Shown: one piece after another, positions 1 to 45,376 of the stretch
Position numbering within the stretch: position 1 is the first letter of the stretch
Layout of the letters: each line of letters starts with the position of its first letter
NCBI GenBank assembly: GCA_017504625.1
Contig: JAFVQU010000017.1
Span: 1-45,376, forward strand
Reading direction: 5' to 3'
Length of the DNA: 45,376 bases
Source: Clostridia bacterium
GTDB taxonomy: Bacteria; Bacillota; Clostridia; Oscillospirales; CAG-272
Translations under genes and position numbers: made by a program
Notes under the pieces: generated by a model
Told to the model about the DNA's origin: nothing
The model's input: only the letters and a program-made list of their open reading frames with translations
Database searches by the model: none

Positions 1-720
1 GCGAATAACACGAATGCCCGAAAGATTTTCCTGTGCCACCGCAGAGAGAAGCCCTTCGTTTTCGTCACATTCCTCGAAGCTGTCGGCGAGCTTATTATGA
101 AATATCACCGATACAATCACAAATATCGGCATCGGAGCAAGCGCAATAAAAGCGAGCTTCATATCCATCGTAAACATAAAATATCCCGAAAGTGCCACCG
201 TCAGAACGATGCGCACGATAGATGTCATTTGCTTGGAAAGGAAATCCTTCACGGTATCAATATCAGTTGTGGAGCGTTGTATCAGGTCGCCCGTCTTGTT
301 CTGCGAGAACCAAGAATAAGGCAAGCACTGAATGTGAGAGAACAAGCCGTCGCGGATATTTTTAACGAGCCTACCCGATGCCCGCGCTTCAAGCACACGA
401 AAGCCGTAGCTTGCAAGCACGTGAACGAGAGCAACGCCGATAATGACGAGCGCAATGATCCAAATATTCTCGGCGATGTGTGCGATGCCTCCAAGCGCAT
501 CAAGCAACAGAGTCATATACGACGGCAATTCAGATTCGTTACCGCAAATAATTCCGTCTACGGCAACACGAATGATCTGCGGTTGCAAGGTGCTTGCGAG
601 GGTTGAAAGAATAGCCGCAAGCATACACAAAACGAACAGTCCCTTGCAGCCTTTCAGAAAGCTGCCGAGCAAACGGAGTTTGCTTTTGCCAAACCTACGC
701 TTTTTTTGATTGTTTTTCAT
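1..720 (-). CDS. ABC exporter, N-terminal transmembrane part (partial)
   Basis: The frame is open from ATG at 720 to the window edge, giving 240 residues of a longer protein. The visible part is a type I exporter transmembrane domain (MdlB/MsbA-like). It has a basic N-terminus, hydrophobic segments near residues 28-46, 85-105 and 170-205, and the cytoplasmic-loop pattern typical of these half-transporters (a FSHIQ..PYSWF stretch followed by TGDLIQRSTTDID near residue 145). The ATP-binding domain would lie outside the window. Family knowledge suggests export of drugs, lipids or peptides, often as a heterodimer; the substrate cannot be read here. It is transcribed from a near-perfect promoter through a structured leader that ends in a terminator just before the gene, so expression is probably controlled by attenuation. 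Confidence 0.9.
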   Translation of the reverse strand, partial: MKNNQKKRRFGKSKLRLLGSFLKGCKGLFVLCMLAAILSTLASTLQPQIIRVAVDGIICGNESELPSYMTLLLDALGGIAHIAENIWIIALVIIGVALVHVLASYGFRVLEARASGRLVKNIRDGLFSHIQCLPYSWFSQNKTGDLIQRSTTDIDTVKDFLSKQMTSIVRIVLTVALSGYFMFTMDMKLAFIALAPMPIFVIVSVIFHNKLADSFEECDENEGLLSAVAQENLSGIRVIR

Positions 721-751
721 ATATTCCTGCCTTTCCATCGCTTTTGCAAAC

Positions 752-856
752 AAAAAAGCCCGAGTATTGCAAAAGCAATAACCCGAGCTCACTCGGACAC
801 CTAATCCGGCAATTGAACACTACGGTGTTCTGCCTCCGGTGACCAAAAATATTCTA
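752..856 (-). promoter_or_regulatory. Structured leader with intrinsic terminator (riboswitch-like attenuator)
   Basis: The minus-strand leader first folds as a long interrupted hairpin (about 796-843): an outer GGUCACC/GGUGUCC stem, a GGCA/UGCC stem, then a perfect GAACAC/GUGUUC stem with a CGUA loop. The internal loops are purine rich. A second hairpin at 758-788 (GCUCGGG arm with GCAAUA arm, UUUU loop) is followed by six U residues at 757-752, a Rho-independent terminator placed before the exporter gene. An interrupted stem plus overlapping terminator ahead of an efflux-type gene is the usual form of a transcriptional riboswitch; the guanidine-IV (mepA) class is one candidate by position and shape. 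The class is inference only. Confidence 0.6.
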
Positions 857-863
857 CGCGGAT

Positions 864-892
864 ATTATACCACAAATGTAGGCGAATGTCAA
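864..892 (-). promoter_or_regulatory. Sigma-A promoter of the ABC exporter
   Basis: On the minus strand, -35 TTGACA (887-892) and -10 TATAAT (864-869) are separated by exactly 17 bp, with an extended TGG before the -10. Transcription would start near 857, leaving a leader of about 137 nt before the start codon. Confidence 0.88.
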
Positions 893-900
893 GCAAACGA

Positions 901-929
901 TTGAAAAATTCACAAAAACGTGATATAAT
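901..929 (+). promoter_or_regulatory. Promoter of the GNAT gene
   Basis: -35 TTGAAA (901-906), 17-bp spacer, -10 TATAAT (924-929). It lies back to back with the ABC exporter promoter; the two -35 boxes are 8 bp apart. Confidence 0.8.
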
Positions 930-1037
930 GAACTCACCGATGAATAAGAATTTGTAGGTGTGTCGATGTTTTTAGGACGAAGTGAAGAATGGTAGTATTG
1001 TCTTTCAAATCATAATAAAATAGATTTGGAGGACAGT

Positions 1038-1577
1038 ATGAAACTGAATACAGAGAAAATAACAAAAGAAAGCCGATATTGGCAACAAATAAATTCCTTG
1101 GCAAAGGAAGCCTTTCCGCCGGAGGAATATCTTGCACCCGATAAGCTCGTTGAAATGTCAGAGGCAGAAAACTTCGACTTTTTGGCTTTGACGGACGGAG
1201 GGGACTTCGTAGGATTTATGGTTGTGCAGATATATAAAAATCTTGCATATCTTTTCTTCTTGGCGATAGATTCCGCTTGCCGCGCAAGGGGCTACGGTAG
1301 CCGAGCCATAAAAACCTTACGTACATTGTATCCCGATAAAAAACAGGTTGTGGATTTTGAAATGCTTGAAGAAGCCGCACCTAACAATATCCAACGAATA
1401 AAAAGACGGAAATTCTATCTCAAAAACGGATACAAGGAAACGGGCTTGTTCCTTTCCTATCTCGGCGTTGATTACGAGGTGTTCTGTATGAGCGAGGATT
1501 TTGATCCGAAGGAATTCAAGGAGATGATGAAAGAAATTCGAGTGGAAGGATTTGAGCCAAAATATTTTTGCAAATAA
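1038..1577 (+). CDS. GNAT family N-acetyltransferase
   Basis: 179 residues. The central acetyl-CoA pyrophosphate-binding loop is visible as RARGYGS at residues 82-88, following a beta strand (LAYLFFLAID) as in Gcn5-related acetyltransferases. The C-terminal half contains the RRKFYLKNGYKETG stretch typical of the fold's last helix and strand. The acceptor substrate cannot be inferred. ATG 1038 is chosen because GGAGGA (1028-1033) lies 4 bp upstream; an in-frame TTG at 1026 would sit on top of this ribosome binding site. It is monocistronic, with its own promoter at 901-929. Confidence 0.85.
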   Translation: MKLNTEKITKESRYWQQINSLAKEAFPPEEYLAPDKLVEMSEAENFDFLALTDGGDFVGFMVVQIYKNLAYLFFLAIDSACRARGYGSRAIKTLRTLYPDKKQVVDFEMLEEAAPNNIQRIKRRKFYLKNGYKETGLFLSYLGVDYEVFCMSEDFDPKEFKEMMKEIRVEGFEPKYFCK

Positions 1578-1780
1578 TCAAATTCCAATTTGTCGGGATG
1601 ATAAAAAAGCGAGGACTGGCAGAAAACGATCTGTCAGCCCTCAAAAATTGCATCGCAGAAAGCAAAGAAAAGGGATTTTCAAAAGGATTGAGAAAAAGTA
1701 ATGGAAAATCCCCCAAAAAGCAAAAAATAGGCAAACATGTGGTCAATCGAAAATAGCCGTTTTTGTGAAAAACATATAGA

Positions 1781-1827
1781 AAAACAGCCGAAAACAAGTC
1801 AAAATGGCTTGTTTTCGGCTGTTTTTT
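1781..1827. terminator. Bidirectional terminator between GNAT and tRNA-Pro
   Basis: A 16-bp perfect inverted repeat (1783-1798 with 1808-1823; AACAGCCGAAAACAAG) is bordered by A residues on the left and T residues on the right, so it can end transcription from both directions. The right flank merges with the encoded CCA of tRNA-Pro. Confidence 0.85.
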
Positions 1828-1902
1828 GGTCGAAGTGACAGGACTCGAACCTGCGATCTCATCGTCCCGAACGATGCGCGATACCACCTTCGCTACACCT
1901 CG
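1827..1902 (-). tRNA. tRNA-Pro (anticodon CGG)
   Basis: 76 nt including an encoded CCA. The acceptor arms CGAGGTG and CACTTCG pair; the D arm, the anticodon loop TTCGGGA (anticodon CGG, Pro) on a 5-bp CATCG/CGATG stem, and the T arm CAGG-TTCGAGT-CCTG are all intact. A weak promoter (TTGACC, 16 bp, TATATT; 1913-1940) lies just upstream, with its -35 inside one of the direct repeats. Confidence 0.95.
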
Positions 1903-1969
1903 ATGTGGTAAAAATATACGATTTTTTTGTAAGTGGTCAAACATGTGGTCAGACCGAAGATTTGATGAT

Positions 1970-2047
1970 TTTTCGACATTCGGGAGAGCCGAAAAAGTCA
2001 GTGTTTTCAAGGGTTTTCGGCTCTTCTCGAAAATTCTACGTCGAAAA
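1970..2047. repeat. 78-nt imperfect palindrome
   Basis: Outer arms TTTTCGAC / GTCGAAAA (1970-1977 and 2040-2047) enclose an inner inverted repeat GAGCCGAAAA / TTTTCGGCTC (about 1985-2025). The inner arm resembles the terminator arm at 1785-1794. It lies between the tRNA-Pro fragment and the intact tRNA-Pro. No U-run follows, so it is not an obvious terminator. Confidence 0.6.
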
Positions 2048-2052
2048 CGGTG

Positions 2053-2097
2053 ATTGAGTCCCGAACCAAGCGCACTACCAAACTGTGCCACACCCCG
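2053..2097 (-). pseudogene. 5' half of a second tRNA-Pro (CGG), truncated
   Basis: From 2097 downward the minus strand reads CGGGGTGTGG, a D arm GCAC...GTGC and an anticodon loop TTCGGGA preceded by CTTGG. It then departs from tRNA sequence right after the loop: the 3' anticodon strand pairs poorly, and no T arm or matching CACCCCG acceptor strand follows. The two tRNA-Pro sequences share the GTTCGGGAC core. The break inside the anticodon region is where many integrative elements cross over, so this is likely a recombination remnant. Confidence 0.75.
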
Positions 2098-2115
2098 TTT
2101 TTTCAAACACACGTT

Positions 2116-2144
2116 AGTATAGCACAGTTTGGGGCAAATGTCAA
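2116..2144 (-). promoter_or_regulatory. Strong promoter of the truncated tRNA-Pro
   Basis: Minus strand -35 TTGACA (2139-2144), 17-bp spacer, -10 TATACT (2116-2121), followed after about 12 bp by the tRNA 5' end. The promoter is intact although its tRNA is not. It may now transcribe the intact tRNA-Pro downstream. Confidence 0.8.
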
Positions 2145-2197
2145 GTCATTTTGGAAATTTATTTATCTTGACTCAGTGGCTCATCGATCGCGAAAAT

Positions 2198-3121
2198 TTA
2201 ATTTTCAAGCGCAATATATTCTTCTGCAAAGTGTACCGCAACAGCTCCGTCTGAAACAGCGGTCACGACCTGACGAAGTGCTTTGGTACGAACGTCACCA
2301 ATCGCAAAAACGCCATCAAGACTTGTTTTTGTTGTTTCATCCGCAATTATATAGCCTCCGTTGTTAAGGTCAAGCTTACCTTCAAAAAGATATGTGTTTG
2401 GCTTACGTCCGATGCTTACAAATACGCCGTCTGCTTTGATATCGCGCTCTTCCCCGCTTTTGTTGTTCTTAACAGTCACGCCCGTTACCTTCTGCTCAAA
2501 GCTGATATCCGATACCGTACTGTTGGGGATTATCTCAATATTTTCTGCACGGATAAGGGGATCGTGATATATCTTGGTTGCCTTAAGCCCTTCATTCCGG
2601 TGGACAAGATATACCTTCTCTGCAAGGCGGGAGAGATACAGCGCATCCTCCGCCGCAGTATTTCCGCCGCCGACGACCACGACCGTCTTTCCTTTATAAA
2701 ACCGGCCGTCACAATGTCCGCAGTAGTGGATTCCTCTGCCCATAAGGTCGTCCTCTCCCTCAAGTCCGAGAGTGCGAGGATCCGCGCCTGTTGCGATAAC
2801 TACGGTACGCGAGAGATATTCGCCCGACGTGGTAACTATTCTCTTTACACCGCCCTCAAGCTCAACAAGCGTGACCTCACCGTACTCGGTGACCGCTCCG
2901 AACCTTTGCGCGCCTGCTTGCATTTTCATACCGAGGGTAAAACCGTCAATTCCCTCGTCAAAGCCGGGATAATTATCAATAGTTTCTGTCACCGCCATCT
3001 GACCGCCGGGCTGCATCTTTTCAAGCACTAATACGTCCAGTCCCGCGCGCGAAGCGTAAAGCGCCGCGCTGTACCCTGCAGGTCCGCCACCTATTATTAT
3101 CATATCGTGTGTTCTATTCAT
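2198..3121 (-). CDS. trxB: Thioredoxin reductase (flavoprotein)
   Basis: 307 residues, normal for low-molecular-weight TrxR. It reduces thioredoxin using a nicotinamide cofactor and FAD in the cytoplasm. The FAD motif GGGPAG is at residues 11-16, the redox pair C134-G-H-C137 is followed by DG, the nucleotide-binding motif GGGNTA is at 151-156, and the C-terminal FAD contact is AIGDVR. Two details are odd. The active site is CGHC rather than the common CATC/CAVC. The arginine motif that reads the NADPH 2'-phosphate (HRRxxxR) is degraded to H174-R-N-E-G-L-K180. ATG 3121 is chosen because a GAGAG element precedes it; an ATG 18 bp upstream has no ribosome binding site. Transcription probably depends on the Crp/Fnr regulator encoded divergently. 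Confidence 0.93.
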   Translation of the reverse strand: MNRTHDMIIIGGGPAGYSAALYASRAGLDVLVLEKMQPGGQMAVTETIDNYPGFDEGIDGFTLGMKMQAGAQRFGAVTEYGEVTLVELEGGVKRIVTTSGEYLSRTVVIATGADPRTLGLEGEDDLMGRGIHYCGHCDGRFYKGKTVVVVGGGNTAAEDALYLSRLAEKVYLVHRNEGLKATKIYHDPLIRAENIEIIPNSTVSDISFEQKVTGVTVKNNKSGEERDIKADGVFVSIGRKPNTYLFEGKLDLNNGGYIIADETTKTSLDGVFAIGDVRTKALRQVVTAVSDGAVAVHFAEEYIALEN

Positions 3122-3154
3122 ATCTATTCTCTCTTTCATTTTATCTACACTTAA

Positions 3155-3195
3155 ATTATACCCATTTTTCCCCGAATATTCCGTGACGAAGTCAC
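3155..3195 (-). promoter_or_regulatory. trxB promoter with Crp/Fnr-type operator
   Basis: A dyad GTGAC-GAA-GTCAC (3183-3195), preceded by ATTCC, sits where the -35 box of trxB should be. The -10 TATAAT is at 3155-3160 on the minus strand and no consensus -35 is present. The dyad centre is 34 bp from the left edge of the -10, about -41 from the expected start site, the class II activator position known for Crp/Fnr proteins. Confidence 0.7.
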
Positions 3196-3209
3196 AATAT
3201 TTATCTATA

Positions 3210-3238
3210 TTGACACGGATAAAAAAGAGTGCTATAAT
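3210..3238 (+). promoter_or_regulatory. Promoter of the Crp/Fnr regulator gene
   Basis: -35 TTGACA (3210-3215), 17 bp, -10 TATAAT (3233-3238). The dyad at 3183-3195 lies just upstream of this -35, so one operator may serve both directions. Confidence 0.82.
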
Positions 3239-3271
3239 TTATTTATAGATTATTACGATTCGGAGTATTGT

Positions 3272-3949
3272 ATGAACGATAACGAAGTAATTGAATTACT
3301 GCAAAGCAACTTCAGCTTTTGGGAGAAAATGAACGAGCATGATAAGCAAACGTTTATTCGCTCGTCGCAAAAGGTATGCTTCAGCAAGGGCACGAACATA
3401 CACAACGGCAACGATTGCACAGGTGTAATACTTATAAAATCAGGCAATCTTCGCATTTATATGCTGTCGGATGACGGAAAAGAAGTAACGCTCTCCCGCC
3501 TTTTTGCGGGTGACATGTGCATGCTTTCTGCGTCATGCGTGCTTGATTCTATCACATTTGACGTGCTTGTAGATGCGGAGGAGGACAGCGAATGCGTTGT
3601 CGTCGGAGGCTGTGCGTATGAGGATCTCGCAAGACGACTTCCCGAAGCCAAGATATTCGCACTTGAAACCGCGCTTGCCCGCTTCTCAGACGTAATGTGG
3701 GTAATGCAACAGATACTATTTATGAGCATGGATAAGCGACTTGCCATCTTTTTGCTTGACGAGATCGCAAAAACGGGATATGATACCGTAAAATTAACAC
3801 ACGAGCAGATCGCCAAGTACATGGGATCTGCCCGTGAGGTAGTATCAAGAATGTTAAAATATTTTTCGACTGAGGGGTTGATATCCTCTTCTCGCAGTGA
3901 GGGTATCAAGATCCTTGACAAAAAGCGTCTCCGCGCCTTAACCCTCTAA
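3272..3949 (+). CDS. Crp/Fnr family transcriptional regulator
   Basis: 225 residues. The N-terminal part (about 25-125) has the cyclic-nucleotide-binding-like beta roll (GNLRIYMLSDDGKEVTLSRLFAGD). A dimerisation helix follows (about 127-150), then a Crp-type winged helix-turn-helix at 175-205 (LTHEQIAKYMGSAREVVSRM). Six cysteines (36, 49, 83, 89, 108, 114) lie in the sensory part but not in the FNR 4Fe-4S arrangement, so thiol or metal redox sensing is possible, not shown. It sits between trxB and trxA, and matching GTGA-N5-TCAC dyads lie upstream of both, which suggests it controls the thioredoxin pair. Its last 12 bp overlap the trxA end convergently. Confidence 0.9.
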   Translation: MNDNEVIELLQSNFSFWEKMNEHDKQTFIRSSQKVCFSKGTNIHNGNDCTGVILIKSGNLRIYMLSDDGKEVTLSRLFAGDMCMLSASCVLDSITFDVLVDAEEDSECVVVGGCAYEDLARRLPEAKIFALETALARFSDVMWVMQQILFMSMDKRLAIFLLDEIAKTGYDTVKLTHEQIAKYMGSAREVVSRMLKYFSTEGLISSSRSEGIKILDKKRLRALTL

Positions 3950-4246
3950 CATCTTAAGCACGTCCGCCTTAGGACGCGCGCCCGACGACTGTTTTACTAC
4001 CTTGCCGCCGTCGAGTACGACGAGAGTGGGAATACTGATAACGCCAAACTGCTGCGCAAGCTCCGGCTCGTCATCAACGTTGACCTTTGCCACAACGATA
4101 TCATCTCTTTCGCCTGCGATCTCGTCAACTATGGGGGAAAGCATACGGCAGGGGCCGCACCAGTCTGCGTAAAAATCAACGAGCACCTTCTTCTCGCCGC
4201 CAACTATTTCATTATAATTCTCTTTACCAAGCTTTAATACTGACAT
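3938..4246 (-). CDS. trxA: Thioredoxin
   Basis: 102 residues, typical thioredoxin length. The active site W29-C30-G-P-C33 sits after the VDFYADW strand, and the cis-proline loop is ISIPTLVV. It is the small dithiol electron carrier reduced by the TrxB encoded 0.8 kb away and used for protein disulfides, ribonucleotide reductase and peroxidases. The start ATG at 4246 follows AAAGGAGAT. The promoter has a -10 TATTAT (4291-4296) and, in place of a -35, the same dyad found at trxB at the same distance. Confidence 0.95.
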   Translation of the reverse strand: MSVLKLGKENYNEIVGGEKKVLVDFYADWCGPCRMLSPIVDEIAGERDDIVVAKVNVDDEPELAQQFGVISIPTLVVLDGGKVVKQSSGARPKADVLKMLEG

Positions 4247-4290
4247 ATTTTAATCTCCTTTTGTCTTGTGATGTTTTATTTTACACTCCC

Positions 4291-4331
4291 ATAATACCAT
4301 ATTTTTGGAGGGTATTCCGTGATTTAGTCAC
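4291..4331 (-). promoter_or_regulatory. trxA promoter with Crp/Fnr-type operator
   Basis: Dyad GTGA-TTTAG-TCAC (4319-4331), preceded by TATTCC like the trxB copy. The -10 TATTAT is at 4291-4296 on the minus strand. The distance from dyad centre (4325) to the -10 left edge (4291) is 34 bp, identical to trxB (3189 to 3155). Confidence 0.7.
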
Positions 4332-4356
4332 CAAATAAGGCAAAAGGAGAAATTTT

Positions 4357-4384
4357 TTAAAAAATAAAAAGAGGGCTATCCCTC
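4357..4384 (-). terminator. Terminator of the candidate ncRNA
   Basis: Minus strand GAGGG-AUAG-CCCUC (4384-4371) followed by UUUUUAUUUUUU. It lies upstream of the trxA promoter. Confidence 0.75.
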
Positions 4385-4390
4385 GTGTGA

Positions 4391-4474
4391 TAGATACCGA
4401 TAAAAACTAAGTGACCCTTGACCGCCCTTCTTTACGAACGATCAAGGGTCACTTATTTTCAGTCTTGGTATCTA
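4391..4474. repeat. 84-nt hairpin with 14-bp perfect stem
   Basis: TAAGTGACCCTTGA (4408-4421) and its exact reverse complement (4442-4455) flank a 20-nt loop. Outside them TAGATACC (4391-4398) pairs with GGTATCTA (4467-4474), and the spacer between stems is largely A opposite T. It forms one nearly continuous long stem. It could be the 3' domain of the candidate RNA or a small inverted-repeat (MITE-like) element; no flanking target duplication was recognised. Confidence 0.75.
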
Positions 4475-4787
4475 ACATCTTTTGTAATCCTCTCTTTCAT
4501 TTTATTCCTCTTACCGATACTTCACATAACTCTAAACTTTAAAACTTAGCTTTCTTAGGGTTCCCTTTTAGTTTTCCGAGCTTGCTTTTCTCAGCAAAGG
4601 TTGAATTTCGTCATTTGGACTTCTTCTATAAATTCTCCGCTCTCCCGATCTCTATATCTATTTTAAACACACTCGTTGTAATTCCGCTCTACAACCTCTT
4701 TTTCACACACCGTATCGAGATCTGCATTGTCTTTATGAAGTCCGGCTCTTTAGATTTCCATTGGCCTATCCTCCTCTTGACACCTTT

Positions 4788-4816
4788 ATTATAGCAGATA
4801 TTTTTGAGCTTTGCAA
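4788..4816 (-). promoter_or_regulatory. Promoter of the candidate ncRNA
   Basis: Minus strand -35 TTGCAA (4811-4816), 17-bp spacer, -10 TATAAT (4788-4793). A TGCAATAGG motif overlaps the -35 and is repeated exactly 40 bp further upstream (4852-4860), suggesting a regulator site. Confidence 0.7.
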
Positions 4817-4891
4817 TAGGCAAATTGTAAAAAGTTCACAATTATTTTTTGTGCAATAGGTAGAAGTTGTGCATTATGTGCATAAAAGGTC

Positions 4892-4920
4892 TTTACAAGC
4901 TGCTACAAGTGTGATATAAT
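4892..4920 (+). promoter_or_regulatory. Plus-strand promoter facing a terminator (very short transcript)
   Basis: -35 TTTACA (4892-4897), 17-bp spacer, -10 TATAAT (4915-4920). Transcription from about 4927 would meet the terminator hairpin at 4961-4976, giving an RNA of only about 55-60 nt. No gene is in between. It is divergent from the candidate ncRNA promoter. Confidence 0.5.
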
Positions 4921-4954
4921 TATAGTGTTGTGGTGTCTAAAAGATTTTGACATC

Positions 4955-4982
4955 AAAAAAGAGGGCTTGCGCCCTCTTTTAT
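4955..4982. terminator. Bidirectional terminator after the Ca2+/Na+ exchanger gene
   Basis: GAGGGC-TTGC-GCCCTC hairpin (4961-4976) with an A-run on the left and a T-run on the right. On the minus strand it follows the exchanger stop codon by about 9 bp. Confidence 0.88.
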
Positions 4983-4990
4983 TTTTTGAA

Positions 4991-6199
4991 TTAAAGCGCA
5001 AACTGGAAAACACAGAATGCTGCATATATGCAAAGAAGCGTGATTCCCTGCCAGCGCGAAAGCTTGCCCTTGATAAGCGCGGGAATAGTCATAAGTCCCA
5101 TTACTATGAACACAATGGGAATATCTATAACGAGCGAGGCATTCATGCCCTGCACAAGCTTTTCGGCAGGAACGACAAAGGGATTGATGGTAATTGCCGT
5201 ACCGCTTACAAGAACGAGGTTAAAGATGTTAGCACCTATAACATTGCCGAGAGAAAGCGAGCTGTGACCCTTCAAAAGCGCGGTTACCGCGGTTACAAGC
5301 TCGGGAAGTGACGTGCCGAGAGCTACGAAGGTAAGTGAAATAACAGTCTGAGGAACTCCAAGCTCTTCTGCGATAATAATTCCGTTATCAACAAGCAGAT
5401 CTGCGCCGAGTGCTATAACCGCCGCACCGAGAATAAGGAACAATACGTTTGAATTTAAAACAAATCCAAGCTTCTCGTTGATAGCCGCCTTCAAAATACC
5501 GATAGCCGCAAGAATAATGCCAACTATTCCGCTGAGGTAGAATCCCACGAATGCACCAAAGCTTGACGTATCGGTCATAAGTCCGCCGTTGGCTACAATA
5601 TTAATGATCTGCGCCGCAATAAGCGATGCTCCGACTATCAAGAAACCGATAAAATCGCCCTTTGAGCCCTGATCCTCCTCTGCGACCTCGTCATCAAGCA
5701 CGTCTGAGATAAAGTCCTTGTCAATTTCTGAGGGCTTGGGCTTCATTTCCTTGACTGCCTGGATAACAAGAACCGTCATATACGCTAAGAATCCGCAAAG
5801 CAACAAAATTCCCGTCCAACGAGCGAATTCGCCGAAGAAATATGCGGCAAACGCATATATCGCCATAGCGCCAAAGAAAAATATTACGGGAAAACGAAGC
5901 GCTTTCTTATCAGCGTTAGCGGGACGAATGGCAATAGTGAGCGCCGCTATAAGAGAGGTGTTACAAATAATAGATCCGATTGCGTTTCCATACGCCATAG
6001 CACCCGAACCTTGCATTGCACCCGTTGCCGACACCATTACCTCGGGCAAGGTCGTGCCGATAGACACTACGGTCGCACCGATAAGTATTTCGGGGATATG
6101 GAAACGGTGCGCGATACCCGTGGCACCGTCAACGAACCAGTCGCCGCCCTTGATAAGAAGAACAAGACCGACTGCAAATAATAAAACAGGAATAAGCAT
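4991..6199 (-). CDS. Calcium/sodium antiporter (CaCA family, YrbG-like)
   Basis: 402 residues of mostly hydrophobic segments. The two inverted alpha-repeats that define the cation/Ca2+ exchanger family are both present: a GATVVSIGTTLPEV motif in the N-terminal half and TFVALGTSLPEL in the C-terminal half, each followed by a GN.IG.NI motif. The acidic residues of these motifs bind the transported ions. A charged cytoplasmic loop (about residues 150-185, rich in D and E) separates the halves. The family exchanges Ca2+ for Na+ or H+ across the membrane. ATG 6199 is chosen over an upstream start because AAAGGAGA precedes it. Monocistronic, with terminator 4955-4982. Confidence 0.92.
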   Translation of the reverse strand: MLIPVLLFAVGLVLLIKGGDWFVDGATGIAHRFHIPEILIGATVVSIGTTLPEVMVSATGAMQGSGAMAYGNAIGSIICNTSLIAALTIAIRPANADKKALRFPVIFFFGAMAIYAFAAYFFGEFARWTGILLLCGFLAYMTVLVIQAVKEMKPKPSEIDKDFISDVLDDEVAEEDQGSKGDFIGFLIVGASLIAAQIINIVANGGLMTDTSSFGAFVGFYLSGIVGIILAAIGILKAAINEKLGFVLNSNVLFLILGAAVIALGADLLVDNGIIIAEELGVPQTVISLTFVALGTSLPELVTAVTALLKGHSSLSLGNVIGANIFNLVLVSGTAITINPFVVPAEKLVQGMNASLVIDIPIVFIVMGLMTIPALIKGKLSRWQGITLLCIYAAFCVFQFAL

Positions 6200-6277
6200 T
6201 TCTATTTCTCCTTTACGCACATTACAATTATTTTATCACATTTGCGTTTTCGTGTCAACCGAAAAAACAAGGAAAAA

Positions 6278-6297
6278 GGCGGCAAGCCGCCTTTTTT
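6278..6297 (-). terminator. Terminator after uxuB
   Basis: GGCGGC-AA-GCCGCC hairpin (6278-6291) with T/A runs on both sides. It closes the minus-strand glucuronate operon just beyond the uxuB stop at 6306. Confidence 0.85.
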
Positions 6298-6305
6298 ATG
6301 TGAAA

Positions 6306-7157
6306 TTAAACTCCGGAATAAGCCGAGAATCCGCCGTCGATGGGAAGAACAACACCCGTGATAAAGCCCGCAGCCTTGTCGTTGAGGAGGAAGAGCAAGC
6401 CGCCCTCAAGCTCCTCGGTCTCGCCAAAGCGTCCGAGAGGAGTTGCCGCCAAGATCTTGCCGGTTCTTGCCGTAGGAGTTCCGTCGTCATTCCAGAGAAG
6501 CTTAGCATTCTGCTGTGTTGAGAAGAAACCGGGAGCGATAGCGTTTACTCTGATTCCCTCTCTTGAGAAATGTACTGCAAGCCACTGAGTAAAGTTCGAA
6601 ATAGCTGCCTTTGCACCCGAATATGCGGGAATCTTTGTAAGGGGAGTGTACGCGTTCATCGAAGAAATATTAAGGATACTACATCCCTTTCTGCCGAGCA
6701 TCTGCGATGCAAACGCCTGAGTAGGAATAAGAGTGCCGAGAAAGTTAAGGTTGAATACGAAGCCTACGCCGTCACTGTCAAGATCAAAGAAGCTCTTTGT
6801 ATCAGCATCAATGTCGCCGGGCTCGTAATATTCCTTGTCGGTAGTTGCTCTGGGGTTGTTACCGCCCGCACCGTTTACAAGAATATCGCAAGGGCCGAAA
6901 TCTCCCTTTACCTTATCCGCAACCGTATAGCAAATTTCTTTATTGAGCACGTTGCACTCGTAAGCCTTTGCAACACCGCCTTCTGCAACGATTTCATCAG
7001 CATAAGCCTGCGCCGCGGTCACGTTGAGGTCAAGAAGCGCAACCTTTGCGCCTGCGCGAGCAAGTACCTTTGCGAAATACGAGCAAAGTACACCGCCCGC
7101 ACCGGTAACAACTGCTACCTTACCCGAAAGATCGGTATTTATAACGTTCTGATTCAT
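6306..7157 (-). CDS. uxuB: SDR D-mannonate oxidoreductase (fructuronate reductase)
   Basis: 283 residues. Classical short-chain dehydrogenase: TGAGGVLC nucleotide-binding glycine motif near residue 18, NGAGG near 97, catalytic Ser in NISSMNAY and Tyr/Lys in YSGAKAA, and a C-terminal GVVLPIDGGFSAYSGV ending. In hexuronate pathways the enzyme interconverts D-fructuronate and D-mannonate with NAD(P)H. The assignment as the SDR-type UxuB (YjmF-like) rests on the adjacent mannonate dehydratase gene (21 bp upstream) and the divergent beta-glucuronidase. The start follows AAGGAGA. E. coli UxuB is from a different family, so this is the alternative clostridial/bacillar form. Confidence 0.85.
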   Translation of the reverse strand: MNQNVINTDLSGKVAVVTGAGGVLCSYFAKVLARAGAKVALLDLNVTAAQAYADEIVAEGGVAKAYECNVLNKEICYTVADKVKGDFGPCDILVNGAGGNNPRATTDKEYYEPGDIDADTKSFFDLDSDGVGFVFNLNFLGTLIPTQAFASQMLGRKGCSILNISSMNAYTPLTKIPAYSGAKAAISNFTQWLAVHFSREGIRVNAIAPGFFSTQQNAKLLWNDDGTPTARTGKILAATPLGRFGETEELEGGLLFLLNDKAAGFITGVVLPIDGGFSAYSGV

Positions 7158-7178
7158 AAAAAATTTCTCCTTAAATTA

Positions 7179-8234
7179 TTATTTGGTCAGGGATTTTTCG
7201 CACGCCTCGAAAAGACCGTTGATATAGGTTGCTCCGAGCGCTCTGTCAAAAAGTCCGTAGCCGGGCTTACCGGTCTCGCCCCAGATCATTCTGCCGTGGT
7301 CGGGACGCACGTAGCCGTCAAAGCCGTTCTCGCAAAGTGCTTTTACGATTTCGTAAACATCAAGTGAGCCACAGCTTGAGAGATGCGCTCTCTCCTCAAA
7401 CGAGCCGTCCTCCATGATCTTGATATTTCTGATATGCATGAAGGCAATTCTATCCCTCTTTGCGTATTTTCTTACCATTTCGACAACGTCGTTGCTTGCG
7501 GCGCAACCAAGGCTGCCTGTGCAAAGACAAAGACTGTTTGCGGGGCTATCCACGATAGAGAGGAATCTGTCAAGATTTTCCTCGCAGGTGATAATTCTGG
7601 GAAGACCGAAGATGGGATATGGCGGGTCGTCGGGATGGATAGCCATTCTGACACCACACTCCTCTGCTACGGGAATGACCTTCTTTAAGAACTTTTCAAG
7701 GTTAGCCCAAAGTCCTTCCTCTCCGATCTCGCCGTAAGCCGTTATAAGCTCTCTGACCTCGTCCTGAGTGTAGCTCGAGTCCCAACCGGGAAGATGGATA
7801 TCGTCCTTGAGAGGATCAAGACCTCTCATCTGGTCCCAATACATAACAAGGCTTGTAGAGCCATCGGGAGCCTTCTTATCGAGCTGAGTTCTCGTCCAGT
7901 CGAATACGGGCATAAAGTTATAGGTAACACACTTTACACCGTACTTTGCGCAACGGCGGATATTCTCGCAATATACCTCAAGAAGCTTGTCCACGTCACC
8001 GCGACCAAGCTTGATATCCTCGTGAACGGGAATTGACTCAACTACGTCAAAAACAAGATTGTTCTCGTCGCACTCGCGCTTCATAGCCTCAAGGCTTTCC
8101 TCGGGCCATACCTCGCCGGGCTTTACGTCGTAGACCGCCGAAACGATAGAGCGCATACCGGGAATCTGAGAAATGTACTCAAGAGAAATGGGATCGTCCT
8201 TTCCGTACCAACGGAATGAGAGCTTCATGTTCAT
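7179..8234 (-). CDS. uxuA: Mannonate dehydratase
   Basis: 351 residues, normal UxuA length. It removes water from D-mannonate to give 2-keto-3-deoxy-D-gluconate in the cytoplasm. Recognisable features are the N-terminal SFRWYGKDDPI stretch, the metal-site region MAIHPDDPPYPIFGLPRI, FMHIRN, and the YVRPDHGRMIWGE block near the C-terminus, all characteristic of this xylose-isomerase-like family. ATG 8234 is used because GGAGG lies 6 bp upstream; a second ATG two codons later is less well placed. It lies 25 bp after the AraC regulator gene and 21 bp before uxuB, so the three are probably one operon. Confidence 0.95.
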   Translation of the reverse strand: MNMKLSFRWYGKDDPISLEYISQIPGMRSIVSAVYDVKPGEVWPEESLEAMKRECDENNLVFDVVESIPVHEDIKLGRGDVDKLLEVYCENIRRCAKYGVKCVTYNFMPVFDWTRTQLDKKAPDGSTSLVMYWDQMRGLDPLKDDIHLPGWDSSYTQDEVRELITAYGEIGEEGLWANLEKFLKKVIPVAEECGVRMAIHPDDPPYPIFGLPRIITCEENLDRFLSIVDSPANSLCLCTGSLGCAASNDVVEMVRKYAKRDRIAFMHIRNIKIMEDGSFEERAHLSSCGSLDVYEIVKALCENGFDGYVRPDHGRMIWGETGKPGYGLFDRALGATYINGLFEACEKSLTK

Positions 8235-8259
8235 ATTTTTCCTCCGCTTTATTGGATAA

Positions 8260-9486
8260 TTAATGTTTTTTTATTGACTCACGGTACTCCTTGGGAGTTT
8301 TGCCCGTGTGTTTTTTGAATATTTTAGAGAAATACTGAAGATCGACTATGCCGCAATGCACCGCGATAGTCTGAATCTGCAGGTGTGTCGTTTCAAGTAA
8401 ATAAATGGCGTGCTTTACTCTGCGATCCCTTATATACTCGGTTATAGTCTTGCCCGTTTCCTTCTTGAATACCGCAGAAAGATAGCCTGAGCTTATTTTT
8501 TGTTCCTGAGCAATAGACGAGAGGGTAAGATCAGATGAAAGATCGGACTCTATAAAGACTATCGCCTTTTGAACTGTCGGAGAGTAATCACTCATTGAAT
8601 GACGGCGCACAAGTCGGCAATATGACTGGAACATATCTCCCATAAGCTCGTTTATGGCGGAAAGTGACGTCATCTGCTCAATTTTTGTCGCATAAGACGA
8701 TGAAACGCTGTCAAGATAGACGGGATGAACTCCACCCGATTCAGCCGCTTTACGAAGCAAGGTATTCATGATGATACTGTAATTTTTCATATTACGTATC
8801 GGATCAGTAGTTCTCTGCTCAAAGCTCATTTCATTGAACGATGCCATAAGCTGACTTGCCTTATGAGCTTGACCGCGTGATACCGCGCTCATCATCTCGT
8901 TCTCGAATGCATATCTCTGCTCCATAAGCTTCATATTAATAAGAGCAGCATCAAGAGTTCTATCCTGAATTTCGTTTATCGGAGAGGTAGGAACCGCTCT
9001 TTCGCTCTCAACGTCAACAACTGTGAAATTGGACTTTCCGTAAACCGTATCACCAAGCGCGTCAATAACGAGGAAAAGATGGCTGTTTTCCGCAATGATC
9101 GGAATACTCATGTAATAATGTTCAAATATTTTTTGATTTTTGGGAGATATGCCAAAAATCTCACCAAGCTCGAGCAGGTCTTTTTCCGTCGGTACGTTTT
9201 TAAGATACGGACCGATCATCAATATATTTTTCTCCGCTCTTTGAGGAAGGATCATATAAACGTAACAAAGTCTGTACGGTGTAGTTATTTTATAGATAGT
9301 ATTGCTTTCAAGCTGCGGAAGTACAGTTGAAATTGCGGCATCCGCATCGGATGTGCTATTGAACAGCGCAAGCAAATCTGCGTCGATGACCTCGGAGAAG
9401 AGATCGTTCGGGCTCACAAAGTGAGGATGAATATGACTTTTTTCAAATACACTGTAAACAAACTCAAGCTGCTTGTCGTAAAACAT
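8260..9486 (-). CDS. AraC family regulator of the glucuronide locus
   Basis: 408 residues. The last 100 residues hold two AraC-type helix-turn-helix motifs (LTLSSIAQEQKISSGYLSAVF and LQIQTIAVHCGIVDLQYFSKIF, then the KHTGKTPKEYR signature). The N-terminal 300 residues form an unassigned sensor region; it may bind a sugar or act like the large clostridial AraC regulators. ATG 9486 is chosen because AAGGGGTGG precedes it, whereas the longer frame runs into the regulatory region. It is first in the minus-strand series with uxuA and uxuB and divergent from the symporter/glucuronidase pair, so it most likely activates both directions in response to a glucuronide or hexuronate. Confidence 0.88.
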   Translation of the reverse strand: MFYDKQLEFVYSVFEKSHIHPHFVSPNDLFSEVIDADLLALFNSTSDADAAISTVLPQLESNTIYKITTPYRLCYVYMILPQRAEKNILMIGPYLKNVPTEKDLLELGEIFGISPKNQKIFEHYYMSIPIIAENSHLFLVIDALGDTVYGKSNFTVVDVESERAVPTSPINEIQDRTLDAALINMKLMEQRYAFENEMMSAVSRGQAHKASQLMASFNEMSFEQRTTDPIRNMKNYSIIMNTLLRKAAESGGVHPVYLDSVSSSYATKIEQMTSLSAINELMGDMFQSYCRLVRRHSMSDYSPTVQKAIVFIESDLSSDLTLSSIAQEQKISSGYLSAVFKKETGKTITEYIRDRRVKHAIYLLETTHLQIQTIAVHCGIVDLQYFSKIFKKHTGKTPKEYRESIKKH

Positions 9487-9934
9487 TCTCACCACCCCTT
9501 TCGTAAAATTTGGAATTAATTGATCGCAATATGGTAAAAAATCTACTGACAATACTCAATCGGGATAATTATATCATATATAATTGCCGCGCGCCATTTC
9601 AAATATTGTTTATTTTTAATTGCTTTAGGCAATATTTGCAATATTTTCAAAAAAACGGGGCATGTGATAATATTCAGACACAAAAAACATCGCAGGCTAT
9701 TTTGTGCTTGTAAAAATAATGTTATATATCCATTTTCAACAATCTACGAACAATTATATCATATATTTTGTATATTTGCAATAGCATTTTATGCACAATA
9801 ATTAATATTATACAAATATAGATGCTTTTTTTACTCACGATGTTTTAAAAAATAACTTATAATTAAAATAGTGAATTGGACGTAGCGGTTTAAGACGACC
9901 TTTGACACTAAAAGAATTATGAAAGAGGTACGAA
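9487..9934. promoter_or_regulatory. Divergent control region of the glucuronide locus
   Basis: 448 bp of AT-rich sequence without a gene. AATTATATCATATAT occurs twice (9567-9581 and 9752-9766). An inverted pair TTTGTATA / TATACAAA lies at 9767-9774 and 9809-9816, and tandem GCAATATTT units lie near 9634. A plus-strand -10 TATAAT (9858-9863) has no consensus -35, fitting activator dependence; a minus-strand TATAAT overlaps the first 15-bp repeat (9568-9573). The 15-bp repeats are the best candidates for AraC-regulator sites. Confidence 0.5.
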
Positions 9935-11584
9935 ATGAAAAAAGAAAAAAAAGCACCGTTGCTTGACGCAAACGGTAAGCGCAAATTTGGTATGCGCGAC
10001 AAGCTTGCTTATGCAGCAGGCGACCTTGGTTGCAACATGAGCTTCGGTCTTAAGTCCACCGTACAGACCTTCTGGCTTGTTTACATGATGATGGAAACAG
10101 GTCTGTTCTCAATCCTTCTCCTGATCGTTCAGGCTTGGGATGCAATCAATGACCCGCTTATCGGCTCTCTTATCGACAGTGACAAGAGAAAGTATAAGAT
10201 GGGTAAGTACAAAACCTATATCTTTATCGGCGCACTCGGACTCCTTGTCGGTGGTGCGGCAGTATTCCTTCCCTTCCCGAAGGCAGACATGGTAATTAAG
10301 GCGATTCTCTTCGTTATAGGATATATCATCTGGGATGCAGCCTACACTATGGCAAACGTTCCCTATGGCACTATGCTTAACATCGTTACCGAGGATGCCG
10401 GTGAGAGAACACAGCTTTCTGTGTTCAGATCAATCGGCGGTGCTATCGGTAATATTCTTCCCAGCGTTATCCTTCCCATGCTCATTTGGGAAAAGGTTAC
10501 TTACCCCGAGGGCGGCGCTCAGACTCTCTGGAATAAGCTCTCTGATTCCTTACAGGGAACCGCTATTAAATTAGCAGACCTGACACACGTTCCCAATATT
10601 CCTAATATCTTCTTTGATGAAAACAAAAACGATATAGCAGGACAGATGTATGAGGTCGGCGACAAGGTTTATAGTCCTCTTACCGGTGCTCAATTTGAAA
10701 TCCTTCACGGTGACAAGGTGTTCTGGGCGGCACTTATTATGGGAGTTTTGGGACTTGCATGCTTCCTCTTTATGATCAAGAACATCACCATCCGCGGCAA
10801 CGAATACGCACAGCTTAATAATGAGGGCGGCTCAAAGGTTAACCTTATCAAGTCCTTTGGTACTTTCATGAAGAACCGCCCCGCAGTTGGTTGTACTATC
10901 GCGGCTATGGGTATGTTCATCGGTATGCAGTCTGCAACTACCGCTAACACCATTATGTTTGCTACCCACTTCGGTCAGGCTTCACTTTCCGGTCTTGTAA
11001 TGATGGTTGGTTTCCTTCCTATGTTCATCTTTATGCCCTTTGCTACCAAGCTCGTTAAGAAGTACGGTAAGAAAGAGGTTGCCTCTATCGGATCTATCGC
11101 GGGTCTCGTTGGCGCGGCTATTCTTCTCATCTTCCCCCTCTGCCCCAAGAGTATTCAGCTCATAGTTTATATGATAGGTCTTGTATTCTTCGGCCTCGGT
11201 CTTGGATTCTATAACTGCGTATCCTGGGCTATGATGGGTGACGCTATTGACTACCAGGAGTGGAAGAGCGGCAAGAGAGAGGAAAGCGTTGTTTACGCGC
11301 TTCACTCTTTCTTCAGAAAACTCGCTCAGGGTGTTGGACCCGCGGCTGTAATCGCTATTATGGGTACATCCCTTATCGGTTATAAAGAAGCTCTCGGTAC
11401 TATCGGTCAGTCGGCAAGTACCGCACAGAATATGTGCTGGCTCGTTGCGATCCTCTATGCGATCAGCGCTATTTCTCAGTTTGTAGGTGTTGCAATTGTT
11501 TATAACATCGACAAGAAGACTCTTAACAAGATGAGTGAAGAGCTTGCAGCAAGAAGAGCTGTAGATGCTCCCGTTGAGGAATAA
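9935..11584 (+). CDS. GPH family sugar (glucuronide):cation symporter
   Basis: 549 residues with about 12 membrane segments. The family signature DAINDPLIGSLID (residues 69-81), followed by a basic loop RKYKMGKYK, and the VPYGTMLNIVTEDAGERTQL segment (142-161) mark the glycoside-pentoside-hexuronide:cation symporters, relatives of UidB and MelB in the major facilitator superfamily. It is about 90 residues longer than usual. Most of the excess is a polar insertion (about 187-262) between membrane segments, probably extracellular. The gene is first in the plus-strand unit with beta-glucuronidase, so uptake of glucuronides or glucuronate is the likely job. AAAGAGGT precedes the start. Confidence 0.9.
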   Translation: MKKEKKAPLLDANGKRKFGMRDKLAYAAGDLGCNMSFGLKSTVQTFWLVYMMMETGLFSILLLIVQAWDAINDPLIGSLIDSDKRKYKMGKYKTYIFIGALGLLVGGAAVFLPFPKADMVIKAILFVIGYIIWDAAYTMANVPYGTMLNIVTEDAGERTQLSVFRSIGGAIGNILPSVILPMLIWEKVTYPEGGAQTLWNKLSDSLQGTAIKLADLTHVPNIPNIFFDENKNDIAGQMYEVGDKVYSPLTGAQFEILHGDKVFWAALIMGVLGLACFLFMIKNITIRGNEYAQLNNEGGSKVNLIKSFGTFMKNRPAVGCTIAAMGMFIGMQSATTANTIMFATHFGQASLSGLVMMVGFLPMFIFMPFATKLVKKYGKKEVASIGSIAGLVGAAILLIFPLCPKSIQLIVYMIGLVFFGLGLGFYNCVSWAMMGDAIDYQEWKSGKREESVVYALHSFFRKLAQGVGPAAVIAIMGTSLIGYKEALGTIGQSASTAQNMCWLVAILYAISAISQFVGVAIVYNIDKKTLNKMSEELAARRAVDAPVEE

Positions 11585-11601
11585 TTATTGACTTTTTAGA
11601 A

Positions 11602-11631
11602 GTGTCCGACCGTAAAAAAACGGTCGGACAC
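11602..11631 (+). repeat. Hairpin between symporter and beta-glucuronidase genes
   Basis: Perfect 11-bp inverted repeat GTGTCCGACCG / CGGTCGGACAC with an 8-nt loop. The following sequence is only moderately T-rich (GTTTGAAATTT), so it may be a partial terminator or an RNA-stability element that sets different levels of the two genes. Confidence 0.7.
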
Positions 11632-11702
11632 GTTTGAAATTTATAGCGAGTTCACATTTCAGAGTTATAATAGCATTATCACATAAAACAAGGAGAAATT
11701 CC

Positions 11703-13991
11703 GTGAGAAACATCTTAAATCTTAATGAAAATTGGCTTTTCGTCAAGAATACCACTGACGTTAAGCTCACCGAGGGTACTACGCTTACCCTTCCCCACAC
11801 CTGGAACAACGAGGACGGCTATGACGGCGGCAACGATTACTTCCGCGGCTCTTGCCTCTACAAAAAGACACTTGACAAGGCTACTCTCCCCGAGGGCGAC
11901 CTTTACTATCTCGAATTTCGCGGCGCAAACTCGTCTGCTGACGTCTACGTTAACGGCGAGAAGCTCGCTCATCACGACGGCGGTTACTCGACTTGGAGAG
12001 TAAATATCACCGAGAAGATCACCGACACTACCGAGATCGAGGTTATCGTTGATAACTCGCCCAACGAGGAGGTTTATCCTCAGATGGCAGACTTTACCTT
12101 CTACGGCGGTCTTTACAGAAACGTAAACCTTATCGCAGTGAACAAGGCGCACTTTGACCTTGATTACTACGGCGCGCCCGGTATAATGATCACTCCCACA
12201 GTTGATGGTACTGACGCAAAGGTTGAGGTTGAAGTTTTCACCACCGAGCTTGCAGAGGGTCAGAAGATAGTTTACACCCTTTATGACAAAGAAGAAAACG
12301 AGCTTCAGAAGATCGAATCTACCGATAAGAAGGTTGTATTTGAGATCAAGGACGTTCATCTCTGGCACGGTCGCAAGGATCCTTACCTCTACTGCTGCGA
12401 GGCAGAAATTGTTGAGGGCGAGACTGTTCTTGACAACGTATGCTCACGATTCGGCTGCCGTACCTTCAAGATCGATCCCGAAAACGGCTTTATCCTCAAC
12501 GGTGAGGAATATCCTCTCCGCGGCGTATCGCGCCATCAGGACAGATGGGGATTCGGTAACGCACTTCTTCCCGAGCATCACGAAGAGGACATCAAGCTCA
12601 TAATGGAAGTCGGAGCGACAACTATCCGTCTTGCTCACTATCAGCACGATCAGTATTTCTACGATCTTTGTGACGAGAACGGTCTTGTCATCTGGGCAGA
12701 GATCCCCTACATTTCAAGACACATGCCCGGCGGACGCGAGAACACTATCTCGCAGATGAAGGAGCTTGTATCTCAGAACTACAACCATCCCTCTATCGTT
12801 GTTTGGGGACTTTCCAACGAGATCTCCATTGCAGGCTCTGATAACGATCTTCTTGAAAATCACAAGATACTCAATAATCTCGTTCACGAGATGGATAAGA
12901 CCAGACTTACCACCATCGCTGCTGTTTCGATGTGTAAGATGGACGACCCTTATCTCCAGATTCCTGACGTTGTTTCCTACAACCACTACTTCGGTTGGTA
13001 CGGTGGCGATACCACGATGAACGGCCCTTGGTTTGACAAGTGGCACGCAACTCATCCCAATATTCCGATCGGATGCTCCGAGTACGGATGCGAGGCGCTC
13101 AACTGGCACACCAGCACTCCTAAGCAGGGTGACTACACTGAGGAATATCAGGCATACTACCATGAGGAGCTTATCAAGCAGCTCTTTACCCGCAAATATA
13201 TGTGGGCAACTCACGTATGGAACATGTTTGACTTCGGCGCAGACGCTCGAGCTGAGGGCGGTGAAAACGGACAGAACCACAAGGGTCTTGTTACCATGGA
13301 TCGTAAGTATAAAAAGGATGCCTTCTACGCTTACAAGGCATGGCTTGTATCCCCCGAGGTCGATCCCTTCGTTCACCTCTGCGGCAAGAGATATATCGAC
13401 AGAGTTGAGGACGTAACCAAGGTTACCGTTTACTCTAATCTTCCCGAGGTTGAGCTTTTTGTTAACGGCGAGTCAATCGGCAAAAAGACTGCCGAGGATC
13501 ACTTCTTCTACTTTGACGTAAAGAACGTTGGTGAAACTACTATCGTCGCAAAGGCAGGCGAGCATACCGACGAGGGCAAGATCCGCAAGGTTGATGAGAT
13601 GAATATGGACTACGTTCTCCGCGAGGTTGGCGCAGTTCTTAACTGGTTTGACGTGGTTGAAAAACCCGGCCGCTACTCTCTCAACGACAAGATCTCTGAC
13701 ATTATGAAGTCAAAGAGAGGTAAGCTTTGGTTTATCGGCATGGGACTTAAGATCAAGAAAAAGATGGATGCTAACAAGAAGGCTAACAAAGACGGTAAGG
13801 CTGAAAAGAAGTCGGGCGGATTTGAGGTCGATCTTAAGGCTGACGGCGGTCTTATGCAAATGATGGGAGGCTTCACGGTTCTTCGTCTTTCCAGTATGAT
13901 GGGCATGATGAACGTAAGCTTTACTAAGGAAGAGCTTCTCAAGCTTAACAAGAAGCTTAACCGCATAAAGAAACCCAAAGACGTTAAATAA
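11703..13991 (+). CDS. uidA: Beta-glucuronidase, glycoside hydrolase family 2
   Basis: 762 residues from the GTG at 11703, which follows AAGGAG; an ATG further upstream would extend through the promoter-proximal region without similarity. Domains in order: GH2 jelly-roll (1-150), Ig-like (150-260), TIM barrel (260-560), Ig-like (560-635), then an extra basic module. The acid/base is E373 (GLSNE), the nucleophile E460 (CSEYG), and N525-x-K527 (QNHKG) is the N-x-K motif that recognises the glucuronate carboxylate, so specificity is well supported. There is no signal peptide, so it acts inside the cell on imported glucuronides; the released glucuronate would feed UxuB and UxuA after isomerisation. 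The extra C-terminal part (about 640-762) is lysine rich with a methionine-rich GGLMQMMGGF stretch. Confidence 0.93.
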   Translation: MRNILNLNENWLFVKNTTDVKLTEGTTLTLPHTWNNEDGYDGGNDYFRGSCLYKKTLDKATLPEGDLYYLEFRGANSSADVYVNGEKLAHHDGGYSTWRVNITEKITDTTEIEVIVDNSPNEEVYPQMADFTFYGGLYRNVNLIAVNKAHFDLDYYGAPGIMITPTVDGTDAKVEVEVFTTELAEGQKIVYTLYDKEENELQKIESTDKKVVFEIKDVHLWHGRKDPYLYCCEAEIVEGETVLDNVCSRFGCRTFKIDPENGFILNGEEYPLRGVSRHQDRWGFGNALLPEHHEEDIKLIMEVGATTIRLAHYQHDQYFYDLCDENGLVIWAEIPYISRHMPGGRENTISQMKELVSQNYNHPSIVVWGLSNEISIAGSDNDLLENHKILNNLVHEMDKTRLTTIAAVSMCKMDDPYLQIPDVVSYNHYFGWYGGDTTMNGPWFDKWHATHPNIPIGCSEYGCEALNWHTSTPKQGDYTEEYQAYYHEELIKQLFTRKYMWATHVWNMFDFGADARAEGGENGQNHKGLVTMDRKYKKDAFYAYKAWLVSPEVDPFVHLCGKRYIDRVEDVTKVTVYSNLPEVELFVNGESIGKKTAEDHFFYFDVKNVGETTIVAKAGEHTDEGKIRKVDEMNMDYVLREVGAVLNWFDVVEKPGRYSLNDKISDIMKSKRGKLWFIGMGLKIKKKMDANKKANKDGKAEKKSGGFEVDLKADGGLMQMMGGFTVLRLSSMMGMMNVSFTKEELLKLNKKLNRIKKPKDVK

Positions 13992-13993
13992 AC

Positions 13994-14028
13994 AAAAAAA
14001 GCAGACGGCTCAGCCGTCTGCTTTTTTA
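13994..14028. terminator. Bidirectional terminator between uidA and degV
   Basis: GCAGACGGCT / AGCCGTCTGC hairpin (14001-14021) with A-run before and T-run after. It serves convergent uidA (plus) and degV (minus). Confidence 0.9.
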
Positions 14029-14030
14029 TA

Positions 14031-14891
14031 TTAAGCTATAGGATTTTTTCTGATAAAGAGTACACCGAGCGTATTTCTTCCACAATGCGACGAGATCGTG
14101 CATCCCGCGCGTGTGTTCATTACGTTAGCATCGGGAGCAAGCTCCTTCACCTTGTTCACGCAGGAATTTATTATCTCGGGATCGCAACCCGCGTGAGTTA
14201 CGAATATCTTGTCAGTATAGATATCCGACGCATCACCAACACGGTCGGCAATATACTGAGGAAGAACTGCGCCGAATTTGCCGCGATACTTCTTGCCAAC
14301 TCCCATCTTACCGTCTTTTACGGTGATGCAAGGCTTAAGGCCAAGCACGGTTGCGCCGACCTTTGCAACGGCAGAGCAACGTCCGCCCTTATAGAGAAAT
14401 TCAAGACTGTCGATTACGAAAGAAGCGTCGACGTTGGGAGTGAGAGCCGAGCAAGCTTCAGCGATCTCTTTTGCGCTCTTGCCTTCCGCCGCCATTTCTG
14501 CCGCGGTGAGAACGAGCAAACCACCGCCTGTCGAAAGATTTCTCGTATCAACAGCATATACGTTCTCATATTCCTCGGCTACAAGACGTGCGTTACTGAA
14601 TGTAGACGACATCTCCGAGCTTATCGCAAAGAAAACGATGGAAAAACCTTCACTCGTCTTCTCCTCAAAAAACTCCTCGTACTGCGCGATATTTACCGCA
14701 GCTGTCTTTGGAAGTGTTCCGGTCTTTTCGTAATTTTCATAGATCATATCGGGGTTGATGTCAACTCCATCGGTATACGTCTTATCTCCGAGTGTAACAC
14801 CAAGCGGAAGAATATGAATATCATACTTTTCAATCAATTCGGGGCTTAAGTCGCAGGTACTGTCACTTGCAATAATAATCTTCTCTGCCAT
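14031..14891 (-). CDS. DegV family fatty-acid-binding protein
   Basis: 286 residues, typical length. The N-terminal ASDSTCDLSPELIEKYDIHILPL block, the TSQPS-like PKTAAVNIAQY segment, the SLEFLYKGGRC motif and the C-terminal HCGRNTLGVLF are signatures of the DegV/FakB family. FakB proteins bind fatty acids and present them to the kinase FakA for phosphorylation and phospholipid synthesis; paralogue functions differ and no fakA is nearby. GAGAGG precedes the ATG. The promoter is far upstream (14981-15009), leaving a leader of about 80 nt. Confidence 0.9.
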   Translation of the reverse strand: MAEKIIIASDSTCDLSPELIEKYDIHILPLGVTLGDKTYTDGVDINPDMIYENYEKTGTLPKTAAVNIAQYEEFFEEKTSEGFSIVFFAISSEMSSTFSNARLVAEEYENVYAVDTRNLSTGGGLLVLTAAEMAAEGKSAKEIAEACSALTPNVDASFVIDSLEFLYKGGRCSAVAKVGATVLGLKPCITVKDGKMGVGKKYRGKFGAVLPQYIADRVGDASDIYTDKIFVTHAGCDPEIINSCVNKVKELAPDANVMNTRAGCTISSHCGRNTLGVLFIRKNPIA

Positions 14892-14980
14892 ATTATAAAA
14901 ACCTCTCGTTGCTTTATTTTTTCCATTCTAACACAGTTTTATTAACTGAATGTTATATTTTAACTTTTTTCGACTCTATA

Positions 14981-15009
14981 AGTATAATATATATTTGTTG
15001 ATATGTCAA
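14981..15009 (-). promoter_or_regulatory. Promoter of degV
   Basis: Minus strand -35 TTGACA (15004-15009), 17 bp, -10 TATACT (14981-14986). Confidence 0.8.
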
Positions 15010-15033
15010 TATCCTTAAAAAATCGTTTTTTCG

Positions 15034-15062
15034 TTGACAAACAATTATGGGTGTGATATAAT
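15034..15062 (+). promoter_or_regulatory. Promoter of the RpiR-transporter operon
   Basis: -35 TTGACA (15034-15039), 17 bp, -10 TATAAT (15057-15062), divergent from the degV promoter. Confidence 0.85.
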
Positions 15063-15107
15063 CAATATACAAATTATTTTTTGAGAAATTTTCAAGATGG
15101 AGTCATT

Positions 15108-15962
15108 ATGTCCAATTTAATTTTACAAGATATCAAAATCAATTTTGAATTTATGAGTCAGGTAGAGAAAAAAATCGCAAATTTGATTGTTTCCGATCCA
15201 CAAAAATTCACGACATATTCGCTCTCCGAGGTTTCTGAAATAGCACAGGTATCTCAAGGAAGCGTTATAAATTTTTCAAACAAGTACAGCGGTGGTGGGT
15301 TTCCATCTCTCAAGCTTGCGATTGCGGCATCTCTGGCACAGGAACAGAAGAAAACGTTTAGCAAAATAGGAAACAGCGATTCTCTCACCGAAATTTTTCA
15401 CGACACGGCAGCAAACATAAATGATGCACTCTTGAATACGATAGAAACAAACAGCGAAGAAATGCTAAAAAAGGCCGCAGATATGATACTTGCCGCAAGC
15501 AAGGTAGAGATATACGGATTTTTCCGCTCCGCAGCTGTTGCAACGGATTTTTACTATCAGCTTTTACAGATTGGAATTCCATCAACCTTCGTCAGCGACG
15601 TTTTCACATGTACGCTCTCGGCATCAATGCTTGACAGCAACAGTTTGGTTATAGCGATCTCCTCCTCAGGACAAACTCAAGAGCTATTAAACGCCGTTGA
15701 GCAGGCTAAAAAAAGCGGCGCCTCGATCATTTCAATCACATCCAATCGGAACTCTCCCCTTCCGGAACTTTCCGACGTTACCCTCTATTCTTCGCCAAGT
15801 GGAAACTCGCTTACAAGCAAAATTTCTGAGGTTCGTATTTCTCAGCTGACACTCACTGACACGCTCTGCGCGTATTTACGCGGAAAGCTCGATGCCGACG
15901 GACACAATTCGTATTTCAAAATGAAGGAACTGCTTAAGCTCTTGAACGTAAAGGACATTTAA
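15108..15962 (+). CDS. RpiR family transcriptional regulator
   Basis: 284 residues. An N-terminal RpiR helix-turn-helix (about 30-60, SLSEVSEIAQVSQGSVINF) is followed by a SIS sugar-phosphate isomerase-like domain (about 110-240; KVEIYGFFRSAAVATDFYYQL and VIAISSSGQTQELLNAV). SIS domains in this family bind sugar phosphates, so the effector is probably phosphorylated. ATG 15108 is preferred over an in-frame TTG at 15081 because GATGGAG sits at ribosome-binding distance. The next gene starts 2 bp after the stop, so this regulator and the transporter are co-transcribed and probably autoregulated. Confidence 0.9.
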   Translation: MSNLILQDIKINFEFMSQVEKKIANLIVSDPQKFTTYSLSEVSEIAQVSQGSVINFSNKYSGGGFPSLKLAIAASLAQEQKKTFSKIGNSDSLTEIFHDTAANINDALLNTIETNSEEMLKKAADMILAASKVEIYGFFRSAAVATDFYYQLLQIGIPSTFVSDVFTCTLSASMLDSNSLVIAISSSGQTQELLNAVEQAKKSGASIISITSNRNSPLPELSDVTLYSSPSGNSLTSKISEVRISQLTLTDTLCAYLRGKLDADGHNSYFKMKELLKLLNVKDI

Positions 15963-15963
15963 A

Positions 15964-17166
15964 ATGTTAAGCCAAAAAGCAAAACACGCCGCAATGATAG
16001 GAACGCTTTGCTCGGTTTCCTACTTTGCAGTTTACATAATTAGAAACATATTAAGCGCGGTAACGCCTCAAATGGTTGAGGGCGGATATACGGAAGCTTA
16101 TATCGGTAGCATTTCGGCTCTCTATTTCACATTTTATGCCATCGGACAGCTTATAAACGGTGCAATTGGTGATAAAATCAAAGCAAAATGGATGATAAGC
16201 ATCGGCCTTGCAGGCGCCGGTGTAACCAACTTTATTTTTTCTCGTGTCACCCTAATTCCCGAGGCTGCAACCGTCGCATACGCATTATCGGGATATTTTT
16301 TATCAATGATATATGGGCCTATGACCAAGGTAGTTGCTGAAAACACCGATCCTCTCCACGCAACGCGTTGCAGTATTGGCTACACCTTCGCATCATTTTT
16401 CGGATCCCCCGCAGCGGGAATTCTCGCGTCCTTCCTTGCATGGCAAAGCGTTTTTGCGGTCGGCAGTACTGCTCTCGTCTTTATGTCAATAACGGTTTTT
16501 ATTTTCTTCTCAATATTCGAGCAACGTGGAATCGTCAAATACGGACAATATAGGGCCGAGAAAAAAGGCATCAGAAATATCGGCGTGCTTTTCAAGCGTC
16601 AAATAGTCAAATATTCCCTTATCTCCGTCATAACGGGTGTCGTTCGCACCTCGGTAGTCTTCTGGTTGCCAACTTATATAGCTCAACATCTTAACTTTTC
16701 CGCAAAGGATTCAGCAAGCATTTTTACGGTGGCGACACTTATAATTTCACTGACTGCGTTTATTGCAGTATTCGTTTACGAGAGATTGGGATATAGTATA
16801 GACAAAACAGTGCTCGTTATGTTCTCAAGTGCGACAGTATTCTTTATACTGACGTATTTTGTCGATCAACCGATACTAAATATAATCTTTATGGTTCTCG
16901 CCATTATGTCGTCCAATGGGGCGGCGTCGATGCTCTGGAGCAGATATTGCCCGAGCCTGCGTGACACGGGTATGGTGTCCTCGACAACCGGATTTCTTGA
17001 CTTCTTAAGCTATATGGCGGCATCAGCAGGAAATATTATTTTTGCAAATGCCGTCACAAATATCGGGTGGGATAATCTTATTCTCGTCTGGATAGGATTG
17101 ATGATTCTCGGTGTCGTAGTGGTGATGCCGTATAAGAAGATGAGTCTGTATAAAAAAACGAAGTAG
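15964..17166 (+). CDS. Major facilitator transporter, organophosphate antiporter-like
   Basis: 400 residues, about 12 membrane segments, no signal peptide. The first helix region (SYFAVYIIRNILSAVTPQM) and the ALYFTFYAIGQLINGAIGDKIKAKWMISIG loop resemble the organophosphate:phosphate antiporter branch (GlpT/UhpT/UhpC). Together with the RpiR/SIS regulator immediately upstream this suggests uptake or sensing of a sugar phosphate or similar anion; the substrate is inference. There is no separate promoter. Confidence 0.8.
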   Translation: MLSQKAKHAAMIGTLCSVSYFAVYIIRNILSAVTPQMVEGGYTEAYIGSISALYFTFYAIGQLINGAIGDKIKAKWMISIGLAGAGVTNFIFSRVTLIPEAATVAYALSGYFLSMIYGPMTKVVAENTDPLHATRCSIGYTFASFFGSPAAGILASFLAWQSVFAVGSTALVFMSITVFIFFSIFEQRGIVKYGQYRAEKKGIRNIGVLFKRQIVKYSLISVITGVVRTSVVFWLPTYIAQHLNFSAKDSASIFTVATLIISLTAFIAVFVYERLGYSIDKTVLVMFSSATVFFILTYFVDQPILNIIFMVLAIMSSNGAASMLWSRYCPSLRDTGMVSSTTGFLDFLSYMAASAGNIIFANAVTNIGWDNLILVWIGLMILGVVVVMPYKKMSLYKKTK

Positions 17167-17278
17167 AACTCTAAATCAGATTTGCGACAAGGTCTCGTTA
17201 ATATCAAAGTCTTTCTTCCACAAAACAGGAAAATCCTTTCGGGTTTTCGAGATTCTTCGTTATCAATATTTACATTAA

Positions 17279-17314
17279 AAAAGATAGAGAGGTTTTTTAC
17301 CTCTCTATCTTTTT
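17279..17314. terminator. Bidirectional terminator between transporter and tRNA-Val
   Basis: AAGATAGAGAGG / CCTCTCTATCTT hairpin (17281-17292 with 17300-17311) with A and T runs outside. It serves the plus-strand transporter and the minus-strand tRNA-Val. Confidence 0.88.
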
Positions 17315-17391
17315 TGGTGGAGACAGTAGAACTCGAATCTACGACCCCTTGCATGTCAAGCAAGTACTCTAACCAACTGAGCTATGCCTCC
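17315..17391 (-). tRNA. tRNA-Val (anticodon GAC)
   Basis: 77 nt with encoded CCA. Acceptor GGAGGCA pairs with TGTCTCC. The D arm is AGCTCAGTTGGTTAGAGT, the anticodon loop TTGACAT (GAC) sits on a CTTGC/GCAAG stem, and the T arm is GTAGA-TTCGAGT-TCTAC. The promoter TTGATT - 17 bp - TATAAT is at 17409-17437. Confidence 0.96.
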
Positions 17392-17408
17392 GTGTTGATG
17401 ACCTTTAT

Positions 17409-17437
17409 ATTATACTATAACAAAGCAAAAAAATCAA
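17409..17437 (-). promoter_or_regulatory. Promoter of tRNA-Val
   Basis: Minus strand -35 TTGATT (17432-17437), 17 bp, -10 TATAAT (17409-17414), about 17 bp before the tRNA 5' end. Confidence 0.8.
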
Positions 17438-17474
17438 GACCTTTTTTTAATTTTATATAAAAATTTTCCACAAA

Positions 17475-17501
17475 AATGCCACGGCGACGCCGTGGCATTT
17501 A
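17475..17501 (-). terminator. Terminator of the cmk-plsC-ispH/rpsA operon
   Basis: AAATGCCACGGC / GCCGTGGCATTT hairpin with a T-rich tract on its minus-strand exit, immediately after the ispH-rpsA stop at 17510. Confidence 0.8.
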
Positions 17502-17509
17502 GTTTTTAA

Positions 17510-19558
17510 TTATTCTGCGTCAGCAGCTTCCTCTACAGCCTCTACAGCTGCCTCGTCCTCGGGCATTGCCTCTGCAAGTGCCTGAGCTTCTTCGAGGAGA
17601 GCTCTGATGGAAAGGCTTACCTTCTTCTTCTCGTCGTCAACCTCAACGATCTTTGCGTCAACAGTCTGGCCAACCTCAAGAACGTCAGCAGGCTTTGCGA
17701 TCTTTGTCATAGCGATCTGAGAAATGTGGATAAGTCCGTCTACACCGTCAACGATCTCTGCGAATGCACCGAAGGGCATCATGCTTACGATCTTAACTGC
17801 AACGATGTCGCCAACCGCATAGTTGGTCTTGAAGATAGTCCAAGGATTAGTTTCCTCGGTCTTGTATGTAAGAGAAATTCTCTTCTTTTCCTTGTCAACG
17901 CTCTTAACGGTAACGGTGATCTCGTCGCCGATAGCAACAACGTCTGCGGGAGACTTAACTCTCTTCCAAGAAAGCTCACTTGCGTGAACCATTCCGTCTA
18001 CACCGCCAAGGTCAACGAATGCGCCGTAAGAAGTCATGCTCTTAACCTTACCGGTGTACTGCTTGCCTTCCTCGATGTTTGCCCAGAACTCTGCCTCAGC
18101 CTTACGTCTTTCCTCGCGGAGAATAACGCTGATAGAGCCCTTTGCTCTCTTACCGTCGCGGATCTCGGTAACCTTAAGTCTGACCTTCTGACCTACCATA
18201 GTTGCAAGGTCTGCGTCCTTGGAAAGTCCGGTCTGGGAAGCGTGAACGAAAATACGGTTTGCGTCAACAACGACAACAACGCCTACTCCGCCCTTTACTA
18301 CCTCTACTACTGTGCCTTCGAGAATCTCATCGTTCTCTTTAGCTGCTACGATGCGGCTCCAATTCTTATCGGAGTCTACTCTCTTCTTGTCGAGAGTTGC
18401 AAAACCTTCAACGTCGCTGACACGTACGACGAATGCCTCTACTGCGTCACCGATCTTGAACATCTCGGTGAGCTTTGCCGCAGGATCGTCTGTTATCTTG
18501 TCTGCTTTGATAATGCCTGTGACTTTTGCGCCAAGGTCAAGCTGCAACTCGCTGTCATTTACAGCGGTTACATAACCTGTAACAGTATCTCCTGTATTTA
18601 AAGGTCTCAGAGATGTTTCGAGAAGTTCTGCAAAGTTTTCTGTTGCTTTGCTCATGGTTCTTTCTACCTCCTGGATTATGTCGTGCGGGGTCGATGCCCC
18701 TGCCACAATTCCCACTTTTTTGTGGGTGAACGGAAAATACTGTTTCATCTCATCTGCATTTTCTATCATCACAGTGTTGTCACACTCGGCTTTGCATATT
18801 GAATATAGCTTTGCCGAATTTGAGCTTCCTCTGCTACCGATAACTATCATAAAATCGCTGATTCGAGATAGCTTTGCGGCTTCGATTTGTCTGCATTCCG
18901 TAACACTACATATTGTATCAAAAATTTGCGAATTTGTATATACCTTTTTCAAAAATTGTTTAGTTTTCTCCCATTCGCCCAATTTTTGAGTTGTTTGAGC
19001 CACCAGAATTGGTGCTTTTGCGCAATTTGTGGATAAAAGCCCATTTTTCAGCGCTTCTTCTAATTGTTCACATTTGTCAAATACAAAGACATTTCCGTCA
19101 AATCTGCTACAAAATCCGACAACCTCGGGATGCTCTCTGCTTCCAAGCACCAAAAGCGTACCGTTTTTATCGTTATTTTCTTCAACGATCTTGTGTATTT
19201 TCTTGACGTACACACACGTACAGTCAACAAACGTAAAATGTGGATTTTTCTCAGAGCATCGAACAAGCTTTTCCTCGGTCGAGCGTTCTATTCCGTGCGC
19301 TCTGACAAACACCTTAACGGGCGAGCCCTCGGTCGCAGTTGCCGCGATATTCTCTATCTCATCAGGGGAGATTATTCCAACTCCCTGCGCGGCAAGTCGC
19401 GCATTATAGGTGTCGTTGTGGATCAGTCTGCCGAGCGTAAAAATTCTTTCTCCGCTCTCTGCCCTTGCAATCTCTTTCTCAACGTATTTTGCCGCTCTTG
19501 CAACACCTGAGCAAAATCCCGACGATTTTGCTACGGTCACTTCAATTCTATCAGCCAT
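17510..19558 (-). CDS. ispH: IspH (HMBPP reductase) - ribosomal protein S1 fusion
   Basis: 682 residues in two parts. Residues 1-300 are 4-hydroxy-3-methylbut-2-enyl diphosphate reductase, the last step of the MEP isoprenoid pathway. The three iron-sulfur ligands are C16 (GFCSGV), C115 (DCTCVYV) and C217 (TICSVT); REHPEVVG is at 141-148. Residues about 320-650 are four S1 RNA-binding repeats (for example SYGAFVDLGGVDGMVHASELS), and the tail is acidic. This fusion is known from Clostridia; the S1 part probably acts in translation as RpsA. The gene overlaps plsC by 8 bp, the standard clostridial order. dxs, the first MEP enzyme, is also in this window. Confidence 0.95.
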   Translation of the reverse strand: MADRIEVTVAKSSGFCSGVARAAKYVEKEIARAESGERIFTLGRLIHNDTYNARLAAQGVGIISPDEIENIAATATEGSPVKVFVRAHGIERSTEEKLVRCSEKNPHFTFVDCTCVYVKKIHKIVEENNDKNGTLLVLGSREHPEVVGFCSRFDGNVFVFDKCEQLEEALKNGLLSTNCAKAPILVAQTTQKLGEWEKTKQFLKKVYTNSQIFDTICSVTECRQIEAAKLSRISDFMIVIGSRGSSNSAKLYSICKAECDNTVMIENADEMKQYFPFTHKKVGIVAGASTPHDIIQEVERTMSKATENFAELLETSLRPLNTGDTVTGYVTAVNDSELQLDLGAKVTGIIKADKITDDPAAKLTEMFKIGDAVEAFVVRVSDVEGFATLDKKRVDSDKNWSRIVAAKENDEILEGTVVEVVKGGVGVVVVVDANRIFVHASQTGLSKDADLATMVGQKVRLKVTEIRDGKRAKGSISVILREERRKAEAEFWANIEEGKQYTGKVKSMTSYGAFVDLGGVDGMVHASELSWKRVKSPADVVAIGDEITVTVKSVDKEKKRISLTYKTEETNPWTIFKTNYAVGDIVAVKIVSMMPFGAFAEIVDGVDGLIHISQIAMTKIAKPADVLEVGQTVDAKIVEVDDEKKKVSLSIRALLEEAQALAEAMPEDEAAVEAVEEAADAE

Positions 19559-20174
19559 TTACGCTCTCTCCAAGCTCACAGACCTTATCAAAGAGCAACC
19601 TTGATATTCTGATATTCTCTCCTGCCGCTTCGGGATCATATCCAAGCTCTTCAAATTTGATGGGCTTACCTACGTAAACGTCAATACGGCAAAAGGGTGT
19701 AAATTTTCTTTTCTTGGTCTTTATAAAGCACGGAAGCACGGTTGCCTGTGCGCGTGTAACGATCATTCCGACACCCGATTTGACCTCGGTATCTCTCGGA
19801 TCAACACCCTTCATTCTGTGTCCCTGCGGAAACATGCCGATGCATTTACCCTCTTCGAGCATTTTGATCGTTTTTTTGATAGCGCCGACGTCGGCTTTCT
19901 TTCGATCCACGGGGTATGCGCCGAGCGCGGCTACGAGCTTGTTGAGAAGCGGAACCTTGAAAAGCTCCTTTTTAGCCATAAAATGCGGCTGTTGTTTATC
20001 GATTACCGCACAAATGCACACGGGATCTATATTTGCGATGTGGTTTGAAATTACAACGTACGGGCCTTCATTCTCATCAGGCTCGTTTTCAACGTTATGC
20101 CCGTGTATTCTGAACAAAAATCTCACGGGTGCCGCAAGCCATTTTTTGATGTTTATATATGCCTTACTCTTCAA
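19551..20174 (-). CDS. plsC: 1-acyl-sn-glycerol-3-phosphate acyltransferase
   Basis: 207 residues. The acyltransferase motifs are visible: NHIANID (the NHx4D catalytic motif), then FPQGHR in place of the usual FPEGTR, and VLPCFI. It acylates lysophosphatidic acid to phosphatidic acid at the membrane. The frame opens with TTG at 20174, overlapping the last 11 bp of cmk (TTGA-type coupling) with GGGAGTGAAGG upstream. Q for E in the second motif is a mild departure seen in some family members. It overlaps ispH-rpsA by 8 bp. Confidence 0.92.
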   Translation of the reverse strand: MKSKAYINIKKWLAAPVRFLFRIHGHNVENEPDENEGPYVVISNHIANIDPVCICAVIDKQQPHFMAKKELFKVPLLNKLVAALGAYPVDRKKADVGAIKKTIKMLEEGKCIGMFPQGHRMKGVDPRDTEVKSGVGMIVTRAQATVLPCFIKTKKRKFTPFCRIDVYVGKPIKFEELGYDPEAAGENIRISRLLFDKVCELGESVNG

Positions 20175-20862
20175 TTGCCTTCACTCCCGTTTTTTCTTCG
20201 ATAAGCTTTATTATATATTCTACCGATCCGTCAAAATCATAGTCGGAGTTATCAAAATAATGTGCGTCATCAGCGGGCTTAAGAGGTGCCGCCGCGCGAG
20301 TGCTATCGGCGTGATCGCGCTCGTTCATTTCGGAAAGAACGTCCTCGAATTTAACCTCAACGCCTTTTGCTATAAGCTCTTTGTATCGTCTTGTAGCGCG
20401 AGCCTCGCTCGATGCTGTGAGGAATATCTTAACCTCTGCCTCGGGAAGAATGACCGTACCGATATCGCGGCCGTCCATAATTACGCTGTTCTTTCTCGCA
20501 AGCTCCTTCTGAGCTTCAAGCAAGAATGCGCGGACAGAGGGCACGGATGAAACCGCGGACGCATACATAGAGATATCGGGCTGACGGATCTTATCACCAA
20601 GATCCTCACCGTTGAGTATAACGTGCTGCGCGCCGTCAACGTATTTTATTTCGATATTTATTCCGTCGAGAAGAGGCGTCATCTTCTCTGCCGTCTTTGC
20701 ACCCTCGACAGAGATGCCGTTCTCTCTCGCGTAATATCCGACCGTGCGGTAAAGCGCACCGGTGTCAACGTAAATGATTCCGAGCTTTTTTGCTACCGCC
20801 TTGGATATAGTCGATTTTCCCGCACCGCCGGGGCCGTCTATAGCAACTGCTATCTTTTTCAT
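20164..20862 (-). CDS. cmk: (d)CMP kinase
   Basis: 232 residues. The P-loop GPGGAGKST is at residues 9-17, the VDTGALYR motif follows, and MDGRDIGT is the conserved CMP-binding block. It phosphorylates CMP and dCMP with ATP. The C-terminal RDHADSTRAAAPLKPADDAHYFDNS stretch is typical of bacterial Cmk. ATG 20862 follows AGGAG. It is second in the operon after the flavoprotein gene and overlaps plsC by 11 bp, the usual clostridial arrangement. Confidence 0.96.
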   Translation of the reverse strand: MKKIAVAIDGPGGAGKSTISKAVAKKLGIIYVDTGALYRTVGYYARENGISVEGAKTAEKMTPLLDGINIEIKYVDGAQHVILNGEDLGDKIRQPDISMYASAVSSVPSVRAFLLEAQKELARKNSVIMDGRDIGTVILPEAEVKIFLTASSEARATRRYKELIAKGVEVKFEDVLSEMNERDHADSTRAAAPLKPADDAHYFDNSDYDFDGSVEYIIKLIEEKTGVKAIEE

Positions 20863-20889
20863 ATTTTTATGCTCCTGATTATTGTCTTT

Positions 20890-22134
20890 TTATTCTGCCG
20901 CGCTCTCGCCCGCAACGACAGCGGTTGAAAACGCTATCTGAAGATTAAATCCGCCCGTATACGCGTCAAGATCAAGCACCTCACCTGCAAAATAAAGTCC
21001 CGATACTATCTTTGACTCCATAGTTTTGGGATTTATCTCATTGACCTCTACGCCGCCCTTGGTAACTATTGCCTCGTCAATAGGTCTGAATCGCAAAAGC
21101 GGTATTCTCATACGCTTGATCGCTTCAAGAAGCTTTTTGCGCTCCTCTTTCGTAATAGAATTGACCTTTTTTCTCGGATCAATGCCCGATATATCAATTA
21201 TAGGCTCAATTGCTTTCAGGGGAAGAAGGTCCGAGAGCGAATTTATAAAGTCTTTATTGTTGTACTTGGCAAAATCAGCTCTTATTCTCGCGTCAAGCTC
21301 GCTTTCGTCAAGCGCGGGCTTTAAGTCGATCTGTGCCTCGTATTTGCCCTTTTCTATGTCGTGGATGTGCGCCGACGCAGACAGGATCATCGGTCCCGTC
21401 ATGCCGAAATGAGTAAACATCATCTCGCCAAAATCCTCGTACACGGATTTACCGTTATCGCATCTGACTATCTTCAGAGCAACGTTTTTTAGCGATAAGC
21501 CCTGCATTCTCGCGCAAAGATTTGTGTCGGCAACGATAGGCACGAGCGAGGGGGTAATTTCGGTCACCGTATGACCTGCTTCGCTCGCAAATTTATATCC
21601 GTCGCCGTCAGAGCCCGTTCCGGGATATGATCTTCCGCCCGTACAGACGATGACTGCATCAAAATCCTCTGCTTGTCCGTTACAAACGACACCCGAAACG
21701 GCACCGTCATTTATAACAAGCGAAGTAACCTTTCCACGTCTTATGTCAACATAAAGCTCACGGCAACGGTTCGTAAGCGCACGTACGATGTCACTCGCCT
21801 TGTCCGATACGGGAAAAACTCGTCTGCCTCTCTCAACCTTAAGGGGCACTCCGCATCCCTCGAAGAAGTCCATCGTGTCCGACGTTGAAAAACGGTTTAG
21901 TGCGGCGTAAAGGAAGCGCGGGTTTGTCGGCACGTTCTGCAAAAACTCATTATTCGGGCAATCATTGGTGACGTTACATCTTCCCTTACCCGTAATTCCG
22001 AGCTTTCTTCCAAGCTTCTCGTTTTTTTCAAATATAGTTACCTCTGCGCCCTGATACGCGGCGTGAATTGCCGCCATCATGCCAGCGGCACCGCCGCCAA
22101 CGACACATATTCTTTTATTTTTCATTTCACTCAT
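20890..22134 (-). CDS. HI0933/YhiN-like FAD-dependent oxidoreductase
   Basis: 414 residues from ATG 22134. The N-terminal dinucleotide motif VVGGGAAGMMAAIHAA is followed by FEKNEKLGRKLGITGKGRCNVTN, the hallmark of the HI0933-like (BaiN-type) flavoprotein family. The C-terminal LYFAGEVLDLDAYTGGFNLQIAFSTA block contacts FAD. The substrate is unknown for most members; BaiN homologues act on bile acid intermediates, but gene order alone (before cmk) is the general clostridial pattern and does not support a bile acid role. The start is uncertain: 22134, 22125 and an overlapping 22167 are all possible and none has a strong ribosome binding site. Confidence 0.85.
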   Translation of the reverse strand: MSEMKNKRICVVGGGAAGMMAAIHAAYQGAEVTIFEKNEKLGRKLGITGKGRCNVTNDCPNNEFLQNVPTNPRFLYAALNRFSTSDTMDFFEGCGVPLKVERGRRVFPVSDKASDIVRALTNRCRELYVDIRRGKVTSLVINDGAVSGVVCNGQAEDFDAVIVCTGGRSYPGTGSDGDGYKFASEAGHTVTEITPSLVPIVADTNLCARMQGLSLKNVALKIVRCDNGKSVYEDFGEMMFTHFGMTGPMILSASAHIHDIEKGKYEAQIDLKPALDESELDARIRADFAKYNNKDFINSLSDLLPLKAIEPIIDISGIDPRKKVNSITKEERKKLLEAIKRMRIPLLRFRPIDEAIVTKGGVEVNEINPKTMESKIVSGLYFAGEVLDLDAYTGGFNLQIAFSTAVVAGESAAE

Positions 22135-22141
22135 ATTCTTA

Positions 22142-23005
22142 TCAATGTCCGTGCTTTTGATAGACATTATGCTCGTCCCAGACCTGCTCCAGTCTGTGAA
22201 GTCGCTCGGAAAGCTGTTCTTTATTATCTCTTGCGACGGCTACGATAAGCGCGTTGATTACCGACATCGGCGCAACGAGAGAATCAGCAAAGGAAGCCAT
22301 ATCACTCTGCGCTATGAGAAGCTGACTTGCATACTCGGCAAGAGGTGAGCTTTCGCTATCTGTTATGGCAATTATATCCGCACCTGCTTTTTTAGCAAAA
22401 GCCGCGCCACGAATTACACTCTTTGAGTATCTGGGAAAGCTTACCGCGATAACCACGTCGCCCTCGCCTACGTTCATCATCTGCTCAAAGGTCTCACTTC
22501 CCGAGGTGGTCTGGATAAGTCTTACCTTATCGAATATCATACGCAAGCTATGATTGAGGAAGCCTGCGAGGTATGACGATGCCTTCATTCCGAGAATATG
22601 TATATTCTTTGCCGCGCTTATCTGCTTGACCGCATCGTCAAATGCGTGTCTGTCAATTCCTTCAAGCGTGTTCTTTATCTTTTCAACGTCTGAAATAAGC
22701 ACCTTATCAAGCACGCTCGCGTTACCTATAAGATTGTCGGTGACCTCTACTCTCTGCACAGAGGTAAGCTTTGCACGGATAAGCTCCTGCAATGCCTTCT
22801 GAAATTCGGGATAGCCCTCAAATCCAAATTCGAGCACGAATCGAACGACCGTTGATTCGCTGACTCCGACCTCACGTCCGAGCTTTGCCGCGGTCATAAA
22901 AGCCGCCTTATCGTAATGCTCCTTTATGTAGGTAGCTATTTGCTTTTGTCCCTTGGAGAAGGTGGCAATATTCTGATCAATGAAGCTTAAAATATCTCTT
23001 TTCAA
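22142..23005 (-). CDS. RpiR/MurR family transcriptional regulator
   Basis: 287 residues. The N-terminal HTH_6 domain (about 1-75; TFSKGQKQIATYI and KLGREVGVSESTVVRFVLEFGFEGYPEFQ) is followed by a SIS domain (about 120-255; IHILGMKASSYLAGFLNHSL and VIAVSFPRYSKSVIRGAAFAKKAGA). The effector is probably a sugar phosphate or amino-sugar phosphate. It heads the minus-strand series, 7 bp before the flavoprotein gene, an unexpected partner for cmk-plsC-ispH; it may simply have been inserted ahead of the housekeeping operon. It has its own promoter at 23062-23090. Confidence 0.9.
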   Translation of the reverse strand: MKRDILSFIDQNIATFSKGQKQIATYIKEHYDKAAFMTAAKLGREVGVSESTVVRFVLEFGFEGYPEFQKALQELIRAKLTSVQRVEVTDNLIGNASVLDKVLISDVEKIKNTLEGIDRHAFDDAVKQISAAKNIHILGMKASSYLAGFLNHSLRMIFDKVRLIQTTSGSETFEQMMNVGEGDVVIAVSFPRYSKSVIRGAAFAKKAGADIIAITDSESSPLAEYASQLLIAQSDMASFADSLVAPMSVINALIVAVARDNKEQLSERLHRLEQVWDEHNVYQKHGH

Positions 23006-23061
23006 TTTGTCTTTCCGTGCCTTTCAAAGCATTTGCTTACTCGCAGAGTAATACAACTTAT

Positions 23062-23090
23062 ATTATACATCTTTTAATATAAAATGTCAA
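23062..23090 (-). promoter_or_regulatory. Promoter of the RpiR-flavoprotein-cmk operon
   Basis: Minus strand -35 TTGACA (23085-23090), 17 bp, -10 TATAAT (23062-23067). Confidence 0.85.
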
Positions 23091-23106
23091 TCTATTTTCG
23101 CCATTT

Positions 23107-23143
23107 TGGCAAAAAACGACCCGTCTGCAAAAGCACACGGGTC
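23107..23143 (-). terminator. Terminator after the ROK kinase gene
   Basis: GACCCGT / ACGGGTC outer stem with an inner GC-TTTT-GC (23118-23143), followed on the minus strand by GTTTTTTG. Confidence 0.85.
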
Positions 23144-23150
23144 AGCATGA

Positions 23151-24089
23151 TTATTTTTTAGCCGCAAGCGCCGCGCCGACAATTCCCGCATCGCCGAAAA
23201 GCTTTGCGATTCTTATCTCGGTCTTGGGCATGAACCTATTATAGTCTGTCGCGTAAACGATCTCCTTAAGAGGTTCAAGGAGAGTATCTCCCTCGCGGCT
23301 GATACCTCCGCCAATAACGAACACCTCGGGCTGAAGCATATTGATAATGTTTCCTACACCCTCCGCAACGTATCTTATATATTGATCTCTTACTTCAATT
23401 GCGGTCTTATCGCCAGCTCTTGCCGCGTCAAACGAAGTTCTTCCGTTTATCTTACCATTCTCGGCTGCAAGCTTGTGCATAAGCGTATCAGGATCCTTCT
23501 CCATAGCCTCACGCGTCTGATCAATAAGTCCGGTTACCGATGCGTAAGCCTCAAAGCAACCCTTCTTTCCGCAGGTGCAAGGCTTGCCGTTCATAATTAT
23601 CGTGCTGTGTCCAAGCTCCGCGCCCGCGCAGTTAAATCCACGCCAGAGCTTGCCGTCGATAATAATTCCGCCTCCAACGCCAGTTCCGAGAGTAATAAGC
23701 ACAAAGCTCTTTTTATCACGCGCGGTAAAGATATATTCGCCGTATGCCGCCGCATTCGCGTCGTTCTCGATATTTACGGGGAGATCAAGGTGCTCTCTGA
23801 ACTTTGCTACGAGAGGATATTTTTCCATTACGATATTGTTTGAGAACACAACGACACCGTTATCGTTGTCGATTGTTCCGGGGCAACCGATGCCGACAGA
23901 TTTGATGTCAGATATTTCAAGTCCGGCTTCCTTTACAAGCTTGATTGCAAGGTTTGCCATATCTGCTACTATCGCGTCATTTCCACGCTCGCGCAACGTA
24001 GGAACACTTCCCTTGCATATTATATTACCGTTCTCATCAACGATTCCTGCGGCGATGTTCGTACCGCCAAGATCAATTCCTATATACAT
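23151..24089 (-). CDS. ROK family sugar kinase (glucokinase-like)
   Basis: 312 residues. The phosphate-binding motif GIDLGGTNIAAGIVD opens the protein, a TLGTGVGGGIIIDG motif follows, then the ExGH block (AGAELGHSTI) and the ROK zinc site CTCGKKGCFEAYAS. The usual substrate is glucose; other hexoses or N-acetylmannosamine are possible. It overlaps manA by 10 bp, so both are translated from one mRNA; together they would feed hexoses and mannose-6-phosphate into glycolysis. GGAGG precedes ATG 24089. Confidence 0.92.
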   Translation of the reverse strand: MYIGIDLGGTNIAAGIVDENGNIICKGSVPTLRERGNDAIVADMANLAIKLVKEAGLEISDIKSVGIGCPGTIDNDNGVVVFSNNIVMEKYPLVAKFREHLDLPVNIENDANAAAYGEYIFTARDKKSFVLITLGTGVGGGIIIDGKLWRGFNCAGAELGHSTIIMNGKPCTCGKKGCFEAYASVTGLIDQTREAMEKDPDTLMHKLAAENGKINGRTSFDAARAGDKTAIEVRDQYIRYVAEGVGNIINMLQPEVFVIGGGISREGDTLLEPLKEIVYATDYNRFMPKTEIRIAKLFGDAGIVGAALAAKK

Positions 24090-25063
24090 AAAAAATCCTC
24101 CAAATTATATTTGTCACCGATACGGGAAAGTATCAGCTGGCATTTACCTTTTATCATCATTTTTCCTGCATTCGCGGGCACGAAAACACTCTCTCCCAGA
24201 GAAATATCAAGCTCACCGCCCTCAAAAATAAGCTTGGCGTCGCCATCAATTGAAATTATTGACAAGAAGCTTTCTCCGTCAACCGATATTTCGCTCTCTC
24301 GATCAACTTTAAGTCGCTTAACCTCGAAATATTCGCACAATGCAAGCGTTACCTCGTTTTCATCGGAGATTTCCTTGATTGCAGGAGATTTTTTTAAGTT
24401 TGACACCTCAAGTGCCTTGTCAATATGAAGCTCGCGAAGATTTCCGTTTTTATCACGGCGGTTGAAATCAAATACGCGGTATGTAGTGTTTGAATTCTGC
24501 TGTATTTCGCAAATGAGAATTCCCGCACCGATGGCGTGAACGGTTCCCGCCTCGATGTAGAATGCGTCGCCGCGCTTTACGGGTACGGCGTTCAAAATTG
24601 AGGTCAGCGTTCCGTCCTTGATCGCACTCTCATATTCCTCTCGGCTTACGTCACGCGAAAAACCGTAATATATAAATGCGCCCTCGTCGCAATCGACAAT
24701 GTACCACATCTCACTCTTACCGTATTCGCCCTCGACTCGCATAGCATATTCGTCAGACGGATGCACCTGAACCGAAAGTGATTTTTTGGCATCAATAAGC
24801 TTTATAAGTAAAGGAAAATAATCAAATCGCTCGGCTCTTTTTCCAAGCGCATCCTTGCCTATTTTTTCAATATATTCGGACAAGGAGAGTCCCATGTATT
24901 GTCCCGATGCGACAATGCTTTGTCCGTCCTTGTGCGTAGAAAGCTCCCAGGATTCGGCAAGCGGCGAGATATCTGTCTGCTTACCGTAATGGGTTCTTAG
25001 CTTCTCCCCTCCCCAAAGGTAATCCTTAAAGGCAGGCAAAAGCTTTATAGGCTTTTTATTCAT
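24080..25063 (-). CDS. manA: Mannose-6-phosphate isomerase, class I
   Basis: 327 residues, the short bacillar/clostridial form. The zinc site is visible as QVHPSDEYAMRVEGEYGKSEMW (Gln, His and Glu ligands) with the later His in AGTVHAIGAG, and the substrate region is NTTYRVFDFNR. It interconverts mannose-6-phosphate and fructose-6-phosphate. It is first in the operon with the ROK kinase; GGAGG precedes ATG 25063 and the promoter is at 25102-25130. Confidence 0.94.
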   Translation of the reverse strand: MNKKPIKLLPAFKDYLWGGEKLRTHYGKQTDISPLAESWELSTHKDGQSIVASGQYMGLSLSEYIEKIGKDALGKRAERFDYFPLLIKLIDAKKSLSVQVHPSDEYAMRVEGEYGKSEMWYIVDCDEGAFIYYGFSRDVSREEYESAIKDGTLTSILNAVPVKRGDAFYIEAGTVHAIGAGILICEIQQNSNTTYRVFDFNRRDKNGNLRELHIDKALEVSNLKKSPAIKEISDENEVTLALCEYFEVKRLKVDRESEISVDGESFLSIISIDGDAKLIFEGGELDISLGESVFVPANAGKMMIKGKCQLILSRIGDKYNLEDFLCI

Positions 25064-25101
25064 CTCGCACCTCCAAATCTTTTTTGAACATTACCATATT
25101 G

Positions 25102-25130
25102 ATTATATCACGGCAATCTAACCAAGTCAA
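25102..25130 (-). promoter_or_regulatory. Promoter of manA-ROK operon
   Basis: Minus strand -35 TTGACT (25125-25130), 17 bp, -10 TATAAT (25102-25107). Confidence 0.82.
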
Positions 25131-25139
25131 CAATAAAAA

Positions 25140-25170
25140 GAAAAAAGAACCCTCAATTTTGAGAGTTCTT
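25140..25170 (-). terminator. Terminator after rpmF
   Basis: AGAACCCTCAA / TTGAGAGTTCT hairpin with one mismatch (25146-25169), then a U-run on the minus strand. It ends the yceD-rpmF operon. Confidence 0.85.
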
Positions 25171-25191
25171 TTTATCCTTTGTTCACGTCAA

Positions 25192-25383
25192 TTAAGCCTC
25201 TTTAACGTTGAGAACCTTCTTGCCGTTGTAGTAGCCGCAAACCTTGCATACGCAGTGAGGCTTAAGCATCTCGCCGCATGCGGGGTTGGAGCACTTTACA
25301 AGTCCGGGCATAGTAAGCTTAGAGTTATTGGATCTTCTCTTGTCTCTGCGTGCACTGGACACTTTCTTCTTCGGTACTGCCAT
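25192..25383 (-). CDS. rpmF: Ribosomal protein L32
   Basis: 63 residues. The MAVPKKKVSSARRDKRRSN start is the classic L32 N-terminus. The zinc ribbon has C31 and C36, then C46 and C49: the first pair is spaced C-x4-C instead of the common C-x2-C, a two-residue insertion, and an extra C44 is present. GAGGAGG precedes the ATG. It follows yceD by 78 bp on the same strand, as in many bacteria. Confidence 0.97.
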   Translation of the reverse strand: MAVPKKKVSSARRDKRRSNNSKLTMPGLVKCSNPACGEMLKPHCVCKVCGYYNGKKVLNVKEA

Positions 25384-25461
25384 CTGAAACCTCCTCTCGA
25401 ATCACGTTGACCGCTCTTCGATTATAATTAATTTTAATTTTTTACTTTTTTGTGGTGCGCC

Positions 25462-25977
25462 TCAATCGTCCTTCTTTTCAAGCAGGGTCGCAAGAACCGC
25501 GAGACGCGGGTCTATCTCCTTGGTAACGCAACCGCAATCGCCATACTTAAGCGGCTTACCGCACTTCTGGCAAAGGCCCTTGCAATCCTCCGAGCAAACT
25601 ATCTTGCGGGGGAAATCAAAAAGAAACGCTTCGGAGAGCTGTTCATCAATGTCAAGCTTTCCGTTGTTAACGATAACGTATTCGTCAACGTTCTCCTCGA
25701 TCTGCTCCTCGGTGAGAGTTCCTTCATCGGCGACGACTCGTTCAAAAACAAGCTCAAACTCGCCCTCGACAGGCTCAAGGCATCTGTCACACTCGGTCTC
25801 ATACGCAAGATGAGCCGTAGCACTAAGACGCATATAACCTGCGTTGTCGGTTATCTCTCCGTGTACCTGCGCGTCACCCTTGAAGGTAATTCTGTCAAGG
25901 GGTACGGGAGGAATGGTGTAATCAAAGGTGAGGCGGCTCTTTTCTCCGCGGAGAAGCGGGCTTACATCTAAAATCAC
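25462..25977 (-). CDS. YceD/DUF177 family protein (YlbN)
   Basis: 171 residues from GTG 25977. The family is linked to 23S rRNA accumulation and is nearly always encoded before rpmF, as here. The ILDVSPLLRGEKSRLTF start, the acidic middle and the C-terminal cysteine block (IVCSEDCKGLCQKCGKPLKYGDCGC), a likely metal site, fit the clostridial form. The GTG is chosen because AAGGGAAG lies upstream and the promoter (-10 at 26021-26026) puts the start of transcription near 26014, ruling out the longest frame; an ATG at 25995 is possible but lacks a ribosome binding site. Confidence 0.85.
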   Translation of the reverse strand: MILDVSPLLRGEKSRLTFDYTIPPVPLDRITFKGDAQVHGEITDNAGYMRLSATAHLAYETECDRCLEPVEGEFELVFERVVADEGTLTEEQIEENVDEYVIVNNGKLDIDEQLSEAFLFDFPRKIVCSEDCKGLCQKCGKPLKYGDCGCVTKEIDPRLAVLATLLEKKDD

Positions 25978-26020
25978 ATTTTCACTTCCCTTCATTATGA
26001 CATAAAACGCGACTTTACTA

Positions 26021-26049
26021 ATTATATATGAGAAAATGCATTTTGTCAA
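26021..26049 (-). promoter_or_regulatory. Promoter of yceD-rpmF
   Basis: Minus strand -35 TTGACA (26044-26049), 17 bp, -10 TATAAT (26021-26026). Confidence 0.87.
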
Positions 26050-26135
26050 GTCTTTTTTTTGTTTTTAAGGCAATTTTTTTGTAAAAAAGATGATTTTTTC
26101 ATACAAATAATACATCAAACGGATATTTGGAGGAC

Positions 26136-26164
26136 TTGACACCAAAAAACAAAAATGATATACT
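26136..26164 (+). promoter_or_regulatory. Promoter of tmcAL
   Basis: -35 TTGACA (26136-26141), 17 bp, -10 TATACT (26159-26164). Confidence 0.85.
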
Positions 26165-26201
26165 TATATGGTAACAAGCTTCTTTGGAAAGGAGGAGAAA
26201 A

Positions 26202-27416
26202 ATGAAAACGGTAGGCATTATTTGCGAATACAATCCTTTTCATAACGGACATGCGGCGCAAATATCTTCTTTGCGCAAAATGGGATTTGAACTCGTGGTT
26301 TGTGTCATGAGCGGCAATTATACTCAACGCGGTGAGCTTGCTATTGCGGACAAATACACACGCGCAGGGGCTGCCGTATGCGGCGGCGCTGACGTAGTGC
26401 TTGAGCTTCCCTATCCATATTCCTCCCTTTCGGCAGAAGGCTTTGCGCGTGCGGGAGTGCATATTCTATCTTCGGTCGGAGTTGACGCGATCAGCTTTGG
26501 AAGCGAGTCGGCAGACATTGAATTACTTTCCGCCGCGGCGGAAGCTATCAGCTCACGAGAGTTTGTTGAAAAATACTCTCAAAGTGTCAAGTGCGGCTCG
26601 GCAAAGAGCTTTTTCTCGCTTATCGAAGAGCATATCGGCAGGGATTGTTCGATTTTATCAAACGACATTCTCGCGATTCAATATATTGCGGCGATAAAGT
26701 CACTTGGCGCAGACCTTGAGATCATACCTATCAAGCGCGACGGTGCGGCATACAATCAAGTAAAGCTTTCCGCGCACGAATTGCCGAGCGCGACCGCAAT
26801 ACGTAAAAAAATAGAGGCTGACGGCTCTTTTTCAGATGAGCTTGACACGTATATGCCAAGTAAATCGCTTGAGGCACTTTCAAAATCCGTGCCCGTATTC
26901 AGAAAGAATATAAGCCGCGAGGTCATTCACTTTTTCAGATCAATGACCCCCGATGAAATATGCGCAAGAGCAATCTCGCGCTCGGTTGGAGGAAGCTCGG
27001 TAGCAGATGACGGTTGCGGCATAGTTGACAGACTCTGCAACGGTGCGAGAGGGGCGACAAGCTTCAATGAATTACTTTATTCAGCATATAATTCCCGATA
27101 TACCGACGCAAGAGTAAACCGCGTGCTTCTCTTCTCACTTTTCGGTGTTTCGGATACTGCGGCGAAAACGCTTCCCGAATATACGACCTTGCTTGCCTTC
27201 AGTGAAGATGGACGAGCTTTCCTCTCGGAAGGTCGCAAGAGCCGAAGCCTTAATATAGTAACAAAGCCTGCGGATGCGCCCTGTGATTCGATTCAATATA
27301 CGCTTGGTAAGGCGGCAGACGAATTCTACACTCTTGCGATGGGAAATGATACACCTATTGACTATTTCGTAAAGCAATCACCATTTTATCCTTACCCCAA
27401 GCTCCTTCATTATTGA
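26202..27416 (+). CDS. tmcAL: tRNA(Met) cytidine acetate ligase (YlbM-like)
   Basis: 404 residues, normal length. The nucleotidyltransferase motif CEYNPFHNGH (H14-x-G-H17) opens the protein, followed by MSGNYTQRGE and ELPYPYSSLSAEGFARAG, all hallmarks of YlbM/TmcAL. In Bacillus subtilis this enzyme uses acetate and ATP to make N4-acetylcytidine at the wobble base of elongator tRNA-Met. ATG 26202 is chosen because AAAGGAGGAG sits directly upstream. It is divergent from yceD-rpmF; in Bacillus the homologues ylbM, ylbN and rpmF are also neighbours. Confidence 0.93.
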   Translation: MKTVGIICEYNPFHNGHAAQISSLRKMGFELVVCVMSGNYTQRGELAIADKYTRAGAAVCGGADVVLELPYPYSSLSAEGFARAGVHILSSVGVDAISFGSESADIELLSAAAEAISSREFVEKYSQSVKCGSAKSFFSLIEEHIGRDCSILSNDILAIQYIAAIKSLGADLEIIPIKRDGAAYNQVKLSAHELPSATAIRKKIEADGSFSDELDTYMPSKSLEALSKSVPVFRKNISREVIHFFRSMTPDEICARAISRSVGGSSVADDGCGIVDRLCNGARGATSFNELLYSAYNSRYTDARVNRVLLFSLFGVSDTAAKTLPEYTTLLAFSEDGRAFLSEGRKSRSLNIVTKPADAPCDSIQYTLGKAADEFYTLAMGNDTPIDYFVKQSPFYPYPKLLHY

Positions 27417-27455
27417 GTCTGTAAAAGATTTTTGAGAAATATCGCAAAAACGTTA

Positions 27456-27484
27456 TTGACTTGTGGCAAAAATTGTGCTATACT
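27456..27484 (+). promoter_or_regulatory. Promoter of the 93-residue protein gene
   Basis: -35 TTGACT (27456-27461), 17 bp, -10 TATACT (27479-27484), with an overlapping TATAAT at 27484-27489. Confidence 0.8.
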
Positions 27485-27517
27485 ATAATTTGAAGTATTA
27501 TATTTTGGCAGAAAGGG

Positions 27518-27539
27518 CTTTTCGGGCGACCGAAAAGAT
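27518..27539 (+). promoter_or_regulatory. GNRA-capped hairpin in a short leader
   Basis: CTTTTCGG-GCGA-CCGAAAAG, an 8-bp perfect stem with a GCGA tetraloop (27519-27538), lies 12 bp before the start codon of the next gene. The start region would sit just beyond the stem, so it may influence translation or mRNA stability. Confidence 0.6.
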
Positions 27540-27550
27540 TGGTGATAGAT

Positions 27551-27832
27551 ATGGCAGAACAGGTCAAGGGAAAATATTTGTATTATAAAAATAAGCCTCT
27601 CGTAAGAGAAAGGGACACCATTTGCTACGGTGATTTCTCTGAGAAGTGCGTCCTTATCTTTGAGATCATGTCATACGTTGACAGTGAGGGCGTAAAGGTG
27701 CCCGGTAAGGTGCTTATTCAGGTGCTCAGCACCGAGAACGGAAGCATTCTCAAGCAGGCAGACAAGGACGGAATGTTTGAGGCGTTCAACTACGGAATGT
27801 TCTGGTACGAGAAGATCCTTGCTGAAAACTAA
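27551..27832 (+). CDS. Conserved small protein of unknown function
   Basis: 93 residues, not recognised. It is soluble, with no signal peptide, membrane segment or cysteine pair beyond two single cysteines. The sequence is mixed acidic and basic with an apparent beta-rich middle (KCVLIFEIMSYVDSEGVKVPGKVLIQVL) and an aromatic C-terminus (FEAFNYGMFWYEKIL). It looks like a real gene: good codon use, its own promoter and terminator, and a GGTGAT element before ATG 27551; an in-frame GTG at 27542 is an alternative. It stands alone between tmcAL and the convergent asparaginase gene. Confidence 0.75.
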   Translation: MAEQVKGKYLYYKNKPLVRERDTICYGDFSEKCVLIFEIMSYVDSEGVKVPGKVLIQVLSTENGSILKQADKDGMFEAFNYGMFWYEKILAEN

Positions 27833-27842
27833 TCTGAAATAT

Positions 27843-27875
27843 GAAAAAACCCGTTGCGGCGCAACGGGTTTTTAT
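27843..27875. terminator. Bidirectional terminator between the small protein and asparaginase genes
   Basis: AACCCGTTGC-GGC-GCAACGGGTT hairpin (27848-27870) with A-run before and T-run after. Confidence 0.9.
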
Positions 27876-27889
27876 TTTATTCATGCTTG

Positions 27890-28876
27890 TTATATCATAT
27901 CGTTGCCGATAGGCGTGTAGAAAAGACGAGAGAATTCTGCCGCGGTCTTGCTTTGCGGGAGCGCCCACATCACCTTTGCTACGACCGCTTCGGTAGTCAT
28001 ATCGTACGCCTCGGGAATTTCGTATTTTTGCTTTATGCGAAGTCCGACCTGATATACACCCATATCACTTCCCTCGTGAGGAACCTGCGTGGTGATAACT
28101 ATACGAACTCCTTTTTCAATAAGCTTCTCTATCTTTTCAACGAACTCGTCGTTATCGTAATAAGGCAAGCCGCCGACACCAAAGCTCTCGATTATGACCG
28201 CGTGGTATCTGTCGGCGATAAAATCAAATATTTTGGCACTCATTCCCGGTATCAGCTTGACCACGATAACCGACGTATCTATCTCGTCAAAGAATACGGA
28301 ATCGCCCTCAACCTTTTCGCGTATATAATATTTCACGTCGCCGAGAATAAATCCGATTTCGGGGTAATCAATGCTTGAAAAGGCGTTAAAGCTCTTCGTT
28401 CTGGTCTTCTGTGCTCTCGTCGCGGCAATTATCTTATCGCCAAATACAATTCGCACTCCGCACGCGCCGTCATCCGATGCATATTTGAAGGCATCGGTAA
28501 GATTTTCACGCGCGTCGGTATCGCGTTTTTCAATCGGTATCTGCGCACCCGTCAGAACTATCGGCTTGCGGCTATTTTGAACCAGATAATGAAGCATTGC
28601 CGCCGCGTACGCCATGGTATCTGTACCGTGGGTTATTACAAATCCGTCGTAGTTGTCATATACCTTGCGTATATATCTTGCGACCTCAAGCCAATACTCA
28701 GGGCGCATATTCGTGCTGTCAAGGTTATATAGCTGTACCGTTGATATTTTGCAGATATCTTTTACCTCGGGTACGTGTGAGAGCAGCTGCTCGGAGGCAA
28801 GCGAGGGTACGAGCCCTTCTCCGCTCTCTGCAGATGCGATCGTACCACCCGTGGTTATCATAAGAATATGTTTCAT
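27890..28876 (-). CDS. ansA: L-asparaginase
   Basis: 328 residues without a signal peptide, so the cytoplasmic type I form. The first catalytic threonine motif TTGGTIAS is near residue 8, the second motif FVITHGTDTMAYAA follows near residue 80, and the conserved PIVLTGAQIP segment is present. It hydrolyses asparagine to aspartate and ammonia. AAGGAT precedes the ATG. It is third in a minus-strand series after the SDR and 2H phosphoesterase genes (13 bp gap), with no functional link that I can see. Confidence 0.93.
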   Translation of the reverse strand: MKHILMITTGGTIASAESGEGLVPSLASEQLLSHVPEVKDICKISTVQLYNLDSTNMRPEYWLEVARYIRKVYDNYDGFVITHGTDTMAYAAAMLHYLVQNSRKPIVLTGAQIPIEKRDTDARENLTDAFKYASDDGACGVRIVFGDKIIAATRAQKTRTKSFNAFSSIDYPEIGFILGDVKYYIREKVEGDSVFFDEIDTSVIVVKLIPGMSAKIFDFIADRYHAVIIESFGVGGLPYYDNDEFVEKIEKLIEKGVRIVITTQVPHEGSDMGVYQVGLRIKQKYEIPEAYDMTTEAVVAKVMWALPQSKTAAEFSRLFYTPIGNDMI

Positions 28877-28889
28877 AGTGATCCTTATA

Positions 28890-29387
28890 TTAAAAATTAA
28901 TTCGTATTATCTTCTTTGGCGGAAAGAACTCACCAAGCTCTATCCCTACTATTTTTGCGCGTATCGGCTCGCTAAGCTCAGGCAGATAAGTTTTCGCCTT
29001 TATCACCTCATCGCACTCTCCGCAAAAAAGGGTGGCGTGAGGAACCCAAGCAAAGCCGTTTGCATAGTCACACTCAAAGCTTTTTCTTAAAACTAAAAGC
29101 TCTTGCGGCTTCGTCGGCTCAAGGAAAAGCACCTTATCCGAAAAGGTGTTGAAACCGACGAGAAGAACGTCGAACGGCTTTGTAAATGACGCGACATTTT
29201 CAATTTGAGCGACCACCTCATCTTGCGCTTCAGTCGGATAGCTTCCAAGCGTCAGATGAAATGGAATTCCCATAGTCTGAGTTCCGTTGCCGACGTTTCT
29301 AATTATTGTTGACTGTATTCTCGCAAGTCTTTCTTGTGTGTCGTCATCAAAGACCGCCATAACGGTCAGAAATTTTTTGTTACTCAT
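28890..29387 (-). CDS. 2H phosphoesterase (2'-5' RNA ligase-like)
   Basis: 165 residues. The two H-x-T/S motifs that define the 2H superfamily are visible: FHLTL near residue 43 and PHATL near residue 117, separated by the expected distance, with the usual alternating strands. Members act as cyclic phosphodiesterases on RNA or nucleotide 2',3'- or 2'-5' linkages; the natural substrate is unknown. The gene starts 2 bp after the SDR stop codon, indicating translational coupling. Confidence 0.85.
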   Translation of the reverse strand: MSNKKFLTVMAVFDDDTQERLARIQSTIIRNVGNGTQTMGIPFHLTLGSYPTEAQDEVVAQIENVASFTKPFDVLLVGFNTFSDKVLFLEPTKPQELLVLRKSFECDYANGFAWVPHATLFCGECDEVIKAKTYLPELSEPIRAKIVGIELGEFFPPKKIIRINF

Positions 29388-29389
29388 TT

Positions 29390-30106
29390 TTATATGCCAA
29401 AACCGCCGTCAACTCCGACGATCTGAGCGGTTATGAAGGATGCCTTATCACTTGCAAGGAAATAAACGAGCTCGGCAACCTCGTCGGGATCTCCTATTCT
29501 GTAAAGAGGAGTTTCCTCGCAAAGCGCTTCGATATCCTCATCGTCATAGCAATCGTTCATATCAGTATCAATCACACCGGGCTCGACGCAATTAACACGT
29601 ATTCCCGACGGGCCAAGCTCCTTAGCCATTGAAAGCGTAAGACCGCGCAACGCTGCCTTTGACGAGGAGTACGCGACCTCGCACGATGCACCGCATCTTC
29701 CCCACACCGAGCCGATATTGACGATAGCGCCGCTCTGCTGCTTTACAAAATCCTTTGCGGCGGCACGGCTTAAATAGAACGCGCTTGAAAGGTTAGTATC
29801 TATAACTCTGTGCCAGCCGGCATCGGTCATATCGGTAACAAGTCCCGAAACGCTGATACCCGCGTTGTTTACAAGCACGTCAAGTCCGCCGAGATACTCA
29901 ACGGCGTGCTTATATGCCCATTCCGCCTCAACAGGATCAGATAGGTCTGCTTTGATTGCGTACGCGCCTGTTTCGAGCGCACACTCATCCGCCGCATCAT
30001 CATTTTCGCGATATACGAAGGCGACCGCGCAATCATTCCGAGAGAAAAGCTCAACGCATGCTCTGCCAATCCCGCGTGATCCGCCCGTTATAAGTATTTT
30101 CTTCAT
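29390..30106 (-). CDS. SDR oxidoreductase, probably EF-P 5-aminopentanone reductase (YmfI)
   Basis: 238 residues. Short-chain dehydrogenase: TGGSRGIGRA at residues 7-16, NNAGIS, catalytic Ser in NIGSVWGRCGASCEVAYSSSKAAL with Tyr-x3-Lys, and a C-terminal IVGVDGGFGI. The SVWG..GASCEVAY block and VEPGVIDTDMN resemble YmfI, which in Bacillus reduces the 5-aminopentanone on lysine 32 of elongation factor P. FabG is the main alternative; no fatty acid synthesis or efp gene is adjacent. GAGGTG precedes the ATG. Confidence 0.75.
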   Translation of the reverse strand: MKKILITGGSRGIGRACVELFSRNDCAVAFVYRENDDAADECALETGAYAIKADLSDPVEAEWAYKHAVEYLGGLDVLVNNAGISVSGLVTDMTDAGWHRVIDTNLSSAFYLSRAAAKDFVKQQSGAIVNIGSVWGRCGASCEVAYSSSKAALRGLTLSMAKELGPSGIRVNCVEPGVIDTDMNDCYDDEDIEALCEETPLYRIGDPDEVAELVYFLASDKASFITAQIVGVDGGFGI

Positions 30107-30151
30107 TTTTCACCTCAAAAACAGTTTAAAAATTGAGAAGAAGCAAGTATT

Positions 30152-30220
30152 TTGTCTTATTGATTATATTATACCATTCATTCTTTTGCTTTTCAATAGA
30201 AAAAAGGTAATATAAGACAA
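30152..30220. promoter_or_regulatory. SDR operon promoter inside a 9-bp inverted repeat pair
   Basis: Minus-strand promoter: -35 TTGAAA (30191-30196), 17 bp, -10 TATAAT (30168-30173). It is bracketed by TTGTCTTAT (30152-30160) and its exact complement ATAAGACAA (30212-30220), about 60 bp apart centre to centre, which could be a pair of regulator sites. Confidence 0.6.
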
Positions 30221-30238
30221 TTATTTTTCTCAAAGGTA

Positions 30239-30267
30239 TTGAAAAATTACAAAAAATAGTGTATAAT
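30239..30267 (+). promoter_or_regulatory. Promoter of rhaA
   Basis: -35 TTGAAA (30239-30244), 17 bp, -10 TATAAT (30262-30267). Confidence 0.82.
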
Positions 30268-30333
30268 GTAGCTTGGTATGGAATGTACCCTAACAAGTAA
30301 AAAATTTTGTACATAAAACAGGAGGTCATTTTT

Positions 30334-31584
30334 ATGGCAAATGCAAGATACGAGTCCGCCAAGGAAATCTACGCAAGATACGGTATTGACACCGAGGCGG
30401 CTATCGCTAAGCTTTCCGACGTAAGAATCTGCATGCACTGCTGGCAGGCAGACGACGTAAGAGGTTTCGAGGGTACTGGTACTCTCTCCGGCGGTATTCA
30501 GACTACCGGTAACTACCCCGGCGGAGCAAGAAATCCCGACGAGGTTTTCGCTGACCTTGACAAGGCTCTTTCTCTTATCCCCGGCACTCACAAGATCAAC
30601 GTTCACGCTAACTACGCTATCGCTGAGGACGGCGAGATCATCGACCGTGACACCATCGAGCCCCGTCACTTCAAGAGATGGGTAGAGTTCGCAAAGGCTC
30701 ACAACTGCGGACTTGATTTCAACCCCACCTTCTTCTCTCACCCCAAGGCTAACGGTCTTACTCTTTCCAGCCCCGACGATGAGATCAGAAACTTCTGGAT
30801 CAAGCACGGTATCGCTTGTATCCGTATCTCCGAGTACTTTGCTCGCGAGACCGGCTATCCTTGCGTTATGAATATCTGGACCGGCGACGGTACAAAGGAT
30901 ATTCCCGGCGACAGAATGGGTCCCCGTCAGAGATACGCTGACTCGATCGACCAGATCATCGGCTGTGGCTACGACAAGAGCCTCGTTTACGTAACCGTTG
31001 AGTCCAAGGTATTCGGTATCGGCGTTGAGGCTTACACCGTTGGCTCTGCTGAGTTCTCTCTTGCATACGCTATGACCCGTGGCATTACTCCTCTTATGGA
31101 TAACGGTCACTATCATCCTACCGAGGTAGTTTCGGACAAGATCCCCGCGCTCCTCGTATTCTCCGACAAGATCGCTCTTCACATCACCCGTCCTATCCGT
31201 TGGGACTCTGACCACGTTGTTGCTTACGACGACGAGACCAGAGAGATGATGAAGGAAGTCGTTCGTTGCGACGCTCTTGACAGAGTATTCCTTGCAACCG
31301 ACTACTTCGATGCATCCATCAACCGTGTTGCAGCTCTCGTTATCGGTATGAGAAACGTTCAGAAGGCAATCTTGAACGCTCTTCTTACTCCTAACGCTGA
31401 TATCAAGGCTTGTCAGGACAAGGGCGACTTCACCAGAATGCTTATGCTCCAGGAAGAGATCAAGACCCTTCCCTTGGGCGACGTTTGGAACGAATTCTGC
31501 GAGAGAAACGGCGTTTGCGGCTGCTCTTGCTGGTACAAGGAAATCGAAAAGTACGAGGCAGAGGTTCTCTCCAAGAGAGTTTAA
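30334..31584 (+). CDS. rhaA: L-rhamnose isomerase
   Basis: 416 residues, the expected length. It converts L-rhamnose to L-rhamnulose in the cytoplasm using Mn2+ or Zn2+. The sequence is typical throughout: ICMHCWQADDVRGFE near the N-terminus, GLDFNPTFFSHP, MNIWTGDGTKDIP, the metal-site stretch ITPLMDNGHYHPTE and the C-terminal GDVWNEFCERNGV. AGGAGG precedes ATG 30334. Codons are strongly biased to a small set (GCT, AAC, GAC, ATC), stronger than in most neighbours, implying high expression. No rhamnulokinase, aldolase, transporter or regulator is beside it. Confidence 0.96.
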   Translation: MANARYESAKEIYARYGIDTEAAIAKLSDVRICMHCWQADDVRGFEGTGTLSGGIQTTGNYPGGARNPDEVFADLDKALSLIPGTHKINVHANYAIAEDGEIIDRDTIEPRHFKRWVEFAKAHNCGLDFNPTFFSHPKANGLTLSSPDDEIRNFWIKHGIACIRISEYFARETGYPCVMNIWTGDGTKDIPGDRMGPRQRYADSIDQIIGCGYDKSLVYVTVESKVFGIGVEAYTVGSAEFSLAYAMTRGITPLMDNGHYHPTEVVSDKIPALLVFSDKIALHITRPIRWDSDHVVAYDDETREMMKEVVRCDALDRVFLATDYFDASINRVAALVIGMRNVQKAILNALLTPNADIKACQDKGDFTRMLMLQEEIKTLPLGDVWNEFCERNGVCGCSCWYKEIEKYEAEVLSKRV

Positions 31585-31610
31585 TTTCTGTTACCAATAA
31601 AAATCAAATC

Positions 31611-31650
31611 AATAAAGGCGTTGTGTTCCTCAGGACACAACGCCTTTTAT
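31611..31650. terminator. Terminator after rhaA
   Basis: AAAGGCGTTGTGT / ACACAACGCCTTT hairpin (31614-31646), 13 bp with a TCCTCAGG loop, flanked by A and T stretches. Confidence 0.9.
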
Positions 31651-31660
31651 TGATGCTCTT

Positions 31661-31960
31661 TCAGGTAAACGGAATCAGGTTACCTACAGTCAGCACGTTG
31701 ACGGTCACGCCCACCGCCAAAGCCGCCACTGCAAGCGACAGAATAAACCCGACTATGCCGCAAACGAGCCCGGCTGTAGCATATCCCGTTGTATTACCGT
31801 GCTTCTTGGCAGTCGCGGCAAAGATAATTGCAAGTATCGCGCCAAGCGGATTGATGCTTACGTAGGAAATAATTCCTATTATCATTGATGCCACCGCCAT
31901 GCTCCTTGCGGGCTGTTCGGGCTCTGCTCCGACATTTTCGCTTATAAGTGCTCTTTCCAT
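31661..31960 (-). CDS. DUF4190-type small membrane protein
   Basis: 99 residues from ATG 31960, which follows GGGGAGG. After a polar N-terminus (about 22 residues) come two hydrophobic hairpin-forming segments (about 24-44 and 60-88; MAVASMIIGIISYVSINPLGAILAIIF and GLVCGIVGFILSLAVAAL) with a short KKHGNTTGYA turn. The arrangement matches the DUF4190 family of small integral membrane proteins of unknown role. It is probably monocistronic, 62 bp beyond the glmM terminator region. Confidence 0.8.
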   Translation of the reverse strand: MERALISENVGAEPEQPARSMAVASMIIGIISYVSINPLGAILAIIFAATAKKHGNTTGYATAGLVCGIVGFILSLAVAALAVGVTVNVLTVGNLIPFT

Positions 31961-32020
31961 TCTTTTTCCTCCCCTGTTTGATTGTATTTCTATTATTGAC
32001 AATCAGTGGGGGGATATTCA

Positions 32021-32048
32021 AAAAACACCGCCTTGGCGGTGTTTTTTC
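32021..32048 (-). terminator. Terminator after glmM
   Basis: ACACCGCC-TT/AA-GGCGGTGT hairpin with A and T runs on both sides, directly after the glmM stop at 32053. Confidence 0.88.
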
Positions 32049-32052
32049 ATTA

Positions 32053-33417
32053 TTATTTTATTGAATAGCCAAGCTCGTCAATAACGTCGGTTACCATCTT
32101 GATGCAACGGAAACAGGTCTCGGTATCAGTCGCCTCGCACATTACTCTGATGAGAGGCTCGGTACCCGACTTTCGAAGGAGCATTCTGCCAACTCCGCCA
32201 AGACTCTTTTCCGCAAGAGCGCAAGCCTCAAGCACTCTGGGGTCTTCAATTACCTTGCTCTTGTCCGCCTCGCGAACTCTGACGTTTACAAGCTCCTGGG
32301 GGAATATAGTCACGGGTTCTGCAAGCTTAGAGAGCGTGGTCTTCTTTGCAAGCATTACCTCCATCATCTTAAGCGATGTAAGGATACCGTCACCGGTAGA
32401 AGCATACTGACTGAAAATAATATGTCCCGACTGCTCGCCGCCGATACAGTTATTGTGAGCCGCCATATAGTCGTAGACGTTCTTATCACCTACCGCGGTC
32501 TTTGCATACTCAATGCCGATCTCGTCAAGCGCCTTGAAAAGTCCGCAGTTAGACATAACTGTTGCTACAACGGTGTTATTTACAAGCTCACCGTGCTCCT
32601 TGAGGTAACGCGCGTAGATATACATGATCTTATCGCCGTCAACTACCTCACCCTTCTCGTCAACGCAAAGGCATCTGTCAGCATCGCCGTCGTAGGCAAA
32701 TCCAACGTCCATTCCGTTTTCAACGACGTACTTCTGAAGAACCTCGATATGAGTGCTTCCCGCGTTGTTATTGATGTTTATTCCGTTAGGCTCTGCGTTT
32801 ATAACGTATGTTTTTGCGCCGAGAGCGTCAAAAACAGACTTCGCGATATTCCAGGACGCGCCGTTAGCACAGTCAAGAGCGACCTTGATTCCCTTGAAGG
32901 AGTAAAGTCCGAGTGAGATAAGATAACCGATATAACGGTTTCTGCCCGCGACGTAGTCTACCGTGCGACCGATCTTATCCTTGGTGGCAAAAGGAATCTC
33001 GCCGATCTTGCCGTCAAGATATTCCTCGATCTTATCGGTGATCTCGTCCTCCATCTTCTCACCGTGGCAGTTAATAAGCTTAATGCCGTTGTCGTAGAAG
33101 GGATTGTGACTTGCGGAGATCATAATTCCGCAGTCAAAGGAGTCAACCTTCGTAATATACGCTACCGAGGGGGTAGTCGTAACGTGAAGAAGGCACGCGT
33201 CAGCACCCGATGCTGTAATTCCCGCCGCCAATGCGTACTCGAACATATACGATGAGCGTCTTGTGTCCTTACCGATTACGATCTGCGCTCTCTCGTTACC
33301 CTCGTGATTTTTGCCGTAATACCAACCTACAAAGCGGCCGATCTTATAAGCGTGCTCTACCGTAAGTACAACGTTTGCTTCTCCGCGGAAGCCGTCAGTT
33401 CCAAAATACTTTCCCAT
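32053..33417 (-). CDS. glmM: Phosphoglucosamine mutase
   Basis: 454 residues. It converts glucosamine-6-phosphate to glucosamine-1-phosphate for UDP-GlcNAc and peptidoglycan. FGTDGFRGEAN opens the protein, the phosphoserine loop is ISASHNPFYDNGIK, the metal loop is YDGDADRCL, and the sugar-binding and C-terminal LLRKSGTEPLIRVMCEA motifs are present. ATG 33417 is chosen over an in-frame TTG 18 bp upstream because that TTG overlaps the GAAAGG ribosome binding site. It follows the beta-helix protein gene by 30 bp. Confidence 0.93.
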   Translation of the reverse strand: MGKYFGTDGFRGEANVVLTVEHAYKIGRFVGWYYGKNHEGNERAQIVIGKDTRRSSYMFEYALAAGITASGADACLLHVTTTPSVAYITKVDSFDCGIMISASHNPFYDNGIKLINCHGEKMEDEITDKIEEYLDGKIGEIPFATKDKIGRTVDYVAGRNRYIGYLISLGLYSFKGIKVALDCANGASWNIAKSVFDALGAKTYVINAEPNGININNNAGSTHIEVLQKYVVENGMDVGFAYDGDADRCLCVDEKGEVVDGDKIMYIYARYLKEHGELVNNTVVATVMSNCGLFKALDEIGIEYAKTAVGDKNVYDYMAAHNNCIGGEQSGHIIFSQYASTGDGILTSLKMMEVMLAKKTTLSKLAEPVTIFPQELVNVRVREADKSKVIEDPRVLEACALAEKSLGGVGRMLLRKSGTEPLIRVMCEATDTETCFRCIKMVTDVIDELGYSIK

Positions 33418-33447
33418 GTGTTTATTACCTTTCAAATAAGTTAAAAT

Positions 33448-34119
33448 TTATATTCTTTCAGCTATTTCGGATTTGGATTTGTATATCGAGCCCGCAGGAA
33501 CTATTCCTCTTACACTGCTAAGCGGATATACCGAGCTATCTCTGCCGATTATGGTTCCGGGGTTGAGAACAGAACCGCAGCCAATCTCAACGAAGTCGCC
33601 AAGAAATGCGCCGACCTTTTTTCTTTCGGTGCGGAATTCCTCGCTCTTATCCTGTGTTTTTATTACGACAAGGGTCTTGTCGGACTTGACGTTACTCGTG
33701 ATCGAGCCCGCGCCCATATGTGACTTATATCCGAGGATACTGTCACCGACGTAGTTGTAGTGAGGAACCTGAACGTTATCAAAAAGAATGACGTTCTTAA
33801 GCTCTGTAGAGTTGCCTACGACACAGTTATCACCGACAAGCGCGCTGCCTCGAATAAATGCTCCGGGACGCACCTCGGTATTGTGTCCGATTATGCAAGG
33901 ACCCGCGATGTAGTTATTGGGGTATATCTTTGCGCTCTTGGATATCCAGATATCCTCGTCGCGCTTCTCATAAAGCTCGGGATCAAGGGTGTTTCCTATC
34001 TCGAGTATAATATCCTTTATGTCAGCCAAGGCTTCCCAAGGATAAGTGTGTTTTGCAAGATGCTCTTTGGCCGCGGTATGCGACAGATCGTAAAGGTCGC
34101 TGATTTTAATGTTTGCCAT
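33448..34119 (-). CDS. GlmU C-terminal-like left-handed beta-helix protein
   Basis: 223 residues. From about residue 60 the hexapeptide pattern of a left-handed beta-helix runs on (ISKSAKIYPNNYIAGPCIIGHNTEVRPGAFIRGSALVGDNCVVG and so on), like the acetyltransferase half of GlmU, with the GAGSITSNVKSD and FLGDFVEIGCGSVLNPGTIIG segments. The N-terminal 60 residues replace the uridyltransferase domain. Next to glmM an acetylation of glucosamine-1-phosphate or a sugar-nucleotide role is plausible, but the full catalytic set was not verified. ATG 34119 follows GGAGT; a GCCGC/GCGGC hairpin lies just upstream (34131-34145). Confidence 0.82.
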   Translation of the reverse strand: MANIKISDLYDLSHTAAKEHLAKHTYPWEALADIKDIILEIGNTLDPELYEKRDEDIWISKSAKIYPNNYIAGPCIIGHNTEVRPGAFIRGSALVGDNCVVGNSTELKNVILFDNVQVPHYNYVGDSILGYKSHMGAGSITSNVKSDKTLVVIKTQDKSEEFRTERKKVGAFLGDFVEIGCGSVLNPGTIIGRDSSVYPLSSVRGIVPAGSIYKSKSEIAERI

Positions 34120-34195
34120 TTTAACTCCGTTCAGCCGCATTTCGCGGCAAAAATAAGATTTGGAATGCTATATATAGGAATTTGCTATTCAATAA

Positions 34196-36586
34196 TTACT
34201 TAAGCTCAAGCACGGTAACGCCACCGTCGCCCTCGCCAAACTGTCCGATACGGAAGGATGCTATTCTGCGGTCACCCTTGAGAAACTTCCAAAGCGCCGC
34301 CTTAAGCGCACCTGTTCCCTTGCCGTGAATAAGCCTTACCGTTCTGATACCGAACATGACCGCCTCGTCAATATACTTATCAACCGCAAGCCACGCCTCG
34401 TCGCCCGTCATTCCGCGCAGGTCTATCTCGTCCTTAAACGAGGTATTACGCGTTACGGTATAGCTTGATGCCTTGACCTTCTTTTCACCCGTAGTCACGG
34501 TAGGCTCGTCTTCTACAAGACGAAGGTCTTTTATATTGACTCTCGTTTGTAAAATACCCGCCTGAACTCTCACGTTACCCGACTTATCGGGCTCGTCAAG
34601 CAAGGTCGCCTTGCTGCCGAGTGTAACGATAAGAACTTCATCACCCTTCTTGAGCTTTCTGGGCAAGACGTAATTTTCATCCTGCTTGGGCTTTTCTACG
34701 GGATCGAATTTATCCGAATTCGCTCTCAGATGCTCCTTGACCGCACGGCGCGTGCGGGCAAGCTCGTCACCAAAATTCTCGGCATCCTTAGCCTTTTTGA
34801 GCTTATCCATCTGCTCAAGTATATAGTCGCTTGACGCTTTTGCGCTTGCGACCATGCTTGCCGCCTTTTGTCTTGATTTTTCAAGCTCACGCTCGGAGTC
34901 CTCAAGACGCTTTTTAATCTGTTTTTCAGCCTCAACCTTGAATTTTTCGTAGTCGCGGCGCATTTCCTCGGCTTCGGCACGGTTCTTTTCCATCTCGATC
35001 CTGCTCTTTTCAAGCTGACCGATGATGTCCTCAAACTTTCTGTTGTCCGAGCTGATATAATTTTCCGCGCTTTCAATTATTGTTACCGGCAGACCGAGCT
35101 TTTGAGAGATCGCAAATGCGTTTGACTTACCCGGAGTTCCGATTATAAGCTTATACGTCGGCTTGAGCGTTTCAACGTCAAACTCACACGACGCGTTGCA
35201 AACACCGTCTGTATCAAGCGCATAAGCCTTAAGCTCGGCGTAGTGAGTCGTTGCGGCGCAAAGCGCACCCTTTTTCCTTACAAAATCAATTATCGAAACT
35301 GCAAGTGCCGCTCCCTCAACGGGGTCGGTTCCGACACCAAGCTCGTCAAAAAGCACGAGCGTGCGGTCGCTTACCTTTTCAATAAATGAAACGATATTGA
35401 CCATGTGTGACGAGAAGGTTGAGAGCGACTGCTCAATGCTCTGCTCGTCGCCTATGTCAACGAGGATGTCGTCGCATACGCAAACCGTTGATCCCTCGTC
35501 CGCGGGTATATGGAGTCCCGCCTGCGCCATAAGCTGAAAAAGTCCTATGGTCTTGAGCGTGACAGTCTTACCGCCCGTATTAGGGCCTGTAATTATCATC
35601 GTATCGTAGTCCTCGCCAAGAGCTATATTGATAGGCACGACGCGGGATTTATCTATAAGGGGATGTCTTGCCCTTTTAAGCTCGATTGTTTTACCGTTTG
35701 AAACGGTCGGCATCGTAGCGTTCATTGCAAAGGACGCCTGCGCGCAAGCAAAATAGAACGCAAGCTCGGTGATGTTTCTGTAATTGAGCCAGATTGAATT
35801 CGAGTAATCCGACACCATAGCCGAAAGCTCGGAGAGTATCTTCTCGATCTCGTGCTCTTCCTTTGATTCAAGTACGCGAAGCTCGTTATTTGCTTCAACA
35901 ACCGACGCAGGCTCAACGAATATAGTCGCGCCCGACGATGAGGTGTCGTGAATAAGTCCCTTGACCTCGTTCTTGCACTCCGCCTTAACGGGAATAACGT
36001 ATCTGCCGTTTCGTGTGGTTACGATATTTTCCTGAAGGTATTTTGCGTGCGAGCCGCCCTGCACGTACTTTTGCAGGGTTTCCTTTATTTTATTGTTTGC
36101 AATTCTTATCTGTCGGCGGATATTCGCGAGCGTAGGTGACGCCTCGTCGGCAATCATCTCCTCGGATATTATCGCGCGGCTTATTTTTTCTTCAAGCGTT
36201 CGGTTAGGGATAAGTCTGTCAAATATCTCGTCAAGCACGGTATCAAAAAGATGATTTCCGTGGCAGTAATCAAGAAGCGTTCTCGCCGTGCGAAGCACCG
36301 ACGCGACTGCCAAAAGCTCACCCGGAGTGAGAATCGCGCCCTTCTCTGCCCGCTCACACGATTCGGACACGTCCTTTACCATTCCAAAAGACGGCATTCC
36401 CTTAGCGTCGCAAAGACGCTTTGCGTCCGTGGTTCTTCTCTGGCGAAGTATCACCTTGTCGGTATCGCTTGACGGCTCAAGCATTCTTGCCATTCTTGCC
36501 GAGCCCTCAGTAGGCGCGTGAGTAGCAAGGATCTCACAGATCTTATCAAATTCAAGCGAACGTAACGTTTTTTCGTTAAAGCTCAT
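34196..36586 (-). CDS. mutS2: Endonuclease MutS2
   Basis: 796 residues. Domains in order: MutS-like core and clamp helices (1-300), ATPase with Walker A GPNTGGKT near residue 330 and FDELGVGTDPVEGAA as Walker B, a long charged coiled coil (about 510-620; EKNRAEAEEMRRDYEKF), a KOW-like beta segment, and a C-terminal Smr nuclease domain (about 715-796; DLRGMTGDEAW, then IHGKGTGALK). MutS2 proteins suppress homologous recombination and in Bacillus split collided ribosomes. It lies 16 bp after dxs on the same strand and may be co-transcribed with it and with the beta-helix and glmM genes. Confidence 0.96.
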   Translation of the reverse strand: MSFNEKTLRSLEFDKICEILATHAPTEGSARMARMLEPSSDTDKVILRQRRTTDAKRLCDAKGMPSFGMVKDVSESCERAEKGAILTPGELLAVASVLRTARTLLDYCHGNHLFDTVLDEIFDRLIPNRTLEEKISRAIISEEMIADEASPTLANIRRQIRIANNKIKETLQKYVQGGSHAKYLQENIVTTRNGRYVIPVKAECKNEVKGLIHDTSSSGATIFVEPASVVEANNELRVLESKEEHEIEKILSELSAMVSDYSNSIWLNYRNITELAFYFACAQASFAMNATMPTVSNGKTIELKRARHPLIDKSRVVPINIALGEDYDTMIITGPNTGGKTVTLKTIGLFQLMAQAGLHIPADEGSTVCVCDDILVDIGDEQSIEQSLSTFSSHMVNIVSFIEKVSDRTLVLFDELGVGTDPVEGAALAVSIIDFVRKKGALCAATTHYAELKAYALDTDGVCNASCEFDVETLKPTYKLIIGTPGKSNAFAISQKLGLPVTIIESAENYISSDNRKFEDIIGQLEKSRIEMEKNRAEAEEMRRDYEKFKVEAEKQIKKRLEDSERELEKSRQKAASMVASAKASSDYILEQMDKLKKAKDAENFGDELARTRRAVKEHLRANSDKFDPVEKPKQDENYVLPRKLKKGDEVLIVTLGSKATLLDEPDKSGNVRVQAGILQTRVNIKDLRLVEDEPTVTTGEKKVKASSYTVTRNTSFKDEIDLRGMTGDEAWLAVDKYIDEAVMFGIRTVRLIHGKGTGALKAALWKFLKGDRRIASFRIGQFGEGDGGVTVLELK

Positions 36587-36602
36587 TTTTCCTCATAAAT
36601 AA

Positions 36603-38492
36603 TTATTTAGCGTTTTTTTCGCGTATCTTTTCGGCAATTGATTTAAAGTCAACACCTGATGCCTGAGCATAGGTCAAATCTTTCGTTTGCTTTACAAAAG
36701 CGTCCTCAGCCGCAATTATATGATATGCAGAATTTTCAAATGCCGACTTGTTTGTAAGCGCAACCGACAGATTTTCTCCAAATCCGCCCGATCTTATCTC
36801 TTCCTCAACTAAGAATATGTTTTCGGGAGAAAAACCGTCAAACCTCTTCATAATTTCTTCCGCAAGGCTTGCATAGGGCGAAATATACTCGCAAAGAACA
36901 ATTCCGACATCAATTCCTTCATCCTTAAGTATTTTTTCCGCCTTAAGACATTCGCCGGCAATTCTTCCATGAGTTATTATTACATTTTTCGGCTTATCCG
37001 CCACCGCGAAATCGGTCTTAATCGAAATATCCGCAAAATTTTCATCTGTATAGAAAACTTTTACAAGCTCGTCGCATTCACTTCCGCTTGGATATCTTAT
37101 CGCAGACGGGACGTTATCCAAAAGTGCAGATTCAAGCGACGCGCAGAGTCCCGCATAGCTTACGGGTGTGTACGTCTTTATATTTTTCACCTGCGAAAGC
37201 ATAGCAACGTCAAAAATTCCGTGATGAGTGGCACCGTCAGCGCTGTTGAAGCCCGCTCTGTCAATGCAGAATACCACGGGAAGATTTTGGAGCGCAACGT
37301 CGTGCAATATTTGGTCGTAGGCTCTCTGAAGGAAGGTTGAATAGACCGCTACGACCGGCTTTTTGCCATTAGCGGCAAGTCCCGCGGCAAAGGTCACCGC
37401 ATGCTCCTCAGCAATTCCAACGTCAAAAAATCTGTTTATATGCGCCTCTTTGAAGCATTCAAGCCCCGTGCCGTAGCTCATAGCTGCGGTAATAGCGCAT
37501 ATATTTTCATCGCTGTCCGCCATCGCGGTAAGCTTTTTACCAAATTCAAGCGAGAAATTCGTATCACTCTTTTTCCCACTTGCCGAAACTCCGTGATACT
37601 CACCGGGATTTTCCTCGGCGGGCGTATATCCCTTACCCTTTTGAGTTTTTAGATGCACAAGCACGCTCTCACCCGCGTTTTTTGCCATTTTAAGCAAGGA
37701 TTCAACGTCACCGTAATTATTTCCGTCGGCGGGGCCAAGGTAATATAACCCCATGTCCTCGAAATAATTACTTCCGTACATAAGGTTTTTAAGCGCCTTC
37801 TTTGCTTTATACATCAGGGTAAACAAGCCCTTACCGATAAGAGGTATTTTCTTTACAAAGCTTGCAGTCGCGCGCTTTGCCTTAAAATAACCGCTCTTTT
37901 TACGCAAATTGGAAATGCTCTGCGCAAATTTTCCGATATTCTTTGAGATCGACATCTCATTCTCATTCAGAATAATGATCAAGCGAAGATTTCTGTCACA
38001 GTTGTTGAGGGCCTCGTGTATCATGCCGCCCGTAAAGGCACCGTCACCAAGAACGACGACGGTATATGCGTCAGATCCCGAAAGCCTATCCGCCTCGGCA
38101 AATCCAAGTCCTGCCGAGATTGAGGTAGAGCTGTGTCCCGCGCCAAAGCAATCGTATTCGCTCTCAGCTCGGTTAGTAAAGCCCGAAAGACCTCCCTGCG
38201 CTCTTAACGTATCAAATCTGTCATATCTGCCCGTCAATAGCTTATGTGTGTAGCTCTGATGACCTACGTCAAAGATCACGTGATCCTTCGGAGCGTCAAA
38301 CACTCTGTGGATCGCCACAGAAAGCTCTACCGCGCCAAGATTGGATGCAAGATGACCTCCGTTCTTATTAACCGTATCAATTATGCATTCGCGTATTTCC
38401 TCGCAAAGAGATGGCATATCCTCCTGCGATACTTCTTTCAGATCTTTGGGAGAATTGATCTTCCCAAGATATTTATATTCCTTTTCCATCAT
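36603..38492 (-). CDS. dxs: 1-deoxy-D-xylulose-5-phosphate synthase
   Basis: 629 residues. It is the first MEP-pathway enzyme, condensing pyruvate and glyceraldehyde-3-phosphate with thiamine diphosphate. HQSYTHKLLTGR, the TPP motif GDGAFTGGMIHEALNN, the pyrimidine-domain EEHAVTFAAGLA and the CIDRAGFNSADGATHHGIFD block are all present, then the C-terminal transketolase domain. ATG 38492 follows a GGGGGGAT element. The longer frame to 38546 is excluded because the promoter -10 lies at 38552-38557 and RNA would begin about there. Together with ispH this covers both ends of the pathway within one window. Confidence 0.96.
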   Translation of the reverse strand: MMEKEYKYLGKINSPKDLKEVSQEDMPSLCEEIRECIIDTVNKNGGHLASNLGAVELSVAIHRVFDAPKDHVIFDVGHQSYTHKLLTGRYDRFDTLRAQGGLSGFTNRAESEYDCFGAGHSSTSISAGLGFAEADRLSGSDAYTVVVLGDGAFTGGMIHEALNNCDRNLRLIIILNENEMSISKNIGKFAQSISNLRKKSGYFKAKRATASFVKKIPLIGKGLFTLMYKAKKALKNLMYGSNYFEDMGLYYLGPADGNNYGDVESLLKMAKNAGESVLVHLKTQKGKGYTPAEENPGEYHGVSASGKKSDTNFSLEFGKKLTAMADSDENICAITAAMSYGTGLECFKEAHINRFFDVGIAEEHAVTFAAGLAANGKKPVVAVYSTFLQRAYDQILHDVALQNLPVVFCIDRAGFNSADGATHHGIFDVAMLSQVKNIKTYTPVSYAGLCASLESALLDNVPSAIRYPSGSECDELVKVFYTDENFADISIKTDFAVADKPKNVIITHGRIAGECLKAEKILKDEGIDVGIVLCEYISPYASLAEEIMKRFDGFSPENIFLVEEEIRSGGFGENLSVALTNKSAFENSAYHIIAAEDAFVKQTKDLTYAQASGVDFKSIAEKIREKNAK

Positions 38493-38551
38493 TGGGAAAT
38501 CCCCCCCTTTCTGTACGTTAGGAACAAAATGTCCCCACAAATCCATTTTAT

Positions 38552-38580
38552 ATTATAACATTTATATATATATTTGTAAA
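38552..38580 (-). promoter_or_regulatory. Promoter of dxs-mutS2
   Basis: Minus strand -35 TTTACA (38575-38580), 17 bp, -10 TATAAT (38552-38557); about 53 nt of leader before ATG 38492. Confidence 0.82.
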
Positions 38581-38609
38581 GTGTTTTTTTCTTGCAGTTA
38601 GAAAAAAAT

Positions 38610-38648
38610 TTGTAAAAAAAGACGCCCTCCCCTTTCGGAGAGAGCGTC
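38610..38648 (-). terminator. Terminator after the LamG lipoprotein gene
   Basis: GACGC-type arms at 38621-38648 with a GAAA loop on the minus strand, followed by a U-run (38620-38614). Confidence 0.85.
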
Positions 38649-38669
38649 GGTATAATATTTTACGTTTGA

Positions 38670-41342
38670 TTATTTAGCGGTGTTGGTGCTATACATCAAC
38701 GCTACGTCATCGGCAGTTACGGGAGCCGAGAAGAGATTGCATATTGCAAGAGAGCCAATGAATCTGTCGCCTGAGATTTGTCCCTTACTTGCGCCCGAGC
38801 CGATACACATGATCTTGGGGCTGGAAGCAAAGTCGGGGAGCATCATATCGGAGGAAGTTGTCTCACTGTCAACAAGCACACCGTTTATGTAAAGGTCTGC
38901 CTTCTCGCCGTCATATACGAATACGCAATGTACCCAGTCGCCAACGTTAACGTTGTACTCGGGATAAATATAGCTTGAGCCAATCTTAATCTCAGCGTGA
39001 ATAGAAAGCACGTTAGGATCAGCGGTCTTGTAAAGGTTAATACCGAAGCCGCCCGCCTCACAGTAGTCGATAACACTCACATAGTTCTTTGTAGTAGCTT
39101 CTGCCTTGAAATAAACCTCACAAGCAAAGCCGTCAAGAAGAGTTTGCTCAAAGGTATTTGTGACAAAGGTGTAGTTCTCACCCGCGGTGCTACCGTCAAA
39201 TACAAGAACGTTCTTGCCTATCGTTGTATCATTTTCAATTTTATTTGCCGCAGTACCACCGTAAGGTGTAAGCGCAGGACCGTTTGCAGCAGTATTTGTC
39301 GCGCCGCTTGCAGTGATCTCAAGCTTGAGAAGATCAGGATTCATGGGATCTGCCTTTGCCCCTGCTCCGTCTTCGGGAGCAACGTACTCGGGAAGATCAT
39401 ACTTACCCGCCATAGCGGAAGCCTGCTCTGCCGAGATGGGATCGAAGAAGATGTTACAAAGCGCAATTGCACCAGTAAATCCTCTGAATCCACTGTCATA
39501 CTTAGCCTGTGCGCATCCGCCGATACAGATATAATCCTTATATCCGCTAAAGTTGGGGAATCTGAATTTTTCGGTGCTCGAACCTGATTCGACAGCCTCA
39601 CCGTTTACGTAGAAGGTAAAGCTCGTGCCATCGTACGAGAAGGCTACGTGATACCACTGGTGAAGCTTGATGGTACATTTGAGCGAATTCCAGCCGGTTC
39701 CGGTCGCGACCTCTGCGTAAAGCTGAGCATGACCCTTTTCAGTGGAAGGATATACGTTAAGTCCGAAGCCGCCCGCTTCCTCATAGTCGAGAATTCCGAC
39801 GTACTGCGAGGGATTAACGTCTACCTTGATAAGCATTTCATAAGCAAAGCCATCCTCAAAGAGAACGTTGAAGTCAAGCGCGGGGATCGTCAAGGACGAG
39901 AGCTTGGATCCGGGAGTAAATACAACCGAGGGCATATTGAGATCGCTGTCGGTCACAATAGTCTTAGGTACGTCAAAATCATTGTTTTCAAAAGAAATAT
40001 TGGAGCTTCCTTCATTGCTGAGCTCCTTGCCTGCTACGTCAATAACAAGCTTGAATGCATCGGGATTCTCGTGATCGGCATAAGCTATGCCGTCTGCTCC
40101 TCTTTCGTGGAGGTATTCCATCTTGGTTTCAATTGCCGAGCCGTTACCCGAAATAGTAACAACTCTTATGCCTGCCGTTGAACGCGCAGAACCTTCGCCG
40201 ATAGATGCGCATCCTGCCATAATCATATCAAGATACTTACCCGCGTAATCGTTCTGTGCATCGTAGCCGCAGAAGATACCCTTAATGTCGCCTCTCTCGA
40301 AGCAGGTCCATACGATACCCGACTCACGCTCGGATGCAGAGGGAGTATTCTTCATTGAACCGACAGATTCTGTAGCCTCTGCATTCTTGCGGAGGTAAAG
40401 GAGCTGATATACGGGAACCTGCATATACATCATACCGGGAATGATCTTTCCGTCGTTTGCGTCCTGCATTTCAACCGACTTGTTCCAGTACCAGAGCATC
40501 TGAGAGAAGTGCAAGGTGTCAAGATTAGTCTTACCTGCGAGGAGCTTGTCAAGAAGAACGCCATCCTCCATACCATCCTCATAGTCGTTGAGGTAGCCGT
40601 TTGTGTCAAGACACCAGAGATTAAATCCTATCTTGTTGCTATTTGCATATCTGATAGGAAGCACGTAGTTACTGTCTCCGTAAACGTCCTCTGCGCTAAT
40701 GGGAGTAATACAATACTCGTAGGTTGCGTAAACAGCGTACTGCTCCGCTCTGCTAAAGCCGGTAGTAGAGCCGCCCTTACCCTCGGAATCAACACCAAAG
40801 GTGTGACACCAAAGGATTTCTCTCTCCTCAAGGGGAGCGTTTACAGCGTCAAGAACTGCGCGAAGCTCGCTCTCGTTAGTTACGCTTCCGTCGTGAATGT
40901 CACCGCCAAAGAGCACAAGCGAGGGATTGACCTTTTCAATAAGCTCAACCATGTCGGCTATGATATCGGCATCGACCTCTTTGTTCAAGCGGAGATCGGA
41001 GATAATAGCAACCTTGAAGTTTCCGTTCTCATCAAAGCGAAGAACGTCACCCTCAAGCTCCTCGACAGGAGGCTCGGTGGTTTCCTCGGAGGTCTGCTCA
41101 GAGGGCTCTTCGGTAGGCTCGGTCGTAGGCTCTTCAGTAGGCTCGACCGAGGGAGTTTCAGAAGGCTCCTTCGTGGGCTCCTCAGTGGGAGTCTGGGTGG
41201 GTGTCTCAGTAGGCTCGTTAGAAGGTGCTTCGGTAGTTCCGTTATTAGTCGTACCGCCGCACGCAGCTGTTGTAAATACACAAGCAAGGACGAGAATAAG
41301 CGCGATAAGGCGCATTGCTATCTGATTATTAAGCTTTGTCAT
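38670..41342 (-). CDS. Lipoprotein with inactive metallophosphoesterase domain and two LamG-like domains
   Basis: 890 residues. The signal peptide has hydrophobic residues 11-27 and a lipobox-like TAAC ending at C28, so it is probably a surface lipoprotein. A T/P/E-rich linker (30-95) with PTEEP repeats follows. Residues 98-410 align along their length with the metallophosphoesterase encoded just upstream, but the metal ligands are gone: D116 and D148 remain, GNH became GVD (183-185), the later His is Q308, and GHCH became GYDA (359-362). Two concanavalin/LamG-like domains (about 445-640 and 685-885) share EAGGFG and the YDG...YVNG/YING core; they probably bind glycans. It starts 15 bp after the first gene with GGAGGAG. 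Role unknown. Confidence 0.85.
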   Translation of the reverse strand: MTKLNNQIAMRLIALILVLACVFTTAACGGTTNNGTTEAPSNEPTETPTQTPTEEPTKEPSETPSVEPTEEPTTEPTEEPSEQTSEETTEPPVEELEGDVLRFDENGNFKVAIISDLRLNKEVDADIIADMVELIEKVNPSLVLFGGDIHDGSVTNESELRAVLDAVNAPLEEREILWCHTFGVDSEGKGGSTTGFSRAEQYAVYATYEYCITPISAEDVYGDSNYVLPIRYANSNKIGFNLWCLDTNGYLNDYEDGMEDGVLLDKLLAGKTNLDTLHFSQMLWYWNKSVEMQDANDGKIIPGMMYMQVPVYQLLYLRKNAEATESVGSMKNTPSASERESGIVWTCFERGDIKGIFCGYDAQNDYAGKYLDMIMAGCASIGEGSARSTAGIRVVTISGNGSAIETKMEYLHERGADGIAYADHENPDAFKLVIDVAGKELSNEGSSNISFENNDFDVPKTIVTDSDLNMPSVVFTPGSKLSSLTIPALDFNVLFEDGFAYEMLIKVDVNPSQYVGILDYEEAGGFGLNVYPSTEKGHAQLYAEVATGTGWNSLKCTIKLHQWYHVAFSYDGTSFTFYVNGEAVESGSSTEKFRFPNFSGYKDYICIGGCAQAKYDSGFRGFTGAIALCNIFFDPISAEQASAMAGKYDLPEYVAPEDGAGAKADPMNPDLLKLEITASGATNTAANGPALTPYGGTAANKIENDTTIGKNVLVFDGSTAGENYTFVTNTFEQTLLDGFACEVYFKAEATTKNYVSVIDYCEAGGFGINLYKTADPNVLSIHAEIKIGSSYIYPEYNVNVGDWVHCVFVYDGEKADLYINGVLVDSETTSSDMMLPDFASSPKIMCIGSGASKGQISGDRFIGSLAICNLFSAPVTADDVALMYSTNTAK

Positions 41343-41357
41343 AGATCACTCTCCTCC

Positions 41358-42536
41358 TTACTTCAAATTTTTAAACAAAATCATATAGGTCTCTATGTTG
41401 TACGCATCATCCTCATCAATTTCAAGGATTCGTACGCCTCTGGTTTCCTCGCTGTCGTGTCCATATTCAACACCGCCAATAGAACCTGAGTATGCCATAG
41501 TAACCCCCATATAGGTACCCTGGCAGGTGTTAATGTGGCAGTGACCGTTTATGATAGTCTTAACGTCACCGCGCTCGTAAAGAGCCCAGAAAAGACCGGA
41601 GTTGATCTCAGGAGAGCCAACGGCTTCATTCATAACGCCCTCAAAGCCGGTTTGTTCGCGGTTTTCTGTTATGTAGGTCATCTCGTAAAGCGGGATGTGG
41701 AACATCATCATTGCGGGAATAGCCTTGCCGTTGTACTTTTCAAGAGCCACCGAGGTGTCCCAGTACCACTTGATCTGGTCGAAGTGGATAACGTCGTACT
41801 TATTTCCGCCGTATATTTGTCCCACGATTGCTTCCTGCTCAAAGCCATCACCGTACTTATGACCATTGTACTTATACATATAGTCGTGCGAGTCAAGACA
41901 GAAAACGTTATAGCCTATCTCATCGGAATCGGATCTCAGCACGGGGATAACGTAGTTGCCCTGTCCCGAAACCGTTCCTGCCTTTGAAACGTTGTACTCA
42001 AAGGATTCAAATATCTTCTGCTGCTCCGCCTTAGTGACTCCGCAGGGTATTTCGTAGTTGTATCCACCCTCTACGTGATTTCCGTAGACCTGCGCCCAAG
42101 GGATCTGACGGGACTCCATAGGCTCAGCCATCTGAGCGATATATCTCTTCATGGCGTCTTTAGTTTTGATACGTCCGCAGTGGTTGTCACCCGTGAAAAG
42201 CACGAGATCGGGCTTCTGCTCGTCAAGCATCTTATTCATGTACTCCAAGGTGCTCGCCTTTATAGGCTCTTCTTCCTGAAGGTCAGAGAAAACGAGGATC
42301 TTGAGCTTTCCGTTTTCGTTGAAACGGAGAGTCTGCTTGGTATCAAGCGCTTCCTCTACAATGGGGTCAAGAGTTGATCCGAGAAGAGTGTTCTCTTCAT
42401 CGACCGTGAGGGTATTTACGGTGAGTGGAGCTTCGGGTGCGTCCTTCTCATCAGGCAATACCGCAAGTGCGCCCGCAGAAACGACGAAGAGGATCGCCGT
42501 CAGCGAACAAATGAATTTGAGGATGGTTTTTTTCAT
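41358..42536 (-). CDS. Secreted calcineurin-like metallophosphoesterase
   Basis: 392 residues. The signal peptide (1-27, MKKTILKF then a hydrophobic run) ends without a lipobox. The metallophosphoesterase motifs are D85 in FSDLQ (Q where H is usual), GD117N118, GN153H154V, H280 in FHIP and GH332CH334. Most of the dinuclear metal site is therefore intact, suggesting an active phosphatase or phosphodiesterase at the cell surface; substrate unknown. ATG 42536 follows AAAGGAT; the longer frame has no ribosome binding site. It is first in a two-gene operon with the larger, ligand-free paralogue. The promoter at 42653-42681 leaves a leader of about 110 nt. Confidence 0.9.
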   Translation of the reverse strand: MKKTILKFICSLTAILFVVSAGALAVLPDEKDAPEAPLTVNTLTVDEENTLLGSTLDPIVEEALDTKQTLRFNENGKLKILVFSDLQEEEPIKASTLEYMNKMLDEQKPDLVLFTGDNHCGRIKTKDAMKRYIAQMAEPMESRQIPWAQVYGNHVEGGYNYEIPCGVTKAEQQKIFESFEYNVSKAGTVSGQGNYVIPVLRSDSDEIGYNVFCLDSHDYMYKYNGHKYGDGFEQEAIVGQIYGGNKYDVIHFDQIKWYWDTSVALEKYNGKAIPAMMMFHIPLYEMTYITENREQTGFEGVMNEAVGSPEINSGLFWALYERGDVKTIINGHCHINTCQGTYMGVTMAYSGSIGGVEYGHDSEETRGVRILEIDEDDAYNIETYMILFKNLK

Positions 42537-42652
42537 TTTAAAATCCTTTCCTGAAAAATTTTGAATACTGATTAAAAAAGGGCGCGACAAAATGATCCTC
42601 ACCTTAGAAGAACCATTCTGACACGTCTCAATCTCTCTGTATCATCCATATT

Positions 42653-42681
42653 ATTTTACCATAATAGCGCAATATTGTCAA
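42653..42681 (-). promoter_or_regulatory. Promoter of the metallophosphoesterase operon
   Basis: Minus strand -35 TTGACA (42676-42681), 17 bp, -10 TAAAAT (42653-42658). Confidence 0.75.
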
Positions 42682-42779
42682 TAGTTACGCACAAAATTAT
42701 ATATAATTGTATAATTTATATAAAATGTTTGCTTCCATGAATAAGCCGAGATTTAATTTCAATATTTTCACAAAACCTA

Positions 42780-42808
42780 TTGACTTAGCTGACCTTTTGT
42801 GGTAAAAT
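42780..42808 (+). promoter_or_regulatory. Promoter of tRNA-Leu
   Basis: -35 TTGACT (42780-42785), 17 bp, -10 TAAAAT (42803-42808), about 23 bp before the tRNA. Confidence 0.8.
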
Positions 42809-42831
42809 ATATCCGTTGCAATTTTATATTT

Positions 42832-42918
42832 GCCGGAATGATGGAATTGGCAGACGTGCTGGACTCAAAATCCAGTGGTAGCGATACCGTGCGGGTTCGA
42901 CCCCCGCTTCCGGCACCA
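42832..42918 (+). tRNA. tRNA-Leu (anticodon CAA)
   Basis: 87 nt with encoded CCA. Acceptor GCCGGAA pairs with TTCCGGC. The anticodon stem CTGGA/TCCAG carries loop CTCAAAA (CAA), a long variable arm follows as expected for Leu, and the T arm is GCGGG-TTCGACC-CCCGC. It reads UUG codons. Confidence 0.97.
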
Positions 42919-42957
42919 AAAAAGGAGATAACACCTTTCGGTGTTATCTCCTTTTTT
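42919..42957 (+). terminator. Terminator of tRNA-Leu
   Basis: GGAGATAACACC / GGTGTTATCTCC, a 12-bp perfect stem with a TTTC loop, then a T-run. It starts directly after the CCA. Confidence 0.92.
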
Positions 42958-43073
42958 GCTACTGGCAACGGTTTTGGTTGAATCCAGAGCTTGATTTGCC
43001 TGCAAATCAAGTAAAGGTTCAGACCCCCGCACTCACTTGTATAAACACCTTTCGGTGTTATCTCCTTTTTTGG
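42958..43073 (+). pseudogene. Relic: tRNA 3'-end-like fragment plus duplicated terminator half
   Basis: Positions 43044-43072 repeat 42930-42958 exactly (29 nt, the right half of the tRNA-Leu terminator), but the left stem arm is missing. Just before it, GGTTC-A-GACCCCCGC matches the tRNA-Leu T arm with one extra base, and a 9-bp hairpin (CTTGATTTG/CAAATCAAG) replaces the upstream arm. This looks like a decayed partial duplicate of a tRNA-terminator unit. Confidence 0.6.
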
Positions 43074-43095
43074 TACCTGCAACAGCAACTTAATA

Positions 43096-43605
43096 TCAAA
43101 TATGCCCGTCGCCGATCATGCTTACTATGTAATTCTCAACCTCGTTAAATCCGATACCAAGAGCTATTGCAAGCTCACCGTAAAGACAAAATTTAGCCTT
43201 TTTTTCATAATCGGTATCTGATTCGCTCAATTTCTTTTTGTTTTTGACGCAGTCCTCTCTTTTCTGACGGACTGCCTTTATTATTTTAACAAAAACGTCA
43301 AGATCCGCATCGTTCATTGCATCCTTATATGCCTGACGTCTTTTTTTCTCCTGCTCAACCTCAAGGGACGGAATATTCGGTATTCCCTTGATGAATGCAT
43401 TTGCCTCGTCAACCGAGATAACAGCTCTCATCTTTATTCTTCCGTTTTCCGACGGAGCATAGATAAAGCTACACTCACCGGCAAACGCAGGCTTCAGAAT
43501 ATAAAACACCCTTTCGTCGTGCTTGTCTATCGGAGAGTTTGCATAATCCGACACACAAAAAACGCCTTCGGTTCCGTAAACTATCATCTCACCTATATTA
43601 AACAC
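43096..43605 (-). CDS. CarD family transcriptional regulator
   Basis: 169 residues. The first 60 residues form the CarD/CdnL RNA-polymerase-interaction domain (MFNIGEMIVYGTEGVFCV, then YILKP and a short beta segment with IYAPSEN). The rest is helical and lysine rich (KKRRQAYKDAMND, VKNKKKLSESDTDYEKKAKFCLYGELAIALG), as in clostridial CarD proteins. These bind the RNA polymerase beta subunit and stabilise open complexes rather than recognising a specific operator. It is divergent from the cotJ operon. A TATAAT lies upstream without a clear -35. Confidence 0.85.
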   Translation of the reverse strand: MFNIGEMIVYGTEGVFCVSDYANSPIDKHDERVFYILKPAFAGECSFIYAPSENGRIKMRAVISVDEANAFIKGIPNIPSLEVEQEKKRRQAYKDAMNDADLDVFVKIIKAVRQKREDCVKNKKKLSESDTDYEKKAKFCLYGELAIALGIGFNEVENYIVSMIGDGHI

Positions 43606-43814
43606 AACGGATGTCCCCCTTTGCAGTTATGAGTTAATTATACCACTTTTTTCAAAAAAATGTAATTGGCAAAATAAACAAAATTACTATGTTTACAATT
43701 GTGACATATTCTTGCTTATTGTGTCAAAATACGACACACGGACATATATATGTACTGATAAGAGTTTTCACAACAGAATTCTTTTATCGCACATCCTAAA
43801 AAGGAGAGCAATAA
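43606..43814. promoter_or_regulatory. Intergenic control region between CarD and cotJA
   Basis: 209 bp, AT rich. On the minus strand a TATAAT near 43638 probably serves CarD. In the cotJ direction no sigma-A promoter is convincing. A CATATATAT tract near 43744 resembles a mother-cell (sigma-E type) -10 element but the matching -35 is poor. Mother-cell control of cotJ is known in Bacillus; here it is inference. Confidence 0.35.
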
Positions 43815-44195
43815 ATGAACAACGAAAGAAACGAGATGCCTGTATTTGACGGACATCACACAGGCGTCACTCAAGAGGGCGGAGACTCTCATATGGGATG
43901 CCCCTTCCCTTACGGTCAGATCCCCTTTGAGCCCAAGGGCGATCTTCGCATGACACCCAGGCTCGACAACACCTCTGCTCCCCGTCGCAGATGCAACGGT
44001 GAGCTTCGTGAAGGTAATCAAGGCTCAAGTTCAAAGCACGGCTGGGGACTTAGCGATCATCCTCTCGCTATGGTCTATTCTCCGTATCAGACTTGGAGAG
44101 AGCTTTACAATCACGAGCTTGCTCTTGAAAAGGGCACGCTCTTTTCCGAGCTTGATCTGCCCCTCGAGGCAATCAATTATAGAAAGGGGTGTTGA
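43815..44195 (+). CDS. cotJA: Spore coat associated protein CotJA
   Basis: 126 residues, longer than the Bacillus protein because of a polar N-terminal part (1-80; M/P/H rich, with CPFPYGQIPFEPKGD). The C-terminal stretch LAMVYSPYQTWRELYNHELALEKGTLFSELDLPLEA is the conserved CotJA region. It belongs to the spore coat complex with CotJB and the manganese-catalase-like CotJC. AAGGAGAG precedes the ATG. cotJB follows after 3 bp. Confidence 0.92.
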   Translation: MNNERNEMPVFDGHHTGVTQEGGDSHMGCPFPYGQIPFEPKGDLRMTPRLDNTSAPRRRCNGELREGNQGSSSKHGWGLSDHPLAMVYSPYQTWRELYNHELALEKGTLFSELDLPLEAINYRKGC

Positions 44196-44198
44196 TCA

Positions 44199-44540
44199 AT
44201 GGACAGAATGACAAGACAAAACGGATCATATCAGTGCAGAGGCGCAAAAGGTAATTCTTGCCCTCTTTGCAGAGGCAATAACAACGCAAGAAACTGTAAT
44301 TCTCTTATGAGAGAGCTTCAGAAGATAGATTTCGCACTTTACGAGACTATCCTTTACCTCGATGCATACCCCTACTGCAAGGAAGCGCTTGAATATTACC
44401 ACTCGCTCGTGCATCAAAGAGGACTTATCGTAGCAGAGCTTGAAGCAGGCGGAAACCCGATAACCACGTGCGGCAACGTCAGCCACAGCTCGTGGGATTG
44501 GATCTCTTCCCCTTGGCCGTGGGAAGCATCGGCTAACTGA
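44199..44540 (+). CDS. cotJB: Spore coat protein CotJB
   Basis: 113 residues. The central IDFALYETILYLDAYPYCKEALEYYHSLVHQR block is the conserved CotJB core. The N-terminus has a small cysteine cluster (CRGAKGNSCPLCRGNNNARNC), and the C-terminus ends in a tryptophan-rich SSWDWISSPWPWE that matches other clostridial copies. It is translated right after cotJA with AAGGGG upstream. It is followed, after 57 bp, by the start of cotJC. Confidence 0.92.
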   Translation: MDRMTRQNGSYQCRGAKGNSCPLCRGNNNARNCNSLMRELQKIDFALYETILYLDAYPYCKEALEYYHSLVHQRGLIVAELEAGGNPITTCGNVSHSSWDWISSPWPWEASAN

Positions 44541-44597
44541 TGATAAACCGTAAAATAACAACGCCGTCTTCTTTTATGCGGCAGAATGGAGATATTT

Positions 44598-44714
44598 ATG
44601 TGGGTATATGAAAAGAAGCTTCAATTCCCCGTTAAGATAAAAAACCCCGACCCCAGGGCTGCCTCAATAATAATAAGTCAGCTCGGTGGGCCGGGCGGCA
44701 AATTGCCATTATAA
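44598..44714 (+). pseudogene. cotJC: cotJC, 5' fragment cut off by prophage junction
   Basis: 38 codons then TAA. The N-terminus MWVYEKKLQFPVKIKNPDPR and the SQLGGPGG-K-L segment match the start of CotJC, a manganese-catalase-like spore coat protein of about 190 residues, up to the GGxxGEL motif. After about residue 36 the match stops and a foreign stop codon follows. GGAGAT precedes the ATG, so the start is intact. The last genes of a prophage-like element, oriented oppositely, end 4 bp beyond the stop. The missing 150 residues may lie at the far end of the element outside this window. Confidence 0.85.
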
Positions 44715-44716
44715 TG
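44690..44716. other. Probable attachment junction of prophage-like element in cotJC
   Basis: Host cotJC reading ends around GGTGGGCCGGGCGG (44685-44698), and non-host sequence begins between about 44698 and 44714. The exact core cannot be set from one junction. Integration in a GG-rich coding site instead of a tRNA would suit a large serine recombinase, but no recombinase is in view. Confidence 0.55.
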
Positions 44717-44718
44717 TT

Positions 44719-45012
44719 TTAACAAAAAAATCCGAAAAGGACACCAGCACCCGCAGAGCATACCGAGGCTATAACGTAGCCGACTATTGCCTGCCATCTT
44801 TTACCCGGTGCTTCCTCAAGTCGTGTGACCTTGCTGTCTATCTTCTCAATCTGAAGCGACATGTTGTGCTGGTTGTTTGCCAGCACCTTGAGGGACGACA
44901 CCATTTTGTTAAGTATCTCGGTATTCCTTTCAAGCTCGTCTATCCTTCGAGTATTTGATTTGCTTCGTTGCGTGTTCTCCGCAAGCGATTTGATTATTTC
45001 CTCGTTCGTCAT
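44719..45012 (-). CDS. XhlA-like phage protein (coiled coil plus C-terminal membrane anchor)
   Basis: 97 residues. A predicted coiled coil (about 1-70; TRRIDELERNTEILNKMVSSL, then IEKIDSKVTRLEE) is followed by one membrane segment at 73-97 (AIVGYVIASVCSAGAGVLFGF) ending at the C-terminus. This is the layout of XhlA/hemolysin-type proteins in prophage lysis modules, which work with a holin and an endolysin. Its start overlaps the previous gene by 4 bp (ATGA). It is the last gene before the cotJC junction; no endolysin gene fits in the remaining space. Confidence 0.75.
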   Translation of the reverse strand: MTNEEIIKSLAENTQRSKSNTRRIDELERNTEILNKMVSSLKVLANNQHNMSLQIEKIDSKVTRLEEAPGKRWQAIVGYVIASVCSAGAGVLFGFFC

Positions 45013-45176
45013 TCAGCTTTTTCTCCGTCCGCAAGCATTCTCTCATACTCGCTCTCGGTTATCTCGTAAAAATCGTATTCACTGACACCCTCGGCAAGAA
45101 AAATCTGCTTGCCGTATATCTCGCCGTTGGTGAGGATTTTTCCCTCATCGGCGTAAAGTATTTTTCTTGTTTTCAT
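45009..45176 (-). CDS. Small prophage protein of unknown function
   Basis: 55 residues from ATG 45176, which follows AAGGAGA. The sequence KTRKILYADEGKILTNGEIYGKQIFLAEGVSEYDFYEITESEYE is acidic with no membrane segment. Similar short proteins often lie between tail genes and the lysis module of clostridial prophages; function unknown. It overlaps the XhlA-like gene by 4 bp and starts 11 bp after the upstream gene's stop. Confidence 0.7.
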   Translation of the reverse strand: MKTRKILYADEGKILTNGEIYGKQIFLAEGVSEYDFYEITESEYERMLADGEKAE

Positions 45177-45187
45177 ATTCTTTCTCC

Positions 45188-45376
45188 TTATACAAGTGAT
45201 ATAGTCCAATTTGCGCGCGTGCCGATTAAAGCCAACCACTCGGCAGAAGTAGAACCGTTAGTTCCGGCTGTGTTTGTTGCAAATGCTTTATTGACCGCAT
45301 TCTTTGAAAGAGTTATCGACAGTCCGCTTGTTTCTGTAGACAAACAACTCACAATGTTCTCAATACTTGCCTTCGA
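45188..45376 (-). CDS. C-terminus of a phage tail-type protein (partial)
   Basis: 62 residues and a stop codon; the rest is beyond the window edge. The visible part (ASIENIVSCLSTETSGLSITLSKNAVNKAF, then STSAEWLALIGTRANWTISLV) resembles the repeated-fold endings of surface or tail-fibre-like proteins in gut clostridial prophages. This protein and the two small genes after it are on the minus strand and tightly spaced, as in a late phage operon. Confidence 0.6.
   Translation of the reverse strand, partial: SKASIENIVSCLSTETSGLSITLSKNAVNKAFATNTAGTNGSTSAEWLALIGTRANWTISLV

What the first reader, a model, noticed from the sequence alone, without database searches (positions are those of the whole stretch)
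44598..45376. Spore gene cotJC split by a prophage-like element: candidate developmental DNA rearrangement
cotJA, cotJB and the cotJC start are intact and in normal order, but cotJC breaks off inside its conserved GGxxGEL region, and three phage-type genes in the opposite orientation begin 4 bp later. Known precedents are sigK interrupted by the skin element and spsM by SPbeta in Bacillus, where excision in the mother cell restores a spore gene. A spore-coat gene as target and an undamaged upstream operon make the same logic plausible here. It could instead be simple inactivation.
Basis: partly seen in the sequence, partly recalled or inferred. Interest (0 to 1): 0.85.

Follow-up and report, generated by a model that had tools for sequence, protein, structure and literature searches.

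The report
Spore catalase gene split by mobile elements
A spore-coat catalase gene is cut into two to four pieces, at the same few spots, by inserted mobile DNA in many Clostridia, and the pieces stay well preserved, so the cell probably removes the inserts to rebuild the gene when it makes a spore.

Summary
The break in cotJC is real: codons 1-31 lie at window 44598-44690. The genome (G000) holds three collinear pieces (about residues 1-37, 28-69, 129-198) on three contigs; residues about 70-128 were not found. Each of the three break sites has a large serine recombinase (LSR) gene at one end. This recurs: in the window's family 41 of 144 genomes with a cotJC orthologue are cut at the same three sites, 32 with an LSR within 330 bp; there LSR clades follow sites. 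Of 30 further Clostridia picked from a class-wide search, 24 (15 other families) hold a cut copy, some complete genomes in three pieces. In a genus that is probably Ruminiclostridium, three species share a two-gene element (cellulase, LSR) in cotJC, apparently by descent, yet the cut-off part has dN/dS of 0-0.03. Precise excision rebuilding cotJC in the sporulating mother cell, as for sigK/skin, is the best explanation; excision was not observed. Against: in the window's genome the site-1 LSR is truncated to 282 aa, so this copy may be locked, and LSRs show no sporulation-type promoter pattern. Six searches listed no paper on cotJC as such a target. New variant of a known kind.

The parts
43686..43712 (+). 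candidate mother-cell type (sigma-K-like) promoter AC-N17-CATAnnnT in front of cotJA
   Evidence: pattern AC.{17}CATA in 14 of 41 cotJA upstreams vs 1.9 expected in shuffles, this window among the printed matches; found post hoc by spacing counts on the same 41; the sigma-K consensus itself is recalled
43815..44195 (+). cotJA, intact
   Evidence: PF11007
44199..44540 (+). cotJB, intact
   Evidence: PF12652
44598..44690 (+). 5' part of cotJC, codons 1-31 (frame runs on to a stop at 44712-44714 in element DNA)
   Evidence: PF05067 res 1-36; alignment
44685..44699 (+). attL core of site 1 (GGT GGG CCG GGC GGC), paired in register with GGA GGT CCT GAC GGC at the start of the C19 piece
   Evidence: the crossover at the shared GG is inferred
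44691..45376 (.). left end of element A (cut by the contig end)
44719..45012 (-). phage gene of the 'hemolysin' family phrog_937 (XhlA type, name recalled)
   Evidence: phrog_937, E 5.7e-16
45009..45239 (-). small element gene, no family hit
45188..45376 (-). C-terminal piece of an element gene cut by the contig end, perhaps a tail fibre (inferred from neighbours)
   Evidence: no PHROG hit

Best explanation
cotJC of Clostridia is a class-wide integration target for large-serine-recombinase elements (phage-like, island-like, and tiny two-gene elements). There are three main att sites, each in a stretch encoding a conserved motif of the manganese catalase (GGPDGE, VGTEELAH, LAAEQKAR), and a rarer, less certain fourth near VHxQRF. 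Shown: pieces, sites, recombinases, codon register, selection. Inferred: in the mother cell, which makes the coat and then dies, the recombinases (with directionality factors) cut the elements out precisely and rebuild the cotJC frame, while the spore chromosome keeps the elements. In the window's genome three elements (A at site 1, B at site 2, C at site 3) split the gene. A has a truncated recombinase and may no longer leave on its own.
For: (1) 41 of 144 orthologue-bearing genomes in the family sample are cut at sites 1-3 (my reading; 28 of the 41 with two or more pieces found, 13 with one); 39 of the same 41 carry sigG with E<=1e-100, so general fragmentation does not explain it. (2) 43 of 47 LSR frames found in the fetched stretches lie 3-327 bp from a cotJC break; 32 of the 41 genomes have one. 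A tree of 39 of them gives one clade for site 1 (8), one for site 3 (14), one for site 4 (2) and two separate clades for site 2 (4 and 11); 3 label changes vs shuffled mean 18.8. (3) Pieces meet on one contig and strand in 10 family genomes; for 17 junctions a join at a shared core restores the frame (16 by script, one by eye). (4) Complete one-contig genomes have the gene in three pieces and no intact copy at E<=0.05: G336, G238, G390, G351. (5) G336, G390 and G424 share a collinear 4.7-kb site-1 element at 88-94% nucleotide identity, made of a GH44-dockerin enzyme and an LSR. The detached 3' part has dN 0.014, 0.014 and 0 at dS 0.47, 0.43 and 0.16; the LSR dN/dS is 0.10-0.12. (6) Pooled dN/dS of detached 3' parts is 0.07 (n=32) vs 0.10 for intact genes (n=76), codons 140-198.
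Against: No excision product, attB read or attP circle was seen. LSR upstream regions show no enrichment of the sigma-K-like pattern found at cotJ (3 of 40 vs 3.1 expected), and no directionality factor was identified. In the window's genome the site-1 LSR is truncated; the LSR of G098 site 2 is 293 aa. The join test only tried joins in the same codon phase, some with a core of 2 nt, so it shows that a frame-restoring join exists, not that it is used. Most pairs behind the pooled dN/dS are near saturation (over codons 68-198 the synonymous distance is beyond correction) and the insertion age is unknown there. In the trio, LSR dS is 1.4-1.6 times that of the 3' part. Presence of elements varies within genera, so purifying selection could partly reflect time without the element. 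Outside the family the clade-site match is looser: site-1 LSRs of the G336 group are a further lineage, nearest to site-2 LSRs at about 120-130 bits, and the G370 site-1 LSR is nearest to a site-3 LSR.
Confidence: 0.78

Rival explanations
1. Simple inactivation: phages use cotJC as a tolerated landing site, the gene is dispensable, and the pieces are young remains that will decay.
For: Truncated site-1 LSR in G000; [quoted passage not shown] patchy presence within genera.
Against: Element apparently shared by descent in G336, G390 and G424 with dN/dS of 0-0.03 in the detached part; no stop after the att core in any of the 33 detached 3' parts compared; several hits in one gene without visible decay.
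Confidence: 0.15
2. Frequent loss: elements leave vegetative cells often, so selection sees the intact gene in element-free cells; no developmental timing.
For: Near-identical site-3 LSRs in two genera (G002 vs G103, 98% aa), so the elements move; yin in C. botulinum is found excised at all time points (PMC10747680, passages).
Against: Collinear two-gene element with a cellulosomal enzyme kept in three species.
Confidence: 0.15
3. The pieces are translated as separate polypeptides that assemble into a split CotJC.
For: Pieces stay open.
Against: Middle pieces between sites 1 and 2 are only about 30-40 codons and sit kilobases from the cotJ promoter.
Confidence: 0.03
4. Assembly artefact of metagenome bins.
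For: The window genome is a bin of 30 contigs; C19 carries the same 141 bp at both ends in opposite sense; five family genomes break at or near a contig end and were not counted.
Against: Same sites in single-contig genomes and in IMG/VR records; pieces on one contig in 10 family genomes.
Confidence: 0.03

Closest known systems
skin elements in sigK (Bacillus subtilis; Clostridioides difficile skinCd)
   Same: LSR element inside a mother-cell gene; in skinCd the LSR sits immediately upstream of the 3' half and is expressed constitutively (PMC5025042, abstract and passages), compatible with the LSRs here, whose upstreams lack a sporulation-type pattern.
   Different: Target is a coat enzyme, not a sigma factor; one gene is hit at up to three or four sites by different LSRs; excision not shown.
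SPbeta in spsM; vfbin in spoVFB; vrin in spoVR (Sato group)
   Same: Phage-related element in a mother-cell-expressed gene (PMC4191935, passages).
   Different: In the passages seen, one element per gene; here several per gene and class-wide recurrence.
gin in gerE (Bacillus cereus ATCC 10987)
   Same: Non-phage element with serine recombinases in a spore gene (PMC5595907, passages); like the small cotJC elements with ParB, AgrB or cellulase genes.
   Different: gin is 28.6 kb with three recombinases; the Ruminiclostridium-like site-1 element is 4.7 kb with two genes.
yin in yabG (Clostridium botulinum V73)
   Same: Prophage in a coat-related gene; excised and circular forms seen (PMC10747680, passages).
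   Different: Described there as unique to one strain; cut cotJC occurs in at least 16 families here.
Prophage next to a CotJC-like catalase gene in C. difficile R20291
   Same: A phage lies beside a gene homologous to CotJC (CDR20291_1465; PMC11222575, one passage).
   Different: The passage speaks of an adjacent gene lost in a deletion experiment, not of a split or rebuilt gene.
Convergent LSR targets (Durrant et al. 2022)
   Same: Many distantly related LSRs converge on one conserved gene site (PMC10083194, passages).
   Different: Targets named in the passages seen are a Mg chelatase/protease and a prolyl isomerase; 'spore' and 'catalase' have 0 occurrences in the main text.
Heterocyst excision elements of cyanobacteria with several elements in one gene (recalled)
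   Same: Several developmentally excised elements in one gene.
   Different: Different phylum and cell type; recalled, not tested here.

Membership tests
Sporulation gene-intervening element (skin type) | Element interrupts the coding frame of a mother-cell sporulation gene | tested here: met
   for the split; that cotJ is a mother-cell operon is recalled, with a sigma-K-like upstream pattern in 14 of 41 as support
Sporulation gene-intervening element (skin type) | Element encodes a site-specific (serine) recombinase close to an att site | tested here: met
   43 of 47 LSR frames within 327 bp of a break; in the window's own element A the LSR is truncated
Sporulation gene-intervening element (skin type) | Short shared core; joining halves restores the frame | tested here: met
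   a frame-restoring join at a core of 2-13 nt exists for 17 of 17 junctions (16, only in-phase joins tried; G098 site 2 by eye)
Sporulation gene-intervening element (skin type) | Excision in the mother cell rebuilds the gene | not testable with these tools
   no reads or cultures
Sporulation gene-intervening element (skin type) | Recombinase or directionality factor under sporulation control | tested here: inconclusive
   LSR upstreams 3 of 40 vs 3.1 expected, so no sign for the recombinase; directionality factors were not searched for systematically
Large serine recombinase (LSR) | Resolvase + Recombinase + zinc-ribbon domains, about 450-600 aa | tested here: met
   element C LSR, both G336 LSRs and the G037 site-2 LSR have all three Pfam domains; element B LSR (548 aa) has no zinc-ribbon hit at E<=0.001; element A LSR (282 aa) lacks it and is truncated
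Temperate phage (element A) | Complete set of virion, lysis and replication genes | tested here: inconclusive
   phrog_937 gene and a BppU-type gene seen; most of A may be missing or A may be small, since C7 and C19 ends border a repeated stretch

The most novel reading that the evidence does not exclude
cotJC is a class-wide developmental hub. Its metal-site motifs, among the most conserved stretches of the gene, serve as three to four separate attB sites for different recombinases, so that one spore gene is assembled in the dying mother cell by excising two to three independent elements, much like several introns removed at the DNA level. Elements fixed by descent carry vegetative genes (a cellulosomal GH44 enzyme; DegV and GH38 genes in other inserts), a germline/soma-like division of DNA in a bacterium.
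Probability: 0.55. Interest if true: 0.92.

Novelty: new variant of a known kind. Interest (0 to 1): 0.82.

Why it matters
Programmed DNA rearrangement in spore-formers is known from a handful of elements. Here one gene is cut in 41 of 144 orthologue-bearing genomes of a gut family and in at least 15 further families, with up to three elements at once. If the inserts leave during sporulation, cotJC would be a natural assay gene for developmental excision. It may also explain some missing CotJC annotations, would give many LSR/att pairs for DNA engineering, and makes the question 'does a resident element pay for its seat by leaving in the mother cell' testable in a laboratory cellulose degrader.

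Tried and rejected
A crude sigma-E matrix scored no better on cotJ upstreams than on shuffles and was dropped; the AC-N17-CATA pattern was then found by spacing counts on 41 upstream regions, so it is post hoc for cotJ. The missing residues of G000 were sought with one 76-aa query and not found. Left out of the 41: five genomes whose break is at or within about 30 bp of a contig end (G029, G035, G134, G153, G200), G078 (unclear), and five that end or diverge near the C-terminus (G049, G055, G095, G109, G188; possible site 4, an LSR beside it in G188 and also in G098:C31). Left out of the 144: nine of the 153 genomes with a hit, because the listed hits are the 33-37% catalase paralogue, a weak 25% hit (G154) or a 38-residue C-terminal stretch (G194); the second hit of G050 was not in the capped list. 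G027 (8% contamination) is counted as full length but has a second copy cut at site 3. The 30 genomes were picked by hand for partial or multiple hits. Six of them are not counted as cut: G324 (full length), G274 and G429 (contiguous with a frameshift at the sites), G401, G368 and G260 (one piece only). G425 and G261 have an intact copy besides a cut one and are counted. LSR frames under 270 aa (4 of 43) were left out of the tree, whose output warns that long branches meet. They are not proven.

Full report
Observation. The window is contig C7 of a 1.96-Mb, 97%-complete bin of 30 contigs. cotJA, cotJB and codons 1-31 of cotJC are in order at 43815-44690; the frame leaves the family at the GGPDGE motif and stops at 44714. 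The neighbouring gene matches a phage family, phrog_937.

Where the rest is. PF05067 and CotJC queries find three orthologous pieces in this genome: res 1-37 (C7), 28-69 (C19:2870-2995) and about 129-198 (C12:121071-121280). The C19 piece has one LSR 10 bp from its left edge and another 34 bp from its right edge; the C12 piece has a third LSR 23 bp before it. The gene is therefore cut at three sites, read as three elements A, B and C. Residues about 70-128 were not found; they would lie between B and C.

Not a local oddity. In the genus, 4 of 12 genomes are cut (G000, G001, G002, G009). In the family sample of 196 genomes, 153 have a hit and 144 an orthologue; 92 are full length and 52 partial (counted by hand). 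Of the 52, 41 are cut at site 1 (res about 31), site 2 (about 63) or site 3 (about 136); 28 of these show two or more pieces and 13 one piece. Five more end near the C-terminus (possible site 4), five break at or near a contig end and one is unclear. Seven of the 41 are cut at two or three sites (G000, G020, G037, G098, G116, G169, G172); in G000, G169 and G172 a middle piece was not found. Control: 39 of the 41 have sigG at E<=1e-100 (exceptions G042 and G077).

Recombinases. 43 of 47 LSR frames in the fetched stretches lie 3-327 bp from a break; 32 of the 41 genomes have one there. A maximum-likelihood tree of 39 groups them by site: site 1 one clade, site 3 one clade, site 4 one clade, site 2 two separate clades. 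Site-3 LSRs of G002 and G103 (different genera) are 98% identical, while their cotJC 5' parts are 78% identical, so the elements move. IMG/VR records carry such LSRs next to cotJC pieces in 14 of 103 loci. Outside the family the clade-site match is looser: the site-1 LSRs of the G336 group are a further lineage, and that of G370 is nearest to a site-3 LSR, while the site-2 LSRs of G351, G360, G383 and G247 belong with a family site-2 clade at 597-820 bits.

Wider. Of 216 class members with completeness at least 90%, 143 have a hit. I picked 30 with partial or multiple hits; 24 of them hold separated pieces meeting at these sites, in 15 families besides the window's; two (G425, G261) have an intact copy too. 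Seven of the 24 are single-contig genomes. G336, G238, G390 and G351 have the gene in three pieces and no intact copy at E<=0.05.

The decisive comparative case. In genus g102 (cohesin-rich, probably Ruminiclostridium), G336, G390 and G424 share a collinear 4.7-kb site-1 element, 88-94% identical, with two genes: a GH44-dockerin enzyme and an LSR. LSR dS is 0.64-0.66 (G336 vs the others) and 0.27 (G390/G424); for the 5' part (33 codons) it is 0.43-0.61 and 0.42, for the 3' part (137 codons) 0.43-0.47 and 0.16. The simplest reading is inheritance by descent, although LSR dS is 1.4-1.6 times that of the 3' part. In that time the cut-off 3' part took dN 0.014, 0.014 and 0, and the LSR dN 0.08, 0.08 and 0.03. 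A gene piece far from its promoter and start that evolves at dN/dS of 0-0.03 is best explained by regular rebuilding. The P arms beside the cores (GATTTCAYGTTTTT on the left, AAAAA-TGAAATC on the right) are inverted copies of each other, as in LSR attP sites (recalled). In the family at large, pooled dN/dS of detached parts (0.07, n=32) equals that of intact genes (0.10, n=76) within what such near-saturated data can tell.

Frame. For 17 junctions a join at a shared core of 2-13 nt restores the frame and the protein sequence (16 by script with only in-phase joins tried, G098 site 2 by eye). In register, the residue numbering runs on without loss. The sites sit on GGPDGE, GTEELAH and AAEQKAR, and the possible site 4 near VHYQRF. 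By alignment to Mn catalases these hold the residues that I recall as Mn ligands (E35, E66/H69, E148, H181 in Lactobacillus plantarum numbering). Strong conservation there is a simple reason for convergence (inferred).

Against. In the window's own genome the site-1 LSR ends at 282 aa against 475-512 in its clade. The two LSRs of G000 that do not border cotJC have site-3 LSRs at 27-34% identity as their six best hits. So element A may be stuck, and cotJC of this species may be on the way out. C19 starts and ends with the same 141 bp in opposite sense, which suggests that A and B share a stretch and that A may be small. LSR upstreams lack the sigma-K-like pattern that is enriched in front of cotJA; in skinCd the LSR is also constitutive and the directionality factor carries the timing (PMC5025042, abstract and passages), but I identified no such factor here.

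Literature. I ran nine searches; six were aimed at this subject. They listed papers on skin, spsM, gin and yin (vfbin and vrin in passages), and none that by title, abstract start or the passages I opened describes cotJC as a rebuilt target. The nearest is a passage on a C. difficile prophage beside a CotJC-like gene (PMC11222575). Listed papers with one or two mentions of cotJC were otherwise not opened, except PMC3533761. I saw passages of PMC4191935, PMC5595907, PMC10747680, PMC5025042, PMC11222575, PMC3533761, PMC10083194, PMC10701907 and PMC5748583. Subscription papers and preprints are mostly not held.

Verdict.

Noticed in passing
L372 (G429:C23:25160-25734) and L373 (G274:C16:63386-63965): Contiguous cotJC genes with a +1 frameshift exactly at site 1 and site 2 (G429) or site 2 (G274), each time an extra C before GGA. 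Healed sites, pseudogenes or programmed frameshifting cannot be told apart.
   Followed up: partly
L096 (G037:C58:1798-10394) and L097 (G098:C76:3859-8695): Site-2 inserts hold genes of chromosomal type: DegV and GH38 mannosidase in G037, HD and phosphoesterase genes in G098, and a similar RNA-polymerase-alpha-CTD-like frame in both.
   Followed up: partly
G019:C3 (54036 +, 162490 -) and G333:C1 (225392 -, 452989 +): The two halves of cotJC lie on opposite strands far apart, as after an inversion between element and chromosome.
   Followed up: no
L014/L022 (G002:C14:28142-28750) and L089 (G103:C23:192209-192781): Mn-catalase paralogues (32-33% identical to CotJC) lie just inside the left end of two site-3 elements.
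   Followed up: no
L100 (G188:C20:79612-80337) and L101 (G009:C24:13385-13480): Extra copies of the last 26-32 codons of cotJC, in G188 behind a small LSR insert, as if site-4 elements replace the 3' end.
   Followed up: partly
L353 (G336:C1:480300-497300): Both inserts of cotJC in the probable R. cellulolyticum carry cellulase-type genes (GH44-dockerin; GH5-CBM17/28-SLH).
   Followed up: partly
L095 (G073:C118:2844-5510): A 6.4-kb insert carries AgrB and GGDEF-HD genes beside the LSR.
   Followed up: no
L329, L330, L334 (IMG/VR records): A cotJC piece of res 63-136 lies beside a site-3-type LSR in opposite orientation, unlike the family genomes where that LSR always faced the 3' piece.
   Followed up: no
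window 42838-42920: Looks like a tRNA-Leu gene upstream of the cotJ region by eye; not run through ARAGORN.
   Followed up: no
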